A DNA stretch of 64,000 bases. It comes from an uncultured Acidobacteriota bacterium. Lineage in GTDB: Bacteria > Acidobacteriota > Terriglobia > Terriglobales > Acidobacteriaceae. Where the stretch lies: positions 186,001 to 250,000 of the forward strand of contig CAILAC010000010.1 of NCBI GenBank assembly GCA_903832055.1. Reading direction: 5' to 3'. Made by a program: the position numbers and the translations under genes. The notes beneath the pieces are model-generated. The model had not been told where the DNA came from. It did no database searches and was given only the letters and a program-made list of their open reading frames with translations. Positions 1 through 64,000 of this stretch are shown here, piece after piece (position 1 is the stretch's first letter; each line of letters opens with the position of its first letter).

Positions 1-131
1 CCAACGGCAAGCCCTCAGGCGGCATGCAACTCGTCGCCGCTCGCGAAGACGACGCACGCCTGCTCGCCCTCGCCGCCATTGTCGGAGTCCTGCGCAATTC
101 TCAGGATGAATCAGCGCCGCCCTCATGCTAA
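1..131 (+). CDS. C-terminal end of an amidase-like protein (5' truncated by window edge)
   Basis: An open frame enters from the left edge (first full codon at base 3) and ends with TAA at 129-131, giving 42 residues. The segment GMQLVAAREDDARLLALAA resembles the last strand and helix of amidase-signature enzymes, where a G(L/M)QL(V/I) stretch is followed by a D-A-R-L-L-A-L helix. The catalytic Ser-Ser-Lys region would lie outside the window, so the family call rests only on this tail. The substrate-binding protein follows about 60 bases downstream on the same strand, so an operon is possible. Confidence 0.4.
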   Translation, partial: NGKPSGGMQLVAAREDDARLLALAAIVGVLRNSQDESAPPSC

Positions 132-192
132 CGTCTTGAAACAAGCCTGATTCAAATTGCTTCAATACCCCTAACCGTCGGAGATAGATCGC

Positions 193-1197
193 ATGAATCG
201 AGTCTTTTTCACTGGAAAGTACCCGCTTGCCGTCGCCTCAATCCTCGCCATCTTATCGCTGACCCTGCTCTCAGGCTGCCGCAAAGACTCCGCACTCACC
301 GGCACAAACGGGCTCACCCCTGTCCGCCTCCAGGCCGACTGGTACCCTCAGCCCGAGCATGGCGGCTACTACACCGCCATCGCCAAAGGCTACTACCAGG
401 CCGAGGGTCTCGACGTCCAGATCCTCCCCATCGGCACCTACACAAGCGGTTTGCAGACTGTCTCAAGCGGCGGCGCAGACTTCGGCCTCGCCTCCAGCGA
501 CCAGATTCTCGAGGCCGTCTCCAATGGCCTGCCCGTCCTCGCCGTCAGCGCAACCATGCAGCACGACCCCCAAGCCGTCATGGTCCACAAGAATTCCCCC
601 ATCCAGGACTTCCCCGGCCTCGAAGGACACGCAGTCGCCGCCCAGGTCGGTGCTACCTGGTTCAAATACATCGTCAGCAAGTATCACCTGAAAGATGTGC
701 GCGAAATCCCCGCCACCCACTCCATCGCCAACTTCCTCCAGGACCCCAATTACGTTCAGCAGATCTTCGTCACCAGTGAGCCGTTCTTCGTCACCAAGGC
801 CGGCGGCGATTTTCGCACCATGCTCATCAGCAGCGCAGGCTACGACCCCTACCGCGTCCTCTTCACCCGACGCGACTACATCGACCAGCACCCCGACATC
901 GTAGCTAAATTCGTCCGCGCCACCATCAAAGGCTGGCAGGAATATCTCCGCGACCCAGCCCCAGCCAACGCACTCATCCTCAAGCTCAATCCCGCTCAAA
1001 ATCCCGATCAGATGCAGTTCAGCATCAACGCCCTCAAGCAGGGCGGCTTCATCACCGGTCCAGACGCAAGCGGCGCCGAAATCGGCAAGATGACCGCCGC
1101 CCGTTGGGCCGCCACCAATGAACAACTCACATCTCTGCAAGTCATTCACAAGGCCATCGACCCCACCACCGCCTACACGCTCAAATTCCTGCCGTAA
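193..1197 (+). CDS. ABC transporter substrate-binding lipoprotein, NMT1/NitT-TauT type
   Basis: A 334-residue exported lipoprotein. The N-terminus has a hydrophobic helix followed by a lipobox (LLSGC, lipidated Cys about residue 29). The mature part opens with L-Q-A-D-W-Y-P-Q-P-E-H-G-G-Y-Y, the usual start of NMT1/THI5-like and SsuA/TauA-like binding proteins for small organic or oxyanion ligands. Later features (SGGADFGLASSDQILEA, and F-V-T-S-E-P in the second lobe) fit the family. The ligand cannot be read from sequence. No permease or ATPase lies next to it. The only ATPase-permease pair of this transporter class here is at 37850-41031, so they may or may not work together. Confidence 0.85.
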   Translation: MNRVFFTGKYPLAVASILAILSLTLLSGCRKDSALTGTNGLTPVRLQADWYPQPEHGGYYTAIAKGYYQAEGLDVQILPIGTYTSGLQTVSSGGADFGLASSDQILEAVSNGLPVLAVSATMQHDPQAVMVHKNSPIQDFPGLEGHAVAAQVGATWFKYIVSKYHLKDVREIPATHSIANFLQDPNYVQQIFVTSEPFFVTKAGGDFRTMLISSAGYDPYRVLFTRRDYIDQHPDIVAKFVRATIKGWQEYLRDPAPANALILKLNPAQNPDQMQFSINALKQGGFITGPDASGAEIGKMTAARWAATNEQLTSLQVIHKAIDPTTAYTLKFLP

Positions 1198-1234
1198 AGG
1201 TCTTCCCAATCACCAATCAACAAATCTGGGGGCC

Positions 1235-1269
1235 CCATCCTTGCCGCAGTCACATCGCGGCAAGGGTGG
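1235..1269. terminator. Strong hairpin between convergent genes
   Basis: CCATCCTTGCCGC (1235-1247) pairs with GCGGCAAGGGTGG (1257-1269) in a 13-bp stem with one G-U pair and a 9-base loop. It sits between two convergent genes. No clear T-run follows on either strand, so it may be a REP-type palindrome that also ends transcription. Confidence 0.6.
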
Positions 1270-1282
1270 CAAGACTGGCATC

Positions 1283-2995
1283 TCAGTACCGCCAGCTCGT
1301 CAGATCCGCTCCCGCCGGTGCCGATTTCGCAATCCGATCCAGAATTTTCGGCAGGTACATCGTGTTGTAGTGCAATCGCGAATAGGCATTCGGCAGCGTC
1401 GGGTCGCCGTTCCAGCAATGCTCTGCGCGCGGCCCGTAAGCCACTTCCCCGTCATAAGGAGGATTCGTCGTGCTCTTCAGAAAATCCTCCAGCCGGTACA
1501 CGGCATCATTCAAAAAGTAAGTATCATCGCTGCCCACATAGATATGCAGCTTGCCCTGCAACTGAGGCCCCAGCGTAGACCAGTCCCGCGCCAGTATCGC
1601 TGTCAGGTCGTAGTGGTCGTGCCAGTAAGCCGCCACCTTGTGGTCAATCTCACCCGTTGACTTGTCAAAGATAGGCATCGGATACCCATCCGGCCCCTCC
1701 GGCGAATACACCGCCTGCCATATATCAAACTGCTCGCCTGATCGCCCATGATCGCCAAGCATCGCCTCGTAGGCCAGGTTATCTTCGGTCGTAATTAGAG
1801 TATGTCCCAGGTAGTCGCGCATCGCCGGCTGCGGCACCCGCTTGTGCGCCCCCTCAAGATAGAACGCATTCTTGTCGTCGTATAAGTTGATCGTCATATA
1901 CGAGTGAAAGTCCACCGGGTCCGGGCAAGCCACAAACGCCCCGTTATAGTGCGTCGGATAAAACATTTGCACCGCCAGTGACTCCCATCCGCCCGTCGAA
2001 CCGCCATACAAAAACCGTGCCCAGCCCTGCCCGATTGCGTGAAACTTCTTCTCTACCGCCGGCATCAGCTCCGTCTCAATTGCATCTCCGTAGGGACCAA
2101 GATTCGCAGAGTTCACCGCATACGAGTCGTCATAATATGGATTCGCATGTTGCACCTTCACCACCAGATACCGCGGATACTTCGCACTTATCCATTTCTG
2201 GTAAAAATCGTAACCCTCCTCCTGCTGAATCTTGTTATATCCCGCCAGGTGAAAACGCTCGCTGTAATCCGGCTTCAGATTCGGGTCCGGCGGCGTCGTC
2301 CTGAAGTCATCAATTCCATCCACAAAATGGTCGTGAAACAGCATCAGCGGAAAGCGCGCCTCGGGGTGCTCGTCAAATCCCTCCGGCACCAGCACCACCG
2401 CCGACAAGAACATCGGCCGCCCCCAGAACTTCGTCAGTAACTCGCTCTGTATCTTGATATGCCGCACATACTTCGTATCCGCCTTGTCGGCTATCGGCGG
2501 AATAACTTCGCTGAGCGAAATCGCTATCGGCGCGGCTCCGGCCTTCACCAGAATCTTCGTCGGCTTGCTGTACAGATTCCCCGGCGTAAGATTCCAGTGC
2601 TGTCCCTCGCCCTGGTCCATGTGCAGCTTCACCACTGACCCATCCGCGCGGTGAAAAGTCTCGTACACATTCAGCAGCGCCTGCACCGTGTACTCCCCCG
2701 GTGGCACATCCTTCAAGCTGCGAACCGGATACCCCGTCGCCGTCGCATCAACTGTCGCCTTGGCTTCCGGAGCCCAGCCATCCACCGTCACCCCAAAGGC
2801 CATCTGCGACCGCGGCGTATCGTCAATCTGCATCCGTGGCTCCGCCGAAGCGTCCGTAGAAAGCAGCAACATCAGCCGCCCATCCAGCGGCTTGGCCGAT
2901 CGATCCTTCGGAAAACTGACGGAGAATGTCTGGGAAAACGCAGGGAGAGCCAGCGCCGCAGCGAACAATATGCAAACAAAGCGAAGTGTCTTCAT
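1283..2995 (-). CDS. Secreted esterase-like alpha/beta hydrolase
   Basis: A 570-residue exported protein. The start chosen is the ATG at 2995, because it begins a clean signal peptide (MKTLRFVCILFAAALALPAFSQ). An upstream in-frame start would add 17 residues and bury this signal. The first 200 residues are beta-rich with no named motif. The C-terminal half has an alpha/beta hydrolase core with a GGSTGG nucleophile elbow (Ser about residue 333), as in the esterase D / enterochelin-esterase group. The candidate acid and His lie in the last third but were not assigned. Substrate unknown. Convergent with the binding-protein gene. Confidence 0.7.
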   Translation of the reverse strand: MKTLRFVCILFAAALALPAFSQTFSVSFPKDRSAKPLDGRLMLLLSTDASAEPRMQIDDTPRSQMAFGVTVDGWAPEAKATVDATATGYPVRSLKDVPPGEYTVQALLNVYETFHRADGSVVKLHMDQGEGQHWNLTPGNLYSKPTKILVKAGAAPIAISLSEVIPPIADKADTKYVRHIKIQSELLTKFWGRPMFLSAVVLVPEGFDEHPEARFPLMLFHDHFVDGIDDFRTTPPDPNLKPDYSERFHLAGYNKIQQEEGYDFYQKWISAKYPRYLVVKVQHANPYYDDSYAVNSANLGPYGDAIETELMPAVEKKFHAIGQGWARFLYGGSTGGWESLAVQMFYPTHYNGAFVACPDPVDFHSYMTINLYDDKNAFYLEGAHKRVPQPAMRDYLGHTLITTEDNLAYEAMLGDHGRSGEQFDIWQAVYSPEGPDGYPMPIFDKSTGEIDHKVAAYWHDHYDLTAILARDWSTLGPQLQGKLHIYVGSDDTYFLNDAVYRLEDFLKSTTNPPYDGEVAYGPRAEHCWNGDPTLPNAYSRLHYNTMYLPKILDRIAKSAPAGADLTSWRY

Positions 2996-3092
2996 AGCAT
3001 CGAAGACTACCACCTCAAACGCCCAAAAACCCATCCAAATCCGCACCCGGCACTTCGGCTACTCTCGATTCCCTACTCCCTCGTTCCTGCCT

Positions 3093-3728
3093 CTAGTGCA
3101 GATGTGCCCGCCAAAGCGTGTACGCCACAATCTCATGCCCAATCTGCTGCCATTCGCTCCCACTGCCCACCGCACTCACCTGCGACCGCGGCGAAGTCAG
3201 CACCTGCATCCCCGCGCGCGCGCAGATCTCCCGCACCCTAAAGAGATGTGCCGGGTCGCTCACAATCACGATTCGCTTATAACCATTCGTCCGCGCAATC
3301 GCCACAATCCGCCGCGCCTGCTCCTCTGTATTGCGGCTCTGCGTCTCGGCAATAATCGCTTTTTCGGGAACACCGTTGGCCATCAGATAAGCCTGCCCGA
3401 CCTGTCCCTCAGAAAATTGATCCCCCGGCGCGCTTCCCCCCAGCGTCAGCACCACCGGAGCGATCCCATGCTCATACAGTGCCAGCGCATGGTCCAGACG
3501 CGCCCGCAACACCGGCGAAGGTCGCCCCGCATACTCCGCCGCACCAAAGACGCAAATCACGTCCGCCGCCGCAGCCTCATCCTCATAAGCAAATCGCTCA
3601 ATCTGCAGATAAACCCAGATACTCCAGCTGGCAGCGCCGAGCAACGCCACCACGAGCAGATACAGCACCATAAATCGCATCATCGAAGCGAACCAATTGC
3701 CCCGCAATCGCTCCATCGATGCGCTCAT
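3093..3728 (-). CDS. YdcF/SanA-like DUF218 membrane protein
   Basis: 211 residues. One N-terminal transmembrane helix (about residues 17-38) is followed by a DUF218 domain: the V-I-C-V-F-G-A-A start strand, the L-T-L-G-G-S turn, E-T-Q-S-R-N-T-E-E-Q and I-V-I-V-S-D-P-A-H-L-F-R are diagnostic of the family. Relatives (YdcF, SanA, ElyC) act at the inner membrane and some affect envelope polysaccharide or vancomycin resistance, but the reaction is generally unknown. The TAG stop of the upstream Sua5-family gene is directly followed by this ATG (TAGATG), so the two are probably cotranscribed and translationally coupled. Confidence 0.85.
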   Translation of the reverse strand: MSASMERLRGNWFASMMRFMVLYLLVVALLGAASWSIWVYLQIERFAYEDEAAAADVICVFGAAEYAGRPSPVLRARLDHALALYEHGIAPVVLTLGGSAPGDQFSEGQVGQAYLMANGVPEKAIIAETQSRNTEEQARRIVAIARTNGYKRIVIVSDPAHLFRVREICARAGMQVLTSPRSQVSAVGSGSEWQQIGHEIVAYTLWRAHLH

Positions 3729-4373
3729 CTATTTCTGCAACGCAAGCACAATCTCGTGGGTCGAGATGGCTCCTTCGCGCAGAATATCCCACCGCCCATT
3801 GTTTCCCGACAGGTCCACAATCGTCGTCGGCACCGCATGACCCGACGGCCCGCCATCCACAATCAACGGAATCCGGTCGCCCAGCTGGTCCCGCACGCAC
3901 GCCGCATGGCTGCACTCACTCGCACCATGCAGGTTGGCTGAGGTCGCCGTAATCGGCAGCCCAAAGCACTCCACCACCGCCCGCGCAATCGCCGCATCCG
4001 GAACTCGAAGCGCCACATTGCCCGTGTTCGCCGTCGATCGCAGCGGCAACTTGCTCCCCGCCCGCACAATGATCGTCAGCGGCCCTGGCCAGAACTTCTC
4101 CGCCAGCCGGTCAAATCGGTCATCAATATCCCGCGCCAGCTCATATGCCTGCGCCACCGACGAAATCAGCAGCGAAAGCGGCTTGTGCTTCTGCCTCGAC
4201 TTGATCTGGTAAATCTGCTCCACCGCATGCAGATTCACCGGGTCAACTGCCAGGCCATAAAAAGTGTCCGTCGGCAGAGCCACAACGTCTCCCTTGCGAA
4301 TGCAGGAAACGATGTACTCAATGCGTTCGGGCTGTGGTTCGTCGGGATGGACGCGCAAGATCTCCGCGGACAA
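3729..4373 (-). CDS. tsaC: L-threonylcarbamoyladenylate synthase (Sua5/YrdC/YciO family)
   Basis: 214 residues forming a single YrdC domain. The enzyme makes threonylcarbamoyl-AMP from threonine, bicarbonate and ATP, the first step of t6A37 tRNA modification. Supporting motifs are G-D-V-V-A-L-P-T-D-T-F-Y-G-L-A-V near residue 28, I-K-S-R-Q-K-H-K-P-L for nucleotide binding, and S-A-N-L-H-G in the second half. There is no C-terminal Sua5 extension, so it is the short TsaC form. A YciO paralogue is possible but the motif set favours TsaC. First gene of the tsaC-ydcF pair, divergent from the methyltransferase gene at 4495. Confidence 0.88.
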   Translation of the reverse strand: MSAEILRVHPDEPQPERIEYIVSCIRKGDVVALPTDTFYGLAVDPVNLHAVEQIYQIKSRQKHKPLSLLISSVAQAYELARDIDDRFDRLAEKFWPGPLTIIVRAGSKLPLRSTANTGNVALRVPDAAIARAVVECFGLPITATSANLHGASECSHAACVRDQLGDRIPLIVDGGPSGHAVPTTIVDLSGNNGRWDILREGAISTHEIVLALQK

Positions 4374-4494
4374 GTGGTCTACCTCTATTCCCTGATTTCC
4401 TCGGGCTATCCCCGTACTATACCCGGTTTGCGCCGCTCAAATCCGCCTAACCTAAAAGGCTACAATCGTCTATGGGTGCCCGAGGCTCAAGCAA

Positions 4495-5322
4495 ATGACT
4501 ATCCGCATTGTACCCCGCATCATACAAAGCAAGCAGAATCCGCGCCTCAAAGAGCTCCGCGCTGCCCTCCAGCGCCCCGGCCGCGGTGAGTCAGACCTCG
4601 TCGCCCTCGAAGGCATCCACCTCGTCGCCGAGGCCCTCCGCAGCGGCATTACCCTGCAAACCATCTTCATCGCCCAGGGTCACGAAGATATCCTCGCCCA
4701 GCTCAATCTCCCCGAATCCACTGAACTCCTCGCCCTCCCCCACGAGCTCCTCAACGAAACCGTCACCACCGAAACCCCCCAGCCCATCGCCGCCCTCGCC
4801 CACCCCCGCAACTGGCCCTGGTCTGAAATCCTCACTCCTCAGGCGCTGATAATCGTGCTCTCCGGCATCCAGGACCCCGGCAACCTCGGCACCATCCTCC
4901 GCTCCGCCGAGGCCTTCGGCGCCACCGGAGCCATCTGCTTATCCGGCCCCAATCACGGAACCGTCAATCGCTGGAATCCCAAAGCCATGCGCGCCTCCGC
5001 CGGCAGCGTCTTCCGCCTCCCTACCCTCGCCGCCTCCGAAAGCAAAGCCCTCCAGCACCTCCGCCAGGCTGGCGTACGCATCCTCGCCACCTCCTCCCAC
5101 GATGCCAGCCCCCTCGGCGAACACGACCTCACCGGACCCGTCGCCATCCTCATCGGCTCCGAAGGCAGCGGCCTCTCCGCCCAACTCACCGCCCTGTGCG
5201 ACGCCCGCATCACCATCCCCTGCCCCGGACCCGTCGAAAGCCTCAACGCCGCCGTCGCCGCCAGCGTCCTCCTCTACGAAGCCTCAAGGCAACGGCAGCA
5301 GAGCACTTTGCAACAAACTTAA
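4495..5322 (+). CDS. SpoU/TrmH-family RNA 2'-O-ribose methyltransferase
   Basis: 275 residues. A short N-terminal substrate-binding domain (N-P-R-L-K-E-L...L-E-G-I-H-L-V-A-E-A, about residues 14-45) precedes the SPOUT trefoil-knot domain. All three SpoU motifs are present: motif 1 GIQDPGNLGTILRSAEAFGA, motif 2 I-G-S-E-G-S-G-L, and motif 3 I-P-x(5)-V-E-S-L-N-A-A-V-A-A-S-V-L-L-Y-E. It should methylate a ribose 2'-OH of rRNA or tRNA with S-adenosylmethionine. The layout is like RlmB or TsnR proteins, but the target nucleotide cannot be read from sequence. Confidence 0.9.
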   Translation: MTIRIVPRIIQSKQNPRLKELRAALQRPGRGESDLVALEGIHLVAEALRSGITLQTIFIAQGHEDILAQLNLPESTELLALPHELLNETVTTETPQPIAALAHPRNWPWSEILTPQALIIVLSGIQDPGNLGTILRSAEAFGATGAICLSGPNHGTVNRWNPKAMRASAGSVFRLPTLAASESKALQHLRQAGVRILATSSHDASPLGEHDLTGPVAILIGSEGSGLSAQLTALCDARITIPCPGPVESLNAAVAASVLLYEASRQRQQSTLQQT

Positions 5323-5325
5323 CCA

Positions 5326-5431
5326 ATCCGGATGCCCCATCTCCCGCCTCTGGGATATGGGATTCACACATCTGGCAATTCCACAAATCCGGGTACCCCA
5401 TCCATTCCGCGCAGTTTGCGGAATCGATGGG
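5326..5431. repeat. REP-like direct repeat pair with palindrome upstream of rarA
   Basis: Two direct copies of a unit starting AATCCGG(A/G)T(G/A)CCCCATC lie about 60 bp apart. The second runs into a near-perfect hairpin, CCCATCCATTCCGC (5397-5410) against GCGGAATCGATGGG (5418-5431). This fills the gap between the methyltransferase gene and rarA. Confidence 0.6.
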
Positions 5432-5466
5432 AAACCACAAATCTTGTCCCCTCACCGTAAAAAACT

Positions 5467-6936
5467 ATGGACCTCTTCAACACCGCCCCCACCCCCGAAT
5501 CAACCGCCCGCAGCGCCCGCTCCGCGCCCCTGGCCGAGCGCATGCGCCCCCGCACCCTCGCCGAATACGCCGGTCAGGAGCACCTCATCGCCCCCGGCAA
5601 ACCCCTCCGCGTCCAAATCGAGCACGACGACCCCTCCTCCATGATCTTCTGGGGACCGCCCGGCGTCGGCAAAACCTCCCTCGCCAAAATCATCGCCGCC
5701 ACCACCGGCGCCACCTTCCTCGAATTCTCCGCCGTCCTCTCCGGCATCAAAGAAATCAAGCAAGTCATGCAGGCCAGCGAACAGGCCTCCCAAATGGGCT
5801 CCCGCACCATCCTCTTCGTCGACGAAATCCATCGCTTCAACAAGGCCCAGCAAGACGCCTTCCTCCCCTACGTCGAACGTGGCACCATCCGCCTCATCGG
5901 CGCAACCACAGAGAATCCCTCCTTTGAAGTCATCGGCGCGCTCCTTTCCCGCTGCCGCGTCTATGTCCTCAAAGCCCTCTCCGAAGAAGAAATCGTCCAC
6001 CTCCTGAGCCGGGCGCTTGAGGATCCGGATCGGGGCCTCGGCCACCTCCACCTCACCGCAGACCCCGACGCCCTCACCCTCATCGCCAGCTACTCCAGCG
6101 GAGACTGCCGCAACGCCTACAACGCCCTCGAAATCGCCGCCCAACTAGCCTCCGACCGCGCACAACATATCGATCAAGCCCAGCAGGCCGGTTACGCCCA
6201 GCAGACCGGTTACGACCAGCAGGCAGAAGGGTACGGGCTTCAGCCCGTACATTCCTCCGCTCCAAACGGAGGGGCTTTAGCCCCTGAGGGAAACCCAAGC
6301 CACGCCCACATCACCCGCGCCCTCGCCACCGAAGCCCTCCAGCAGCGCGTCCTCATCTACGACAAATCCGGCGAAGAACACTACAACCTCGTCTCCGCCC
6401 TCCACAAATCCGTCCGCAACTCCGACCCCGACGCCGCCCTCTATTGGCTAGGCCGCATGTTCTTGGCCGGCGAAGACCCCATGTACCTCGCCCGCCGCGT
6501 CATCCGCATGGCCGTCGAAGACATCGGCCTCGCCGCCCCCGAAGCCCTCAACCTCTGCCTCAGCGCCCGCCAGACCATGGAGTTCCTCGGCTCCCCCGAA
6601 GGCGACCTGGCCCTCGCCCAGGCCGTCGTCTACCTCGCCATGGCCCCCAAATCCAACTCGGTCTACACCGCCTACGCCGCCGTCCAGGCCGACATTGAAG
6701 CCACCCGCCAGGAACCAGTCCCCCTCCACCTCCTCAACGCCCCCACGCGGCTCATGAAGGACCTCGACTACGGCAAAGGCTACAAATACTCCCACGACGA
6801 AGAAAACAAAGTAGCCAACATGGATTGCCTCCCCGCCTCCCTCCTAGGCCGCCAATACTTCCAACCCACGCACGAAGGCCGCGAAAAACAACTCGCCCAG
6901 CGCTTAGAAGAACTAAGAAAACTCCGCAAACGCTGA
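5467..6936 (+). CDS. rarA: Replication-associated recombination AAA+ ATPase RarA (MgsA)
   Basis: 489 residues. RarA acts at stalled replication forks. Walker A (GPPGVGKTS) is near residues 63-71, Walker B (LFVDEIHRF) near 118, and sensor 1 (GATTENPSFEV) near 145. The C-terminal clamp-loader-like and tetramerisation region contains S-G-E-E-H-Y-N-L-V-S-A-L-H-K-S-V-R, typical of the MgsA family. It is longer than usual because about 38 residues (about 239-276) are encoded by a short tandem repeat plus REP-type palindromes. The insertion falls in the linker between the ATPase lid and the C-terminal domain and keeps the frame, so the protein is probably functional. Confidence 0.93.
   Translation: MDLFNTAPTPESTARSARSAPLAERMRPRTLAEYAGQEHLIAPGKPLRVQIEHDDPSSMIFWGPPGVGKTSLAKIIAATTGATFLEFSAVLSGIKEIKQVMQASEQASQMGSRTILFVDEIHRFNKAQQDAFLPYVERGTIRLIGATTENPSFEVIGALLSRCRVYVLKALSEEEIVHLLSRALEDPDRGLGHLHLTADPDALTLIASYSSGDCRNAYNALEIAAQLASDRAQHIDQAQQAGYAQQTGYDQQAEGYGLQPVHSSAPNGGALAPEGNPSHAHITRALATEALQQRVLIYDKSGEEHYNLVSALHKSVRNSDPDAALYWLGRMFLAGEDPMYLARRVIRMAVEDIGLAAPEALNLCLSARQTMEFLGSPEGDLALAQAVVYLAMAPKSNSVYTAYAAVQADIEATRQEPVPLHLLNAPTRLMKDLDYGKGYKYSHDEENKVANMDCLPASLLGRQYFQPTHEGREKQLAQRLEELRKLRKR
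6181..6290 (+). repeat. 18-bp tandem repeat plus REP palindromes inside rarA
   Basis: Three imperfect 18-bp units built on CAGCAGGCCGGTTACGCC (6181-6234) encode the repeated motif Q-Q-(A/T)-G-Y. They are followed by the palindromes GTACGGGCTTCAGCCCGTAC (6231-6250), CCTCCGCTCCAAACGGAGG (6254-6272) and GGGGCTTTAGCCCC (6271-6284). The last is also present inside mazG at 25664-25677. Confidence 0.85.
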
Positions 6937-7012
6937 CGTCCCCTGACAACCGCACATCCAGCGTCAAACGCGTACCGCAAGACCAACTGTCGCAAACGCG
7001 ATCGATTTTGCC

Positions 7013-7150
7013 TGGGCAACCTTTCCAGCCCTAAAGGCGCGCCACGATACCAGCCTGGGGCAACCTTTCCAGCGCCAAAGGCGCGCGTCATACCAGCCTG
7101 GGGCAACCGGGGTCCCCGGCGACGGCACTTCGTCGCTGGGGTGGGACGCC
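7013..7150. repeat. REP-like cluster on the 3' side of a transposase gene
   Basis: Two copies of ATACCAGCCTGGGGCAAC (7047-7064 and 7090-7107) lie among AAAGGCGCGC elements and a GGGGTCCCCGGC palindrome. An exact inverted copy (7713-7730) lies on the other side of the transposase gene. There is no coding gene in 6937-7199. Confidence 0.8.
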
Positions 7151-7199
7151 CCAGGAAAGGCCACCGACAAACCCGAGGGCCAAAGGCCCTACCCAACCC

Positions 7200-7652
7200 T
7201 TAGTCCCAGATATACCGCTCATCATATTCCACGGCGTATTTGTTCAGAAACGCCAAATACTCCTCCTGAAAGCTACGAGTTCTATGGTGATCTTCCTGAC
7301 TATCGATATAACTTTGCAACGCCCCGAGATCGGCAGGACCGACGGAAAATGCGCCATAGCCGCGCTGCCACGCGAAATCAACCAACGACGGCGACTGAGT
7401 CTTTAGCCACTTCGACGACGAGGCCTTCAACTCCTGCACCAGATTAGCGATCGTCGATGTCCGCGACAACCGAATGGCGAGGTGAACATGATCCGCAACG
7501 CCACCGACGCGATAGCAATCGCAGCCAAGGTTTCGAGCAACCGTCGCAAGGTAGGCGTGGAGCCGCGGTCGAACTTCGGCGTTGAGACTAGCCTTTCGAT
7601 TCCTGGTAGAAAATACGACATGAATCAGGGCGAATGCGTAGGATTCAGGCAT
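7200..7652 (-). CDS. REP-associated tyrosine transposase (IS200-like, Y1_Tnp)
   Basis: 150 residues, the normal length for a single-domain Y1 HUH nuclease. The first strand carries H-V-V-F-S-T-R-N-R; the metal-binding HUH motif is D-H-V-H near residue 55; the likely nucleophile is the Tyr of L-Q-S-Y-I-D-S-Q-E-D-H-H, followed by the E-E-Y-L-A-F-L-N-K-Y helix. Such proteins cut and join single-stranded DNA at palindromic REP ends. The gene is bracketed by inverted copies of an 18-nt palindrome-containing sequence, which is its probable substrate. There is no tnpB or cargo gene. Confidence 0.88.
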   Translation of the reverse strand: MPESYAFALIHVVFSTRNRKASLNAEVRPRLHAYLATVARNLGCDCYRVGGVADHVHLAIRLSRTSTIANLVQELKASSSKWLKTQSPSLVDFAWQRGYGAFSVGPADLGALQSYIDSQEDHHRTRSFQEEYLAFLNKYAVEYDERYIWD

Positions 7653-7780
7653 GCAAAGAGCATAGATCGGGCCGTTGGCCCTTGTCTTGCGCGTACGACA
7701 TCGACCTGGGGCGTTGCCCCAGGCTGGTATGGTTTGGGGCCGTTGGCCCTGAGGATGCTCGCTACTTCCGCAGACAAAAG
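7653..7780. repeat. REP-like palindromes on the 5' side of the transposase gene
   Basis: GTTGCCCCAGGCTGGTAT (7713-7730) is the exact reverse complement of the two copies downstream of the transposase. It is adjoined by GGGCCGTTGGCCC near 7671 and a second GGGGCCGTTGGCCC near 7737. The promoter of the transposase gene must lie in or next to this block. Confidence 0.78.
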
Positions 7781-7854
7781 TGGAAGACCGCAGGAGCTTT
7801 CAAACCCAGCACCCTACGGGTCCCAACAGTAATTCGCGAAGTTTGGGAGGAACA

Positions 7855-9984
7855 CTATTTTCCAGGCAGCTTCGAAAGCGCATCCACCACAATCCCCGGC
7901 GTAAGCACCTCCGGCAGCAGCACCGGCTCACCCGTTCCCGCCGGATACAGCGCATACGCCGGAACCCCGCTCCGACCCAGCGCCGTCAGCTCCTGCGAAA
8001 TCGCATCATCATGCGAAGTCCAGTCCGCCTTCAGCAGCGCCACATTCCCCTTTTTGAACGCCACGCCGACCTCATCGGTCCGCAGCGCTACCCGCTCATT
8101 CACCTGGCAGCTCAGGCACCAGCTCGCCGTAAAGTCCACAAACACCGGCCGCCCTTCAGCCCTGTACTTCTCCACAGCCGCCTTCGACCAGGGCTCCCAG
8201 GCGCTGCCAGCAGCTCCCGGCTTCCCAACCTCAGCCGCCACAGCAACAGGCCCAGCCAGAACCGTCACCCCATAAACTCCCACCGCCACAGCCCCGGCAA
8301 TTACCAGGCCGGCCACCACCGCAGGCACCCGCTTCGCAGGCCACCGGCCCAGCACCCAACCAGCAATCGCCAGCAGCAGGAACATCCCCAGCAGCGCCGC
8401 CACGCCCGTAGCCCCCCGCGTCTGCGCCAGCACCCACGCCAGCCAGATCACCGTCGCAAAAATCGGCACCGCCGTCGCCTGCTTCAGCACTTCCATCCAC
8501 ATCCCAGGCCGCGGCAACAGGCGCGTCCACGCCGGTTGCAGAGTCAGCGCAAGATAAGGAGCAGCCAACCCAAGAGCGAGCGCCGTAAAAATCGCAAACG
8601 TCACGAGCACACTCTGCGCCAGCGCGTACCCAATCGCCGCACCCATAAACGGAGCCGTACACGGAGTCGCCACCACCACCGCCAGCACTCCCGTAAAGAA
8701 GCTTCCCGCATACCCCTTCTTTGCGGCAAGCTCGCCGCCCGCAGAAGTCAGCGTCAGCCCAATCTCAAACTGCCCAGCCAGGCTCAGCCCCAGAAAGAAC
8801 AGCAACCCAGCCATCAGAGCCACAAACACCGGCGATTGAAACTGAAATCCCCAACCCAGCGTCGCCCCCGCCGCCCGCAACCCCAGCAGCGCCGCCACCA
8901 GCACCCAGAACGAAGCCACAATCCCAGCCGTATACACCAGCCCATGCCCCCGCTGCTTCGCCTTTTCCTCCCCCGAAGACTGCACCAGCGAAAGCCCCTT
9001 GATGAACAGCACCGGAAACACACACGGCATCAAATTCAGAATCAGCCCACCCACGAACGCCAGCCCTGCAGCCTTCAGCACATCTGCGGCATTCGTCGGC
9101 GCAGCCGCCGCAGCCACCGCCCCCGGCAGCGCCACAATCTCATAATTCCGCCCACCTGAGAGCTCAATCACCCCCGCCAACTGCTTCGGAGCACCCGAAA
9201 TATTCGGGTCCTTCTTCAACTCCAGCACCAGCCCGGTCGCCGTAGGCGTCAACGTCTGCGCTGCAGGATTGCTGATCAGATCCTTCTCCGCCGGAAAAAA
9301 CTGCGCCTCCGTCTCCCGCTGCCCCGTAGTCAGCCCCAACCGAAACCCATCGGCACTCGGCGCAAATACAGCCTTCGCCGAAGTTGGCAACTGCTCCGGC
9401 AAACGCCCAATCAAGCGATCAAAAAGCAATGTGTCTGGCCCAGGTTGGGGAACATCCTTGAGCAAGACGGGGATGATAAGGGCTTCTGTTTCCAACTCAG
9501 CTTTGCCGGGTATGCAAACTTCGCGACAGACAAGCCAGTCTACCTTCGCATGAATCGGGAGAGATTGAATGTTCTTCGTCGGTTTTAACGCCGCCTTGGT
9601 TGCGCTCAATTCGATTGGAAAGAGTACTTCGTCTTCGTAACCAAAATCCATCAACGGCCCGAGCGGCAAACGCTTTGGCGCAGGAAACTTGATATCTCCG
9701 GCGTTGATGCCATCAGGTAATGTCCAGCGAACTCGAGGCGCCTCACCAGAATCACCGGCATTTTTCCAATACACATGCCAGCCGGGCTCCAGCTTGAAGT
9801 AGAGGCCCGCCTGCGTTGGATATCCGACGACGAAAACATGCTCATGCATCACCAACTGCACATGCAAATGCGCAGCATCCGCCGAAGGCCCAACCGCAGA
9901 AGCCGCCGATCCGAATACAAGAAAAACAGCAAATGCGTAAACAGCCGCAAGCTTAAACACAGACCACCCAAAGCCCTTCATCAT
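7855..9984 (-). CDS. DsbD-like thiol:disulfide interchange protein
   Basis: About 709 residues. A signal peptide leads to a periplasmic N-terminal domain of the DsbD/ScsB alpha type (W-H-V-Y-W-K-N-A-G-D-S-G, then C-R-E-V-C-I-P-G with its redox Cys pair). The central cytochrome-c-biogenesis-like membrane domain has eight or so helices and two conserved Cys, in M-P-C-V-F-P-V-L and V-A-T-P-C-T-A-P-F-M-G. The C-terminus is a thioredoxin domain with W-C-L-S-C. It should move electrons from cytoplasmic thioredoxin to periplasmic partners. The start is ambiguous: 10002 is also in frame, but 9984 has a GGAG at better spacing. Confidence 0.88.
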   Translation of the reverse strand: MMKGFGWSVFKLAAVYAFAVFLVFGSAASAVGPSADAAHLHVQLVMHEHVFVVGYPTQAGLYFKLEPGWHVYWKNAGDSGEAPRVRWTLPDGINAGDIKFPAPKRLPLGPLMDFGYEDEVLFPIELSATKAALKPTKNIQSLPIHAKVDWLVCREVCIPGKAELETEALIIPVLLKDVPQPGPDTLLFDRLIGRLPEQLPTSAKAVFAPSADGFRLGLTTGQRETEAQFFPAEKDLISNPAAQTLTPTATGLVLELKKDPNISGAPKQLAGVIELSGGRNYEIVALPGAVAAAAAPTNAADVLKAAGLAFVGGLILNLMPCVFPVLFIKGLSLVQSSGEEKAKQRGHGLVYTAGIVASFWVLVAALLGLRAAGATLGWGFQFQSPVFVALMAGLLFFLGLSLAGQFEIGLTLTSAGGELAAKKGYAGSFFTGVLAVVVATPCTAPFMGAAIGYALAQSVLVTFAIFTALALGLAAPYLALTLQPAWTRLLPRPGMWMEVLKQATAVPIFATVIWLAWVLAQTRGATGVAALLGMFLLLAIAGWVLGRWPAKRVPAVVAGLVIAGAVAVGVYGVTVLAGPVAVAAEVGKPGAAGSAWEPWSKAAVEKYRAEGRPVFVDFTASWCLSCQVNERVALRTDEVGVAFKKGNVALLKADWTSHDDAISQELTALGRSGVPAYALYPAGTGEPVLLPEVLTPGIVVDALSKLPGK

Positions 9985-10020
9985 AGACAACCCATCTCCC
10001 ACTTAGATACATCCTCCAGG

Positions 10021-10130
10021 TGGTTAGTTACAAGCTCAGCGCCAACGGCGCGACGTAATACCAGCCCAGGCCATCGGCCTGGGTAGAAAGGAGGTACGGG
10101 AACAAAGGGCTGAAGGCCCGATCAATCCCC
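10021..10130. repeat. REP-like palindromes upstream of the DsbD-like gene
   Basis: The block contains AGCGCCAACGGCGC, then ATACCAGCCCAGGCCATCGG with its palindrome CCCAGGCCATCGGCCTGGG, and GGGCTGAAGGCCC. ATACCAGCC is shared with the family around the transposase at 7200-7652. Confidence 0.7.
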
Positions 10131-10136
10131 CTAAAG

Positions 10137-10571
10137 CTATCGCCGCGCAGCATGCTCCCGAAAAATGCAGTCATTCTGAATCGCCTTCACCCCAGCCGCC
10201 TCAGCCTTGGCCACAGCCTCATGCTGCACCCCGTCCTGCAGCCAAAGATAAGGAATATGCAGCCGGATCACATCCTCCACAATCCCCGGCACCGCATCTG
10301 AAGCGCGAAACACATCCACCAGGTCGATCTTCCCACCCTCCACGGCCAACGCCACCTGCGCATCTTCCAGCGTCGGATAGCACGTAAGCACATGCCCATT
10401 CACCACCGCCGAGCTAAGCGCCGGATTCACCGGCACAACGCGATACCCATGCTTGCCCAGGTAGTTGGCAATATGAAAGCTCGCCCGCTCCGTCTTGTTG
10501 CTGATCCCCACCACAGCAATCGTCTTAGCCTCACGCAACATCTCATCGATCAAAGCAGCCCGTTCCGTCAT
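10137..10571 (-). CDS. CoA-binding Rossmann protein (YccU family)
   Basis: 144 residues, one CoA_binding_2 domain. The motif A-V-V-G-I-S-N-K near residue 20 is the nucleotide-binding loop; Y-R-V-V-P-V-N-P and W-L-Q-D-G-V-Q-H-E are also conserved in this family. It resembles the CoA-binding part of succinyl-CoA synthetase and acyl-CoA synthetases but has no catalytic domain. The biological role of the family is not established. The gene stands alone between two repeat blocks. Confidence 0.85.
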   Translation of the reverse strand: MTERAALIDEMLREAKTIAVVGISNKTERASFHIANYLGKHGYRVVPVNPALSSAVVNGHVLTCYPTLEDAQVALAVEGGKIDLVDVFRASDAVPGIVEDVIRLHIPYLWLQDGVQHEAVAKAEAAGVKAIQNDCIFREHAARR

Positions 10572-10598
10572 AACCCGCTCCCAACACCCTTGAATTGA

Positions 10599-10677
10599 TT
10601 GTCATCCTGAGCAAAGCAAAGGATCTGCTGTTGTCCTTGCCATTTTTGTTGTCATTCCCCCAGGGAATCTGCTGTTG
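10599..10677. repeat. Dispersed GTCATTCCC...GGGAATCTGCTGTTG repeat, two copies
   Basis: Copy one (10599-10634) is divergent (GTCATCCTGAGCAAAGCAAA then GGATCTGCTGTTG). Copy two (10648-10677) reads GTTGTCATTCCCCCAGGGAA then TCTGCTGTTG. The same element occurs at 24929-24965 (inside mazG), 31051-31130 and 32759-32797. Confidence 0.75.
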
Positions 10678-10706
10678 CATTTGCTTCTCACACTTCACAC
10701 TTGCTT

Positions 10707-11850
10707 CTAAACATCCAGATCATCCCCACTATCCGATGCAACAGCCGTCCCCCGGCGCTTCATTAAAAGGAAGCCCCGCAAAAACGGCTCCAGAAACCCG
10801 TCCAGCACCTTGTCCACATCCCCAACCTCCACCTTCGTCCGGTGGTCCTTGGCAATCCGGTACGGCTGCAATACATACGACCGAATCTGCGACCCAAAGT
10901 TGATCTCCAGCTTCGCATCTTCAATGTCCTTCGTGATGGCCTTCTTCTTCGCCAACTCGTACTCATATAGACGGCTACGCAGCATCTTCATCGCCTTGTC
11001 GCGATTCTTGATCTGCGAACGCTCGTTCTGGCACGTCACCACGATATTCGTCGGCAAATGCGTCATCCGCACCGCTGAGTCGGTCGTATTCACATGTTGC
11101 CCGCCCTTGCCGCCCGAGCGGTAGGTATCAATCCGCAGGTCTTCAGTGCGAATATTGACCTCAATCGTGTCGTCGATCTCCGGCGAAACATACACGCTCG
11201 CAAACGAAGTGTGCCTTCGTTTTGCCGAATCAAACGGCGAAATCCGCACCAGCCGGTGCACGCCCGATTCACCCGCCAGCAACCCAAACGCATTCTCGCC
11301 CGTCACGGTAAACGTGGCCGACTTGATGCCCGCCTCATCTCCGTCCTGCAGGTCGTTCATTTCAGTCTTGTAGCCTTCTTTTTCCGCCCAGCGCAGGTAC
11401 ATCCGCATCAGCATCTCGGCCCAGTCCTGGCTCTCGGTCCCGCCCGCGCCGGGATGCACAGTCACAATCGCATTCAGCGGATCGGTTTCGCCGGAGAGCA
11501 TGGTCTTCGCTTCGAGCGCCTCGCAGAACTCTCGCAGCGCAGCCATCTCTTTTTCCAGCTCCGGCAGCACCTCTTCGGCACCCTCCTTCGCCAGTTCAAA
11601 ATAAGCCTCAATGTCGCCCAACCGGCGCACCAGCGCTTCGTCGTCGGCTATCAACGACTCCACCCGCTTGCGATCACGCATCAGCGGCTGACTCGCAGCC
11701 GGATTCGACCACAGCGCCGGGTCTTCCAGTTTTTTGCTGAGGGCTTCTAGTTCGCGGTGCAGGCGGGCAGGGTCAAAGATACTCCCGCAGGTCGCGCACG
11801 GTATCGCGGAGGGGAGCGAAGGCAAACTCGAGATCGTTCAATGACGACAT
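10707..11850 (-). CDS. prfB: Peptide chain release factor 2 (with programmed +1 frameshift)
   Basis: RF2 ends translation at UGA and UAA. The gene is in two frames: an ATG at 11850 opens 25 codons (MSSLNDLEFAFAPLRDTVRD, then LREYL) up to an in-frame TGA at 11775-11773. A +1 shift at CTT-TGA-C then continues as D-P-A-R-L-H-R-E-L for 355 more residues, giving about 380 in all, the usual RF2 length. The tripeptide SPF that reads the second and third stop bases is present in I-S-P-F-D-S, and the catalytic GGQ is in S-G-G-K-G-G-Q-H-V-N. A tool looking for one frame would wrongly start it at 11825. Confidence 0.95.
11772..11788 (-). promoter_or_regulatory. prfB programmed +1 ribosomal frameshift site
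   Basis: On the minus strand the site reads CGGGAGTATCTTTGAC: a purine-rich, Shine-Dalgarno-like GGGAG, a TAT spacer codon, the slippery CTT, then TGA followed by C. This is the conserved RF2 autoregulation site. Low RF2 makes the ribosome pause at TGA and slip to GAC. The element here is GGGAG rather than the common AGGGGG. Confidence 0.93.
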
Positions 11851-11922
11851 ATTCGCTTCTAAACCTTTTGACCTGACTTGGATTGGATTTACCGACATTT
11901 CGTACGTTCACAGATTAGCAGG

Positions 11923-12153
11923 CTATAGCAGCCACGCCGCCTCGCTCTCCCAACCTTGCCTTTCTTCAACCACTGGGGGAGTCTTTCGATAGCCTGCGCG
12001 GTCCCGTTCTTCGCGGGACTTCGTCTCCAGCCGCAACAGATACTCGCGCAAAGCCTCTGTCACCAGTCGCGAGCGATTCAACCCGCAGCGGCGCGCAGCT
12101 TCGTCGGCAGCAATCCGAAGCTCGCTATCCATGACGATCTGAATCGCTTCCAT
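11923..12153 (-). CDS. Ribbon-helix-helix antitoxin-like protein, no partner
   Basis: 76 residues. The first 50 form a ribbon-helix-helix fold (I-Q-I-V-M-D strand, then A-A-D-E-A-A-R-R-C-G-L-N-R-S-R-L-V-T-E-A-L-R-E-Y-L). The tail, with its G-Y-R-K-T-P-P and final W-E-S-E-A-A-W, is like MazE-type RHH antitoxins that pair with MazF/PemK. In such pairs the toxin usually follows directly, but here only about 70 bases separate it from the prfB start, so the toxin is absent. It may be a solitary regulator or a leftover. Confidence 0.7.
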   Translation of the reverse strand: MEAIQIVMDSELRIAADEAARRCGLNRSRLVTEALREYLLRLETKSREERDRAGYRKTPPVVEERQGWESEAAWLL

Positions 12154-12212
12154 ATGTGAAAGTACTCCGCAATGAACTCCCCAATCAAGGACCGGGTGAT
12201 TTGCCGGATGGC

Positions 12213-12242
12213 TTGATTTGTGTCAACATTTGTGTACATAAT
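12213..12242 (+). promoter_or_regulatory. Probable promoter and operator of the brnT-brnA operon
   Basis: TTGATT (12213-12218) and CATAAT (12237-12242) are 18 bp apart and resemble sigma70 -35 and -10 boxes. Two direct TTTGTGT repeats (12217-12223 and 12229-12235) lie across the promoter, one helical turn apart, and suit a ribbon-helix-helix repressor such as BrnA. An AGAGG ribosome site lies 5-10 bases before the brnT ATG. Confidence 0.5.
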
Positions 12243-12254
12243 AAGAGGCGCTAG

Positions 12255-12548
12255 ATGGACGGCGATGAACTCGAGTTCGAATGGGACGAAGCCAAAGCCA
12301 AAGCCAATTTGAAAAAACACAAGGTGTCGTTTCTGACCGGGGCTGCGATTTTCTCGAATAGGCGACTAGAGCGCATCGACGACCGCGAAGACTACGGCGA
12401 ACTGCGCTGGATCGCTCTGGGACGCGTCGACAATGAGGTCTATCGCGTTGTTTTCACGTGGCGTGGTGAAAACCGAATCCGCCTAATCAGCGCACAGAAA
12501 GCGAGCAAAGATGAACGGGAAATCTACCATCGTGAGACATTCGCTTAG
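12255..12548 (+). CDS. brnT: BrnT-family ribonuclease toxin
   Basis: 97 residues, a full-length BrnT domain: F-E-W-D-E-A-K-A-K-A-N-L-K-K-H-K-V-S-F near the N-terminus, R-E-D-Y-G-E-L-R-W-I-A-L-G in the middle, and I-R-L-I-S-A-Q-K-A-S-K-D-E-R-E-I-Y at the end are the family signatures. BrnT is a RelE-fold ribonuclease that stops translation when free. The downstream antitoxin gene overlaps it by 38 bases in another frame, so their translation is coupled. Confidence 0.93.
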   Translation: MDGDELEFEWDEAKAKANLKKHKVSFLTGAAIFSNRRLERIDDREDYGELRWIALGRVDNEVYRVVFTWRGENRIRLISAQKASKDEREIYHRETFA

Positions 12549-12798
12549 CGAAATCATTGCCCTGCGCGAACTGGGACAGGACCAGACCAGCGCGGATGCG
12601 CAAGAGGCGGAGTCGCTAGACGCAGAGTTTTGGAAATCCGCCCGGGTCGTAATGCCTGCCGGAAAGACCTCTATCCACCTGCGCTTGGACACCGATGTAG
12701 TCGAATGGTTCCGCGCACACGGCAAAGGCCACCTTACCCGCATGAATGCCGTTCTGCGGGCCTATGTTGAAGCCCGAAAGCTAGAATCGCGCCCTTAG
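12511..12798 (+). CDS. brnA: BrnA-family antitoxin
   Basis: 95 residues. The central D-A-E-F-W-K-S-A-R-V-V-M-P-A-G-K and the C-terminal ribbon-helix-helix (T-S-I-H-L-R-L-D-T-D-V-V-E-W-F-R-A-H-G-K-G-H-L-T-R-M-N) are typical of BrnA. It should neutralise BrnT and repress the operon through the C-terminal DNA-binding domain. The order toxin then antitoxin is normal for this family. Its stop overlaps the end of the convergent GIY-YIG gene by 4 bases. Confidence 0.9.
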   Translation: MNGKSTIVRHSLSEIIALRELGQDQTSADAQEAESLDAEFWKSARVVMPAGKTSIHLRLDTDVVEWFRAHGKGHLTRMNAVLRAYVEARKLESRP

Positions 12799-13121
12799 GT
12801 GCTAGATCCCTGATTTAAGACTGGCTTTCGCCTCGGTGATCGGTTGTATCCGATAGCAGGCTCGTTCGATCTGAAAGCACGAATATATTCGATTTCTCTT
12901 TGCCTTACTTCTGCGTCAGTGGCATTTTCGGACTGCCAAAGTATCTCCCGCCTGATCGTAAAGTCTTGCTTTTGCTCTTCAGTGAAGTCTGCTGATACCA
13001 ACGGGCTTGACCACGAACCGAAGTAGCGGAATGTTCCCGTAAGGTCCATTCCGACATAAATCTTCCCATTCGGGAAAGTAATTTTGTAAATCCATTTTTT
13101 CACTGAACACGAGGTTAGCAT
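12795..13121 (-). CDS. GIY-YIG domain protein
   Basis: About 108 residues from the ATG at 13121; an in-frame start at 13199 would add 26. W-I-Y-K-I-T-F-P-N-G-K-I-Y-V-G is a GIY-YIG motif (I-Y...Y-V-G), and the later Q-R-E-I-E-Y-I-R-A-F contains the usual acidic metal-binding Glu on a helix. There is no DNA-binding extension, so it is a single-domain nuclease-like protein of unknown role. The sequence is less GC-rich than its neighbours and sits beside toxin-antitoxin genes, which suggests transfer. Confidence 0.7.
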   Translation of the reverse strand: MLTSCSVKKWIYKITFPNGKIYVGMDLTGTFRYFGSWSSPLVSADFTEEQKQDFTIRREILWQSENATDAEVRQREIEYIRAFRSNEPAIGYNRSPRRKPVLNQGSST

Positions 13122-13202
13122 CTCAACGCAGGCAAGGAGCACTGAAAGTTCTAAGCCACCTTGACCTTTTTCACAACTCGGGATGCGGATCCGGCGCAAT
13201 AG

Positions 13203-14870
13203 TCAGCCTCGCAGCAGCGTCCTGAAGGCCCAAACAATCATCCCCAGCGAGGCCAGGCCGCAAAGCCCAGCCAGCCAGTCCCCATGCTCCGTATAGAAAG
13301 TCATCTCCGAATTAAACCCATACCCCGCCGCCAGCGCCCCCACCTGGTGCCGCGAAATGCTCTGCCGCACCACGCCATACGGGTCAATCGCCACCGTCGC
13401 CCCGTTGTTCGTCGCCCGCAAAATCCAGCGCCGGTTCTCAATCGCCCGCATCCGCGCCATATTCAGGTGCTGCCACGGGGCGCTGGTGTCCCCATACCAG
13501 CCGTCGTCTGAAATATTGACCAGCACCTCGGCCCCCAGCCGCGCAAACTGCCTCACCTCGTCCCCAAACACCGACTCGTAGCAGATAAACACCCCATACC
13601 GATGCCCGCCTATCCTGAACGTCTTCCGCTCCGTCCCCACTCCCAGGTCCGAAAGCCCCTGCGTCAACTGGTGCGCAAAAAACAGCAGCCGCCGAAACGG
13701 CACATACTCCCCAAACGGCACCAGGTGCATCTTGTCGTAGCGGCCCACAAACCGCCCATCCGCCGCCACAATCGACGCCGAATTGTAAATCTGATAATTC
13801 TGCTCAGCATCCACATCCATGCCAATATTCCCGACAATGATTGGCGCTTTATCCGCCTGCGCGATCCCCGCCATCGCCGACTGAAACTTCGGGTCCAGCC
13901 CGCGAAACGGCGCTGGCGACTCCGGCCAGACAATCAAGCTCGGCACCGCGCCTCCCGCCTCACACTTGGTCTCAGCTGCAGCAGCCCCCGTCTCCGGCAT
14001 CCCCGCTGCAAAGCTACCGCATGCCTCGGCTCCCAGCCGCTGAAACTGCGCAATCTGCCGGTCCCACTCCGTTCCAACCCAAACATCGTCCGCAATCACA
14101 TCCAGATTCGGCTGAATCAGCACCGCCGTCGCAGTCGCTTTCGGCGAGTCGATACCCACCAATGAATGGGAGGTCAGCGGTAATACGATCCACAAACTCA
14201 GTAAAGCACCGATGTTGCTGAGCGGCTGGTTCGACGGAAACCACCCTCGCTTCTTGCCACTCATGACGAATAGCGCAGAGACCGCATTGATGGCCGCAAT
14301 AGCAAAACTGACCCCATAAACCCCAGTCCAGGGCACCATCCGCATCAGCAACGGATTGTCAATTTGCGAATACCCCAGCAAATCCCACGGAAACTCCGGA
14401 ATCCTCGCCAGCGCAAACTCCATCGCCGTCCACAGCACCGGAATCGCCGCAAACCCCAGCCACGCATACCTCCGGCCAAGTGTCGCCCGCCGCACCAGCG
14501 CCACTGCCAGCGCAAACACCCCAAACCAGAACCCCAGATAAATGCTAAACAGCAGCAGGCAAACCGCCGCCATCGCCGCGCCCATATTTCCATAGGTGTG
14601 CATCGTGTTGTAAACCCAGTAGCAGTTCGCCCCAAACCACAGCGCCCCGGTCAGCCAGCCAGCCCCGAATGACCACCCCAACTGCCACCGCAGCTTTTTC
14701 TCGGGATATTTCGCTGCCAGACCCAGCAACCCTGCCAGCAGCGGCACCAGCGCAAACCAAGCAAACATCGCCCGCCACGCCGGCAAAGGCCCTGCCAGCG
14801 GAAACGGCAAATCCAGCAGCACCGCCGTCAACCCAACCGCCACCAGCAACTTCCACGGAATCCCACGCAT
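13203..14870 (-). CDS. lnt: Apolipoprotein N-acyltransferase
   Basis: About 555 residues. Six or so N-terminal membrane helices carry a C-N superfamily nitrilase domain facing the periplasm. The expected catalytic triad is visible: Glu in V-P-F-G-E-Y-V-P-F, Lys in R-Y-D-K-M-H-L, and Cys in F-I-C-Y-E-S-V-F-G, followed by N-I-S-D-D-G-W-Y-G. It adds the third acyl chain to lipoproteins, completing the path begun by Lgt (gene at 49959). An in-frame start at 14894 is also possible; 14870 begins closer to the first helix. Confidence 0.92.
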   Translation of the reverse strand: MRGIPWKLLVAVGLTAVLLDLPFPLAGPLPAWRAMFAWFALVPLLAGLLGLAAKYPEKKLRWQLGWSFGAGWLTGALWFGANCYWVYNTMHTYGNMGAAMAAVCLLLFSIYLGFWFGVFALAVALVRRATLGRRYAWLGFAAIPVLWTAMEFALARIPEFPWDLLGYSQIDNPLLMRMVPWTGVYGVSFAIAAINAVSALFVMSGKKRGWFPSNQPLSNIGALLSLWIVLPLTSHSLVGIDSPKATATAVLIQPNLDVIADDVWVGTEWDRQIAQFQRLGAEACGSFAAGMPETGAAAAETKCEAGGAVPSLIVWPESPAPFRGLDPKFQSAMAGIAQADKAPIIVGNIGMDVDAEQNYQIYNSASIVAADGRFVGRYDKMHLVPFGEYVPFRRLLFFAHQLTQGLSDLGVGTERKTFRIGGHRYGVFICYESVFGDEVRQFARLGAEVLVNISDDGWYGDTSAPWQHLNMARMRAIENRRWILRATNNGATVAIDPYGVVRQSISRHQVGALAAGYGFNSEMTFYTEHGDWLAGLCGLASLGMIVWAFRTLLRG

Positions 14871-15033
14871 GGGCCTGAGTCTAGCAGAGCCCATTCAATG
14901 CCTCGAACCTACCCTTGCCTCCGCCACTTCCCTGGTTCAACTCACCCGGCATTTGCCCTTCAGCCCCGCATCCAACGCATTCCAACGCATTTCGATATGG
15001 AAACCACTTCGAAACAGGAATACAATACTCCTT

Positions 15034-15159
15034 ATGTTCTTCGGCCTTTTAGCAATGCACATTCTTGAAGTCATGTTCTTCGTCGGCATGGCAGGCTCCT
15101 CCATCGTCGTTGTAATCAGCTTCATTGAAGACGCTCAAGAGCTCTTCGGCGAAGACTAG
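15034..15159 (+). CDS. Small single-helix membrane protein (41 residues)
   Basis: The frame MFFGLLAMHILEVMFFVGMA continues through a hydrophobic helix and ends in an acidic tail (F-I-E-D-A-Q-E-L-F-G-E-D). It has an ATG and a clear stop. The amphipathic pattern, the acidic C-terminus, and its place about 215 bases upstream of an amino-acid permease make it a plausible real small membrane protein. No family recognised. Confidence 0.5.
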   Translation: MFFGLLAMHILEVMFFVGMAGSSIVVVISFIEDAQELFGED

Positions 15160-15374
15160 AACTCAGCCTCAATTTTCGAATTGAAGCCGCATGCCATTTC
15201 CCGCCCTTTTCAATTTGTGGAGTTCCCCCCTCAGCAACTCCAACTTTTGATTGACGTACTGTTAAATGCGGCTTAGACTCACCGCTGGGCGTGTGCGTTT
15301 TCGAGCCCGCTCAGCGAACAAGAATCTTTACTTCTGAACTCTGAAATAAGGCCTGGTCGGCCGCCCTCATACAC

Positions 15375-17747
15375 ATGGCTACTTCCAAGACTTCCCACGC
15401 CCCAATGCCTGATCGTGTACGCCTGGTAGTTGCGTCGTCGGTCATGTTGACGTTTATCTCCTTCTGGCGCGCTGCCTCCATCGTCCTCTGCGATTTGGGC
15501 TCCTCGGCCTTCTACGCTGGCGGCATCGCAGAAGAGGCCGTCGGCAAAGCTGCGCCGTGGTTCATCCTCGGCGTCATGCTCTTCTCATTCGCGGTCCGCG
15601 CGGTCTACGTCGAGAGTTGTTCGATGTTTACCCGTGGAGGCGTTTATCGCGTCGTTAAAGAGGCCCTCGGCGGGACCTTTGCCAAGCTGAGCGTATCCGC
15701 CTTGATGTTTGACTACATCCTCACCGGGCCAATATCAGGCGTTTCTGCCGGACAATACATTACAGGCCTGATGAACGAGCTACTAACCGTCAGCGCAACA
15801 AAGGGCTGGCTCCCTGTCGCGCTTTCGCCTACCCCTGACCATCCTCTCTTCCAGTTCAATATGGACCATACTTCGGCCGTATTTGCCGCTGCGGTCACCA
15901 TTTATTACTGGTGGGAAAACATCAAGGGCATCGAAGAATCCAGCGAAAAGGCAATGAAGGTCATGCAGATTACCACCATCATGGTCGTAATCCTGCTGGT
16001 CTGGGGCGTCTACTCGGTCTTCATGCAGGGCTCGCACCTGCCGCCGCTCCCCACTGCCGCAAATATGCACTTCAGCCAGGACGCACTCGGCTTCCTCAAA
16101 GGCACTAAATTCGTTCCCGTCCTTGGCCTCTTCGGCATCCTCATGGCCTTCGGCCACTCCGTCCTCGCCATGAGCGGTGAAGAATCGCTCGCTCAGGTCA
16201 ATCGCGAAATCCAGCACCCCAAGCTCAAGAACCTCAAGCGCGCAGCCATCGTCATCGCTATCTATAGCCTGATCTTCACCGGCGGCGCCACGTTGCTCGC
16301 CTCGATGCTGATTCCTGACTTTGAGCGCACCCACATCTATCAGGACAATCTCATCGCCGGACTCGCCATGTTCATGACTGGCCCCGTCATGATCAAGATT
16401 GGCTTCCGTATCTTCGTTGTTATCGTCGGCTTCCTCATCCTTTCAGGAGCTATCAATACATCCATGATCGGTTCGACCGGCGTCTTGATGCGGGTCGCAG
16501 AAGACGGCGTACTTACTGACTGGTTCCGCAAGCCGCACAAGCGCTTTGGCACCAGCCACCGCATCATCAACCTCGTCTTTTTCATGCAGATGTTTACCAT
16601 CATCATCACGCGAGGCGACGTGATCATGCTCGGCGAGGCCTATGCCTTCGGTGTTATCTGGTCATTCACGTTCAATAGCCTCGCCATGCTCGTACTCCGC
16701 TGGAAATACCACGGAGAGCGCGGCTGGAAAGTTCCACCCAACTTCAAGATAGGAAAGACCGAGATTCCTGTCGGTCTCGCCTCTGTCTTTCTTGTCCTCC
16801 TCACCGTAGCCATCGTCAATTTGTTCACCAAATCGGTCGCGACCGTCAGCGGTATCATCTTTGCCGGAGCTTTCTTCATCATCTTCTCTATCTCTGAGAA
16901 GAGAAACGCCAAGCAGCACGCCCTCAACAAGCGTCAGATGAAGGAGCACTTCCAACTCGACCATCAGGACGTAGTGAGTCGCGAAACAGTCGCTGTCCGC
17001 CCCGGTGCCGTCATGGTCACCATGCGCGACGCAGCCAATCCTTATGCCCTCAAATGGGCTCTCTCCCGCACCAGCACCGACGAGCAGGATGTCGTTGTTC
17101 TCACCGTGCGCATGATGGGTGCGGGCGGGCCAGAGTATCTCGGCCCCGAAGATCAAATCTTCTCAGAGCATGAACAGATGGTCTTCACCAAAGCCATTTC
17201 CGTTGCAGAAAGCTTCGGCAAAAGGGTCTCACTCCTCGTCGTCCCTGCCGGCGATATCTTCGCTGCACTCATGCAAACCGCCAACTCACTCGAAGTCGAC
17301 TCCGTTGTATCTGGACTCTCGACCAAGATGAGCCCCGAAGATCAGGCCTTCCATATCGGTCAGGCATGGGAATCGCTGCCCGAACCCAAGCGCCAGCTCA
17401 ACTTCTACGTCATCGATCCAGCCGGCAACTCGCGCGTCTACTATCTCGGACCCCACGCCCCGTCGCTCGGCCCAGACGACGTGCAACTTGTCCATCGTCT
17501 CTGGCTCAACCTGCGTCGCGACCCCTCCATGGGCGACCTGCACCACAGCGACATCATCACGTACGCTTTGACTCGTCTGGCAAGTCAGTATGCCCGTGAG
17601 AATCAGGAAATCATTCGCGATCTCAAGGGCTATAAGTCTACTGAGGCAACCGCATCAATCAACCTCACCGGCAACGAGCACGCGCTCGGCAATGGTGCAG
17701 CCACTCTCGGAAAACCCCGCGGCATCGACACGTCGGGCAATGAATAG
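15375..17747 (+). CDS. APC-superfamily amino acid permease with long cytoplasmic tail
   Basis: 790 residues. The first 510 or so hold about twelve membrane helices of the amino acid-polyamine-organocation fold (start V-V-A-S-S-V-M-L-T-F-I-S-F-W-R-A-A; G-H-S-V-L-A-M-S-G-E-E-S-L-A-Q-V-N-R-E in the helix 6-7 region). The remaining 250 residues are soluble; V-M-V-T-M-R-D-A-A-N-P-Y-A-L-K-W-A-L and D-V-V-V-L-T-V-R-M look like two universal-stress-protein-like Rossmann units, as in other APC proteins with regulatory tails. Substrate not predictable. A terminator follows. Confidence 0.88.
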   Translation: MATSKTSHAPMPDRVRLVVASSVMLTFISFWRAASIVLCDLGSSAFYAGGIAEEAVGKAAPWFILGVMLFSFAVRAVYVESCSMFTRGGVYRVVKEALGGTFAKLSVSALMFDYILTGPISGVSAGQYITGLMNELLTVSATKGWLPVALSPTPDHPLFQFNMDHTSAVFAAAVTIYYWWENIKGIEESSEKAMKVMQITTIMVVILLVWGVYSVFMQGSHLPPLPTAANMHFSQDALGFLKGTKFVPVLGLFGILMAFGHSVLAMSGEESLAQVNREIQHPKLKNLKRAAIVIAIYSLIFTGGATLLASMLIPDFERTHIYQDNLIAGLAMFMTGPVMIKIGFRIFVVIVGFLILSGAINTSMIGSTGVLMRVAEDGVLTDWFRKPHKRFGTSHRIINLVFFMQMFTIIITRGDVIMLGEAYAFGVIWSFTFNSLAMLVLRWKYHGERGWKVPPNFKIGKTEIPVGLASVFLVLLTVAIVNLFTKSVATVSGIIFAGAFFIIFSISEKRNAKQHALNKRQMKEHFQLDHQDVVSRETVAVRPGAVMVTMRDAANPYALKWALSRTSTDEQDVVVLTVRMMGAGGPEYLGPEDQIFSEHEQMVFTKAISVAESFGKRVSLLVVPAGDIFAALMQTANSLEVDSVVSGLSTKMSPEDQAFHIGQAWESLPEPKRQLNFYVIDPAGNSRVYYLGPHAPSLGPDDVQLVHRLWLNLRRDPSMGDLHHSDIITYALTRLASQYARENQEIIRDLKGYKSTEATASINLTGNEHALGNGAATLGKPRGIDTSGNE

Positions 17748-17767
17748 GCGCTCCCGAACTCAAGCAG

Positions 17768-17800
17768 AGATAGCCCGCCAATGAACACCGGGCTATCTTT
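17768..17800 (+). terminator. Terminator after the APC permease
   Basis: AGATAGCCCG (17768-17777) and CGGGCTATCT (17789-17798) form a 10-bp stem with an 11-base loop, followed by TT. The stop codon is about 20 bases upstream. Confidence 0.75.
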
Positions 17801-18280
17801 GCAATCCACGTATCTCACCGGCGCTTGATTCCTCAGCTCCCTGGCATCTGTCAATTGCACCAGGAATATAAATACACTCGTATAAAGCCGTACACCTGTA
17901 GCCGGGAAACTTCTACCAAGTTAGATCACGCAAGAACTTCGCACCATGCTCGCATGTTTCCGCCAACGGACCGCCTCAAAGTTCAAAATCGATATTCGAG
18001 GTACTTTTTCGCACCAACTCAGCGAGAACGTCGCGCCCATCGTCAACCCGATTTTCTGACATGCAACGTGCCAGCATTAAATTTTCCTTTTCAAATAGTG
18101 CTCATTTCTTCAAAAAAGCATCAAATAAATGACTTTTTGTGTAACTCTTTGCCATTCTGCACAAAAACAGTGCAATTTTGGGTTTACAAACACTAGTGAT
18201 GTTTCATACAAAGTAAATACGACCGGCCATCTGCTCATCGCCCCAAGTGACAGAGAAGGCAGGCGATATTAGGAGGAAGT
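17801..18280. other. AT-rich intergenic stretch, no supported gene
   Basis: About 480 bases with lower GC than the surroundings, especially 18070-18200. An open frame of 123 codons across 17825-18196 has a skewed composition and no ribosome site, so I do not call it. The end carries TTAGGAGGAAGT, a strong ribosome site for the gene at 18281. Promoters or a small RNA are possible. Confidence 0.5.
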
Positions 18281-18529
18281 ATGCAACTCTCGAAAATTTT
18301 GGCTGAGATTGACCTGGAGATTTCGCGGCTGGAACAAGCTCGCACGCTGCTTGCAGGTGATGCCGCGCCGGCTGTCAAGAAGACACGGAAGGCCAAGTCG
18401 GCCGAAGTAGCTGAAGAAGCACCCACCAAACGCAAGAAGAAGCGCAACCTTTCGCCCGAAGGCCGACAGAGAATCGCTGAAGCTGTGCGTCGTCGCTGGG
18501 CATTGCAGAAGAAGACCTCGGCCAAGTAA
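18281..18529 (+). CDS. Small basic protein with coiled start and Lys/Arg-rich tail
   Basis: 82 residues. An N-terminal amphipathic helix (I-L-A-E-I-D-L-E-I-S-R-L-E-Q-A-R-T-L-L) is followed by an Ala/Pro linker and a very basic segment with T-K-R-K-K-K-R-N-L-S-P-E-G-R-Q-R-I-A-E-A-V-R-R-R-W. The last piece resembles NUMOD/AT-hook-like DNA-contact segments. A near-perfect AGGAGG stands 6 bases before ATG. It is probably a nucleoid-associated or DNA-binding small protein; no family name is certain. A 12-bp palindrome AACCGATCGGTT then T8 right after the stop may be its terminator. Confidence 0.75.
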   Translation: MQLSKILAEIDLEISRLEQARTLLAGDAAPAVKKTRKAKSAEVAEEAPTKRKKKRNLSPEGRQRIAEAVRRRWALQKKTSAK

Positions 18530-18624
18530 CCGATCGGTTTTTTTTAAGAATTCAGTGGGAGAGAGGGCCAAATACGCTCACGCCCTCTTTGCTCCCGCCT
18601 AACTTGATTCCATCCCCGTCTTCG

Positions 18625-19278
18625 TCACCGAACCAGGATCGCTTCCGACACGCCATCCTTCGCCAGGAATTGCTTCAACCCGGACCAGTCTGCGAATAGC
18701 CGTTCAATATTTCGATTGGTGAGTGCGCGCTGCTGTATCGCTGGCTTAGCCAACTGCAACTCCACCTCGTCGCTGCCTGTTACATGAAAACGATGATGCG
18801 GTGAAATCTCCGGCTGCAGCTTGGTGTGAAACAGCGCAAGAAGCTGTCCCCCCGGAACCAGAGCATCATAAAGCGACTTCACCACCGGAGCCACCAAAGC
18901 CTCCGGCAAGTAATCCAGAGCCGTCCACAAGAGAACAAGGTCAAACGTACGTCCGGAAAAAGTCAGGTTCTGCCGGGTAAATCCTTCTATATCCCAAACG
19001 GGCTTACCCTCTTCATCCGTTCCTGTAATCCATTCCCCGCTCGCGGAATCTTCAACCAGGTCAGCCATATAGACGCTGTGGCCCATGCTGGTCAAAAAGT
19101 TGATATTGGTCGGTGAAGTGCTGCCGATATCCAGCACCCGCAAGCCCGGCTCCACGCTCAGGCGCTTGCGCAGAGTTCCCCATCCACCCGAGTGACGCGG
19201 AATACGCTGACCGCCCGCGCTCCCGTGCACCGAAGCCGCACCTGACGCTGGCTGCCGCTCAAACATCTTGCCTAGCAT
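18625..19278 (-). CDS. Class I SAM-dependent methyltransferase
   Basis: 217 residues from the ATG at 19278, chosen because GCAGGAGG lies 8 bases upstream; an in-frame start at 19302 would add 8. Motif I is present as V-L-D-I-G-S-T-S near residue 50, an acidic end of strand 2 is in Y-M-A-D-L, and F-D-L-V-L-L-W-T-A-L-D-Y-L is motif IV. The target is unknown. It lies downstream of the bactofilin gene on the same strand (about 170 bases apart), so they may be coexpressed. Confidence 0.75.
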   Translation of the reverse strand: MLGKMFERQPASGAASVHGSAGGQRIPRHSGGWGTLRKRLSVEPGLRVLDIGSTSPTNINFLTSMGHSVYMADLVEDSASGEWITGTDEEGKPVWDIEGFTRQNLTFSGRTFDLVLLWTALDYLPEALVAPVVKSLYDALVPGGQLLALFHTKLQPEISPHHRFHVTGSDEVELQLAKPAIQQRALTNRNIERLFADWSGLKQFLAKDGVSEAILVR

Positions 19279-19448
19279 CGATCTCGCCTCCTGCACTCGC
19301 ACGTCTTCATTGAAGTTTCCTGTTTCTACCCATGCGCAGCTTCAGACTGCTTCATGCGCGAGGCATCCCGGCAAAGCATCCAGAGTCCCGTACCGCATCA
19401 TTCCGCATACACACTTGAACAATCAGCAAGTCTTTGATTTCCCGGCAG

Positions 19449-19841
19449 CTAAACTGCTCCGTTTGCCACTGTGCCTTCAGCCGCAGTGCCTTCTCCTGCA
19501 ACCTTTGCGGCCGCCTGGGTCAAATCAACCTTGCCGCGAAATATCGCGTTATCCTCGATTGCCAGCCGCAGCGCGCGCACGTCGCCCGTCACCTGGCATC
19601 CTGCCCGCAACTCCACTCGTCCGCTGGCCGTAATGTTCCCCTGCACCTGGCCCAGCACAAGCACATCGCGCGCCGACAGATCGGCGGCCAAAACAGCGTT
19701 CGGGCCGATCGTCAGGCGGCTCTCCGTCAGGCTGATCGTTCCTTCAATCCGCCCATCCACAAACAGGTCTTCACTGCCCTTCACTTCACCACGAATCAGT
19801 ACGGATTTACCGATCCGTGCCGGTGTATTTTCCACAGCCAT
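19449..19841 (-). CDS. Bactofilin (polymer-forming cytoskeletal protein)
   Basis: 130 residues. The right-handed beta-helix core runs from about residue 10 to 105: I-G-K-S-V-L-I-R-G-E-V-K-G-S-E-D-L-F-V-D-G-R-I-E-G, then repeated hydrophobic strands such as V-L-V-L-G-Q-V-Q-G-N-I. Bactofilins polymerise without nucleotides, and in other bacteria they position cell-wall or polar proteins. The disordered A/E/G-rich C-terminus fits. Function here is inferred only from the fold. Confidence 0.9.
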   Translation of the reverse strand: MAVENTPARIGKSVLIRGEVKGSEDLFVDGRIEGTISLTESRLTIGPNAVLAADLSARDVLVLGQVQGNITASGRVELRAGCQVTGDVRALRLAIEDNAIFRGKVDLTQAAAKVAGEGTAAEGTVANGAV

Positions 19842-19955
19842 TGGTCAGTTCCTCTGAGGGACCGCTTTTAGGACCCTGCCCGAACTATAGCAACCTCGGC
19901 CAGACCTGACAAAACTCCTGCAACGCCAACCGCGCAATTGCGTCTAAACAGGGGA

Positions 19956-20936
19956 ATGCTTTACTCAAGCAAGCCAGCGCCTGCGGCCCCCCGCAATCCC
20001 ATCGCGAAATATCCGGCAGCATGTCAGCGCCCCGCGCATCGGCTCAGTGTGGTTTGCTTCTTGCTGCTCCTTCAGTTTGCAGCGCTCACTCTTTTCGCCT
20101 CTGCGGATACAGGTCCTAAACCGGTAAAGGCCGAAAAAGTCGCTCCCGCTCCATCCAGCCTCTCCAGCGAAGAGGCACAAAGCCTCGTCCAACGCGTCCT
20201 GCACACTGAGCTCGAAGCCACAGAAAGCCTCAACAAGAGCCTCACTCACCCCATGCAGTACCGAATACGCAAGGCAAGCCCCCGCCTGGTCACCACCAAG
20301 CTCATCGTCGAGACCAAAGACGGTGACGTAGCTCGCCTGGTCGCCGTCAATGACGCCCCACTCGACCCCGAGGCTCAACTGAAAGAGAATGCCCGCCTGC
20401 AATCTCTCCTCGATGACCCCAGCCTGCAACACCATCGCCAGGAGCGTGAACAGGGCGATACCGAGCGCGTCCGAAAAATCATCCGCGCCCTGCCCGAAGC
20501 CTTTAGCTATCAGTACGCAGGCATCATGCAGACCCAGCAGGGCCCCAGCTATCGCTTTACCTTCACTCCCAATCCACGCTTTGACCCCCAGGACCTCGAA
20601 TCCCAGGTCCTCAAGGCAATGGCCGGCGAGCTCTGGATCGATGTTGCCCAGCAGCGCGTCACACGCCTCGATTGCAAGCGTCTCAAAGACGTTGACTATG
20701 GATTCGGTATTCTTGGCAAGCTCGATCAGGGCGGAACCCTGCTCTTGCAGCAGGCTGAGGTCGGCAATCATCAGTGGCGAACCGTTCACATGGCGCTGGT
20801 AATGAACGCCCGTTTCCTGTTCAAAATCATCAAGCTCGATACCACCCTCGAACTCTCTGACTTCACGCCCGTCACCACCGACCTGAACTACCAGCAAGCC
20901 ATTCAGGTCCTCAAGCAGGCAGATCTAGCCAGATAA
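19956..20936 (+). CDS. Secreted or envelope protein of unknown family
   Basis: 326 residues from the ATG at 19956; an in-frame TTG at 19938 could add six. A basic N-terminus and a helix (L-S-V-V-C-F-L-L-L-L-Q-F-A-A-L-T-L-F-A-S-A) look like a signal peptide ending near residue 45. The mature part has a helix with S-S-E-E-A-Q-S-L-V-Q-R-V-L and many beta strands (Y-R-F-T-F-T-P-N-P-R-F, M-A-G-E-L-W-I-D-V-A-Q-Q-R-V-T-R-L-D), which resembles LolA/LolB-like lipoprotein-sorting folds. No catalytic residues seen. A terminator follows. Confidence 0.7.
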   Translation: MLYSSKPAPAAPRNPIAKYPAACQRPAHRLSVVCFLLLLQFAALTLFASADTGPKPVKAEKVAPAPSSLSSEEAQSLVQRVLHTELEATESLNKSLTHPMQYRIRKASPRLVTTKLIVETKDGDVARLVAVNDAPLDPEAQLKENARLQSLLDDPSLQHHRQEREQGDTERVRKIIRALPEAFSYQYAGIMQTQQGPSYRFTFTPNPRFDPQDLESQVLKAMAGELWIDVAQQRVTRLDCKRLKDVDYGFGILGKLDQGGTLLLQQAEVGNHQWRTVHMALVMNARFLFKIIKLDTTLELSDFTPVTTDLNYQQAIQVLKQADLAR

Positions 20937-20958
20937 TTCCCAACCCCTTACGCACACA

Positions 20959-20995
20959 GGCCCGGGTCTCTTCGACAAGACCCAGGCCATTTTTC
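20959..20995 (+). terminator. Rho-independent terminator
   Basis: GGCCCGGGTCT (20959-20969) pairs with AGACCCAGGCC (20978-20988) with one mismatch, followed by ATTTTTCC. It lies between two convergent genes. Confidence 0.8.
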
Positions 20996-21018
20996 CTGTT
21001 CCGCTCGATAAGGTGGAC

Positions 21019-21924
21019 TTACAGCACTCCGCCGTCCCCATCAAAGCTGCCATCGTCACCAATCACGCTGGAGTCATCCCAACCCGAACCAGTATCGTTG
21101 CCACTGTCAGCATTCCCGTCCCAGCCTGCATCCGAGAGCTGCGCACTCCCAGCACCGGCGCTCTCGCTGAAGTGGTGTTCACCACCACGCTCGTGCTCAA
21201 AGCGCTCCGAACCCTGCCCCTCGTAGTAGTTGTTCACCACCGTTTCTTCGATGGGCCGTCCAAAACCGCCGCCCATGCCCGGCCCCATGCCAAAGCCGAC
21301 GCCCGGCATCCCCCAGCCGCCCATGCCCATGCCCATACCCGGATGCCCAAAGCCACCGTGCAGCAGCGCTTCGACCCCCTCAAATGCCAGCGCACCCGCC
21401 GCCACACCCGCCGCCGTCTGTGCCGCAGAACGCAGGAAGCTCGGCTGAGACGAAACATACGGCTGCCCCGCGTATCCGCCCTGATTCAAACCCTGATTCG
21501 AACCCTGATATGGTGCCTGGTATGGTGCCTGATACTCCGGTGCAACCTGTGGCGAATACACCGGCTGGTACCCGCCCTGCACCGCCGGCTGGTAAGCCTG
21601 CGATGGCGGCAGCGGTGGTGGAGGTGGAGGCGCCGCCTCCCGATGCCCCAGCAAACTGCCCAGAAAACTCGTTGCCCCCGACGGATGTTGCGCCTGCTGC
21701 TGCAGTTGCGCTATCTGCTCCTGCGCCTGGGCAAGCTGGCCATGCGCCTGCTCCAGGGCAATATTCTGCACCAGCACACTCTGCGCCAGAATGTACATCG
21801 CGTCCGGATTACCACTCAGACCCCGCGCCAGCAACGCTGCCGCTTCCGGATCCTTTTCATTCAATTGTGTCGAATTCACCCGCTCCACGAGCGAGTTGAT
21901 CATCTGTTCTTCCTGAGAAGTCAC
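21019..21924 (-). CDS. DUF2076 family protein
   Basis: 301 residues. The N-terminal 85 residues match DUF2076: M-T-S-Q-E-E-Q-M-I-N-S-L-V-E-R-V, D-P-E-A-A-A-L-L and A-L-E-Q-A-H-G-Q-L-A-Q-A-Q-E-Q-I-A-Q-L-Q, a helical and coiled segment. Then come a Pro run and P/Q/Y-rich repeats, a short helix (Q-T-A-A-G-V-A-A-G-A-L-A-F-E-G), a Gly/Met-rich stretch and a Gly/Asp-rich end. Such proteins are widespread in proteobacteria and have no settled role. Confidence 0.85.
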   Translation of the reverse strand: MTSQEEQMINSLVERVNSTQLNEKDPEAAALLARGLSGNPDAMYILAQSVLVQNIALEQAHGQLAQAQEQIAQLQQQAQHPSGATSFLGSLLGHREAAPPPPPPLPPSQAYQPAVQGGYQPVYSPQVAPEYQAPYQAPYQGSNQGLNQGGYAGQPYVSSQPSFLRSAAQTAAGVAAGALAFEGVEALLHGGFGHPGMGMGMGGWGMPGVGFGMGPGMGGGFGRPIEETVVNNYYEGQGSERFEHERGGEHHFSESAGAGSAQLSDAGWDGNADSGNDTGSGWDDSSVIGDDGSFDGDGGVL

Positions 21925-22080
21925 GAGTCAATCCTCCAGCGGCGGCCCCTTGCAGTTCGCACGCGCCGCACAATCACTTCAGACGCACGCCCGCAGGCAA
22001 AGTTGCGTCTCTCCAGTAATACGCTGAACTCTTCACGCATGTTCCACGGGCTTACCCGCTTCACCCGTTCGCCCGTTCTG

Positions 22081-22536
22081 TCAGTTGCCCCGCGGCGCCG
22101 TCTCCCACGATGACATCTCAGGAAACCCCTCATAATCAATCCGCACCGTGTTCATCGCCCTGGGATGCGGCCCCACTGCAGAAAGCGCCAAACCGCACTT
22201 CTCGCACGTAATCCGCAAGGCATTTTCATCCGTCCATTTCAGGCTGAGAGGCCCACATTGCGTCGGCTTGATGATCACCTGCGAGTCGGTGAACTCCATC
22301 CCGTTCTCGTACATCGCACTTCCAGCATCCTTGTCGAGAAGCACATACGTCGTCGGGCTGGTATCGAACTTTCCATCCACATAATATTGACGCAAAATAA
22401 TGCTCGCCCGGTACTTATGGCTCGGGTTCGCAACTGAAGCAATCACCGTATCCTGCCGCTGATTGTCCTTGCATCCCGCCAGACCTGGCGCAACGCAAGC
22501 AAGCAGCAGAATTGATAAAAGCGTTGGTCTCTTCAT
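22081..22536 (-). CDS. Putative lipoprotein of unknown function
   Basis: 151 residues from the ATG at 22536, chosen because MKRPTLLSILLLACVAPGLA is a standard lipoprotein signal ending in L-A-G-C. An upstream start (22560) would add eight. The mature part has beta strands with Y-R-A-S-I-I-L-R-Q-Y-Y, A-L-R-I-T-C-E-K-C-G and conserved-looking Cys. No family recognised. It lies 70 bases downstream of the OSBS/NSAR gene on the same strand. Confidence 0.65.
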   Translation of the reverse strand: MKRPTLLSILLLACVAPGLAGCKDNQRQDTVIASVANPSHKYRASIILRQYYVDGKFDTSPTTYVLLDKDAGSAMYENGMEFTDSQVIIKPTQCGPLSLKWTDENALRITCEKCGLALSAVGPHPRAMNTVRIDYEGFPEMSSWETAPRGN

Positions 22537-22606
22537 TCGAATGAACCGAATATACAGCACTTGGAACCGATCCGGTAAGTTCTGACCCAGTGTGACGTCA
22601 GGAAAC

Positions 22607-23731
22607 TCAGCTCACCAGAGCGTGCGCACGAATTTCAGTCTTCCGCACCGTCAACCGCTCCACCAGATCCGTCCGCACCTCAAACCCGCGCCCCGGTGCG
22701 TCTGATATCGCAATTTCGCCCTTGGCTGAAACCGTCACTTCCGGCTCGATGATGTCCTCAGCCCAATACCGCTTTGAGGCTGAAACATCGCCAGGCAATG
22801 AAAAATTCTCCAGCGACGACAGCGCAATGTTATGCGAACGGCCAATGCCAGACTCCAGCATCCCGCCACACCACACCGGAATTCCCCGCTCAAAGGCCGC
22901 GTTATGCACTGCCACCGCTTCTGAAAATCCGCCCACCCGGCCCAGCTTGATGTTGATGATCTGGCACGATTCCATTTCAATCGCCGCCAGCGCATCCCGC
23001 CTGTTCCGGATCGATTCGTCCAGACAAATCGGCGTATCCAGCCGCTTCTGCAACATCGAGTGGTAGTAGAAGTCGTCATACCACAGCGGCTGCTCCACCA
23101 TTAGCAGATCAAAGCTGTCAAAAGTCGCCAGATGATCCGCATCCTTCAGCCGGTAGGCCGAGTTCGCATCGCAGCTCAGGGTAATACCCGGGAACCGATG
23201 CCGCACCCGCTCAAAAACCTCGACATCCCAGCCAGGCTTGCACTTGAGCTTGATGCGCTGGTACCCCGCCGCAACTTCCCGCTCAATCAGTTCAAGCAAT
23301 TCACCGATCGATGACTGAATGCCAATCGAAACGCCGCAGGGAATCACATTCCGCGTACCGCCCAGCAACCGGCTCAGCGAAATTCCCTGCCGCTGCGCCT
23401 CTAGATCCCAGATCGCGTTCTCCAGCGTCGCCTTCGCCATCCGGTTGCCACGCACCGCACCAAAGATGCGCGGACACTGCCCGCCATTCTCCGGCGAAGT
23501 GGCAGCCAGCGTCGGCCCCAGCTCATCCGTGATCACCTGCCAGCACGAATCCACCGATTCTTCAGAGAAATTCGGGTGTTCGCCTGCCGTGCATTCACCC
23601 CAGCCAATCAAGCCCTCGGAATGGATCTCCGCAAGCACCACTCGACGGTCTTTGGTCGTTCCAAAGCTAGTCTGAAACGGTCGCAAAAGCGGCAGGTTCA
23701 GCTCACGCAGATAGATCGCATCAATTTTCAT
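22607..23731 (-). CDS. menC: o-Succinylbenzoate synthase / N-succinylamino acid racemase (enolase superfamily)
   Basis: 374 residues, a complete muconate-lactonizing-type enolase fold. The catalytic parts are present in order: K161-L-K163, D188 (C-D-A-N-S), E213 (V-E-Q-P), D238 (L-D-E-S) and K262 (I-N-I-K-L). This long MenC class often has both o-succinylbenzoate synthase and N-succinylamino acid racemase activity. The gene follows a GNAT gene, as in the D-to-L amino acid pathway operons of some Firmicutes, and no other menaquinone gene is near. That favours the racemase role, but both remain possible. Confidence 0.85.
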   Translation of the reverse strand: MKIDAIYLRELNLPLLRPFQTSFGTTKDRRVVLAEIHSEGLIGWGECTAGEHPNFSEESVDSCWQVITDELGPTLAATSPENGGQCPRIFGAVRGNRMAKATLENAIWDLEAQRQGISLSRLLGGTRNVIPCGVSIGIQSSIGELLELIEREVAAGYQRIKLKCKPGWDVEVFERVRHRFPGITLSCDANSAYRLKDADHLATFDSFDLLMVEQPLWYDDFYYHSMLQKRLDTPICLDESIRNRRDALAAIEMESCQIINIKLGRVGGFSEAVAVHNAAFERGIPVWCGGMLESGIGRSHNIALSSLENFSLPGDVSASKRYWAEDIIEPEVTVSAKGEIAISDAPGRGFEVRTDLVERLTVRKTEIRAHALVS

Positions 23732-23884
23732 GTCGGCTTAGCCCTGAATTTCCGTTCATGTGGGGAGGCGTGTGCACGTAAATCGCAGTGCATTGCTGCC
23801 CTGCCCTCTCAGTTTCTCACAACCCCATTTAGATTGAAGCTCAACCAGCAAATCTAATTTCGCGCAAATCGCAGGCGCGCCCTC

Positions 23885-24670
23885 TCATGCAAGATAAAAA
23901 ATGCCGTCGCCGCGTTCGTCCCTTGTAAAACCTTTAACCACGAGCCCTGATTCAAATGCTTTCTGAAAAAGCAGCCGGTTCTCAGCCTGAACTTTGGCCG
24001 CCAGGGGTCGCAGTTGCTCGTCCGCTTTCCACGCATAGATCTCCGCAGGAACCCGAATCGACGTCACCCACTCTTTTCCAGACTCTTCAGTCTGTTTTCC
24101 GCCCGCCCCCTCAATCGCAGCCACAACCCTTGCAGAATCAAGCCTCCACTCCGCCACCAGCCGGTCTGTCTGCAACCCACCCTGCAGCCGAGAAGATGAC
24201 GCTCCGTAGAAATTCTCTTCATACGTGCGCACAATCGCCCCCAGCTTGTGAATGTTCAGAAAGGCGTTCTTGATCTCCAGCGGATCAAAAGTCCACTCAA
24301 TCGTATTGATTCCCCGCGCCAGCGCCTCTTCGCGCTGCGCCAGTTTCAGGCGCCGCCCGATGCTCTGGTTGCGATACGCTTCCTTCACCGCCAGCATATG
24401 CGAATGGAGATAGCTCTCCGGCAGGCCCGTCTCGCTTTTACTGCCCGTCTTCACCCCCGGCAGCGCAAGCGCAAATCCGATCATCTGCGCCGCCGTTCCC
24501 GGCCCTGATTCCGTGTCAAACGCCCCCAGCACCTGCCCGCCAATCTTCTGCGCCACCAGAAACGCCCGCCGCGGAATCACGTCTCCCTCGCAATAACCCC
24601 AGACTTCCACCTGCAAGTCCACGCACGCCTGCAGTTCATCAAATCCCTTGCACGGCCGAATCACGATCAT
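23885..24670 (-). CDS. GNAT-family acyltransferase (COG3375-like)
   Basis: 261 residues from the ATG at 24670, which overlaps the mazG stop as ATGA, so the two are translationally coupled. An upstream in-frame start would add 15 low-complexity Gly residues. The GNAT core shows L-P-E-S-Y-L-H-S-H-M-L-A-V-K and the acyl-CoA loop Y-R-N-Q-S-I-G-R-R-L-K, then I-E-W-T-F-D-P-L. Relatives encoded next to MenC-like racemases act as succinyl-CoA:D-amino acid N-succinyltransferases. That substrate is inferred from context here. Confidence 0.75.
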   Translation of the reverse strand: MIVIRPCKGFDELQACVDLQVEVWGYCEGDVIPRRAFLVAQKIGGQVLGAFDTESGPGTAAQMIGFALALPGVKTGSKSETGLPESYLHSHMLAVKEAYRNQSIGRRLKLAQREEALARGINTIEWTFDPLEIKNAFLNIHKLGAIVRTYEENFYGASSSRLQGGLQTDRLVAEWRLDSARVVAAIEGAGGKQTEESGKEWVTSIRVPAEIYAWKADEQLRPLAAKVQAENRLLFQKAFESGLVVKGFTRDERGDGIFYLA

Positions 24671-25725
24671 CGTCCCGCCTCCTCCCCCGCCAGTCCGCGC
24701 TTCGCAGAAACCCAAAGCGCCTCCAGCTCTTCTGCCCTCAGCTCACCCAGCGGCCTGCCGCTCTCCGTCTCCATCGCTCGGAATCGCGCCCGGAACCGCG
24801 CATTCGTCCCCCGTAGCGCCATTTCGCCATCCACGCCCAGGTGCCGTCCCAGGTTCACCACCGTAAACAGCAAATCTCCCAGCTCCGACTCCACCTCACC
24901 CTGCGCCGCCGCATAGTCGTGGCCTTTGTCTTTTTGGCCGTCATTCCCAAAGGAAATCTGCTTCTCCCGTTCCTCCGCCGCTGCCACCAGCTCGGCCGTC
25001 TCTTCCTCCACCTTTGCCAGCAGATTCCGCCACTCCGGCCAGTCAAACCCAACCTTCGCCGCCTTCGAACCAAGTTTCGCAGCCTCGGCCAGCGCCGGTT
25101 GCGCGCGCTGCACACCATCCAGCAGCGATTCTGCCCCCTTGGCAGCATCACCCTTTTCAGCCTTCTTGATCTGCTCCCAGTTCGCCAGCACCTTCTGCGC
25201 AGAACCCTCCACCGCAGCATCCACCGCTGCCCGGTTCCCTGCCTCCGCCGAAGCAGCCTCTCCAAACACATGCGGATGCCGCCGAATCAGCTTCCGGTTC
25301 AGCCCCTCCAGCACATCCTCAATCGAAAACTTCCCTTCATCCCGCCCCATCTGCGCATAAAACAGCACCTGCAACAGCAAATCCCCCAACTCTTCCGTCA
25401 GATGCTCCCAGTCCCGCCGCTCAATCGCGTCCAGAACCTCGTAGGTCTCCTCCAGCGTGTACTTCCTGATCGAGTCAAAACTCTGCTCCCGGTCCCAAGG
25501 GCACCCATCCGGCCCCCGCAACCGCGCCATGATCGCCACCGACTCGGCAAACCGCCGCCCAGCCAAGCTAATCTGCGGAACACCCGCCACAGCCTCAACA
25601 GGCGTATCTACGCTTTGGGTAAGCCGGGGTTTTAACCCCGGCATCAAGTTAGCAGAGTTGATCGGGGCTTTAGCCCCTGAGGTATGCTCTATCTCGCCAG
25701 AAGCCGCATCGAATGAAGAATCCAT
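24667..25725 (-). CDS. mazG: Nucleoside triphosphate pyrophosphohydrolase MazG (repeat-expanded)
   Basis: 352 residues; E. coli MazG has about 263. It cleaves NTPs to NMP and PPi. The first MazG domain (about residues 60-165) has R-L-R-G-P-D-G-C-P-W-D-R-E-Q, E-E-T-Y-E-V-L-D-A-I and E-E-L-G-D-L-L-L-Q-V-L-F. The second has E-T-A-E-L-V-A-A and E-L-G-D-L-L-F-T-V-V-N. The extra length comes largely from repeats: REP palindromes give residues about 17-35 of a new N-terminal tail, and the dispersed GTCATTCCC element gives about residues 254-266 between the helices of domain two. Confidence 0.9.
   Translation of the reverse strand: MDSSFDAASGEIEHTSGAKAPINSANLMPGLKPRLTQSVDTPVEAVAGVPQISLAGRRFAESVAIMARLRGPDGCPWDREQSFDSIRKYTLEETYEVLDAIERRDWEHLTEELGDLLLQVLFYAQMGRDEGKFSIEDVLEGLNRKLIRRHPHVFGEAASAEAGNRAAVDAAVEGSAQKVLANWEQIKKAEKGDAAKGAESLLDGVQRAQPALAEAAKLGSKAAKVGFDWPEWRNLLAKVEEETAELVAAAEEREKQISFGNDGQKDKGHDYAAAQGEVESELGDLLFTVVNLGRHLGVDGEMALRGTNARFRARFRAMETESGRPLGELRAEELEALWVSAKRGLAGEEAGR
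24929..24965. repeat. Dispersed GTCATTCCC repeat inside mazG
   Basis: CTTTTTGGCCGTCATTCCCA then AAGGAAATCTGCTTCT matches the intergenic copies at 10648, 31051, 31104 and 32759. In the mazG frame it encodes E-K-Q-I-S-F-G-N-D-G-Q-K-D-K. Confidence 0.8.
25623..25677. repeat. REP palindromes inside the 5' end of mazG
   Basis: GCCGGGGTTTTAACCCCGGC (25623-25642) and GGGGCTTTAGCCCC (25664-25677, followed by TGAGG) are perfect palindromes. The second is identical to the one within rarA (6271-6284). Confidence 0.85.
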
Positions 25726-25815
25726 TCCAATACTGTAACCTGCGTCTATGCCGTCAACGAAGGCCGCGAACGCATCGCATCCGGGCCTCGTCTACTTCAT
25801 GGAGCCCATTCAACC

Positions 25816-26697
25816 ATGCCTGCCATCGCCGAAGTCCAGATCGCCTGCGCCATCTTCACTTTCCTCCTCGGCCTCGCCTTCGGCAGCTTCCTCAACGTCG
25901 TCCTTACCCGCCTCCCCAACGACGAGAGCATCGTCCACCCCGGCTCCCACTGCCGCAACTGCGACCATGTGCTCTCGTGGTGGGAAAATATTCCCCTCCT
26001 CAGTTGGCTCCTCCTTCGCGGCCGCTGCCGCCAATGCCACACCAGAATCAGCCCCCGCTACCCCCTCATCGAACTGGCGATCGCCACCCTCTGGGCCGCA
26101 ATCTGGCTCAGATTCGGCCCAAACGAGCTGTCTGCGCCCATTGCGCACACCCTAATCCAGGTCGCGGGATTAGCACTCCTAAGTTGGCTTCTGGTCGCCC
26201 TCGCCACCCTCGACGCCCTGCACTTCTGGCTTCCCGACGTCCTCACGTTTCCGGGAATTGCGCTGGGCTTCTCTTTCACCATGAGCAGCGTCTGGTTTCA
26301 CTGGTCCTTCCCGGCATCCGAAACGGTCGCACCTGCGTTCTGGAATTGCCTTGTCGCCACCCTCGCCGCAGCCGCCATCATCCTCATCATCCGCCTGGCC
26401 TACTGGCTCGTCCGCCGCAAAGAAGGCATGGGCCTCGGTGACGCCAAGCTCATGGCCATGCTCGGCGCATGGCTCGGCTTCGTAGGCGCTCTCGAAAGCT
26501 TCGTCCTCGCCATCTTCGCCGCCAGCGCCGCCGCCCTCATCTGGCTCGCAATTACCGCCACCCGCCGAGGCTCAAGCTCCGCCCAATGGGCAAAAATGCC
26601 CCTGCCGTTAGGGACATTTCTTTGCCTCGCTGCCTTGTCTGAAGTCTTCTACCCGCAGTGGCTCTGGCTCTGGTACGCCCGCGTCTTTCTTCCCTGA
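25816..26697 (+). CDS. pilD: Type IV prepilin leader peptidase/methylase
   Basis: 293 residues. The N-terminal cytoplasmic zinc loop has two C-x-x-C pairs (C-R-N-C and C-R-Q-C) that support the methyltransferase part. About eight membrane helices follow. The two catalytic aspartates are visible: T-L-D-A-L-H-F-W-L-P-D and G-M-G-L-G-D-A-K-L-M (the GxGD motif). It processes type IV pilins or type II secretion pseudopilins. No pilus gene is next to it. Divergent from mazG. Confidence 0.92.
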   Translation: MPAIAEVQIACAIFTFLLGLAFGSFLNVVLTRLPNDESIVHPGSHCRNCDHVLSWWENIPLLSWLLLRGRCRQCHTRISPRYPLIELAIATLWAAIWLRFGPNELSAPIAHTLIQVAGLALLSWLLVALATLDALHFWLPDVLTFPGIALGFSFTMSSVWFHWSFPASETVAPAFWNCLVATLAAAAIILIIRLAYWLVRRKEGMGLGDAKLMAMLGAWLGFVGALESFVLAIFAASAAALIWLAITATRRGSSSAQWAKMPLPLGTFLCLAALSEVFYPQWLWLWYARVFLP

Positions 26698-26704
26698 ATC
26701 GAGA

Positions 26705-27295
26705 CTAGCTTTTCACTGCCTCGGCCGACGCTTTGGCTGTGCGCACATACCGAATCGCGCCTTTCAGTTGCGCCATATGGTGCTGCGCATGAATCGCATG
26801 ATACCGCCGCCACTCATCCACCCGCATCACCCCATAAAACGGGTGCTCACCGCAGGCCTGAATCCCAAACTTCTTCCGCGCAGCCGAGAGTAGCTCATCC
26901 ATCGCTTCCGCCGCCGCCAAAAAGCGGCCCGCAATCTCTTCGCCCGATTGCGGAGTGAACTCAAACGGACGCACCGCGCGCATCGCCGGCACTCCCGACG
27001 GCATGTAGCCCAATCCAATCGTCTGTACCCTCAGGAAAAACTTCAGCGCGTTCCTGCGATTCTTGGGAACTCTGCCGCTCTTCAACTGCTTGGCCAAAAT
27101 CTCCGAGGTCTGGTGAAAAGTCAAAATCAGGTGCTCGATGATCTGCTGCGCACACCAGCGATCCTGCCCCGGCAAGGGCGCTATCTGCGCCTCTTCAAGG
27201 CCCAGTGAAGAAATCTGCTCGGCTAGGGGTTCAAGCGCATGTCGCAAAACTGGATGCATGAAAACCTTCTGAAGGAGTTCCTTCGTGGCTGGCAT
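26705..27295 (-). CDS. DinB-like protein (DUF1569 group)
   Basis: 196 residues from the ATG at 27295; a start at 27427 would add 44 residues with no family likeness. The four-helix DinB fold has metal-binding histidines in I-I-E-H-L-I-L and H-A-I-H-A-Q-H-H, and H-P-F-Y-G-V-M-R-V-D-E-W is a DUF1569 hallmark. Relatives include bacillithiol- and mycothiol-dependent transferases, but the function here is unknown. Confidence 0.8.
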   Translation of the reverse strand: MPATKELLQKVFMHPVLRHALEPLAEQISSLGLEEAQIAPLPGQDRWCAQQIIEHLILTFHQTSEILAKQLKSGRVPKNRRNALKFFLRVQTIGLGYMPSGVPAMRAVRPFEFTPQSGEEIAGRFLAAAEAMDELLSAARKKFGIQACGEHPFYGVMRVDEWRRYHAIHAQHHMAQLKGAIRYVRTAKASAEAVKS

Positions 27296-27433
27296 TGATG
27301 AACGTTTTCCTGGTTGGCAAACAATGAAGACCGAAGAGATGATGGTTTTAGGATATGTTACTTTCAACTTTTCAGAATAAAAATTACGACGCCAAGTTCG
27401 TGCTTTACTACAACTTAGGTAGCTCATTTTAGG

Positions 27434-28279
27434 TTACTTGGGTGGCATTCCGTCTCCGGCAAGGGCCTTCGGCTTCCCCCCGGAAATGGCCAGTGCTGCC
27501 TCTACCTGTTCGAGCCCCTTGCGCGCAGCCCGACTGTGCGGTCCCTCCGGATCGTAGTTAAGAAACAGCGCAAAGTGCTCCCGCGCCTTCTCATACATCT
27601 GCAAATGCTGCTCAGCCACAGCCAGCCCCAGCACTGCCTCAGGCGATTCCTGGTTCAGCGCGAATGCATCTTCAAACCGCGTCTCTGCGGCTCTCCAGTT
27701 CTTCCGGTCAAGGTAGAAGTTGCCAACGTCCACATTCTCCTTCAACAGTTGTTCGCGCGTCTTCTGCTTCCCCGCCTTCCCATTCGACGCTTCCGTGGTG
27801 TCTTCCATCGGTAGCCGCCCCAGCCCCGACCGGCTCGAACTGAACCCATCATCGACCTCTGCGCCTCCCGCCAAATCCGGCGACTTGACCGGGTCCCCGT
27901 CCTGGTCGGTCGAAGCCCGGCCACCATCAGCAAACTCCGATGTCCCCTTGGGCGCGGGCTTCACCTCCGGTTCCACAGGCAAAATCGGCGCATCGGTCGT
28001 CTCTCCCGGAAACGGATTGTCCCCACCCTCCGCCGGCTTGGCTGCAGCTCCCCCCGATGGCCCGTCCGAGGGCTTTGCCGCCTGAGGTGCCTGGGAAGGT
28101 GCCGGGGAAGGTGCCTTCACCGCCTGTCCCGGAAACGGATTCTCCCCCTGCTGCTGCCCAGCCAATGCCACCGCCGCACACGGCCACGCCCTTGGCCCCA
28201 GTCCCATTCCCACAGGCAGGGCCAGCATCCACAACAGCATCTGAATCGGCAATTTTCGTTTCACTTCTCGCCCCGACAT
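27434..28279 (-). CDS. Secreted TPR-repeat protein
   Basis: 281 residues from the ATG at 28279, chosen because it starts a signal peptide (ending A-L-A-G-Q about residue 42); an upstream start at 28339 would add 20. A long Pro/Gly/Ala-rich linker contains the motif E-N-P-F-P-G twice (also D-N-P-F-P-G). The C-terminal third has two or three TPR units (V-G-N-F-Y-L-D-R-K-N-W-R-A-A-E-T-R-F, then A-V-L-G-L-A-V-A-E-Q-H-L). It probably scaffolds other envelope proteins. Divergent from the SET-domain gene. Confidence 0.75.
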   Translation of the reverse strand: MSGREVKRKLPIQMLLWMLALPVGMGLGPRAWPCAAVALAGQQQGENPFPGQAVKAPSPAPSQAPQAAKPSDGPSGGAAAKPAEGGDNPFPGETTDAPILPVEPEVKPAPKGTSEFADGGRASTDQDGDPVKSPDLAGGAEVDDGFSSSRSGLGRLPMEDTTEASNGKAGKQKTREQLLKENVDVGNFYLDRKNWRAAETRFEDAFALNQESPEAVLGLAVAEQHLQMYEKAREHFALFLNYDPEGPHSRAARKGLEQVEAALAISGGKPKALAGDGMPPK

Positions 28280-28431
28280 CAAGCCACATTCTCTCAGGTC
28301 TTCAAAATCCTTCACCACCGCCTCAGCCAGTGATACCATCCCTTTCGAAGCACATCAGGCCCAAACCCAGTGCCCACTTCTACAGAATAAGGGCAATTCC
28401 AACATGGCAACCTACGCATGGCATTGATCTC

Positions 28432-28911
28432 ATGTCTCTGATCGTTCGCTCCTCATCCATTCACGCCGCCGGATGCTACACCACCACGCCCATCCGCAAA
28501 GGCGCGCGCGTCGCCGAATACACCGGCCGCCACATCAGCAAAGATGAAGCCGACCGCCTCTATGAAGACTACCCCGTCACCTACCTCTTTGGACTGGGCG
28601 ACGGCGCAGTTGTCATCGACGGATTCTGCACCGCCATGTTCATCAACCACAGTTGCAACGGCAATTGCGAAACCACCGAAGATGACGGCCACATCTGGAT
28701 AACCGCCCTCCGCAACATCCCCGCCGGCAACGAAATCACCTACGACTACTGCCTCTACGACGGCTCAGTCGACCCCTGCACCTGCAATTGCGGCGCAAAA
28801 AACTGCCGCGGCTCCATGTACTCCCCCCAGGAAATCAAACGCCGCAAAGCCGCCCAAAAGAAATCCGCCACCAAAAAGAAACAAGGCAAACGCAAAGCAG
28901 CCAAACCATAA
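28432..28911 (+). CDS. SET-domain lysine methyltransferase-like protein
   Basis: 159 residues, a compact SET domain with a post-SET cysteine cluster. Key motifs are A-G-C-Y-T-T-T-P-I-R-K-G near residue 12, F-I-N-H-S-C-N-G-N-C (residues 70-79, the knot that binds S-adenosylmethionine), E-I-T-Y-D-Y (101-106, catalytic Tyr) and C-T-C-N-C-G...C (116-125) for zinc. A Lys-rich tail (K-K-S-A-T-K-K-K-Q-G-K-R-K) ends it. Such bacterial SET proteins are thought to methylate lysines of DNA-binding or ribosomal proteins; the substrate here is unknown. Confidence 0.85.
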   Translation: MSLIVRSSSIHAAGCYTTTPIRKGARVAEYTGRHISKDEADRLYEDYPVTYLFGLGDGAVVIDGFCTAMFINHSCNGNCETTEDDGHIWITALRNIPAGNEITYDYCLYDGSVDPCTCNCGAKNCRGSMYSPQEIKRRKAAQKKSATKKKQGKRKAAKP

Positions 28912-29049
28912 GCAAGTCCTTTTAACTATTTTTTTGGACCTCAGTTCGCCCCCGTCAAAAGCATTCGCAATCCTCAGTTTTCCACGGCGCATCCTGCAAT
29001 CACCCGAGCGCTAAACCAGTACAATCCCCACAGGGGTGGAACCACGCGC

Positions 29050-31032
29050 ATGGGCTATCAGGTACTCGCACGCAAATATCGTCCGCAGCGCTTCTCCGAC
29101 GTCTACGGGCAAGACCACGTCACCCGCACCCTCACCAACGCCCTCACCCAAAACCGCATCGCTCACGGCTACATCTTCTCCGGCCACCGCGGCATCGGCA
29201 AAACCACCATCGCCCGCATCCTCGCCATGGCCCTCGACTGCCGCACCGAAGTTGGAAGTGACAAACGCCCAACAGTCGAGCCCTGCCTCCAATGCGTCTC
29301 CTGCCGCGAAATCTCCTCCGGCGGCGGCTCCGGCGAAGCCACTCACTCCTTCGACTTCATCGAAATCGACGCCGCCTCCAACCGCGGCATTGACGACGTC
29401 CGCTCCATCATCAGCCAGGCTGAAGTCCGCCCCGCCCGCGACAAGTACAAAATCTTCCTCCTCGACGAAGCTCACCAGATCACCGACGCAGCCTTCAACG
29501 CCATCCTCAAGACCCTCGAAGAGCCACCCGACTGGGTCATCTTCATGATGGCCACCACTGAGCCCGAGTCCATCCCCCAGACCATCCGCTCCCGCTGCCA
29601 GCACTTCAGCTTCCACGCCGTCAAGTTTGAAGACATCCTCGCCCAGCTCAAGGCCATCGCCCTCGCCGAGGGCGTCACCGCCGACGAAGCAGCCCTCGCA
29701 CTCCTCGCCGAGGCCGGCGACGGCTCCATGCGCGACGCCCTCTCCATCATGGATCAGGCCATCGCCTCCGCCCCCTTCGAAGATGGCAAGGCCGTTCTTC
29801 AGAACGACCAGATCCGCGACCTCATGGGCAGCGTTCCCAACACTGTCTTTGAACGCCTCATGGAGCACGTCAGCGCCCAGTCTTCCGCCGCGCTCATGGA
29901 GGATCTCGACCGCCTCATCACCTCCGGCAACAGCCCCAGCGCGCTCGCCCGCCAGCTCGTCCGCTACCTCCGCAACTGCCTCATGGCCAAGCTCGGCGGC
30001 GAACACACCCAGCTCCTCGCCATCGCCAACGACGAGCGCAGCCGTGCCGACCGCACCGCTCTCCTCTTCACCGAAGACGAGCTCACCCGCAACCTCCAGC
30101 TCGCCCTCCGCACCTTCGACGAACTCAACTACCGTCAGGAACAGCGCTTCCACCTCGAACTCGGCCTCCTCAAGCTCATCCAGGCCCAGCGCCTCCTGCC
30201 CATGGAAGAGATTCTCAGTGGCCTCGCCGGCAATCCCGGTACTCTCGCAAACGCCCCCCGCCGCCCCGCGCCAGCCACGTCTCCTGCGCCCAGGCCTGCT
30301 CCCGCGCCCACTCGCCCGGCTGCGCCCGCAGCTCCATCGCTCTCCCCCTTCGCCGCCAGCAACCAGCGCACCATCGAATCCGCGGCTCCCTCTTCCATCC
30401 GGGTAGGTCCGGGCTTCAGCACTGACACAAAGGCCCAGGCCTTCTCCGGAACTTCGTCCCCTGCGGCCGCAGCTCCCTCAGCCTCCTCCACCGCCGTCGG
30501 ACTCCTCGAAATCGATGAGGTTCCCAATGAAACCCTTGGCGCACCCATCGAATCCATCTCACCCATTGCACCCATTGCACCCATCGAATCCGCCAGCCCC
30601 GCTGTATCCGCCCCTCAAATCGTCCCCTCCCTCGCCGCCTCATCCGCACCCAGCACCGACCACATCCGCCAGGCCGTCACGGAATCTCTCGCTGCCAACG
30701 CACACTCCACCGCCGCCACCCTCCTCGCAGACGCCCGCTGGCTCCTCGAACCCTCCAGCGTCCGCATCGAGGTCAACGCCAAACCCACCATGATTCGCCT
30801 CACCTTCAACGCCGCCGCCGAAAAACTCATCCGCGCCGCCATCACCCAGGCCGGAGCACCCAGCCGCTTCCTCATCGTCCCCGGCGAGGGCCTCACCTCC
30901 TCCGGCAGCGCAGCCAAACCAAGCGCGCCCCAGGGCAGCATCGAGGCCGAAGCCCGCGCCAACTCCCTCGTCCTCCACGCCCAGTCCCTCTTCAACGCCG
31001 AGATCGTCTCCGTAGTCGACCTCCGCACCTGA
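29050..31032 (+). CDS. dnaX: DNA polymerase III subunits gamma/tau
   Basis: 660 residues. The clamp-loader ATPase begins Y-Q-V-L-A-R-K-Y-R-P-Q-R-F-S-D-V-Y-G-Q with Walker A G-H-R-G-I-G-K-T-T near residue 45, a four-Cys zinc module (C...C-L-Q-C-V-S-C), Walker B L-L-D-E-A-H and sensor 1 A-T-T-E-P. Domain III is followed by a Pro/Ala/Ser-rich linker from about residue 400, which includes short P-I-A-P-I repeats, and a C-terminal domain. It loads the sliding clamp. It opens the usual dnaX-ybaB-recR cluster, but here recR is displaced. Confidence 0.95.
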   Translation: MGYQVLARKYRPQRFSDVYGQDHVTRTLTNALTQNRIAHGYIFSGHRGIGKTTIARILAMALDCRTEVGSDKRPTVEPCLQCVSCREISSGGGSGEATHSFDFIEIDAASNRGIDDVRSIISQAEVRPARDKYKIFLLDEAHQITDAAFNAILKTLEEPPDWVIFMMATTEPESIPQTIRSRCQHFSFHAVKFEDILAQLKAIALAEGVTADEAALALLAEAGDGSMRDALSIMDQAIASAPFEDGKAVLQNDQIRDLMGSVPNTVFERLMEHVSAQSSAALMEDLDRLITSGNSPSALARQLVRYLRNCLMAKLGGEHTQLLAIANDERSRADRTALLFTEDELTRNLQLALRTFDELNYRQEQRFHLELGLLKLIQAQRLLPMEEILSGLAGNPGTLANAPRRPAPATSPAPRPAPAPTRPAAPAAPSLSPFAASNQRTIESAAPSSIRVGPGFSTDTKAQAFSGTSSPAAAAPSASSTAVGLLEIDEVPNETLGAPIESISPIAPIAPIESASPAVSAPQIVPSLAASSAPSTDHIRQAVTESLAANAHSTAATLLADARWLLEPSSVRIEVNAKPTMIRLTFNAAAEKLIRAAITQAGAPSRFLIVPGEGLTSSGSAAKPSAPQGSIEAEARANSLVLHAQSLFNAEIVSVVDLRT

Positions 31033-31050
31033 TCCACCTGTAGCCGTTGC

Positions 31051-31130
31051 TTTTTGGTTTTCATTCCCAATGGGAATCCGCTGTTGTATTCGCTTTTCTT
31101 GCTGTCATTCCCAAAGGGAATCTGCTGTTG
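31051..31130. repeat. Dispersed GTCATTCCC...GGGAATCTGCTGTTG repeat, two copies
   Basis: Copies at 31051-31086 (TCATTCCCAATGGGAATCCG then CTGTTG) and 31104-31130 (TCATTCCCAAAGGGAATCTG then CTGTTG), in tandem between dnaX and ybaB. Confidence 0.8.
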
Positions 31131-31178
31131 TACTTGTTCTGCCAGTACCTAGTCCCTACTCCCTGGAGCGAAGCGACC

Positions 31179-31505
31179 ATGTTCAATCCACTCAAAATGC
31201 AGGAAATGCTCTCCAAAGCCAGCCAGATGCAAGAGGAAGTCCAGCGCCGCCTCGCCAGCACCATCCTCGAGGGCTCCAGCGGCGGCGGCGCCGTCACCGC
31301 CACCATCAACGGCAAAAAACAACTCCTCAAGGTCCGCATCGACCCCGCCGCCGTCACCACCCTCGGCAGCAACAAAGCCGACCTCGAAATGCTCGAAGAC
31401 CTCATCGTCGCCGCCGTCAACGACGCAGGCCGCAAAGCCGAAGAAGCCCTCCAGGGCCAGCTCAAAGGCCTCCTCGGCGGCCTCAACCTGCCCGACCTCA
31501 GCTGA
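31179..31505 (+). CDS. ybaB: YbaB/EbfC nucleoid-associated protein
   Basis: 108 residues. The start at 31179 gives the standard M-F-N-P-L-K-M-Q-E-M-L family opening; the longer open frame upstream runs through repeats. L-E-G-S-S-G-G-G-A-V-T-A-T-I-N-G is the conserved beta turn and L-E-D-L-I-V-A-A-V-N-D-A the helix. It binds DNA as a dimer. Position after dnaX is conserved in bacteria. Confidence 0.95.
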   Translation: MFNPLKMQEMLSKASQMQEEVQRRLASTILEGSSGGGAVTATINGKKQLLKVRIDPAAVTTLGSNKADLEMLEDLIVAAVNDAGRKAEEALQGQLKGLLGGLNLPDLS

Positions 31506-31570
31506 TCCCAAATCTGCCCCAAAGCTCTTGTCATCCTTCACTTCCCCAGGTTTCCAGAAAGGAATCACCG

Positions 31571-32515
31571 ATGCCCGCCAACACCCTCAATCGCCGCCAC
31601 TTCCTCCGCCTCGGCGCAGTCGCCAGCGCCGCCGCCCTCGTCCCCCACTGGCTCACCGCTCAGGCCGCCGACATGGTCGCCCAGTCCCGCGCCACCGCCG
31701 CCAAAACTCCCATCACCACCACCAAGCTCTACGACAACCTCTTCCTGCTCCAGGGAGTCGGCGGCAACATGGCCCTCCAGACCGGCCCTGATGGCAAAAT
31801 TCTCATCGACTCCAGCTACTCCACCGCCGTCCCCGGCATCCTCGACGCCATCAAAAAGGCTGGCGAAGGCCCCGCATACACCCTCATCAACACCCACTGG
31901 CACTTTGACCACACCGACGGCAATGAAGCCATCCACGCCGCCGGCTATCGCATCCTGGCCCACGAAAACACCCGCGCCCGCCTCTCCTCCCCGCAAACCA
32001 TCAAGGCCTTCGGCCTCTCCCTTCCCGCCGCCCCCGCCGGAGCACTCCCTACCGCCACCTTCGGCTCCAGCTTTCACATCTGGAAAAACGGCGACTCCCT
32101 CGACCTCGTCCACTTCGACCCGGCCCACACTGACTCCGACATCTACATCCACTTCCACAAGGCAGATGTCCTACACGTCGGCGACACCTGGTTCAACGGC
32201 TTTTATCCCTTCATCGATGAAAGCTCGGGCGGCTCCATCGGCGGCATGATCGCAGCCAACGTCACCGCGCTCAACATCGCCAGCGACACCACCAAGATCA
32301 TTCCCGGCCACGGCCCCGTCGGCTCCAAGGCAGACCTGCAGCGCTTCCACGACGTCCTCTCCGCCATCCGCGACAAAGTCGCCGCCCTCAAGGCTCAGGG
32401 ACTCACCGAAAAGGAAGCCGCCGCCAAAAAGCCCACCGCCGAATTCGACTCCGTCTGGGGCCACGGCATCCTCACCCCCGACCAATTCGTCGGCATCGTC
32501 TACCGCACCATCTGA
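31571..32515 (+). CDS. TAT-exported metallo-beta-lactamase-fold hydrolase
   Basis: 314 residues. A twin-arginine signal (N-R-R-H-F-L-R-L-G-A) is followed by an MBL-fold domain. The zinc motif is T-H-W-H-F-D-H-T-D-G near residue 100; later ligands are His in V-L-H-V-G-D-T-W and His in I-P-G-H-G-P-V. It resembles secreted MBL enzymes of the quinoprotein-relay or lactonase-like groups rather than class B beta-lactamases; the substrate is unknown. It sits in the cluster where recR would follow ybaB. Confidence 0.85.
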   Translation: MPANTLNRRHFLRLGAVASAAALVPHWLTAQAADMVAQSRATAAKTPITTTKLYDNLFLLQGVGGNMALQTGPDGKILIDSSYSTAVPGILDAIKKAGEGPAYTLINTHWHFDHTDGNEAIHAAGYRILAHENTRARLSSPQTIKAFGLSLPAAPAGALPTATFGSSFHIWKNGDSLDLVHFDPAHTDSDIYIHFHKADVLHVGDTWFNGFYPFIDESSGGSIGGMIAANVTALNIASDTTKIIPGHGPVGSKADLQRFHDVLSAIRDKVAALKAQGLTEKEAAAKKPTAEFDSVWGHGILTPDQFVGIVYRTI

Positions 32516-32610
32516 GAAAACAGGGATATGGAAAAGGGGAACACAGAAACCGTCGCTTTTCGGCTATTCACTGTTCCCTTTTCCCTGTTCCCTGGCTCCA
32601 AAGGAGCCCC

Positions 32611-32736
32611 ATGTCCCGCTACGCTGAACCCATGGCCCGCCTCATCGAAGAGCTCAAAAAACTCCCCGGCGTCGGCACCAAATCCGCCGACGAATTCACC
32701 ATGTCCCGAGCCCTAAATAACCGCCGCGAACTCTAA
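32611..32736 (+). pseudogene. recR deletion scar (first 26 and last 16 codons joined in frame)
   Basis: A 41-codon frame begins with an AAGGAG ribosome site and reads M-S-R-Y-A-E-P-M-A-R-L-I-E-E-L-K-K-L-P-G, then V-G-T-K-S-A, then D-E-F-T-M-S-R-A-L-N-N-R-R-E-L. The first part matches RecR residues 1-26 (75 of 78 bases match the intact gene at 34995) and the rest matches its last 16 codons. The missing 158 codons (474 bp) would lie between two GCC codons, with a 4-base CGCC homology at the join. It still has a ribosome site and a stop, so a tiny peptide could be made. Confidence 0.88.
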
Positions 32737-32758
32737 CCAACCCGCGCCTCCGCTGCTG

Positions 32759-32797
32759 TTTTTTGGTTGTCATTCCCCCAAGGGAATCTGCTTCTGC
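32759..32797. repeat. Dispersed GTCATTCCC repeat
   Basis: TTTTTTGGTTGTCATTCCCC then CAAGGGAATCTGCTTCTG, one copy, between the recR scar and the GH35-like gene. The stretch 32798-32994 has no other supported feature. Confidence 0.8.
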
Positions 32798-32994
32798 TTT
32801 TCGCTTCGATTCAGCCCTGGACCTCTTCTCCAGCGGTCGTTGCCAGGCGGACACCCGGCTATTCCCTACTTCCCACCATGCCGGTGTCCCAAACTACCCA
32901 AACCTTGCCATCTCATCCACAAACTGGTACTTTTTCGAAGTTCCTCATTAACCACAAATTCCACCGTAGAAAAGCCTCGATCGGGAGCCATCGC

Positions 32995-34710
32995 ATGTCA
33001 AATCACAAGCTGTTGCTTGGGTGCATACTCGGCATCGCCTCCTGCATCGGTCCAGCCGTCATCGCTCAAACATCCTCAGCACAAACGCAAGCCAAAGCCT
33101 CCATCCCACACCTCGAAAAAAGAGGCCAGGCGACACAACTCATCGTCGCCGGAAAGCCCTGGCTCATGCTTTCCGGTGAACTGCACAACTCGAGTCCATC
33201 GAACGCCGAATACATGCGCCCCATCTGGAAGAAGCTCGCCGACATGAATCTCAATACCGTGATCGGCGCAGCCTCCTGGGAACTGATTGAACCCGAGGAG
33301 GGGCACTTCGATTTCTCCTCGGTAGACATGCAAATCACCGAAGCTCACAAACATGGCTTGAAACTGGTCCTCATCTGGTTCGGAATCTGGAAGAGCACCT
33401 CCGGCAGCTACGCCCCCATGTGGGTCAAAACCGACCCCGCGCGGTTCCCCATGGTCCAGACATCCTCAGGCCATCAGAAGATGCCCTTCGGCGTCTCCTT
33501 CGAGGGCATCAGCGTCTTTGGCAAGGACATCCTCGCCTCCGATGCCAAAGCATTTCGCGCCCTGATGCGCCATATTCGCGCTACGGACACAGACCACACA
33601 GTCCTCATCATGCAGGTCGAAAATGAAACGGGAATGTTCGGCGACAATCGCGACCGCTCCCCGCTCGCCGAGGAGGCGTGGTCCAAACCCGTTCCTCCTG
33701 AACTGCTGAGCTATCTGGCGGATCACAAGGCCAATTTGACCCCAGCACTCTCCAGAGCATGGGGAAGCCAGGGCTTCCAAACCAAGGGAACCTGGGCGGA
33801 TGTCTTCGGTAAGGACGCTACAGCCGGAGAAATCTTCATGGCATGGCATTTTGCAAGAGCCATCGAATTCCTCACCGAGACCGGCAAATCCGAACTGGCT
33901 CTGCCCATGTACACAAACGGATGGCTGGGACCAGTCGCCAATATGATAGAGCCAGGCCAGTATCCAAGCGGCGGTCCCGTCGCAGGCATGTTAGACATCT
34001 GGCGCGCCGCTGCTCCTAAAGTGGATATGCTCAGTCCAAACCTCTACTCACCCGATTTCCAGGGAATCTGCGCCCAATACGCGCGCCCCGACAATCCCCT
34101 CTTCATCCCCGAAACCTACGTGTCGGTTCCAAACCTCTTCTGGGCCATCGGCCACCATGCTGCACTGGGCTATTCGCCCTTCGGAATCGACAACATCTCC
34201 AGTGAAGCCCTCGGTTCCGCCTATAAGACCCTCGGCGCACTTGCACCGCTCATCCTCAGCCATCAGTCGGAAGGCGAAGTCATGGCAGTCCTCCAGGGTA
34301 ATGACGCCTCGGTAAAAGAATTCGAAGACGCAACAGGACTATCGCTGAAGTTCGGCGACGTTGCTTCTGTCATGGCCCCACCCAGCGCCAAAAAGCCCGC
34401 CGAGAAATCTGACGAGAAGAAAATCCCAGCCACTGATCAGGCTCCCGTCTTCGGTCAAACAGCGAAAGATGACCGCGGATTCGCAATCGTCATTCGTACC
34501 AAACCCAATCAATTCATAATCGCAGGCTCAGGAATCCTCATCCGCTCGTCAAAAGCCAAAATCGGCACCGTAGACGAAATCCTGATCGAACGGGGCCAAC
34601 CGATTCCAGGCCGCAGGCTCAACGGCGACGAAACATTCAGCGGAAACCTCTTCACACTCGACGTAGATCAACTCGCAGTGCGCAAAATAACAACCTATTC
34701 ACTCCAATAA
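32995..34710 (+). CDS. Secreted GH35-like beta-galactosidase (DUF5597-type)
   Basis: 571 residues from the ATG at 32995, which starts a signal peptide (S-N-H-K-L-L-L-G-C-I-L-G-I-A-S-C). The (beta/alpha)8 barrel opens with G-K-P-W-L-M-L-S-G-E-L-H-N-S-S. The likely acid/base is E211 in Q-V-E-N-E-T-G and the nucleophile E373 in I-P-E-T-Y-V. A beta C-terminal domain of the DUF5597 kind follows (V-I-R-T-K-P-N-Q-F-I-I-A-G-S-G). It should remove terminal beta-galactose-like residues from plant or microbial glycans. It lies between the recR scar and the response-regulator scar. Confidence 0.85.
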   Translation: MSNHKLLLGCILGIASCIGPAVIAQTSSAQTQAKASIPHLEKRGQATQLIVAGKPWLMLSGELHNSSPSNAEYMRPIWKKLADMNLNTVIGAASWELIEPEEGHFDFSSVDMQITEAHKHGLKLVLIWFGIWKSTSGSYAPMWVKTDPARFPMVQTSSGHQKMPFGVSFEGISVFGKDILASDAKAFRALMRHIRATDTDHTVLIMQVENETGMFGDNRDRSPLAEEAWSKPVPPELLSYLADHKANLTPALSRAWGSQGFQTKGTWADVFGKDATAGEIFMAWHFARAIEFLTETGKSELALPMYTNGWLGPVANMIEPGQYPSGGPVAGMLDIWRAAAPKVDMLSPNLYSPDFQGICAQYARPDNPLFIPETYVSVPNLFWAIGHHAALGYSPFGIDNISSEALGSAYKTLGALAPLILSHQSEGEVMAVLQGNDASVKEFEDATGLSLKFGDVASVMAPPSAKKPAEKSDEKKIPATDQAPVFGQTAKDDRGFAIVIRTKPNQFIIAGSGILIRSSKAKIGTVDEILIERGQPIPGRRLNGDETFSGNLFTLDVDQLAVRKITTYSLQ

Positions 34711-34734
34711 TCCAATTAGAATCCGGGTGCCGGG

Positions 34735-34808
34735 TTCCCTGCTCCCTGGCTTCTCAGCTTCGCCAGCAAATCCGCCGTAGCCGCCAGCCCCGAGAACGGC
34801 AAATTCGT
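34735..34808 (-). pseudogene. Response-regulator deletion scar (3' end)
   Basis: On the minus strand this reads L-P-F-S-G-L-A-A-T-A-D-L-L-A-K-L-R-S. The intact receiver gene at 37114-37485 has F-S-G-Q-A-A-T-S-D-L-L and, 23 codons later, G-D-L-L-A-K-L-R-G, so the segment between the two DLL copies (69 bp) is missing. CTCAGCTTCGCCAGCAAATC is identical in both. Flanking TTCCCTGCTCCCT is also shared. The rest of the receiver is absent, and the frame runs on past the lost stop. Confidence 0.75.
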
Positions 34809-34994
34809 CGTAGATGATGTGCGATTGTTCGAAGATAACTCTTCGGATAGCCGCTCCAGGCTGTTGTCCGACTCATTTGCTGGGTGCGATGGGCCACGCT
34901 GGGTCGGAATCGGTAGCGACAAACAATAAACTGATCGCGTTCAAGATCTGGCGAACCGTATATTAACCTCTTTCCCCTCCTATACTCTAGAACC

Positions 34995-35594
34995 ATGAAC
35001 CGCTACGCCGAACCCATGGCCCGCCTCATCGAAGAGCTCAAAAAACTCCCCGGCGTCGGCACCAAATCCGCCCAGCGCTTCGCCTTCCATATCCTGCGCT
35101 CGTCAGACGAAGACGCCGCCGCCCTCGCCGACGCCGTCCGCGCTCTCAAGGCCAGCCTCCGCCTCTGCTCCATCTGCAACAACGTCACCGACATCGACCC
35201 CTGCGCCTACTGCACTAGCCCAGTCCGCAACAACCGACAGGTCTGCGTCGTCGAAGAACCCACCAGCATCGCCACCATCGAGCGCACCCGCGGCTACTCC
35301 GGCGTCTACCACGTCCTCCACGGCACCCTCTCCCCCCTCCACGGAGTAGGACCCGACCAGCTCCGCTCCCTCACCCTCCTCGCCCGCGTCGAGCGCAACG
35401 AAGTCGACGAAGTGATCCTCGCCACCAGCCCCACCCTCGAGGGCGAGGCCACTGCAAGCTGGCTCGCCACCGCCCTCCGTCAGCACAACGTAAAAATCAC
35501 CCGCATCGCCACCGGCGTCCCCGCTGGCAGCGACATCGAATACGCCGACGAAGTCACCATGTCCCGAGCCCTCGAAAACCGCAGAGACGTCTGA
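34995..35594 (+). CDS. recR: Recombination mediator RecR
   Basis: 199 residues, full length. The N-terminal helix-hairpin-helix has L-P-G-V-G-T-K-S-A-Q-R, the zinc finger is C-S-I-C...C-A-Y-C (residues 57-75), the Toprim core is V-C-V-V-E-E-P-T-S-I, and a C-terminal Walker B-like strand follows. RecR with RecO or RecF loads RecA at gaps. It lies 3.5 kb after ybaB rather than next to it; a scar of a second copy occupies the usual place (32611-32736). Confidence 0.97.
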   Translation: MNRYAEPMARLIEELKKLPGVGTKSAQRFAFHILRSSDEDAAALADAVRALKASLRLCSICNNVTDIDPCAYCTSPVRNNRQVCVVEEPTSIATIERTRGYSGVYHVLHGTLSPLHGVGPDQLRSLTLLARVERNEVDEVILATSPTLEGEATASWLATALRQHNVKITRIATGVPAGSDIEYADEVTMSRALENRRDV

Positions 35595-35795
35595 ATCGGA
35601 AAAATCTCAAGTCCCAGCCCGGCTTCAACCATATTTCTGCTACTGCTTTCACGGTCTCTTCATTTACACTGGGTCAAGCAAATCACAGCCAGGTATTTCT
35701 ATGTGCTGACCGGCATCCAAAAGCCGCGATCGCAATGGAAATTCGGTTTCGCTGGCCGTCTGCCTTGCCACTCTTGAATCCGGGGACCTATCAAT

Positions 35796-36566
35796 TTGCC
35801 TTTGCGCCTCCCGATCTCGAAGCCTTCGTCTTCCTTCACGCGCGGCATCGTGATCGCAGCCCTCGTGGCCTTGACTGGCGTAGTCGCCCCCGCAGCCCAG
35901 GCTCGCAAGCCGCTTGCCCACGGGCACTCCCGCCTTCACATACTCGCGCACGCCCTCCTCGACGTGGCTCTGCCCGACGTCGGAATCGTCCCTACTGCAG
36001 ATGATGCGCTGCCTGAAGAAGGCGAAAAATACGAAATTAAGCTCATGCACAGCCATACCGGCGATATGGTCAGCGTCGTCTATCGCATCGGCGACACCTA
36101 CGTGCCCGAAGCGCTCGACCAGCTCAATCAGTTCCTGCGTGACTCCCACAACGAAGAAGTCAATCAGTACGACCCGCGTACCTTCGATGTACTGCATACC
36201 ATGCTCGCCAAGCTCGGCAAGCCTGACGCCCCCATCGATGTCCTGTCAGGTTACCGCTCGCAGGAAACTAACGACGAACTACGCGCCAGCGGAACCACAA
36301 ACGCCGCTGAACACTCCCAGCACATCGTCGCCAAAGCCGTTGATCTCCGCGTTCCCGGTGTCCCCGCCCCCCTGCTGAGAGACGCAGCTCTCTCGCTCAA
36401 CGCCGGCGGAGTCGGCTACTACCCCAAAAGCCAGTTTGTGCATGTCGATGTAGGCCCGGTCAGAAAGTGGACCTATTCAGCCTCCCATGCCCACCGGCAC
36501 GCCCATCGCGCCCATCACTCCCAACGCAGCACTCGGTCCCACTCCCGGCACGCGCACAAGGCATAA
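35796..36566 (+). CDS. Exported DUF882/M15-like peptidoglycan peptidase
   Basis: 256 residues. A signal peptide (helix about residues 15-35, A-Q-A) precedes a DUF882 (YcbK-like) domain with an M15 metallopeptidase fold. Zinc ligands are in E-H-S-Q-H-I-V-A-K-A-V-D-L-R and F-V-H-V-D-V-G-P-V-R-K-W. L-S-G-Y-R-S-Q-E-T-N is also conserved. It probably trims cell wall cross-links in the periplasm. The last 35 residues are His/Ser/Arg-rich (H-A-H-R-H-A-H-R-A-H-H), unusual for the family. Confidence 0.85.
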   Translation: MPLRLPISKPSSSFTRGIVIAALVALTGVVAPAAQARKPLAHGHSRLHILAHALLDVALPDVGIVPTADDALPEEGEKYEIKLMHSHTGDMVSVVYRIGDTYVPEALDQLNQFLRDSHNEEVNQYDPRTFDVLHTMLAKLGKPDAPIDVLSGYRSQETNDELRASGTTNAAEHSQHIVAKAVDLRVPGVPAPLLRDAALSLNAGGVGYYPKSQFVHVDVGPVRKWTYSASHAHRHAHRAHHSQRSTRSHSRHAHKA

Positions 36567-36609
36567 AAGCAACCGCGTAACACCTGCACCCGGCCAATCC
36601 CGCTGGCCC

Positions 36610-36978
36610 CTAAGGAATATCCGTAATCAGGTCGCAATAACTGTACGAGTTATCCTGCAGGCCCGGTTCGGCTGCTGTGTGAATCAATCGGTAGAAGCTC
36701 TCAGGACTTCCTGGATTCTTCGGATCGTGAATATGCACGATCCGCTTCGCCATATCGCGTTCATTCCCCTTGTAGCAATAGTACTTAGTCCCGACATAGG
36801 TCCCCGAAAGCGGCTTCTTGTTCACGATCCCGTAGACTCCAAAACTAAGGTCATAGTTATACGCCTTGTCATGCAGATAGTCTGAGATTGGGTAACCGCT
36901 GGCGAGCGGCTGTTTATTTTTGAGAGCAAGTACAAGGGTTTGGTTGACTTGACCGATTTGGCTGAAACTGACTGGCAT
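36610..36978 (-). CDS. Hypothetical protein, no family recognised
   Basis: 122 residues from the ATG at 36978; an in-frame start at 37038 would add 20. The composition is normal coding: L-H-D-K-A-Y-N-Y-D-L-S-F-G-V-Y-G-I-V-N, Y-Y-C-Y-K-G-N-E-R-D-M-A-K-R-I-V-H-I-H-D-P. There is no signal peptide, helix or motif that points to a role. Convergent with the M15-like gene. Confidence 0.6.
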   Translation of the reverse strand: MPVSFSQIGQVNQTLVLALKNKQPLASGYPISDYLHDKAYNYDLSFGVYGIVNKKPLSGTYVGTKYYCYKGNERDMAKRIVHIHDPKNPGSPESFYRLIHTAAEPGLQDNSYSYCDLITDIP

Positions 36979-37113
36979 TGGTCGCACCTCCATTGCGTTT
37001 GGGAAAACGGCCCGAATCATACCAAATCGCGCGAACACAATCCATTGCGCACAACGCCTCCACTACGGCACAGAAGGCCGCGCCTCGATTCCCTGCTCCC
37101 TCGTCCCCAGTCC

Positions 37114-37485
37114 CTAGCCCCTCAGCTTCGCCAGCAAATCCCCCGGGTGCACCGGCTTCGCGAGAATCTCAAATTCATACCCCCGCTCCCGAGCCTTCTC
37201 CAGCAGATCCGAAGTAGCCGCCTGCCCTGAAAACAGCAGAATCTTGATCGAAGGCAATATCTCCCGGATCTTGATCGCCGCGTCTATCCCGTTCAGCCCG
37301 GCCATGATCACATCCGAAATCAGCATCTCCGGCGCAAACGTCCCCGCCAGTTCAAGCGCCTTCTCGCCCGTATAGGCGACCCGCGCTTCAAAGCCGCTCT
37401 GATTGAGAATCATTGCCAACGTATCTGCAATTACACGTTCGTCATCGGCAACCAGGACCCTTGGTTTCCTTGCATTCTCCGGCAT
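37114..37485 (-). CDS. Single-domain response regulator (receiver only)
   Basis: 123 residues, one CheY-like receiver. Acidic pair D14-D15 (V-A-D-D-E), phosphoacceptor D58 (I-S-D-V-I-M), Ser in F-S-G and Lys in A-K-P are all in place. There is no output domain and no kinase next to it. A partial, deleted copy of its 3' end lies at 34735-34808. Confidence 0.93.
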   Translation of the reverse strand: MPENARKPRVLVADDERVIADTLAMILNQSGFEARVAYTGEKALELAGTFAPEMLISDVIMAGLNGIDAAIKIREILPSIKILLFSGQAATSDLLEKARERGYEFEILAKPVHPGDLLAKLRG

Positions 37486-37849
37486 AATCCTCTATCCACG
37501 CTCTTTCACTTTGGGCCCAAATCTCTAGCGTCGTTCATTATATGGGCGGCTACCTGCCATATCCGCATCGCTTCACAGACAAGTCATCTGATTGCTTTAG
37601 AAGGATGATACGCTTTGGCAAGAGATTGGCAAAGGAATTGTATTGGCAAATGCACAATGCAATACTCCTTTTCCCAACCATCCCTCGGTACCAGGTCAGA
37701 CCCACATGCCCTATTCTGAATACAGGCCCTTCGGACTCGGCAGACGCTTGCACCCGTTCATCGTCCTGCAATCCCGCTGAGATAAACTCTTTCGAACGAT
37801 TAACTTCGCCGGACTCCCAATCCGGCATTCTGCCTCTGGAGAAGCCCTG
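37486..37849. other. Intergenic stretch upstream of the ABC operon
   Basis: About 360 bases with no supported gene. It must hold the promoter of the response regulator (minus strand) and that of the ABC operon (plus strand). The section TTTGGCAAGAGATTGGCAAA then GGAATTGTATTGGCAA (near 37614-37648) has three TTGGCA copies, a possible regulator site. CTGGAGAAGCC precedes the ATG at 37850. Confidence 0.45.
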
Positions 37850-39250
37850 ATGCCCCAAGCTGCCCCCGAAAGCATCACCCCTGCTACCGACAGCCAGGTC
37901 AGCCCCATCATCCGCGCCGAGCAGATCCAGAAGTACTACGCCCAGCCCAGCCAGAACCGCATCCAGGTCATCTCGCCCACCGATCTCTCCATCGTTCCCG
38001 GCGAAATCCTCGCCCTCCTCGGCCCCTCCGGCTCCGGCAAATCAACCATGCTTCGCATGTTGAGCGGCCTCTCCAAGCCCTCGGCCGGCCAGGTCTACTG
38101 GCACGAAAAACCCATCGCCGAAGCCGAAATCAACGTCTCCATCGTCTTCCAGTCCTTCGCCCTCTTCCCCTGGCTCACCGTCCTTGAAAATGTCGAAGCA
38201 CCCCTCCAGGCCCGCGGCGTTGACCCCGAAACCCGTCGCGCTCGCTCGCTCAAAATGCTCGACACCGTCGGCCTCGACGGCTTCCAGGCCGCCTTCCCCA
38301 AAGAACTCTCCGGCGGCATGCGCCAGCGCGTCGGCTTCGCCCGCGCCCTCGTCGTCGAGCCAGAAGTCCTCTTCATGGACGAGCCCTTCAGCGCACTTGA
38401 CGTCCTCACCGCCGAAAACCTCCGCTCCGAACTCCTCGAGCTCTGGGCCAACAAAACCATGCCCACCAAGGCCGTCTTCCTCGTCACCCACAACATTGAA
38501 GAAGCCGTCCTGCTCGCCGACCGCATCATTGTCCTCGGCCGCAACCCCGGCCACATCCGGACGGACTTCAAAGTCCAGCTCGCTCACCCCCGCGACCGCA
38601 AATCTGAGCCCTTCACCAACCTCGTCGACTACATCTACAAGGTCCTCACACGTCCTGAAGTCGTCCCCGCAGCCCCCGACCAGACCACCGGCAAGCCCGT
38701 CCGCGACCAGCGCCAGATGCACTACCAGATGCTGCCCCACGCCCGCCCCGGCGGCGTCGCCGGCCTCCTCGAACTCCTCCTCGACAAAGGCGGCAAAGAC
38801 GACATCTACCGCCTCGCCGACGACCTCGCCTTTGAAATCGACGACCTCCTCCCCATCGTCGATGCCGCCCAGATCCTCGGCTTCCTCAAAATCGAAGAGG
38901 GCGACGCCGCCATCACCGATACCGGCACCGCATACGCCAACTCCGAGATCCTCCACCAAAAGGAACTCTTTCGCGCCGCCGCCACCCAAAACGTCCTCCT
39001 CCTACGCCAGATCCGTCGCGCCCTCGAAACCAAATCCGACCACAGCGTCCCCGAAGAGTTCTTCCTCGACATGCTCGACGAACAGTTCTCCGCCGATGAA
39101 TCCCAGCGCCAGGTCGAAACCGCCGTCACCTGGGGCCGCTACGCCGAACTCTTTGACTTCGACGCCTCCCGCCGCCGCTTCATCCTACCCGAAACCACCG
39201 AAGCCGACGTTTCCGAAGCAGATGCCCCCCTCCGCGAGGGTGGCGAATGA
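37850..39250 (+). CDS. ABC transporter ATPase (NitT/TauT type) with AAA-associated C-terminal domain
   Basis: 466 residues. The ATPase domain has Walker A G-P-S-G-S-G-K-S-T (58-66), Q-loop V-F-Q-S-F-A-L-F-P-W-L-T, signature L-S-G-G-M-R-Q-R-V-G and Walker B L-F-M-D-E-P-F-S-A-L-D, the NrtD/TauB/SsuB pattern. A further 200 residues make up an AAA-associated domain (E-L-L-L-D-K-G-G-K-D-D-I-Y-R-L-A-D-D-L...). It ends with GAATGA, overlapping the permease start by 4 bases, so the two are translated together. Confidence 0.92.
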   Translation: MPQAAPESITPATDSQVSPIIRAEQIQKYYAQPSQNRIQVISPTDLSIVPGEILALLGPSGSGKSTMLRMLSGLSKPSAGQVYWHEKPIAEAEINVSIVFQSFALFPWLTVLENVEAPLQARGVDPETRRARSLKMLDTVGLDGFQAAFPKELSGGMRQRVGFARALVVEPEVLFMDEPFSALDVLTAENLRSELLELWANKTMPTKAVFLVTHNIEEAVLLADRIIVLGRNPGHIRTDFKVQLAHPRDRKSEPFTNLVDYIYKVLTRPEVVPAAPDQTTGKPVRDQRQMHYQMLPHARPGGVAGLLELLLDKGGKDDIYRLADDLAFEIDDLLPIVDAAQILGFLKIEEGDAAITDTGTAYANSEILHQKELFRAAATQNVLLLRQIRRALETKSDHSVPEEFFLDMLDEQFSADESQRQVETAVTWGRYAELFDFDASRRRFILPETTEADVSEADAPLREGGE

Positions 39251-41031
39251 ACATCTCAGGCCCCCAGCATCACGGCCCTCACCAGCAGCGCCCCCAGCAC
39301 TATTTCGCCCGCTCCCTCGTCACCGTCCGTTCCTGGCCCTTTGTCATTGACGTCGGCATCGGCGCATGCCTCCTCGCGCTCTTCTTCGCCATCGTCCACA
39401 TGGGCTCCTATTGGATGGGCACGCCCATGCCCGTCATCCCCATCTCCCACTCCGTCTCGGCGCTCCCCGTTTACGCCTTTTACTCCGTCGTCCGCATCGG
39501 CATCGCCTACCTGCTTTCGCTTGTATTTGCCATCACTTACGGCTATATCGCCGCCTACAATCCCCGCGTCGAGGCATGGATGATCGGCCTCCTCGACATC
39601 CTCCAGTCCATCCCCGTCCTCAGCTTCCTCCCGCCCGTCGTCCTCGCAATGGTCGCCCTCGTACCCGGCCACCAGCTCGGCATCGAACTCGGCGTCATCC
39701 TCCTCATCTTCACCGGACAAGTATGGAACCTGGCCTTTAGTTTCTATTCCTCCCTCAAATCCATTCCCAAAGAGATGCTAGAGGCCTCCCGCATCTACCG
39801 CTACTCCCCCTGGCAGCGCTTCTGGCAGCTCGAAATGCCCAACGCCACCATCGGCCTCGTCTGGAACTCCATCGTCTCCGTCGCCGGCGGCTGGTTCGCC
39901 CTCATCGCCTGCGAAATGTTCACCATGGGCTCCCGCAACTTCCAGCTCCCCGGCCTCGGCAGCTACCTCCAGACCGCCACCGCCTCAGGAGATGTCAAAG
40001 CCCTCCTCGCCGGCATCGCCGTCGTCATCCTCATCGTCGTCGCCACCGACCAGCTCTTCTGGCGACCCCTCATCTCCTGGAGCGACAAATTCAAATTCGA
40101 ACAAGTCGAGTCCGCCGACCGCGTCACCTCGCCCATTCTTGAATTCCTCCAGCGCTCCTCCCTCCTCGGCGACCTCCCCCACAAAGTCTGGACCAGCCTC
40201 GAAGAGCCCATCTACCGCCGCATGGCCCGCACCCGCGCCTGCCGCATCGTCCAGCCCGTTGACGACGATCAGCCCATCCGCAAGAACTCCGCCGCCCTCT
40301 GGGCCCTCGCCTTCGTCGCCATCGCCGCCGTCGTCTGGGGAGCGTCCCAGGCCGTCATCATGCTCCGCGGCGTCACCTGGCCCGACGTCCGCCTGCTCCT
40401 CATGGGCGCCGGAGCCACATTCCTCCGCGTCAACGCCTCCCTGCTCATCTCTGCCCTCTGGACCATCCCCGTCGGCGTCGCCATCGGCTTCAACCCCAAG
40501 CTCGCCCGCATCGTCCAACCCCTCGCCCAGGTCCTCGCCAGCGTCCCCGCCACCGCTTTCTTCCCCATCCTGTTAATCGGATTGGTCAAAATCGGCGGCG
40601 GCCTCGGCATCGGCTCCGTCGCCCTCATGCTCCTCGGAACCCAGTGGTACGTCCTCTTCAACGTCATCGCCGGAGCCATGTCCATCCCCTCCGACCTCAA
40701 AGAAGCCGCCTCCCTCTACAAATTCACCCGCTGGCAACGCTGGACCACCCTCATCCTCCCCGGCATCTTCCCCTACCTCATCACCGGCATGGTCACCGCC
40801 TCAGGCGGCGCATGGAATGCCTCCGTCTTCGCCGAATACTCCCACCTCCAGGACCGCACCCTCGAAACCATCGGCCTCGGCGCTCAAATCCAGGAAGCCA
40901 CAGACTCAGGCCGCTTCCCCATGCTCCTCCTCGCCACCATCCTCATCTCAGTAATCGTAGTCAGCATGAACCGCTTAGTCTGGCGCCGCCTCTACCGCCT
41001 GGCCGAAACCAAATACAAACTCCTCGCCTAA
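39247..41031 (+). CDS. ABC transporter permease, two fused membrane domains
   Basis: 594 residues with two BPD_transp_1 halves in tandem (about 40-280 and 335-590). Each has an EAA-type coupling loop facing the ATPase: K-E-M-L-E-A-S-R-I-Y-R-Y-S in the first and D-L-K-E-A-A-S-L-Y-K-F-T in the second. Single-domain permeases of this class normally dimerise; here one chain supplies both halves. The substrate is likely an anion or small organic molecule of the nitrate/taurine class. No binding protein is adjacent; the nearest candidate is at 193-1197. Confidence 0.9.
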   Translation: MNISGPQHHGPHQQRPQHYFARSLVTVRSWPFVIDVGIGACLLALFFAIVHMGSYWMGTPMPVIPISHSVSALPVYAFYSVVRIGIAYLLSLVFAITYGYIAAYNPRVEAWMIGLLDILQSIPVLSFLPPVVLAMVALVPGHQLGIELGVILLIFTGQVWNLAFSFYSSLKSIPKEMLEASRIYRYSPWQRFWQLEMPNATIGLVWNSIVSVAGGWFALIACEMFTMGSRNFQLPGLGSYLQTATASGDVKALLAGIAVVILIVVATDQLFWRPLISWSDKFKFEQVESADRVTSPILEFLQRSSLLGDLPHKVWTSLEEPIYRRMARTRACRIVQPVDDDQPIRKNSAALWALAFVAIAAVVWGASQAVIMLRGVTWPDVRLLLMGAGATFLRVNASLLISALWTIPVGVAIGFNPKLARIVQPLAQVLASVPATAFFPILLIGLVKIGGGLGIGSVALMLLGTQWYVLFNVIAGAMSIPSDLKEAASLYKFTRWQRWTTLILPGIFPYLITGMVTASGGAWNASVFAEYSHLQDRTLETIGLGAQIQEATDSGRFPMLLLATILISVIVVSMNRLVWRRLYRLAETKYKLLA

Positions 41032-41054
41032 CCATCCGTTGCGGGTGCCCCCGT

Positions 41055-41158
41055 GGGTGCCCCCGGTCCCTGGCATGGGGAACGGGGATCACATAAATCC
41101 CCACCCCTGACACCAGAAGCGGTCAAAACACCAGAACGGGTGCCCCCGGTCCCTGGCA
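41055..41158. repeat. REP-like copies upstream of the second transposase
   Basis: GGGTGCCCCCGGTCCCTGGC (followed by A) occurs at 41055-41075 and 41138-41158 in the same orientation, each with GGGGA(C/A)CGGGGAT nearby. An inverted copy GGGACCGGGGGCACCC lies at 41763-41778. Confidence 0.85.
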
Positions 41159-41211
41159 CCTGGGGACCGGGGATACACTATCTCCATCAAATCTCCCTGC
41201 CGGAGCACCGC

Positions 41212-41790
41212 ATGAAAGGCCAACGTCTCCGCCTCCAACAAACCGGAGACTTCCACTTCCTCACCTTCAGCTGCTATCGACGCCTCCCCTATATGGCATC
41301 CGTTGAAGCCAGGGACTTATTCGAAGACGCCCTGGAGCGCGTGCGCACCCGCTATCTCTTCGCGGTAAGCGGCTATGTCGTCATGCCAGAACATGTACAT
41401 CTGCTGGTCAACGAACCCATGCGCGGCCTGCTGTCACGCACCGTTCAAGCTCTGAAACTTTCAGTCTCCATGCGCAGCCAGCAAAGACCCTTCTGGCAAG
41501 CGCACTATTACGATTTCAACGTCACTTCCCACGCAAAATTCGTGGAGAAACTGCGCTACATCCATCGCAATCCCGTCCGACGAGGACTCGTGGTGAAACC
41601 GGAAGAGTGGAAATGGTCAAGCTTTTGCCATTACCAGAGTGGCGTCCGTGGAACCGTCGAAGTCGAGTCGGATTGGACAGCAGCACAACGAGGCTGGCAA
41701 TTGCCCCGGTGGATGCAGAGTCGACCACCCGCCTCCCCGACCTCCCCGGTCCCCAAATGCGAGGGACCGGGGGCACCCTCCAAGGAGTGA
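41212..41790 (+). CDS. REP-associated tyrosine transposase (IS200-like), second type
   Basis: 192 residues from the ATG at 41212; the open frame upstream is REP DNA. F-H-F-L-T-F-S-C-Y-R-R is the first strand, M-P-E-H-V-H-L-L-V holds the HUH motif (near residue 65), and L-R-Y-I-H-R-N-P-V-R-R-G-L-V has the nucleophile Tyr and its helix. It belongs to a different subgroup from the transposase at 7200. Its last codons (P-K-C-E-G-P-G-A-P) are encoded by the downstream inverted REP itself. Confidence 0.9.
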   Translation: MKGQRLRLQQTGDFHFLTFSCYRRLPYMASVEARDLFEDALERVRTRYLFAVSGYVVMPEHVHLLVNEPMRGLLSRTVQALKLSVSMRSQQRPFWQAHYYDFNVTSHAKFVEKLRYIHRNPVRRGLVVKPEEWKWSSFCHYQSGVRGTVEVESDWTAAQRGWQLPRWMQSRPPASPTSPVPKCEGPGAPSKE

Positions 41791-42030
41791 TTTGTTATGA
41801 GATCGGGGCCACCCGCCAGTCCCCCTGACCCTTGATAACGCACCAATCCTGAAGGCATAAGTCTGACGATTTTATCTCTCAGACATCAACGCGACAACGA
41901 AGCAGTTAGATTGCGGCATCCGCACTCCCACCCTTTCTTTCAGAAAGGATGGGGCACCCACGATTGGCGGGTGACGCACGTCTGACCCTGAGTAACCGTG
42001 GGTGCCCCCGGTCTCGATTCTGAGACCGGG
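41763..42030. repeat. Palindrome-rich block downstream of the second transposase
   Basis: GGGACCGGGGGCACCC (41763-41778) is the exact inverse of the upstream copies. Then come CCACCCTTTCT/AGAAAGGATGG (41928-41952), and GGGGCACCCACG (41951-41962) with its perfect inverse CGTGGGTGCCCC (41997-42008), followed by CCGGTCTCGATTCTGAGACC. The 376-base gap 41791-42166 has no gene. The next gene starts at 42167. Confidence 0.8.
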
Positions 42031-42166
42031 GTTCCGCAATCTCCACCGCCGCTCCACTCCTTCACAAACCAAAATCCGCGCAAAGCGCAAACCCTATTCC
42101 CAGTCCCCGTACTTTGCACTCCCTACCCACCATCGGTATCCTTGAGTCGCACCCAGAAAGCGGTTC

Positions 42167-43594
42167 ATGGACCCCCTACAGCAGCTCTTCCAGCAGCACT
42201 TCCACCGCCCCGCCGAAAAAGTCACCCCGCTCCAGGGCCAGCTCGGCGGCTCCGGTCGCGCCATCGTCCGCCTCAGCAGCGGCGACCACACCGCCATCGG
42301 CGTCCTCTACTCCGTCCATGAAGAGAACCGCGCCTTCCTCGAATTCTCCCGCCACTTCCGCCGCCACAGCCTCCCCGTCCCCGAAATCTACGCTGAAAAC
42401 CTCACCCAGGGCGCCTACCTCCAGCAGGATTTGGGCGACACCACCCTCTTCCAGTTCTTGAACGCCAACCGCGACGGCGCTTCCATTGCCCCATCAGCCA
42501 TCGAAGCCTACCGCAAAGTCGTCGCCATCCTGCCCCGCTTCCAGGTCCAGGCCGGCCGCAACCTCAACTACCAGGTCTGCTACCCCCGCCCCAGCTTTGA
42601 CCGCCAATCCATCGCCTGGGACCTGAATTACTTCAAGTACTACTTCCTCCGCCTCTCCGGCATCCCCTTCAACGAGCAGGCCCTCGAAGACGACTTCACC
42701 CGCCTCTCCGACTTCCTCCTTACCGCCCCCGCCGACTACTTCCTCTATCGCGACTTCCAATCCCGCAACATCATGCTTCAGAACGGCGAACCCTTCTTCC
42801 TCGACTACCAGGGCGGCCGCAAAGGCGCGCTCCAGTACGACATCGCCTCCCTGCTCTACGACGGCAAAGCCGACCTGCCCCCCGAACTCCGCCAGCAGCT
42901 CCTCGACCACTACCTCGACTGCCTCGCCGCCTGCATCCCCGTCGACCGCGCCGCCTTCATGCAGCACTATTACGCCTTCGTCTACATCCGCATCCTCCAG
43001 GCCCTGGGGGCCTACGGCTTCCGCGGCTTCTACGAGCGCAAAGCCCACTTCCTCCAATCCGTGCCCTTCGCGCTCAAAAACCTGCGCTGGCTCGCCGCCA
43101 ACGTCCAACTCCCCATCGCTCTCCCGGCCCTGATGGAAGCGCTCGAAGCAATGACCAATTCGCAGAAACTCCAAAGCCTCTCCACCTCGGCAGAATCGCT
43201 GAAAGTTCGCATCTTCAGCTTTTCCTTCCACCGCGAGAGCCCCATCGATCCCTCCGGCAACGGCGGAGGCTTTGTCTTCGACGCACGCAGCCTCCCCAAT
43301 CCCGGCCGCGAAGAGCAGTTTCGCCAGCTCACCGGAAAAGACGCGCCCGTCATCGACTACCTCAATCAGCAGGAGAGCGTGCACCAGTTCTACTCAAGCG
43401 CCCGCTCGCTCGTGGATTCAAGCGTAAGCGGCTATCAAAGCCGCGGCTTCAAGCACCTCATGGTCTCCTTCGGTTGCACCGGGGGCCAGCACCGCTCAGT
43501 ATTCATGGCAGAGAAACTCGCAAAACACCTGCGCGGCCTCAGCGGCGTCGAAGTCGAACTCCGCCACATTGAGCTCGAAAAGATGGGCAAATGA
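42167..43594 (+). CDS. AmgK-type sugar kinase fused to RapZ C-terminal domain
   Basis: 475 residues with two domains. Residues 1-335 form an aminoglycoside-phosphotransferase-like kinase, with catalytic D196 in Y-R-D-F-Q-S-R-N-I-M and metal-binding D213 in F-L-D-Y-Q-G-G, as in the anomeric N-acetylmuramate/N-acetylglucosamine kinase AmgK. Residues about 345-475 match the C-terminal domain of RapZ: V-R-I-F-S-F-S-F, G-G-G-F-V-F-D-A-R-S-L-P-N-P-G and S-F-G-C-T-G-G-Q-H-R-S-V. In E. coli that domain binds GlcN6P and RNA. The ATGA overlap with the next gene (MurU-like) places it in peptidoglycan sugar salvage. Confidence 0.88.
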   Translation: MDPLQQLFQQHFHRPAEKVTPLQGQLGGSGRAIVRLSSGDHTAIGVLYSVHEENRAFLEFSRHFRRHSLPVPEIYAENLTQGAYLQQDLGDTTLFQFLNANRDGASIAPSAIEAYRKVVAILPRFQVQAGRNLNYQVCYPRPSFDRQSIAWDLNYFKYYFLRLSGIPFNEQALEDDFTRLSDFLLTAPADYFLYRDFQSRNIMLQNGEPFFLDYQGGRKGALQYDIASLLYDGKADLPPELRQQLLDHYLDCLAACIPVDRAAFMQHYYAFVYIRILQALGAYGFRGFYERKAHFLQSVPFALKNLRWLAANVQLPIALPALMEALEAMTNSQKLQSLSTSAESLKVRIFSFSFHRESPIDPSGNGGGFVFDARSLPNPGREEQFRQLTGKDAPVIDYLNQQESVHQFYSSARSLVDSSVSGYQSRGFKHLMVSFGCTGGQHRSVFMAEKLAKHLRGLSGVEVELRHIELEKMGK

Positions 43595-44361
43595 AGGCAA
43601 TGATCCTCGCCGCCGGCCTCGGCACACGCCTCCGCCCGCTCACCAACGACCGCCCCAAAGCTCTGGTCGAGCTCGCCGGCCATACCTTGCTCGAAATCAC
43701 CCTCACCCGCCTGCGCTCCATCGGAATCCACGACGTCATCGTCAACGCCCATCACTTCGCCGACATGATCGTCGATTACCTCCACGCCAACCGCAACTTT
43801 GGCATGAACGTCCAGGTCTCCCGCGAAGAAGACCTGCTCGACACCGGCGGTGGCATCAAGCATGCCGCACCCTTCTTCCTCCATGCCGACCGCGAAGCTC
43901 CTTTTCTCGTGCACAACGTCGATATCGTCAGCACCATCGACCTGCGCCGGATGATCCGCTTCCACACAGAAAACCGCTCCCTCGCCACCCTCGCCGCACA
44001 GGACCGCAAGACCTCGCGCTACCTGCTCTTCGACGAGCAAGGCCGTCTCTGCGGTCGCCGTATCGGATCGGCAGAGGAAGAAGCAATCGCGCAGCAGATG
44101 GAACCATCGCAAACTGCCCACCAAATCCAGGCCCTGGCCTTCTCCGGCGTCCACGTCCTCTCCCCCCGCATCTTCGAGAGTATGGACGAGCGAATCTCGT
44201 TTTCAATCATTGACACATATCTGCGGCTCGCAGCCCTGGGTGAAAACATCGCCGCCTTTCGCGCCGACGACGCCTATTGGCGCGACCTCGGCCGTCCAGA
44301 ATCCATCACCCAGGCGGCCGATGATCTAGCCCTGGGGAGATTCTCGATCGAACAGCACTGA
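43591..44361 (+). CDS. MurU-like sugar-phosphate nucleotidyltransferase
   Basis: 256 residues. The nucleotidyltransferase signature L-A-A-G-L-G-T-R-L-R-P-L-T near the start and the conserved V-H-N-V-D-I-V (metal Asp) and D-L-G-R-P-E-S-I fit MurU and related uridylyl/guanylyltransferases. Downstream of an AmgK-like kinase the likely reaction is MurNAc-1-phosphate with UTP to UDP-MurNAc, the shortcut that bypasses MurA and gives fosfomycin tolerance in Pseudomonas. An alternative is a mannose- or glucose-1-phosphate enzyme. The ATG overlaps the kinase stop (ATGA). Confidence 0.85.
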   Translation: MKAMILAAGLGTRLRPLTNDRPKALVELAGHTLLEITLTRLRSIGIHDVIVNAHHFADMIVDYLHANRNFGMNVQVSREEDLLDTGGGIKHAAPFFLHADREAPFLVHNVDIVSTIDLRRMIRFHTENRSLATLAAQDRKTSRYLLFDEQGRLCGRRIGSAEEEAIAQQMEPSQTAHQIQALAFSGVHVLSPRIFESMDERISFSIIDTYLRLAALGENIAAFRADDAYWRDLGRPESITQAADDLALGRFSIEQH

Positions 44362-44396
44362 AGCCCCGCTCAATTTAAGTCAGCCCCAAAAAGCAA

Positions 44397-44424
44397 CCAG
44401 GCCGCCAAATAACTGGCGGCCTGG
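44397..44424 (-). terminator. Terminator of the secreted EXORDIUM-like gene
   Basis: CCAGGCCGCCA (44397-44407) pairs perfectly with TGGCGGCCTGG (44414-44424), a 6-base loop. On the minus strand it is followed by TTGCTTTTTGG. It may also stop the MurU-like transcript. Confidence 0.8.
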
Positions 44425-44459
44425 AAGGTTATCGAAGTGTGCAACAGGACTCTGCAAGC

Positions 44460-46787
44460 CTATTGAAGCACCACGTCGTCGTAGAGCGTATACGACGGAT
44501 CGCCTGCGTAGTTGTCGTCATGGCTCGTCAGCGTCAGCGTATAGCTCGAACCCGCCGTAACTGCCGCAGTCAGATTCACCCACGTAGCGTTTGTCGCGCA
44601 GGTCTTGGGCAGCAGTGTTGCCGTTGTGTTCGCCGTGTTGTTCTTCAGCGTCACAGTAGCCCAGTCGTAGGTCACCGTATCCGGGCAGGTCATCTTGTAC
44701 CAGAAGCTTACCGTGGTTTTACCCGTCGGCACGCTAAAGGTCTGCGTAAAGGTGCTGTCGCCGTTGGTTGCCGTTGTCAGGCCGTCCTTCGCGCATCCTA
44801 CTCCGGTGTGGCATCCAGTGGTAGCAATCGTTTCCGAAGCGCCCGCAAGAGTCCAGCCGGTCGTTCCGCTCTCGAACCCACCATTGGTTACGCCAGTTCC
44901 ACCACCACCGCCGCCACCAGTCGTAATCGTCACGTCATCGTACAGCGTGTAGGAGGGGTCGCCTGCATAGTTGTCGTCATGGCTGGTCAGAGTCAAAGTA
45001 TAGCTGTGACCTGCTGTAAGTGGGCTGGTTACGTTGATCCACGAGGCAGACGTAGCGCAAGTCTTCGCCAGCGGGGTCGCCGTCGTGCCTGCGGTATTGT
45101 CCTTGAGGGTAGCAGTCGCCCAGTCGTAGGTGACCGTATCCGGGCAGGTCATCTTGTACCAGAACGAGACCGCCGTGGCTCCAGTGGGCGCCGTAAAGGT
45201 CTGTGAGATTGAGCTATCGCCGTTGGTCGGGCCCGTAGACCCCATCTGACTCGAGTAGGCCCCGGTATGCGCGGTCGTTGAAACCGTTTCGATCGCACCC
45301 GCTGTCGTCCAGGGGCTCAGGTTTCCGGTCTCAAATCCGCCGTTGGTAAGCGTGCCGCCACCGCCACCACCGCCGGCGGCCGTAACCGTCAGCGCCACCG
45401 TGGCAGAGTGAACCTTCGTGCCTTCAGTACCGGTCACAATAATCGAATAGCTGCCCGCTGCCACCGTCGACGCCACAGAGATGTTCACTGAGGTCCCGGA
45501 ACCAGCCGCCACTGAGGCCGAAGCTAACGTCGCCGTCACTCCTGCCGGCGCTCCAGAGAGCGCAAGCGTAACCGTTCCTGCCGCCGTCACCTGGGTCGTA
45601 GACACGTTGCTTGAGCCGGATGCGCCTGCAGCAATACTCGTTGCCGACGCGCTGATGGTGAAATCAGGCGTTGTTCCGCCCGAAGCGCCGGTATAGCTGA
45701 TGCAGTTATTCTGGGCATTCGAGAACTCAAGCTGGATCGTATACGTCTGCCCGTCCGACCCGACAAACGTGCCCTGCTGGGCGTTGCAGATATCGCCAAT
45801 TTCGCCGTTCGTGGCGTCGTACCACGCCAGCGGGGGGGCGTTCACTGTGGCAATGCCCACGTCAGCGTCCGTGATGGCTTCCGTCAACTCGTGACTTGTC
45901 ACCGACGTCATGTTGCCAAATACAGACCCCGAGTTGCCGCAGCCCGTGTCGCATCCGCTGCCCGCCTGCATATCCGGCATTACGCCGTACAAGAAGCCTG
46001 CGTTGTGAGCCGTGTTGGACGAGGTGCCGTGATACGCGCAGAAGCCACCCGCCTGGCAGCTGTTTGAACCGCCCTGCGAGATCGTCTTCCCGTGAGGGAA
46101 ATACGTCATGTAGATCGTATTCACGTTACCGCCAGCATCGTATGTCGGTGCCGGAAGATGACCAGCCGTGATCTGAGCCTGCAGTTCGCTCTGGATCTGG
46201 GCGTCTGTAATCGTTGCGCCGTTGTTAGCCGCACTCGGCGCAATGGTGTAAATACCCAAAACTGAGCCGTGTGAGATCGCCTGATTACTCGTCGTCCCGC
46301 TCAGCCCGTTGGTATGGTATTCCGTATTGAGGAAATCCACGAGCCCGCCGGTGACGGCTTGGGTAAGGAAGCTGGACATACTCGGGGCAGTCGTCGATGC
46401 GATGTGAGAGTCATACGACCCGCTACCATAGACCACGATTACAATCTGTACAGCCGAAATGACAGGCCCACCATAGTAAGTAAGGTGCGCGCCGGCAGGT
46501 GCTGACAAAGGTGACGGACGACCCGCCTTGTCCTGTCCATGCTTCGGAACGAGTGGGACAATCCTCAAGTTCGATGCAGTCCCCGTTGCGATTCCCTGCA
46601 GAGGCCCGCGGCCATGCTGCGCCTCAACCTGCGATTGAAGCTCATCCGCAGCCTGCGCCTGCGCCTGTACTACGCCAAAGCTGAGCATCGCCACGCCGGC
46701 AACGCCTAAAGCGGTCGCCCGCTTGAGTTGACACAAAAAGCTGCTGCTATCGCCACACTGGCGAACGCCGAAACGAGGGTACTTCAT
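44460..46787 (-). CDS. Large secreted EXORDIUM/Phi-1-like protein with two C-terminal beta domains
   Basis: 775 residues from the ATG at 46787, 5 bases after GGAGG. A signal peptide precedes an N-terminal domain with T-S-H-E-L-T-E-A-I-T-D, A-W-Y-D-A and E-I-G-D-I-C, a pattern of plant phosphate-induced/EXORDIUM proteins and related bacterial secreted proteins. The H-E-L-x-E might also bind zinc. Next comes an Ig-like or Big-type domain, then two near-identical copies of a carbohydrate-binding-like domain, each ending D-D-N-Y-A-G-D-P-S-Y-T-L-Y-D-D, split by Gly runs. The role is probably extracellular adhesion or polymer binding. Confidence 0.65.
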   Translation of the reverse strand: MKYPRFGVRQCGDSSSFLCQLKRATALGVAGVAMLSFGVVQAQAQAADELQSQVEAQHGRGPLQGIATGTASNLRIVPLVPKHGQDKAGRPSPLSAPAGAHLTYYGGPVISAVQIVIVVYGSGSYDSHIASTTAPSMSSFLTQAVTGGLVDFLNTEYHTNGLSGTTSNQAISHGSVLGIYTIAPSAANNGATITDAQIQSELQAQITAGHLPAPTYDAGGNVNTIYMTYFPHGKTISQGGSNSCQAGGFCAYHGTSSNTAHNAGFLYGVMPDMQAGSGCDTGCGNSGSVFGNMTSVTSHELTEAITDADVGIATVNAPPLAWYDATNGEIGDICNAQQGTFVGSDGQTYTIQLEFSNAQNNCISYTGASGGTTPDFTISASATSIAAGASGSSNVSTTQVTAAGTVTLALSGAPAGVTATLASASVAAGSGTSVNISVASTVAAGSYSIIVTGTEGTKVHSATVALTVTAAGGGGGGGTLTNGGFETGNLSPWTTAGAIETVSTTAHTGAYSSQMGSTGPTNGDSSISQTFTAPTGATAVSFWYKMTCPDTVTYDWATATLKDNTAGTTATPLAKTCATSASWINVTSPLTAGHSYTLTLTSHDDNYAGDPSYTLYDDVTITTGGGGGGGTGVTNGGFESGTTGWTLAGASETIATTGCHTGVGCAKDGLTTATNGDSTFTQTFSVPTGKTTVSFWYKMTCPDTVTYDWATVTLKNNTANTTATLLPKTCATNATWVNLTAAVTAGSSYTLTLTSHDDNYAGDPSYTLYDDVVLQ

Positions 46788-46830
46788 CATTGCCTCCGGA
46801 ATTTGCGGGAAACGCGGTTCTGATGCGGAA

Positions 46831-46838
46831 GGGGGGGG
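46831..46838. repeat. Eight-G tract in the leader of the secreted gene
   Basis: A run of eight G (C on the coding strand) about 43 bases before the start codon at 46787. The intergenic stretch 46839-47173 has no supported gene; it must hold two divergent promoters. Confidence 0.5.
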
Positions 46839-47173
46839 AGAACGATTGCCTGCGAAGAGATTGTGACTTTCGCCGCAAGCGCGTGTCAAGAATAAAGTAA
46901 TTCATTTTTATTTCATAACTGACACCCTCAATCCAGCCGTTGCCAAACGTCTCCATACAAACCCTGGAGCTCACTCCGTATTCCCTGACGCCTGCACAGA
47001 AATACCAATCCGTCCGTCAATCTGTCCTCCCCGTCCAACAATTGATCTGGCTTTGAAACTGCCGCCGGCACTCAGCGTATCCGACGCAATTACCATCACC
47101 CTCCAAAGAAATATCCAGACTTCTTCTGTCGAGTGTGAAGTAAGATCGTGTAAAGTCTTACTTTTCCAAGAGA

Positions 47174-47611
47174 ATGACGCGCCAAATCCTCATCTACGGA
47201 GCCATCGGCGGAATACTCATCACTCTGCTCAAATGGTCAGAGTACCGCTTCCTCGTCCTCGAGCATTCATTCGCCATCTACGGCGGGCTCACTGCTGCCA
47301 TCTTCGCCATCATCGGCATCTGGCTTGGCCGCAAACTCGCCACCAGCCGCCTGCCCGGCGACCCCAGGCAACCGACGCCATCGGCCTTCGCCCCCAACAC
47401 TCAAAAGCGCGACGCTCTCAACATCACCCCTCGGGAACTGGAAGTCCTTCAACTGGTCGCGCAGGGCCTGAGTAACAGCGAAATCGCCACCAGACTCTTT
47501 GTCAGCGAAAATACCGTCAAAACCCACTGCAGCCGCACATTTGACAAACTGGGAGCAAAGCGCCGCACCCAGGCCGTCCAACTCGGCAAGGAATTAGGCC
47601 TCCTGTCGTAA
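47174..47611 (+). CDS. Membrane-anchored LuxR-type transcriptional regulator
   Basis: 145 residues. Two N-terminal membrane helices (about 6-22 and 33-52, with Y-G-G-L-T-A-A-I-F-A-I-I-G-I-W-L) are followed by a cytoplasmic LuxR helix-turn-helix: L-N-I-T-P-R-E-L-E-V-L-Q-L-V-A-Q-G-L-S-N then S-E-I-A-T-R-L-F-V-S-E-N-T-V-K-T-H. It has no receiver domain. It sits 115 bases before a DUF4199 membrane protein, with which this kind of regulator is often paired. It probably senses a membrane state. Confidence 0.88.
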   Translation: MTRQILIYGAIGGILITLLKWSEYRFLVLEHSFAIYGGLTAAIFAIIGIWLGRKLATSRLPGDPRQPTPSAFAPNTQKRDALNITPRELEVLQLVAQGLSNSEIATRLFVSENTVKTHCSRTFDKLGAKRRTQAVQLGKELGLLS

Positions 47612-47726
47612 AACCCTCACTCCAACGAATGATTTCTCCTTCCAACCTCCAAAATCACCCAAAAGAATGACGACTTAAACCCCTGAACTCGCGCTATCGT
47701 GTCTTCACGCACTTTAGGAGACAACC

Positions 47727-48263
47727 ATGAAAAAGAGCATTCTCAAGTTCGGACTGATGGGCGGCATCTTTACTGCCCTCATGATGGTAGCCACCGTCCC
47801 CTTCGAAGATAAGATCGGCCTCGACCGCGCCGAATACCTCGGCTACACCCTCATCGTCCTCTCATTCCTCTTTGTCTTTTTCGGCATCCGCTCCTACCGT
47901 GAATCAGCCGGCCAGGGCCACATCACCTTTGCTAAAGCCTTCACCGTCGGCCTGGCCATCACCGTCATCACTTGCCTCTTTTACGTCGCTACCTGGGAGA
48001 TACTCTACTTCACCGTCCTCCACGACTTCATGGACAAATACGCAGCCCACATGATCGAAAAGGCCAAAGCCTCCGGAGCCTCCCATGAAGCACTCATGGC
48101 TCAACTTCAACAGTTGCAGCAATATCGAAAAATGTACGAGAACCCCCTCTACAACTCCGCCATCACCTTTCTCGAACCCTTCCCTGTCGGCCTCGCAATC
48201 ACCCTCATTTCAGCCGCCATCCTGAGAAAGAAACTCAAATCGCCCCAACCCGCTAAAAGCTAA
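47727..48263 (+). CDS. DUF4199 membrane protein
   Basis: 178 residues with four membrane helices. Conserved points are F-F-G-I-R-S-Y-R-E, G-H-I-T-F-A-K-A-F-T-V-G-L and a cytoplasmic or periplasmic loop with M-D-K-Y-A-A-H-M-I-E-K-A-K-A-S-G. The domain of unknown function DUF4199 is frequent in Bacteroidota and acidobacteria. Role unknown. An ACTTTAGGAGACAACC ribosome site precedes the ATG. Confidence 0.85.
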   Translation: MKKSILKFGLMGGIFTALMMVATVPFEDKIGLDRAEYLGYTLIVLSFLFVFFGIRSYRESAGQGHITFAKAFTVGLAITVITCLFYVATWEILYFTVLHDFMDKYAAHMIEKAKASGASHEALMAQLQQLQQYRKMYENPLYNSAITFLEPFPVGLAITLISAAILRKKLKSPQPAKS

Positions 48264-48285
48264 GCGTGCTAACGTGCTAACAGAA

Positions 48286-48654
48286 ATGTCCACGAACCTG
48301 ACCGCCGAAGCCCAGATCGACCGCGTACGCAAGCTAGCCCTTGCCCTTCCGCGCACCACTGAAAAGCTCTCCCACGGCGAACCCACCTTCTTCGTCCGAA
48401 AGACTGTCTTCGTGATGTTTGCCAACAACCACCACAGCGACGGCCACACCGCCATCTGGATCCCTGCACCCCCCGGCGCGCAGGCCGAGATGATCGCCGA
48501 AGCCCCCACTGTCTATTTCAAGCCTCCCTACGTCGGCGTCAAAGGCTGGGTCGGCGTCGAACTCACCCAGATCCCGGACGACATCCTCCTCACCCTCATC
48601 CGGCAAGCCTGGCAACTCTCTGCCCAAAAGAGCCAGGAACGTCCCCGCCGCTGA
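48286..48654 (+). CDS. MmcQ/YjbR family protein
   Basis: 122 residues from the ATG at 48286; a start at 48274 would add four. L-P-R-T-T-E-K-L-S-H-G-E-P-T-F-F-V, F-V-M-F-A-N-N-H-H and Y-V-G-V-K-G-W-V-G-V-E-L match the MmcQ/YjbR fold (CyaY-like DNA-binding-type architecture). Function unknown in most species. It is close behind the DUF4199 gene (22 bases) and may share its operon. Confidence 0.85.
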   Translation: MSTNLTAEAQIDRVRKLALALPRTTEKLSHGEPTFFVRKTVFVMFANNHHSDGHTAIWIPAPPGAQAEMIAEAPTVYFKPPYVGVKGWVGVELTQIPDDILLTLIRQAWQLSAQKSQERPRR

Positions 48655-48806
48655 ATTTCCCGCCGGCCTGAAACCCGCCCGCACCTCCCCAACCTCCATT
48701 GCGTCACGTCGAATGCCAATTACACCGCGTTCAACGCACATTGCTCCGTGTTTGAACGCCGATTGCGCTGCTAAACTCGATTGCGAAGCAATCAAGAGGT
48801 CAAAAC

Positions 48807-49877
48807 ATGATTCGAGTTGGTCTGGTTGGTTACGGTCTGGCGGGTAAAGTCTTTCACGCGCCCATCATCGACGCAGTAGAGGGGCTAGCGCTGGCCGCAG
48901 TCGTTGAGCGCAGCACCCGTAACGCCGAAAAAATCTACCCCGGCATCACCACCCACACCTCACTCGAAGCCATGCTCGATGACCCCACCATCGATGCCGT
49001 AGTCCTAGCCACCCCCAACGAATTGCACTTTCCGCAGGCAAAGCAGGTGCTGCTCGCGGGCCGCCACGTCATCGTGGATAAGCCCATCGCCGCCGCCTCC
49101 GCAGAGATTGCCGAGTTGATCGCCCTTTCCGAGCAGCAGCAGCGCTACCTCATCCCTTTCCATAACCGCCGCTGGGACAGCGACTTCCAGACTCTTCTGA
49201 AACTTTTGCACGAACAAAAACTCGGCGCTGTTGTCTCTCTTGATTCCACCTTTGACCGTTGGCGCCGCAAGCCCCGCGCCGGCAGCTGGCGCGAAGAAGC
49301 AGGCCCCAGCACCGGCATCCTCCTCGACCTCGGCACTCACCTCGTCGATCAGGCCCTGGTTCTCTTCGGGCCTCCCCAGGGCGTCAGCGCTGAAGTCCTC
49401 ACCGAGCGCGAAGTCTCGGTGATCAACGACGCCTTCACCATCCGCCTCCGCTACCCTGGGCACCTCGTCACCCTCGGCGCAAACTGCCTCTCGGCATTTC
49501 CCCGGCCCCGCTACTCAGTACGCGGCACCCGGGGCGGCTTCATCAAATGGGGCCTCGACCCCCAGGAAAACCTGCTCAAAGCAGATCCCCGCGTCATCGA
49601 AACCAAAGGCCCCCATTGGGCAGACGAACCAGCCTCCGCGTGGGGCACGCTCGCCATCGATGTCGATGACTCGATCGTGACCCAGCCTGTCAAACCAGTC
49701 CCCAGTGACTACCGCCTTTACTACGCGGCAGTCCGCGACGCCATCCTCGGCAAAGCTGCGCCCCCCGTCCCGCTCACCGACGCATGGCTCGTCGCCCGCA
49801 TCCTCGAGTGGGCACACGAAAGCTCCCAGCTCCGCCAGGAGATCCCCTGCGACTGGTCCACCGCTCCGACAAACTGA
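48807..49877 (+). CDS. Gfo/Idh/MocA-family NAD(P)-dependent oxidoreductase
   Basis: 356 residues. The N-terminal Rossmann fold has G-L-V-G-Y-G-L-A-G-K-V-F-H-A-P; the catalytic Lys is in V-D-K-P-I-A (E-K-P in relatives). The C-terminal alpha/beta domain has G-T-H-L-V-D-Q-A-L-V-L-F-G. The pattern is nearest to YdgJ/scyllo-inositol dehydrogenase-like members. The substrate is a sugar or inositol by analogy. It stands alone with its own terminator. Confidence 0.88.
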   Translation: MIRVGLVGYGLAGKVFHAPIIDAVEGLALAAVVERSTRNAEKIYPGITTHTSLEAMLDDPTIDAVVLATPNELHFPQAKQVLLAGRHVIVDKPIAAASAEIAELIALSEQQQRYLIPFHNRRWDSDFQTLLKLLHEQKLGAVVSLDSTFDRWRRKPRAGSWREEAGPSTGILLDLGTHLVDQALVLFGPPQGVSAEVLTEREVSVINDAFTIRLRYPGHLVTLGANCLSAFPRPRYSVRGTRGGFIKWGLDPQENLLKADPRVIETKGPHWADEPASAWGTLAIDVDDSIVTQPVKPVPSDYRLYYAAVRDAILGKAAPPVPLTDAWLVARILEWAHESSQLRQEIPCDWSTAPTN

Positions 49878-49887
49878 GCACACGCAA

Positions 49888-49923
49888 AAAATCCCGCATC
49901 TCTCAGGAGGGATGCGGGATTTT
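49888..49923. terminator. Bidirectional terminator
   Basis: AAAATCCCGCATC (49888-49900) and GATGCGGGATTTT (49911-49923) form a 13-bp perfect stem with a 10-base loop, A-run and T-run on either side. It serves both the oxidoreductase gene and the convergent lgt gene. Confidence 0.92.
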
Positions 49924-49958
49924 CAGCACCTTGAATTGAATGGGATTGAGCCGACTCC

Positions 49959-50789
49959 CTAAGCCGCTTTGGCCATCTCAGCGGGTTCTTTCGGCGCAGG
50001 AGTCGCTCTGCGCGCCGCCAGCCACATCAGCACCAGCCCCGCAACGATTGACCCAAGGCTCGCCAACTGCGCATTCGACAGCCCCAGAATCACGTGCGGA
50101 TTGCGCCGGATAAACTCCACCAGAAATCGCGCCACGCCGCTCAGCAACAAGTATTCGCCAACAATCGCCCCCGTTGGGCGGTTCTTTCCGCCGCGCCACC
50201 AAAGCCACCAGCCAATTCCCAGCCCGACAATCAACTCATAAAGCGGTGTCGGATGCACCCGCACTCCCGGTGGCGTCGGATCAATTCCATCAGGAAATCC
50301 CATGCCCCAGGGCAGCGTCGTCGGAATCCCGTAGTCTCCGTCGCCAGAGGTCAGGCAACCAATCCGACCAATCGCATAGCCCACAGCCGCCGCGGGAGCC
50401 GCCAGATCCAGCATCCGCAGACCCTTGAGGCCAGCCTGCCTGCCCTGCACCAGCAGCGCAATGATGCCCGCCACCAACCCGCCAAACCACGCAAACCCGC
50501 CCGTCGACCACAGCACAGACCAACCATCCGCCTGAAACTCAGCCGGCGAGTCGAGCACGTGCCATAGCTTCGCGCCCACGATTCCCGCAACGACGGTAAG
50601 GGCCACAATGCCCAGCGCATCGGCCTCGACCCGCGCCCGGCGAAAGCTCCAGTGCATCACCACAGCGCCGGACACCGTGGCCACCCAAAGCATCAGCCCA
50701 AAAGTCGGCACATCCCAGGGCCCGACCGGAATCAACCGGCCAAACAGGTTCAGTACAAAATGAATCCCGATATGGATAAAAGGCAGCAT
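49959..50789 (-). CDS. lgt: Phosphatidylglycerol:prolipoprotein diacylglyceryl transferase
   Basis: 276 residues from the ATG at 50789; a start at 50843 would add 18. Seven membrane helices. G-R-I-G-C-L-T-S-G-D-G-D-Y-G carries the family's essential Arg and the G-N/C loop; H-P-T-P-L-Y-E-L and F-L-V-E-F-I-R are also diagnostic. It adds diacylglycerol to prolipoproteins, the first step of lipoprotein maturation. Divergent from hpt. Confidence 0.92.
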   Translation of the reverse strand: MLPFIHIGIHFVLNLFGRLIPVGPWDVPTFGLMLWVATVSGAVVMHWSFRRARVEADALGIVALTVVAGIVGAKLWHVLDSPAEFQADGWSVLWSTGGFAWFGGLVAGIIALLVQGRQAGLKGLRMLDLAAPAAAVGYAIGRIGCLTSGDGDYGIPTTLPWGMGFPDGIDPTPPGVRVHPTPLYELIVGLGIGWWLWWRGGKNRPTGAIVGEYLLLSGVARFLVEFIRRNPHVILGLSNAQLASLGSIVAGLVLMWLAARRATPAPKEPAEMAKAA

Positions 50790-50870
50790 CTCTCCCCAAG
50801 TATATCCGCCACAGATGATTGGCTCCGGCACGCTTCCCCTCATGCCGCCCCATAGCGGATACTAGCTCTC

Positions 50871-51407
50871 ATGTCTACCTACCAAGGCCTCGAAATCCTC
50901 TTTACCCGCGAACAGATCGCCGAGCGCATCAAGGAAATGGGCAAGCAGATCACCCACGACCTCGAGGGCGAAAAGCTTGTCATGATCGGCGTCCTCAAGG
51001 GCGCTGCGCCCTTTCTCGCCGACCTCGCCCGCGCCGTCACCGTTGACACCACCTTTGACTTTGTCGCCGTCTCCAGCTACGGCAAGAGCAACCGCACCTC
51101 AGGCGCAGTCAAGCTCATCAAGGATCTCGACGAGCCCATCGAAGGCAAAAACGTCCTCATTGTCGAAGACATCCTCGATACCGGCCTCACGCTCACCTAC
51201 CTGCGCAAGATATTCCTCCAGCACCACCCCAAGAGCCTGCGCATCGCCGCCCTGCTCGACAAGCCCTCACGCCGCATTGAAAAGATCGAGGCAGACTACG
51301 TCGGCTTTTCCATTCCCAACCTCTTCGTCATCGGCTTTGGCATGGACTACGCCGAGCGCTACCGCAATCTGCCCGACATCTGCCTCATGCCGCCGGATGC
51401 CCAATAG
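50871..51407 (+). CDS. hpt: Hypoxanthine phosphoribosyltransferase
   Basis: 178 residues, full length. The PRPP-binding motif is V-L-I-V-E-D-I-L-D-T-G-L-T-L, preceded by V-L-K-G-A-A-P-F and followed by K-P-S-R-R and Y-V-G-F-S-I-P-N-L-F-V-I-G-F-G-M-D-Y-A-E. It salvages hypoxanthine and guanine to nucleotides in the cytoplasm. Confidence 0.95.
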   Translation: MSTYQGLEILFTREQIAERIKEMGKQITHDLEGEKLVMIGVLKGAAPFLADLARAVTVDTTFDFVAVSSYGKSNRTSGAVKLIKDLDEPIEGKNVLIVEDILDTGLTLTYLRKIFLQHHPKSLRIAALLDKPSRRIEKIEADYVGFSIPNLFVIGFGMDYAERYRNLPDICLMPPDAQ

Positions 51408-51520
51408 CTGCTTATCCTCCACCAGGCTTTTACTGACTGTCACCTTTTGAACTGTCACCTTTTGAACCACCGGGCCACCGACCCAATCCTTAAAATCATC
51501 GCAAAGGAGTACCCAGGAGA

Positions 51521-52360
51521 ATGCCGACTCAGACGCACTTCCCTGCTTCCCCAGTTCAGGCCGCCTCTTTACCGGCCTCCAGCAACGGGTCAAATCATGG
51601 CTTCCATGCCAGCCCCTATCTCAACAACGATATCGACAGCGATATCGACAATGGCAGCTTCGATGCCGACGGATTTGCAGCTGAGACGCTCTCTGACTGG
51701 CGCAAGCTCGCCGCCGTGATCGACCACACCCTTCTCAACCCCGACGCCACCCGCACCCAGGTCGAGAACCTCTGCGACGAAGCCGTCCGCTACAACTTTG
51801 CCTGCGCCATGGTGAACCCCGTATGGGTCTCGACCGCCGCCAGCCTGCTTGCCGGCTCCGGCATCCCGGTCGGCGTGGTCATCGGCTTCCCGCTCGGCGC
51901 TACCCTTGCCTCCACCCTGCGCCATGAGGCAGAGTCCCTCACCAGACTCGGCGCAAAAGAACTCGACATGGTCATCTCCATTGGTGAACTCAAGAGCGGC
52001 AACCACGCCGCCGTGGAACGCACCATCCGCAGTGTTGCTGAGGTCGTGCACAGCCGTGGTGCGCTGCTCAAGGTCATCCTCGAAACCTGCCTGCTCTCGG
52101 TCGAAGAAAAGCTCCGCGCCTCTGAAATCGCCATCCAGGCCGGCACTGACTTCCTCAAGACCTCCACTGGCTTCTCCTCCAACGGCGCAACAGCCGTTGA
52201 TGTGGCCCTGCTTCGCGGCGTCGCTGGAGCCCGCTGCGGCGTCAAAGCCTCAGGCGGCATCCGCTCCCTCGCCGACGCCCGCACCATGCTTGAGGCGGGA
52301 GCCAACCGCATCGGCGCATCGGCCTCCGTCACCATGGTCCGCGAACTTGGCGCTGAGTAA
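51521..52360 (+). CDS. deoC: Deoxyribose-phosphate aldolase
   Basis: 279 residues. The TIM-barrel core begins A-A-V-I-D-H-T-L-L-N-P-D near residue 65. The Schiff-base Lys is K213 in F-L-K-T-S-T-G-F; the other essential Lys is in G-V-K-A-S-G-G-I-R, and Asp in E-L-D-M-V-I. It splits 2-deoxyribose-5-phosphate into acetaldehyde and glyceraldehyde-3-phosphate. About 55 extra N-terminal residues (rich in Ser/Ala/Asn/Asp, with N-D-I-D-S-D-I-D-N) precede the enzyme. It follows hpt by 113 bases, so a nucleotide salvage operon is likely. Confidence 0.93.
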   Translation: MPTQTHFPASPVQAASLPASSNGSNHGFHASPYLNNDIDSDIDNGSFDADGFAAETLSDWRKLAAVIDHTLLNPDATRTQVENLCDEAVRYNFACAMVNPVWVSTAASLLAGSGIPVGVVIGFPLGATLASTLRHEAESLTRLGAKELDMVISIGELKSGNHAAVERTIRSVAEVVHSRGALLKVILETCLLSVEEKLRASEIAIQAGTDFLKTSTGFSSNGATAVDVALLRGVAGARCGVKASGGIRSLADARTMLEAGANRIGASASVTMVRELGAE

Positions 52361-52810
52361 GAGCTCAATGCATGCGAAAGATCGGTCGCATCATTTCCCA
52401 CTTGTGAGGTGTGCGCGGGTTTCTTGCTGGAGCACTGAAAGCTCAGGGGAATTGCACGACTTGCGTACAATTACGAGCAGTCTGCGTAAACTGGAGAAGA
52501 GTTCGGCACCCAGACCCGCGCCTCACCCCAGAACCAGCCGGAAAGTCGCTGTAGCGGCTTGAAAAGCGGGTCGCAAAGGTGCAAAATAACGCACAAATAC
52601 GCATGGTAACCACCCGCTAAAACACTCTCAATAAAAGTCTTAGCCAAGATTTTCCGCGAAAACACCCCACCCCCCCCCCTTTTCGCGATTGGCACGCATT
52701 TGATCTGCGCCTGGCTTTTCGAAACCACACAGTTCAATTCCTTCATTTGCCCCGCTCCAGAAGCTTTCCCTCCCTCCAAACTCCGTCCCCTTCCGCTACA
52801 ATCAATCCCG
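52361..52810. other. Intergenic stretch with a C10 tract
   Basis: About 450 bases with no supported gene (open frames on the minus strand have no start signals). A run of ten C lies at 52670-52679, preceded by a second C4 run. The promoter of the phosphatase gene must lie here, about 130 bases from the start codon. Confidence 0.5.
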
Positions 52811-54679
52811 ATGCCGAACCTAGACAACCTTCCCCCGCGCCTGCCTGAGCCCGCGCCGACCCATGATCTCGAGGGCGACTACCGCCCTGCTGAACCCACC
52901 TATCTAGACCCCGTAAACGCCCGTATCGAGCCTGACGACTACCGCTACCTGCTGCAACTCGCGGAAACGCTCAACACCACTCTTGACCTTCGCACCCTGC
53001 TCAAGCGCACTGCTGAGCAGATCCGCCGCGTAATTCCTTACCGCATCCTCGCCATCCTCCTGCTCGATGATCGCGGTCAGGAGCTGCGCATGCGCTTTCA
53101 GGTTGGACACACGCGCGAAATTGAGCGCCAGCCTGTCCCGCTCGGTCACGGCATCGTAGGCCAGGTCGCGCAGACCCGACAGGCCGTGCTCCTCAATGAC
53201 GTTGCCGACGCCAGCAACCCGCTCAGCCAAATCTACGTTTCAGCCAACGACCTCGTACGCTCAGAACTCGCAGTCCCCCTGATCAACAAAAACAAGGTCA
53301 TCGGCGTACTCGACATCGAGAGTGAAGAGGCCAACTACTTCCGCCCCGAGCACCTCCACCTGCTCACCCTGACCGCATCGCGCATCGGTCAGGCAATCCA
53401 GAACGCGCGCCTCTACTCCCGCGTCACCCGGCAGGCGCAGGCGCTTGAGGTGCTCAACGAAATTGCCGTCGAGCTGACCTCCATCCTCGACCTCGACCAG
53501 CTCTTTGAACGCATCGGCCAGTTGCTGCGCCGCCTGATTGACTACCAGATGTTCTCGATCATGCTGGTCAACACCAAAGGCGACCGCCTCGTGACCCGCT
53601 ACAACTGGCGCTTCGGCCAGGCCAGCGTGCCCTCCCGATGGCTACCCATCGAGACAGGGCTGGTCGGCGCGGCTGTCCGCGAGTGGCGGCTCATCAACGT
53701 TCCCGAGGTGCGCAACGACCCCCGCTACCACGAGATCAACCCCGAAACCCACTCCGAAATGGTCGTTCCGCTCTTCTACAAGAACCGCGTCATCGGCGTG
53801 CTCGATCTCGAACACATCCGACCAGGCTACTTCCACGAGCGCCACGAGCGCACCCTTACCACGCTTGCCGCCCAGATCGCCATCGCCATCGAAAATGCGC
53901 GCCTCTACCAGCAGGTGCACCGCCACGAGCAGCAGCTTGAGCGCGACCTCGCCATGGCCCGCCAGGTCCAGCTCCGCCTGCTTCCCCCTGCCTGCCCGGT
54001 CCACGAAAACGCCGACTTTGCCGCGCGATTTTTGCCTGCGCGCTCCATTGGCGGCGACCTTTACGACTTCGTCGCGTACGACAGCAATCGCTCCGCCATC
54101 ATTCTTGGCGACGTCAGCGGAAAAGCCGCGCCGGCAGCGCTCTTTGCAGCGCTCGTCAGCGGCATCATGCGCTCGGCCGCCAGCCACCATCCCAGCCCTG
54201 CCAAAATGCTCACCCAGCTCAACGATGCGCTGCAGGAGCGCAAGCTCGAATCGCAGTACGTCACGATGCTCTACGCCGTGTGGAATGACGACAGCCGCAT
54301 CCTGCAGGTGGCCAACGCCGGCGCTGTGCCACCCATCTTCTGCCGCGGAGGCGAAGTCACAACCATGGAAGCCGAGGGCTTTCCGCTCGGCATGTTCCCG
54401 TCTACTGACAGTGAATACGGCCCCGGCGCGCAATATGAAGAATTTTCAGTAGCTACACAACCCGGCGACGCCTTTGTTTTCGTCTCAGACGGCATCACAG
54501 ACGCCGAAAACAAAGAGGGCGAAATGTACGGCACCGACCGCCTCACCGCCGTCCTCTGCGGTTCCCGTCACCTGCCCGCAGGCCAGATTGCCGACTTGAT
54601 TTTCGCCGATGTAGCAAGATTCCAGGCCGGAAAAGACCGATTCGACGACGAAACCATCATCGTCCTGCGGGTGCGATAG
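52811..54679 (+). CDS. GAF-GAF-PP2C serine phosphatase (RsbU/SpoIIE type)
   Basis: 622 residues from the ATG at 52811. Two GAF domains (about 50-205 and 225-385) are each headed by a helical linker (L-A-E-T-L-N-T-T-L-D-L-R-T-L-L; A-V-E-L-T-S-I-L-D-L-D-Q-L-F). A coiled-coil (E-Q-Q-L-E-R-D-L-A-M-A-R-Q-V-Q) leads to the PP2C/SpoIIE domain with G-G-D-L-Y-D-F, G-D-V-S-G-K-A-A-P-A-A and D-G-I-T-D-A, which hold the metal-binding Asp residues. It should dephosphorylate an anti-sigma antagonist in response to a small ligand. The partners are not in the window. Confidence 0.92.
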   Translation: MPNLDNLPPRLPEPAPTHDLEGDYRPAEPTYLDPVNARIEPDDYRYLLQLAETLNTTLDLRTLLKRTAEQIRRVIPYRILAILLLDDRGQELRMRFQVGHTREIERQPVPLGHGIVGQVAQTRQAVLLNDVADASNPLSQIYVSANDLVRSELAVPLINKNKVIGVLDIESEEANYFRPEHLHLLTLTASRIGQAIQNARLYSRVTRQAQALEVLNEIAVELTSILDLDQLFERIGQLLRRLIDYQMFSIMLVNTKGDRLVTRYNWRFGQASVPSRWLPIETGLVGAAVREWRLINVPEVRNDPRYHEINPETHSEMVVPLFYKNRVIGVLDLEHIRPGYFHERHERTLTTLAAQIAIAIENARLYQQVHRHEQQLERDLAMARQVQLRLLPPACPVHENADFAARFLPARSIGGDLYDFVAYDSNRSAIILGDVSGKAAPAALFAALVSGIMRSAASHHPSPAKMLTQLNDALQERKLESQYVTMLYAVWNDDSRILQVANAGAVPPIFCRGGEVTTMEAEGFPLGMFPSTDSEYGPGAQYEEFSVATQPGDAFVFVSDGITDAENKEGEMYGTDRLTAVLCGSRHLPAGQIADLIFADVARFQAGKDRFDDETIIVLRVR

Positions 54680-54746
54680 GTCTGCCGCTTCGAATAAACC
54701 CAGCTGTCTCCGGTAAACTGACTAGGACATTCATCCCCGGAGCCCC

Positions 54747-56048
54747 ATGCACACCGCCACTGAAGAACGTCTTATCCGCCCTGCCAAAAACATCTATGGC
54801 AGCCTCCGCCTTCCTGGCGACAAGTCCATTAGCCACCGCTACGGCATGCTCGGCGCATTCGCCGAGGGAACCTCGCGCTTTACCAACTTCTCTACTGGAG
54901 CAGACTGCGCCTCAACTCTGGCCTGCATGGAAGCTCTCGGAGCCAGCGTCGCGCGCCCCGAAGACGGAGTAATTGAAGTGACCGGAGTCGGCGGCAAGGT
55001 CAACCAGCCCGCTGGCCCACTCGATTGCGGCAACTCGGGCAGTACGATGCGCATGATTTCAGGCCTCCTGGCCCCCCAGCAGGGAGAATTCACCCTCATC
55101 GGCGACGCCTCGCTTACCCGCCGTCCAATGAAGCGCATCCAGACTCCACTGGCCGAGATGGGAGCCAAGATCACTCTCACCGAGGGTCACGCCCCGGTCA
55201 TGATTACGGGCAGCAAGCTCCACGCCATCGACTACACAACGCCCGTTCCTAGCGCACAGGTCAAGACCTGCGTCCTGCTCGCCGGCCTGCAAACTGAAGG
55301 CACAACCACAGTTCGCGAATCTGTCAGGACACGCGATCACTCTGAACTTGCCCTTCGCGCATTCGGCGCCAGGGTCGATCGCAGCGTCGATTCCGTAAGC
55401 ATCAACGGACCGCAAACGCTCAGCGCCATCCAGGCTGCGGTTCCCGGAGATATCTCCTCTGCTGCGTTTTTCCTTTGCGCGGCGGCCATCTTTCCCGGTT
55501 CGCAACTGCTGCTCGACGGCCTGGGTCTCAATCCCACACGCGCCACGCTGCTCGATGTACTGACCTCGCTTGGCCTGCAGATCTCGGTGCTCAACCTTGA
55601 AGACAAACATGCTGAACTCGTCGGCACGGTGCAGGTTACTTCGCCCGCCGCTGGCCTCGGCAGCACTTCGGTTACCGGTGCGCTTGCAGCCCAGCTCATC
55701 GATGAGTTGCCCGTTCTCGCCGCCATCGCGCCATACACACGCGGCGGCATCCGCATCCGTGATGCAAAGGAACTTCGCGTCAAGGAGTCAGACCGCATTG
55801 CCTTGGTCGTGAAGAACCTGCGCGCGATGGGCGCGGAAGTCACCGAGCACGAAGACGGCATGGACGTCCCCGGCAACCAGCAACTCCACGGAGCCACGAT
55901 TGACTCTGGCGGCGACCACCGCATTGCGATGGCGTTCTCAGTGGCGGCGTTGCGGGCCTCGGGCGATACCTTGATTCAGGGTTCAGAGGCCGCGAACATC
56001 AGCTTCCCTGAATTCTTCAGCCTGCTGGATTTCGTTGCTGAGCGGTAA
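54747..56048 (+). CDS. aroA: 3-Phosphoshikimate 1-carboxyvinyltransferase (EPSP synthase)
   Basis: 433 residues. N-terminal L-P-G-D-K-S-I-S-H-R, then D-C-G-N-S-G-S-T-M-R and G-D-A-S-L-T-R-R-P-M-K; C-terminal K-E-S-D-R-I and G-G-D-H-R-I-A-M-A. These are the complete shikimate- and PEP-binding motifs. It makes EPSP in aromatic amino acid synthesis. The Gly in D-C-G-N-S-G-S is the position that sets glyphosate sensitivity in related enzymes. It ends at a terminator shared with the convergent gene. Confidence 0.95.
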   Translation: MHTATEERLIRPAKNIYGSLRLPGDKSISHRYGMLGAFAEGTSRFTNFSTGADCASTLACMEALGASVARPEDGVIEVTGVGGKVNQPAGPLDCGNSGSTMRMISGLLAPQQGEFTLIGDASLTRRPMKRIQTPLAEMGAKITLTEGHAPVMITGSKLHAIDYTTPVPSAQVKTCVLLAGLQTEGTTTVRESVRTRDHSELALRAFGARVDRSVDSVSINGPQTLSAIQAAVPGDISSAAFFLCAAAIFPGSQLLLDGLGLNPTRATLLDVLTSLGLQISVLNLEDKHAELVGTVQVTSPAAGLGSTSVTGALAAQLIDELPVLAAIAPYTRGGIRIRDAKELRVKESDRIALVVKNLRAMGAEVTEHEDGMDVPGNQQLHGATIDSGGDHRIAMAFSVAALRASGDTLIQGSEAANISFPEFFSLLDFVAER

Positions 56049-56099
56049 AGCAAAGGAGGCAGATTGTCCTCCTTCACTTCTCAGCCTCTTCGAACGACA

Positions 56100-56130
56100 A
56101 AAAGCCCGACCCTCATGGGGCCGGGCTTTT
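56100..56130. terminator. Bidirectional terminator
   Basis: AAAAGCCCG (56100-56108) and CGGGCTTTT (56122-56130) form a 9-bp stem between the convergent aroA and TolC-like genes, followed by GTTTG on the plus strand. Confidence 0.85.
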
Positions 56131-56147
56131 GTTTGCATGGAAATTAC

Positions 56148-58268
56148 TTACTGCGCGGGAGCAGCCAGGCTGGGTTCTTTTCCAGCCTTTGCCGGTTCCA
56201 GGCCAGGGATGACCGGGACCTGCTTCACTTCGCCTGCAGCGGCATCGCTCAGATTGATGCCGTAGTGCTGCAAGGTGCTCGCTAGAAGCTGGTACAGGCT
56301 GGCGCGGTCCTTTGCATAGCCAGCGCGAGCAGCGGTCAGGCTGTTCTCTGCCGTAGCCAGGTTACGAGACTGCTGCAATACCAGGGCGGTTGTCGAAGCC
56401 CCAAGGTGCAGCTTCTTCTGTTCCGAATCGAGGCTCTGTGCGTTGAACCGTTGCGAAGCCTCTGCAGCCAGCACCGCTGCCCGGTCGTTGGTGAGCGCGT
56501 ATTGCTCATTCACAACCTGCATCTTGATTTCGGTGTAGAGCTGCTCCAGCCGCAACTGCGCCTGACGGTATTCGATCAGAGAGCGAGCCCGGTCAGCCTG
56601 CGCCGTCCGATTGCGCAACGGAATCGTCAGATTGAACCCAATCCCTTTGTCCGGCGAAGAGTCGTTGAACGCATTTTCAAAAGCTGTTCCGTAACCCGTC
56701 GCAGGAGGATAAGGCGGTTGGCAGAATTGCGTACAGTTTTTGTTGTGCGTACCAGCCAGACCCGTACCGCCGAGGTAGCCATAAATGTCAAACACCGGCA
56801 GCAGGGCATTTTTTGCGCCGCGCAGCGTGATGTCATCCTTCTTGATGGAGAGCAGTGCCTGCTCAAGCTCGGGCCGCTGTTGGAACGCAATCTGCGTCAG
56901 TTCTTCAGCCGACTGCTTCTCTTCCGGCAGTGGCTCAAGGCTGACCCGGTCCGTCGGAATGATTGGAGCGGCGATCAGTGCGGGATCACTCAGATTACGC
57001 GCAATGGCCTGCTTCACAATCAGTTGCTGGTAGTTCAAATTGCTCTGCGAACTGATCAGCGCCTGCTTGTCAGCGGCTACCGCCGAGTCTGCAGTGACCA
57101 CATCAAGGGGAGCCATGGTGCCGATTTCAAGCTGCTTGCGGTCGTCTGCGGCAACTTTGCTGCTCTGTTCGAGTGCGCGTTCCTTGGCCTGCAGATCTTC
57201 GTAGGAACTCACCAGCGCCCAGTAGATGTTTTCAATCTGGTTGACGGTGTAGAGGATTTGCTGACGGAAGGCGGAATCGGTGATGCGCCGATCATAAATG
57301 GCCTCCTGCACAAAGCGCCGATTGACCCACAAGCCGCCGCCCTGGAGCAGGTGCTGGGTGACCGTGGCCTTGTAGCTGGAGTTGAGCAGCGGGCTAAAGG
57401 TCGAAACTGAATTCGTGACCGTGTTGTAGCTGTTGTTGAACGCAATCACTGCGTTGGTGCCAGTCGCAAAGCCCTGATTGTAGGTGAAGTCGTAGGTATT
57501 GGTGCTGCTGGTACCGCCGGTAAAGAAGTTGGAACTCGCCGTGCGCTGGCGGTCAAACTGCACCGCACCGGTCACATAGGGGTCCAGGTTCGTCGGCTGA
57601 GGTCCCGAGCCGTCCGTTGATACAACCAGTCCTGATGAACCGGTCGCTGCACCAGAAGATGTGCCACCGGGGCCACCACCGACCGTCAGCGTCTGCGAAG
57701 AGCCGCCAAGGGTATTCGTTACCAGACCAGAATTGACGCCGCGCAAACCGCCGCCGGCCCGTGCCCGCAGCAGGTCAGTATCGGCAATATCCAGGTTGTA
57801 GCGCGCAATGGCGAGATCGTAGTTGTTTTCGAGTGCCAGCGTGAGCGCGTCACTCAGGCTCAGGTAAATCTTGCCGTTCTTGACCAGGTCGGTCAGGCGA
57901 ACCGAGTTCATGAAGCTCGCCTTCGGCACATCGGGCCCGGTAAAAATCTTCAACGGATTCTTGAAGAAGGCGTGCGGCTTGCTGTAATCCGCCGCCGTGC
58001 TTCGCAGGTACAAAGGCTCGGTTGCATTCGGCACTGGAGCCGCCGGCAACTCAGTCAGCACCTTATCGCCCGCCTGCGGGGCGGTCTGCCCCGCCTGTTG
58101 CGCAAATCCGGGTGGCATTGCCGTCGTCAATCCCAACAGGACCACGGCCAAAGCGCGCAGACGCCCTGCGTGGCTGATCCCTCGCCCGTTGTTGCTGCCT
58201 GTCAATTCACCGTTACCCATCTCTTCGCCCATCTCCCGCTTATGCATACGATTCCAAGACAAATGCAT
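56148..58268 (-). CDS. TolC-family outer membrane efflux channel protein
   Basis: 706 residues from the ATG at 58268, which has GGAGAGG 5 bases upstream; a start at 58316 would add 16. A signal peptide precedes two OEP repeats with long helices (L-A-L-E-N-N-Y-D-L-A-I-A-R-Y-N-L-D-I-A-D then L-L-R-A-R-A; I-E-Y-R-Q-A-Q-L-R-L-E-Q-L-Y-T-E). It is longer than E. coli TolC; an insert of Gly/Ser/Thr-rich sequence near residues 180-280 accounts for much of this. There are no periplasmic adaptor or pump genes nearby. Confidence 0.88.
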   Translation of the reverse strand: MHLSWNRMHKREMGEEMGNGELTGSNNGRGISHAGRLRALAVVLLGLTTAMPPGFAQQAGQTAPQAGDKVLTELPAAPVPNATEPLYLRSTAADYSKPHAFFKNPLKIFTGPDVPKASFMNSVRLTDLVKNGKIYLSLSDALTLALENNYDLAIARYNLDIADTDLLRARAGGGLRGVNSGLVTNTLGGSSQTLTVGGGPGGTSSGAATGSSGLVVSTDGSGPQPTNLDPYVTGAVQFDRQRTASSNFFTGGTSSTNTYDFTYNQGFATGTNAVIAFNNSYNTVTNSVSTFSPLLNSSYKATVTQHLLQGGGLWVNRRFVQEAIYDRRITDSAFRQQILYTVNQIENIYWALVSSYEDLQAKERALEQSSKVAADDRKQLEIGTMAPLDVVTADSAVAADKQALISSQSNLNYQQLIVKQAIARNLSDPALIAAPIIPTDRVSLEPLPEEKQSAEELTQIAFQQRPELEQALLSIKKDDITLRGAKNALLPVFDIYGYLGGTGLAGTHNKNCTQFCQPPYPPATGYGTAFENAFNDSSPDKGIGFNLTIPLRNRTAQADRARSLIEYRQAQLRLEQLYTEIKMQVVNEQYALTNDRAAVLAAEASQRFNAQSLDSEQKKLHLGASTTALVLQQSRNLATAENSLTAARAGYAKDRASLYQLLASTLQHYGINLSDAAAGEVKQVPVIPGLEPAKAGKEPSLAAPAQ

Positions 58269-58612
58269 GAATCCTCTCCACTTATTCGTTAAGGCATGTG
58301 GGGTGCCAATCATCAAGACGCTACGCCCTACCCTCTGGACGCATTTTTATCGGCAATAACCGTAAAAGTAGGCAACAGTCTGCAAAATCATCGCCAACCG
58401 AGCCACTATCCACGCAGACTGTTCCGCAAAAATCCAAAAGTCGCGTTTCTGCTACAAATCCAGTACGTCACTCGCGGCCATTTCGTTCCCTGAAAACCCG
58501 AGTATATCCCAGCTTGAATCCCATCCACCCCAACCTGCTGCCTGCATCCAGCCCTGCGCACCCGTCTCTTTGACTGATACGGGATGCTGGTCCGCACCAA
58601 TCCGGCCTGCGC
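58269..58612. other. Intergenic stretch between TolC-like and CHAT genes
   Basis: About 340 bases without a supported gene. The sequence near 58360-58460 is lower in GC and may hold the promoter of the TolC-like gene (minus strand). No clear terminator of the CHAT operon is visible. Confidence 0.4.
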
Positions 58613-61138
58613 TCACAACCGTGTATAGATCTGAAAGGGTGCCCAATAATATGCTCGTTTGAACCTTCCCGCAGAATGCACCAAGCCCAGCTTCGCTCGT
58701 CGGAGCGCCTCTGCCGGACCCAGCCCACTCTCAAGCCCTGCATAGAGCGCGTCCATGAGCTTTGGCGTCGATTCGTCACTCACTTCCCACAGAGCGCCGA
58801 TCGCGTTGTGCGCTCCAGCCCGCAGAAACGCCCACGAAAGCCCCACCAGGCCTTCGCCGCGATAGGCTACGGTGCCGCTCCCGTTGCAGGCTGAAATTGT
58901 CACCAGACGGGCGTTCAACCGATGCTGCATGACGTCCTTCGCGTACAACTTGAAGGCTTCCTCGCCCGTTGCTCCTTCGGGTGAAAGCACAATCGCTGAG
59001 TTCAGCGGCTCTCGCCGACTGGCCACGCCGTGCGTCACAAAATGAATATAGGCGAAGTTTCCGGGCTCGCTGCCCAGATACGCGCGAGGGGTTGCCCGCG
59101 CTCCGCTGAACTCGACAGCATTCGCCCCAAAATGCTTCTGGACCAGCGCCATCTCTGCCGCCGCCTGGTCAAGCCGAGGATACTCTGGCCCTGCAGAGAC
59201 AGCATCCCCCATCAATAGCAGCTTTCCGCGGCTCCTGCCGTTGCCTGCTTCCAGACGCGCCCCAGCCAGCATCGCCAGGGACGGCGCAGCCATCAGCGCC
59301 ACATCTTCAATCCAATAGTGCGTCGTCGAACCCGGCCCCGAAACCAGCAGAGTCTCAAAATTCAGCTGGCTCAGTTCCCCATCCGCCAGAATCATCACCG
59401 GACGCCCTGACTGAATCACCGATTCCGCAGGGGCGACGAGCTTCGCATACAGCTCACGGCCAGCGGCATTTCCGGCGCTGCCAACTGCTTCAAGCGGGTC
59501 CACGTCCTCGCGGAGCAGGGCCTTGCGGTAGCGCTCCACCAGCGGTGCCACCACCGACCGGGCGGGCAACTCAAAAAGCCGGGTCTTCTCGCCCGTGACC
59601 GCCCAAAGGTATGAGCGCCGTTCACCCATCCAATAGAACAAGAGCGTCGCCCCAGCCTTGCGGGCTACCGCCTGAGGATTGACGACTTGCTTGCCGCGAA
59701 ATTCCGGCGTGCCCGCTCCCCCTGAGGTGCCGGCAAGAGTCCGCGCCCGGCTTCCGTCCGCTACCAGCAGCGCCTCTCCGACCCGCCCCTTCCCAATCAG
59801 AAAATCAACATAGTCGTCATAAATTCCCGCCGCATTGGCTAGGAATGGAAGCTTCGAATCCTCTTCCTTCAATTGCTCCCGCGCCCCTTCAAACGTCCCC
59901 AGCGCGGCCCGGTACATCTTCTCCGCTTCGCCCGCGCGCCCTACCGATTCATACAGGCGGGCCAACTCATGCTCCGCCCCCAGCTTCATTGATGTCTGGC
60001 TCGCAGGGTCATTCTCCACCTCCCGAAACAGCCCCTCCGCCCGACCCACCTCCGTCCGCGCCGCAGCAATCTTCCCCCGCGCCAGTGCCACATCCAGCGC
60101 ATCCAACCGATTCCCATTCGCCACAATCAATGGCTCCACCTGCGCCAGATACCCCTCCGCGTCAGGCGGTCTTTCCTGCTGAAGAGAGACATGCGCCAAG
60201 TCTTCCAATGCTGTAATTACGTCTTCCTTGCTATTGATTTGCCTCGCCAGTTCGAGGGCCTTTTGATGCGACTGCAAGGCTTGCTGCAACTCACCCATCT
60301 CTTGATAGACATAGCCAAGATCCGTGAGCCAAACAATTGCACCACCAATATCACCAATAGCGATTGATCTTTTTTGAGCCTCCTGATACATCTCCAGGGC
60401 CCTCTGAGAGTCTCCAAGTTTGTAGTAGGCCCAACCCAAATTGCCTTGAGTTGATAGAAGGACAACCTCAGCTCCAATACCCTCAGAGACTCGTGCTGCC
60501 TCAAGCGACCAATCGATTGCCTCGTCGTATTGTTCACCCTGAAGAGCGGTCACGCCCAGATTCAACAGCGCAGTAGCCTCGAGCCAAGGGTACCTGTGCA
60601 GCTGCGCAAAACGCAGACACTCATCAAAGTAGCTCTTAGCCAAAGGGAGTTGCCCCAATTCAATCGCAAACAATCCCCGAGCACGTGAAAGCTCGCCACA
60701 ACCCTGGTAAGACATCCCGAGGCAAAGCCCTTCAGCCTCGTCAAAATCTCGCTTCGCTAGCGGGTATTGATGCAGGCGGGTGTAGGCAAAGCCCTCCAAT
60801 GTCAGCCTCTGAATGGCCAACTCTCGCCCAAGGCCTGCAGTCGGCTGCACTGAAAGTATGCGATAAGCGTCTTCATTCATGCCACGCCAAGACATGGCCT
60901 CTGCTTCGAGCAAACGAAACCTCAGCGCCCACTGAGGCTTCGAGGCTCTAAACCGCAAGTATCCTCGATGCGCCTCTTCCTGACTCTTCTCCAGGTATCC
61001 TTGAAGGAACAGCGTCCTTGTACGCTCGAAACGAGAAGAGGGATTAGACGGCGGAATGCACTCCAACGGAACGAAAATGAGCAGCAAGACTAAGCCGAGA
61101 ACACCACGCCAGGGCAGAGTGCGGCCGCTAGACCGCAC
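58613..61138 (-). CDS. TPR-CHAT caspase-like protease with N-terminal membrane anchor
   Basis: 841 residues from a GTG at 61138, 14 bases after the stop of the TPR gene upstream; an in-frame start at 61228 would overlap that gene. The N-terminal helix (V-L-G-L-V-L-L-L-I-F-V-P-L-E-C) anchors or exports it. Nine or so TPR units fill about residues 45-400 (A-T-A-L-L-N-L-G-V-T-A-L-Q-G-E-Q-Y-D-E-A and others). The C-terminal 400 residues are a CHAT protease with His703 (V-T-H-G-V-A) and Cys751 (I-S-A-C-N-G-S-G), both intact. It probably cleaves a protein target once its TPR region is bound. Confidence 0.88.
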   Translation of the reverse strand: MRSSGRTLPWRGVLGLVLLLIFVPLECIPPSNPSSRFERTRTLFLQGYLEKSQEEAHRGYLRFRASKPQWALRFRLLEAEAMSWRGMNEDAYRILSVQPTAGLGRELAIQRLTLEGFAYTRLHQYPLAKRDFDEAEGLCLGMSYQGCGELSRARGLFAIELGQLPLAKSYFDECLRFAQLHRYPWLEATALLNLGVTALQGEQYDEAIDWSLEAARVSEGIGAEVVLLSTQGNLGWAYYKLGDSQRALEMYQEAQKRSIAIGDIGGAIVWLTDLGYVYQEMGELQQALQSHQKALELARQINSKEDVITALEDLAHVSLQQERPPDAEGYLAQVEPLIVANGNRLDALDVALARGKIAAARTEVGRAEGLFREVENDPASQTSMKLGAEHELARLYESVGRAGEAEKMYRAALGTFEGAREQLKEEDSKLPFLANAAGIYDDYVDFLIGKGRVGEALLVADGSRARTLAGTSGGAGTPEFRGKQVVNPQAVARKAGATLLFYWMGERRSYLWAVTGEKTRLFELPARSVVAPLVERYRKALLREDVDPLEAVGSAGNAAGRELYAKLVAPAESVIQSGRPVMILADGELSQLNFETLLVSGPGSTTHYWIEDVALMAAPSLAMLAGARLEAGNGRSRGKLLLMGDAVSAGPEYPRLDQAAAEMALVQKHFGANAVEFSGARATPRAYLGSEPGNFAYIHFVTHGVASRREPLNSAIVLSPEGATGEEAFKLYAKDVMQHRLNARLVTISACNGSGTVAYRGEGLVGLSWAFLRAGAHNAIGALWEVSDESTPKLMDALYAGLESGLGPAEALRRAKLGLVHSAGRFKRAYYWAPFQIYTRL

Positions 61139-61152
61139 GACGAGTCTCGCTT

Positions 61153-61944
61153 TCAGACGCTTCGAGAGTCCGGCAAGTCCACCGCATTGCAAAGTTTGAC
61201 ATATGCAACGCGAATGTTGTGAGACCATTTCTCGATTGAGACTGGATCTTTAATTTCACGGGCCAATTCCAGAGCGCGGCGGTAATATGAGATCGCAGTG
61301 AGATGGTCCCCGCGCTGAAAATATACATTTCCGATATTAGCTAATCCCACTTGATAGTTGCCAATGGTTCCGGCTTCAGCTTCAATTTTTAGCGCATCTT
61401 CAAGGAGCGCCAGCGCCCTCCGGTTATCGCCCAGGCCTGAATAGCAGACCGCCAACTCTCCCCAAGTGGTGGCGACTGAGAGACGGGCGTTCACGGATTC
61501 GAAGATCTCAAGAGCCTCGTTGAGCCATGGGATCGCCGCATTGTATTGAGACTGAATCATCAGATTCTTGCCGATGCCCCAAAACGCATTCGCCTTGAAG
61601 TACCAGCCGTCTAATTGATGGGATGCATCAAGAATCTGTCGGAAAATGCGATCCGAAGAGATATAGTCCCGCTGAAGATAATAAATCATCGACTGACACT
61701 GATAGACCTCGCAGGTCAGCTCAATTGAATTGATCGCTGCAGCTAAACCCTCGGCCTCTCGCATCAGCCCATGTGAGTGTGCGTACTTTCCAACAAGTCC
61801 AAGATAATATCCACGATGTTTCTTGATCATGCAGCTCAATTGAGTGTCAGTAGTGTCAGGAGGATACAAGACCTCCTGTTCGGCGAGGTAATCTAGGGCG
61901 ACTTCAGCGCCTCGGCGAAGTCTCAAAATATCTGCTTCAACCAA
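61153..61944 (-). CDS. TPR-repeat protein, possibly truncated at its 5' end
   Basis: 263 residues if begun at the TTG (61944), which has no ribosome site; an ATG-start form would begin at the M of C-M-I-K-K-H (about 61830). About five TPR units are visible (A-F-W-G-I-G-K-N-L-M-I-Q-S-Q-Y-N; A-L-A-L-L-E-D-A-L-K-I; G-N-V-Y-F-Q-R-G-D-H-L). An in-frame TAG at 61956-61954 separates it from a 44-codon open frame upstream in the same frame. It may be a full TPR gene with a nonsense mutation. Its stop is 14 bases before the CHAT start. Confidence 0.7.
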   Translation of the reverse strand: MVEADILRLRRGAEVALDYLAEQEVLYPPDTTDTQLSCMIKKHRGYYLGLVGKYAHSHGLMREAEGLAAAINSIELTCEVYQCQSMIYYLQRDYISSDRIFRQILDASHQLDGWYFKANAFWGIGKNLMIQSQYNAAIPWLNEALEIFESVNARLSVATTWGELAVCYSGLGDNRRALALLEDALKIEAEAGTIGNYQVGLANIGNVYFQRGDHLTAISYYRRALELAREIKDPVSIEKWSHNIRVAYVKLCNAVDLPDSRSV

Positions 61945-61953
61945 ACGAAGGGA

Positions 61954-62088
61954 CTAGGATTCCAAATCAGTTCCCCGATCCCCGTGTGCGGCGAACCAAG
62001 CCTTTAGGACTGCGTTCGCACCATCCACGTCATCGAGACGCAAACAAAGCTTTGCCGCAGTTCCTGGAGGTTGGCGCTCTCTACTCAC
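61954..62088 (-). CDS. Small open frame in phase with the TPR gene, ended by TAG
   Basis: From a GTG at 62088 (or TTG at 62094) it reads V-S-R-E-R-Q-P-P-G-T-A-A-K-L-C-L-R-L-D-D, then V-D-G-A-N-A-V-L-K-A-W-F-A-A-H-G-D-R-G-T, then D-L-E-S and stop. The composition (charged helices, W-F) looks coding rather than random, and after the TAG the same frame goes on S-L-R-L-V-E-A-D. It is therefore either a tiny protein or the true N-terminus of the TPR protein, cut by a nonsense codon. Confidence 0.5.
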   Translation of the reverse strand: MSRERQPPGTAAKLCLRLDDVDGANAVLKAWFAAHGDRGTDLES

Positions 62089-62103
62089 AACCAACTACCT
62101 ACC

Positions 62104-62280
62104 CTATGGCTTAGTACGGCCATCAACTATGATTCCGCCATCCATGCCGACCGGAGCAGTTCCGAGGTGAGTCGAGTGATTCGAACCAGAGCCATTGTTA
62201 TGACCCTGAACTGGAGTGTTTACGCTGGGCGAGTTACCGTGAATCAGCAACACGAAAAGAGAGACGAGCGAACCGAGCAT
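62104..62280 (-). CDS. Small exported or membrane peptide (58 residues)
   Basis: The start at 62280 is set by a strong AGGAGG 8 bases upstream; the longer open frame begins 13 residues earlier without such a site. An N-terminal helix (M-L-G-S-L-V-S-L-F-V-L-L-I-H-G) is a signal or anchor. The rest is Gly/Asn/Ser/His-rich (G-H-N-N-G-S-G-S-N-H-S-T-H-L-G) and ends M-D-G-G-I-I-V-D-G-R-T-K-P. No family recognised. It lies within the CHAT operon. Confidence 0.68.
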   Translation of the reverse strand: MLGSLVSLFVLLIHGNSPSVNTPVQGHNNGSGSNHSTHLGTAPVGMDGGIIVDGRTKP

Positions 62281-62356
62281 GAAGATTCCTCCTGACTCGC
62301 CACTACACACATAGCACAAGTGAAAGTCGAGAGGAAATCCTAGCTATTAACTCTAG

Positions 62357-63196
62357 CTAGGGTCTTGTCTTGCCATTTGCAATCATTTTCGCAACCGACG
62401 CAGTCCCCGTAGCGATGCACCCCATCTGAATGTCCACCATCGTCAGGTCGAAGATCGTCTTGTGCGGTACCCCGTCTTGAAAATCCGACTCGATCAACTG
62501 CAGGTGTGCCAGCGTCACCACGCCAAAGTCGGGAATACGCACCACATGCCCGAACGAACGGCCCGGATGCCCACCCTCTACGTGATTGACCAGCGAACAT
62601 TCCACCTTCTCCGCATCCCCAAGACCCGTTTGCTGTCGATTGTAACGCGCAGCCTCCTCAGCCGTGCTTGCCGGATCGGCTTGCAGCAGAACATGCTGCT
62701 TTGAAAGCTTCGCCATAAATGCAGGATTCTGCATATGTGAAACCTCGCCCTGCGGCTTCTCACCAAACAATTCCAGGTCAAGATCCAGCTTCACAAGATG
62801 CCCATTGATACGCAGATTTTCAAATCGGGTGCCCAGAAAAGTCACCTTGGGAATATGCCCCACCAGCGGATGCTCCGTGCTGATCTGTCCCACGACCCGG
62901 TCAGCGGTAATCACGTCAAGCACGTTGAGCCCCTCAACTACTGAAGTCACAAGCGTGCTCCAGCCATGGCCCGGCTTGACCTCTCGATTACCCGCCACCT
63001 GCGTCTTTGCCGACTTGAATGAAAGCACATTCTCCAGCCGGTACGGCCCCGCCTGTTGTGCCAGATACCCGCCCGTCTCTGGCAATTTCGCAAATGCCTG
63101 CAACTGAATATCCTGCTTCACCGGCAACTGCAGAGCACCTGAAAGTACCGATGCTTCCGCGTGGAAATGATGTGTTCTCTCAACAACGTCAGCCAT
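62357..63196 (-). CDS. Unknown 279-residue protein in the CHAT operon
   Basis: Starts at the ATG 63196 after GGAAAGTGAG. There is no signal peptide. Strand-rich sequence with A-G-P-Y-R-L-E-N-V-L-S-F-K-S-A, G-W-S-T-L-V-T-S-V-V-E-G-L-N-V-L-D-V-I-T-A-D and F-G-V-V-T-L-A-H-L-Q-L-I. The D-R-V-V-G-Q-I-S-T-E-H-P segment and the high His content near the N-terminus are notable. I do not recognise a family; its place between an anti-sigma gene and TPR/CHAT genes suggests a partner or substrate of the protease. Confidence 0.7.
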   Translation of the reverse strand: MADVVERTHHFHAEASVLSGALQLPVKQDIQLQAFAKLPETGGYLAQQAGPYRLENVLSFKSAKTQVAGNREVKPGHGWSTLVTSVVEGLNVLDVITADRVVGQISTEHPLVGHIPKVTFLGTRFENLRINGHLVKLDLDLELFGEKPQGEVSHMQNPAFMAKLSKQHVLLQADPASTAEEAARYNRQQTGLGDAEKVECSLVNHVEGGHPGRSFGHVVRIPDFGVVTLAHLQLIESDFQDGVPHKTIFDLTMVDIQMGCIATGTASVAKMIANGKTRP

Positions 63197-63220
63197 CACA
63201 ACTCACTTTCCAATTCGTGT

Positions 63221-63230
63221 GGGGGGGGGG
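63221..63230. repeat. Ten-G tract upstream of the 279-residue gene
   Basis: A run of ten G on the plus strand (C10 on the coding strand) ends 24 bases before the start codon of the gene below, just upstream of its ribosome site. It lies in the intergenic stretch 63197-63362. Confidence 0.55.
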
Positions 63231-63362
63231 AACTCTTGCGCCCGTGGACGATGCGAAGACTCTGCGCTGTCTCGCCAAAGACTCACGGCAATTGACCAAT
63301 CCTTGCCTGGCGACTGGATTTTTCTGCCAGCACCAATGCATCCAATCTAAATCCTTCAGCCC

Positions 63363-64000
63363 TTACTTCTTGAGCTGAATTTCAAACCCGTACTTCTCCA
63401 GAGGCGTCCGTTGGCCCTGCGCGTCAACCCCTGAGACGGCCAGCGTATATGCGCCCTCGCGCAAACCTTCCGCTGGAATCTGCAACATCAACTGCCCTGC
63501 GCCCAAAGCATCACTGGTTCCGCTATTCGCCTCGTCTCGCGCCGCCAGCACGCTGTGGCTCCAGGCCGCTTTGCCCGCGGGATCAAATAAATCGAACGCG
63601 AAAGAAGAGTAACCCGTCTGCTCAGGAAAATCCACAGCCAAAGCTGCCCCAGCCTTGGGATCCAGCGCAATCACCTGTGCCGCACCCCGCGCCCCGCCGT
63701 GCAGACCAACAAGAGGCATCATGCGAGGTTCACGCGCTTCGGTCTTCAACGCCGGAACCACCACAAGATTTTGATATCCCACCATAACCAGCAGCGCCGC
63801 AAACACCGGACCCATCACCATCGGCGTCGCAAACAGCGTCTTCCACCACGGCGCCTTGGCTACCTTCGCCGACCGTACCGGCGTTCTCAGTTCCGCCGCC
63901 ACCATCGCCGGCAACTGCACCCGCGCCTCATCGACAAACGCCGCCGCCGTTCGCAGGTCCATCGCGCACTCTGAGCAGTCAAATACGTGCTCCTCAAAAG
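63363..64000 (-). CDS. Anti-sigma-like zinc-finger membrane protein (5' end outside window)
   Basis: The frame runs off the right edge; 211 residues are visible. It begins F-E-E-H-V-F-D-C-S-E-C, the H-x3-C-x2-C zinc-finger (zf-HC2) motif of anti-sigma factors. A single membrane helix follows near residue 65 (F-A-T-P-M-V-M-G-P-V-F-A-A-L-L-V-M-V-G). The extracytoplasmic C-terminal part has beta strands ending Y-G-F-E-I-Q-L-K-K. A sigma factor gene probably lies just beyond the edge. It heads the visible part of the CHAT operon. Confidence 0.8.
   Translation of the reverse strand, partial: FEEHVFDCSECAMDLRTAAAFVDEARVQLPAMVAAELRTPVRSAKVAKAPWWKTLFATPMVMGPVFAALLVMVGYQNLVVVPALKTEAREPRMMPLVGLHGGARGAAQVIALDPKAGAALAVDFPEQTGYSSFAFDLFDPAGKAAWSHSVLAARDEANSGTSDALGAGQLMLQIPAEGLREGAYTLAVSGVDAQGQRTPLEKYGFEIQLKK

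Follow-up and report, generated by a model that had tools for sequence, protein, structure and literature searches.

Organization of the locus

In the window, by which we mean the whole stretch of 64,000 nucleotides of soil-bacterium DNA analysed, the genes dnaX and ybaB are followed by a gene encoding a protein of the metallo-beta-lactamase (MBL) fold and then by a 41-codon open frame made of the two ends of recR, referred to here as the scar, or the stub when its product is meant (Table 1). The position of the MBL gene, between ybaB and the recR sequence, is found in many relatives; the initial annotation did not name this gene. An intact recR lies about 2.4 kb beyond the scar; between the two are a gene resembling GH42/DUF5597 proteins and a remnant of a response-regulator gene. 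Both the scar and the intact recR are thus present, as the initial annotation of this DNA had stated.

Table 1. Features of the recR locus, with coordinates given as positions in the window
Feature	Position	Strand	Remarks
dnaX	29050..31032	+	Colinear with G002; most named relatives have DnaX upstream of recR
ybaB/ebfC	31179..31505	+	Pfam YbaB_DNA_bd, 89 bits
MBL-fold gene with TAT signal	31571..32515	+	Lactamase_B 38.8 bits, TAT_signal 23.8 bits; immediately precedes recR in G002
Leader A (leader of the scar)	32516..32610	+	Carries AAAGGAG; final 30 nt match the G002 recR leader at 28
recR scar	32611..32736	+	In-frame remnant of 41 codons, joined at CGCC (32685-32688)
GH42/DUF5597-like gene, between the two relics	32995..34710	+	DUF5597 53.0 bits, Glyco_hydro_42 30.5 bits
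Response-regulator relic	34736..34806	-	3' end without its stop; 69 bp deleted between GGATTTGCTGG repeats
Unmatched DNA upstream of intact recR	34807..34964		No match in 15 genus genomes
Leader B (leader of intact recR)	34965..34994	+	Has TATACT; 22/30 nt as in A. dinghuensis recR
Intact recR	34995..35594	+	199 aa; Pfam HhH, zinc finger, Toprim and RecR_C all above cut-off
M15-type peptidase (DUF882) gene	35796..36566	+	Peptidase_M15_2 150.4 bits; also in G002, G001
Hypothetical gene	36610..37038	-	No Pfam match; present in G002, G001
Intact response-regulator gene, full counterpart of the relic	37114..37485	-	Pfam Response_reg 66.7 bits

Several repeated elements were seen in the same window. 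An interspersed element of ~50 nt, built around the palindrome CATTCCC..AAGGGAATC, occurs at 31106-31122 and 32771-32788 (+) and at about 10623-10688; one copy is thereby located between dnaX and ybaB and one just past the scar. The element is found in many places in the genus, including arrays spaced about 62 nt in G008, and appears REP-like. A gene for an IS200-like Y1 transposase (41053-41790, +; Pfam Y1_Tnp 32.4-33.3 bits, cut-off 23) is associated with repeats at 41055-41089 and 41138-41174 and, in inverted orientation, at 41743-41778. We take this transposase to resemble REP-associated transposases, and it may partner REP elements. Finally, a direct repeat of 297 bp with 75% identity spans 44472-44768 and 44931-45227.

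Anatomy of the recR scar

The scar encodes MSRYAEPMARLIEELKKLPGVGTKSADEFTMSRALNNRREL (41 aa, 126 bp) and consists of recR codons 1-26 fused to the last codons of the gene across CGCC. Taking 474 nt out of the intact recR recreates the join, with a junction homology of 4 bp; among the deletions of 200 bp or more enumerated within the intact gene, 3.3% show homology of 4 bp or longer. When the scar is aligned with the intact recR, 75 of the 78 nt of its head are identical (3 differences), and its final 51 nt, counted through the stop codon, agree at 42 positions (9 differences). The head identity, the 474 missing base pairs and the CGCC join described initially are all reproduced by this alignment. 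The similarity exceeds chance at both ends, with E values of 1.7e-30 (head) and 1.0e-9 (tail). A search of the organism's whole genome with the stub returned only three matches, one at the stub's own position and one at each end of the intact recR.

The stub scores 31.2 bits against Pfam RecR_HhH, above the cut-off of 27, and falls slightly under the cut-offs for HHH (23.3 bits; 24) and RecR_C (20.7 bits; 22), while the same Pfam search gave no Toprim and no zinc finger match. Judged by the HhH, zinc finger, Toprim and C-terminal parts together, the stub does not qualify as a RecR protein, the HhH piece being the only one to pass its cut-off. The sequence AAAGGAG, which resembles a ribosome-binding site, is located at 32600-32606, 4 nt 5' of the scar's ATG. 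The scar has the features of a deletion pseudogene: similarity to the gene at both ends, an intact orthologue in place in relatives, and loss of the functional domains. In our opinion, the 41-codon frame is most likely a relic of this type, derived from the original operon recR and probably inert.

The scar occupies the ancestral site of recR

Colinearity between the window and G002, the closest relative identified, extends from dnaX across the MBL gene and the leader to recR, which is complete in G002. Since this intact recR stands at the exact place of the scar, behind the same MBL gene and leader, the scar occupies the ancestral site; the claim that an in-frame deletion lies in the normal dnaX-ybaB-recR position is borne out. 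Among 80 named recR loci, 68 have ybaB upstream of recR on the same strand within the sequence covered. The remaining 12 do not, some of them being cut by contig ends. In seven of the loci (L107, L108, L110, L112, L114, L117 and L118), at least 3.7 kb upstream of recR was examined and holds no ybaB; therefore recR stands elsewhere in these seven. The named recR loci gave one RecR match each.

It should be noted that recR and the M15 gene of G002 are on separate contigs with facing ends, so that their adjacency is an inferred one. The end of contig C86 (L034, after recR) and the start of C22 (L162, before M15) have similar, partly inverted termini of the CTAGAGCATCTCTC type, as read by eye, as if a mobile element were inserted between the two genes in G002. 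Two further genomes gave unusual results. The only recR found in G028 (L190, C259:14225-14699) consists of two overlapping pieces, covering residues 1-111 and 146-198, and appears to be broken or mis-sequenced. G017 yielded no RecR match, although its genome is given as 95% complete.

Is the stub a functional small protein?

The retained start codon, AAAGGAG, stop and reading frame, together with the RecR_HhH profile score above the cut-off, are what would be seen if the stub were translated as a miniature RecR. Such a protein, comprising the helix-hairpin and the C-terminal tail, would dock on full-length RecR or on DNA and would tune or poison RecFOR. Put differently, a helix-hairpin peptide of 41 residues would compete with helix 1 in the RecR N-N dimer, and the dnaX-ybaB operon would supply a natural RecR antagonist, RecR itself being made from a separate start region. 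A single-sequence structural model of the stub has two helices, with a mean pLDDT of 80.7 and a pTM of 0.46; the remaining four models reached 65.9-70.3.

Several observations speak against both versions. According to the available part of one structural account, RecO and RecF bind the Toprim domain of RecR, and the N-N dimer requires the entire HhH domain, with helix 1 packed against helix 3 (PMC3510498). The stub has neither Toprim, nor zinc finger, nor helix 3, which is at odds with the initial suggestion of a dominant partner of RecO/RecF; the other reading offered with it, that of a recent fossil, fits well. Residues of the tail are altered (Val to Phe, Glu to Asn). An open frame is expected by chance at the age of the stub: after 5 random substitutions, the 41-codon frame was still open in 86% of trials. 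No indication of selection on the stub was seen. A search of 398 family genomes with the stub gave more than one match in five, namely the organism's own genome (G000) and four others. In G133, G141 and G318 the second match is to a recR of full length, and in G421 to a gene cut by the start of its contig. Judging from second matches, no such stub exists in the remaining 397 family genomes; a second RecR piece in G049 was set aside as it lies at a contig end (18244-18348 of 18356 bases). For these reasons, we regard the translated miniature RecR as highly improbable, and the peptide competing with helix 1 just as much so.

A conserved small-protein gene was also considered and rejected. The initial annotation had named a conserved, separately evolving 41-codon gene in relatives as the finding that would speak against a scar; the same short frame was not found among the 398 family genomes, with the four other double matches checked.

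The intact recR has a different leader

The product of the intact recR is 96% identical to RecR of G002 and 83% identical to that of Acidicapsa dinghuensis, as which genome G001 is treated throughout. Leader A is absent before the intact recR, and the homology between the two copies starts at the start codon. Instead, the last 30 nt of leader B match those before the A. dinghuensis recR at 22 positions, the next best of the 108 recR leaders compared, which include some loci twice, matching at 14. Against 2426 ATG sites in the relatives' loci, leader B again reaches 22 only once, before the same A. dinghuensis recR, with 14 the next value. The pattern CCTATACNNTAGANNCATG, with at most one mismatch, has two matches in 15 genus genomes, both before recR; the reversed control has three. 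The TATACT of leader B, the one indication of this kind, suggests that this leader may act as the promoter of the intact recR. A consensus scan of 32300-35900 returned no sigma-70-like promoter, 1.1 being expected by chance.

On contig C9 of A. dinghuensis, the roughly 1.8 kb that follow ybaB up to the contig end contain no match to recR or MBL. The match of leader B in this species, together with a ybaB not followed by recR, indicates that a recR located away from ybaB, with such a start region, exists in the genus. The window holds both recR states side by side, one of them dead. Upstream of the intact gene, 34807-34992 is unmatched in the 15 genus genomes, and when 34712-34994 was searched in them, all matches fell within the regulator-relic part.

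The two leaders also bear on the possibility that one copy was produced by the assembly. The genome is a single draft of 18 contigs. The leader and tail of the scar are nevertheless unlike those of the intact copy, the scar's leader being homologous to that of G002, and the locus is interior to a contig of 1.06 Mb. An assembly duplicate or artefact was rejected on the difference in leader and tail, and we give it hardly any credence.

A second relic and the neighbouring genes

The response-regulator relic, situated between the GH42-like gene and the intact recR, reads LPFSGLAATADLLAKLRS in frame. It has undergone an in-frame deletion of 69 bp between 11-bp repeats (GGATTTGCTGG, both copies of which stand in G002), while the full regulator gene follows the intact recR. 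A convergent response-regulator gene, with an ABC ATPase beyond it, comes next after recR in G011, G004 and G006. In the window the order after the intact recR is M15, hypothetical gene, regulator, ABC; as far as the regulator it is the same in A. dinghuensis, and likewise in G002 on a separate contig.

The GH42-like gene has no full-length match at the corresponding place in the 15 genus genomes, and the region 32737-34994 has no long match elsewhere in them. Relatives of the protein in 150 family genomes reach 51% identity; those within the genus are encoded at sites other than recR. The gene looks like an addition to the locus.

The succession of stub, GH42-like gene, regulator relic, intact recR and intact regulator suggests that the segment once existed twice and that its first copy decayed. 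Both copies of recR and of the regulator would formerly have been complete. We thus consider it very probable that the locus once had two recR-regulator segments, and that the downstream, stand-alone copy came to replace the operon copy, which degraded into an inert relic. This history builds on the presence of two different leaders and of two relics, on a single intact copy downstream and on a scar at the ancestral position. One segment would have been the operon copy, with leader A behind dnaX-ybaB-MBL, and the other the stand-alone copy with leader B, which would now supply RecR. The redundant first segment would then have decayed through deletions between short repeats, 474 bp of recR being lost at CGCC and 69 bp of the regulator at the 11-bp repeat, and the GH42-like gene would have been added into the decayed segment. 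The initial account holds as regards a deletion at the normal place of recR; it was incomplete, having missed the different leader of the intact copy and the second relic.

Origin of the second copy

For the origin of the second copy, duplication and import both fit in part, with about equal chances. As in a tandem duplication, the upstream flank is kept by the first copy (leader A at the scar) and the downstream flank by the last (M15-hypothetical-regulator-ABC behind the intact copy), with a regulator fragment between them. The second copy, however, does not carry the first copy's upstream DNA. Because the homology begins at the start codon and 34807-34992 is unmatched in the genus, the arrangement is not the one that a simple tandem duplication predicts.

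An import would be a variant of the two-copy explanation that differs in origin only: a segment comprising leader B, recR, M15, the hypothetical gene and the regulator would have been linked by an illegitimate junction within the old regulator gene at its left end and by homology at its right, after which the native recR decayed. No leader A remains before the intact recR, leader B resembles the A. dinghuensis leader, and M15 and the hypothetical gene are located between recR and the regulator in A. dinghuensis too. In addition, codon 2 is Ser in the scar, whereas Asn is common to the intact copy and G002. On the other hand, the synonymous divergence (dS) of the intact recR from G002, 0.24, is inside the range spanned by six genes of the forward strand close by (0.13-0.35; dnaX, ybaB, MBL, M15, ABC and permease), which is a weak test; the RecR tree places the window next to G002 with support of 99/96, and RecR identity to A. 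dinghuensis is just 83%. Taken as a whole, an import is in our view a serious candidate, at somewhat less than an even chance. The leader-B copy would either predate the split from A. dinghuensis or have been exchanged with its lineage.

The divergence values are uneven. Of the 18 window frames compared with G002, the other forward frames have dS of 0.24-0.90 and the minus-strand frames 0.40-1.17, and in this weak test there is no sign of a recent outside donor of recR. All four trees pair the window with G002 as sisters (bootstrap 99-100). The placement of A. dinghuensis shifts: it is beside them in the DnaX+YbaB tree (77/87) and the four-gene tree (67/67), and outside in the RecR tree. In the ABC+permease tree, G011 and G004 are nearer to them (78/57).

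Individual residues give a mixed picture. Ser at codon 2 is shared by the scar with G011, G004, A. dinghuensis and G006; it is not universal, eight other genus genomes having Gln. The C-terminal RREL of the scar is shared by 8 of the 19 other rows, including four from the genus, and the intact copy ends in RRDV, as does G006. Analogously, the relic regulator has ATADLL, as do all 12 loci with a match (15 given), the organism's own full copy having ATSDLL. Both relics thus appear to retain residues of relatives that the intact copies have changed. At codons 6 and 17 and at the tail codon CGA, the scar and the intact copy agree and G002 differs. Because this conflicts with codon 2, a single history fits the residue pattern only if parallel change or gene conversion is admitted. 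Codons 6 and 17 would be explained by gene conversion that took place between the two copies and preceded the deletion.

Relation to known systems

We found no report of a recR relic in Acidobacteriota in the open literature searched. New here are the second relic, the likeness of leader B to that of A. dinghuensis, and the residues shared with relatives that both relics have kept. The locus presents a conserved repair gene caught in the course of leaving its operon, and two recR leaders within one genus. In other respects this is ordinary gene decay, but the relic is an instructive one, showing that an in-frame deletion can leave a neat small open reading frame that may be mistaken for a gene.

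With the recombination mediator RecR the stub shares codons 1-26 and the C-terminal residues; it differs from it in having no zinc finger, no Toprim and only a minor part of the HhH domain. The gene order is like that of the E. coli-type dnaX-ybaB-recR operon, as described in the available part of PMC9610160, up to the scar; unlike in that operon, an MBL-fold gene intervenes here and the functional recR is outside the operon position. The closest likeness in kind is to deletion pseudogenes that follow a transient two-copy state (bacterial merodiploidy). Merodiploidy arising through transformation has been described in another organism and not for recR (PMC3784515). In such relics, as here, a partial copy is found at the original site with an intact copy nearby, the deletion lies between short repeats, and a neighbouring gene is also cut to a fragment. 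The difference is that both deletions are in frame here, so that the remnant resembles a small gene.
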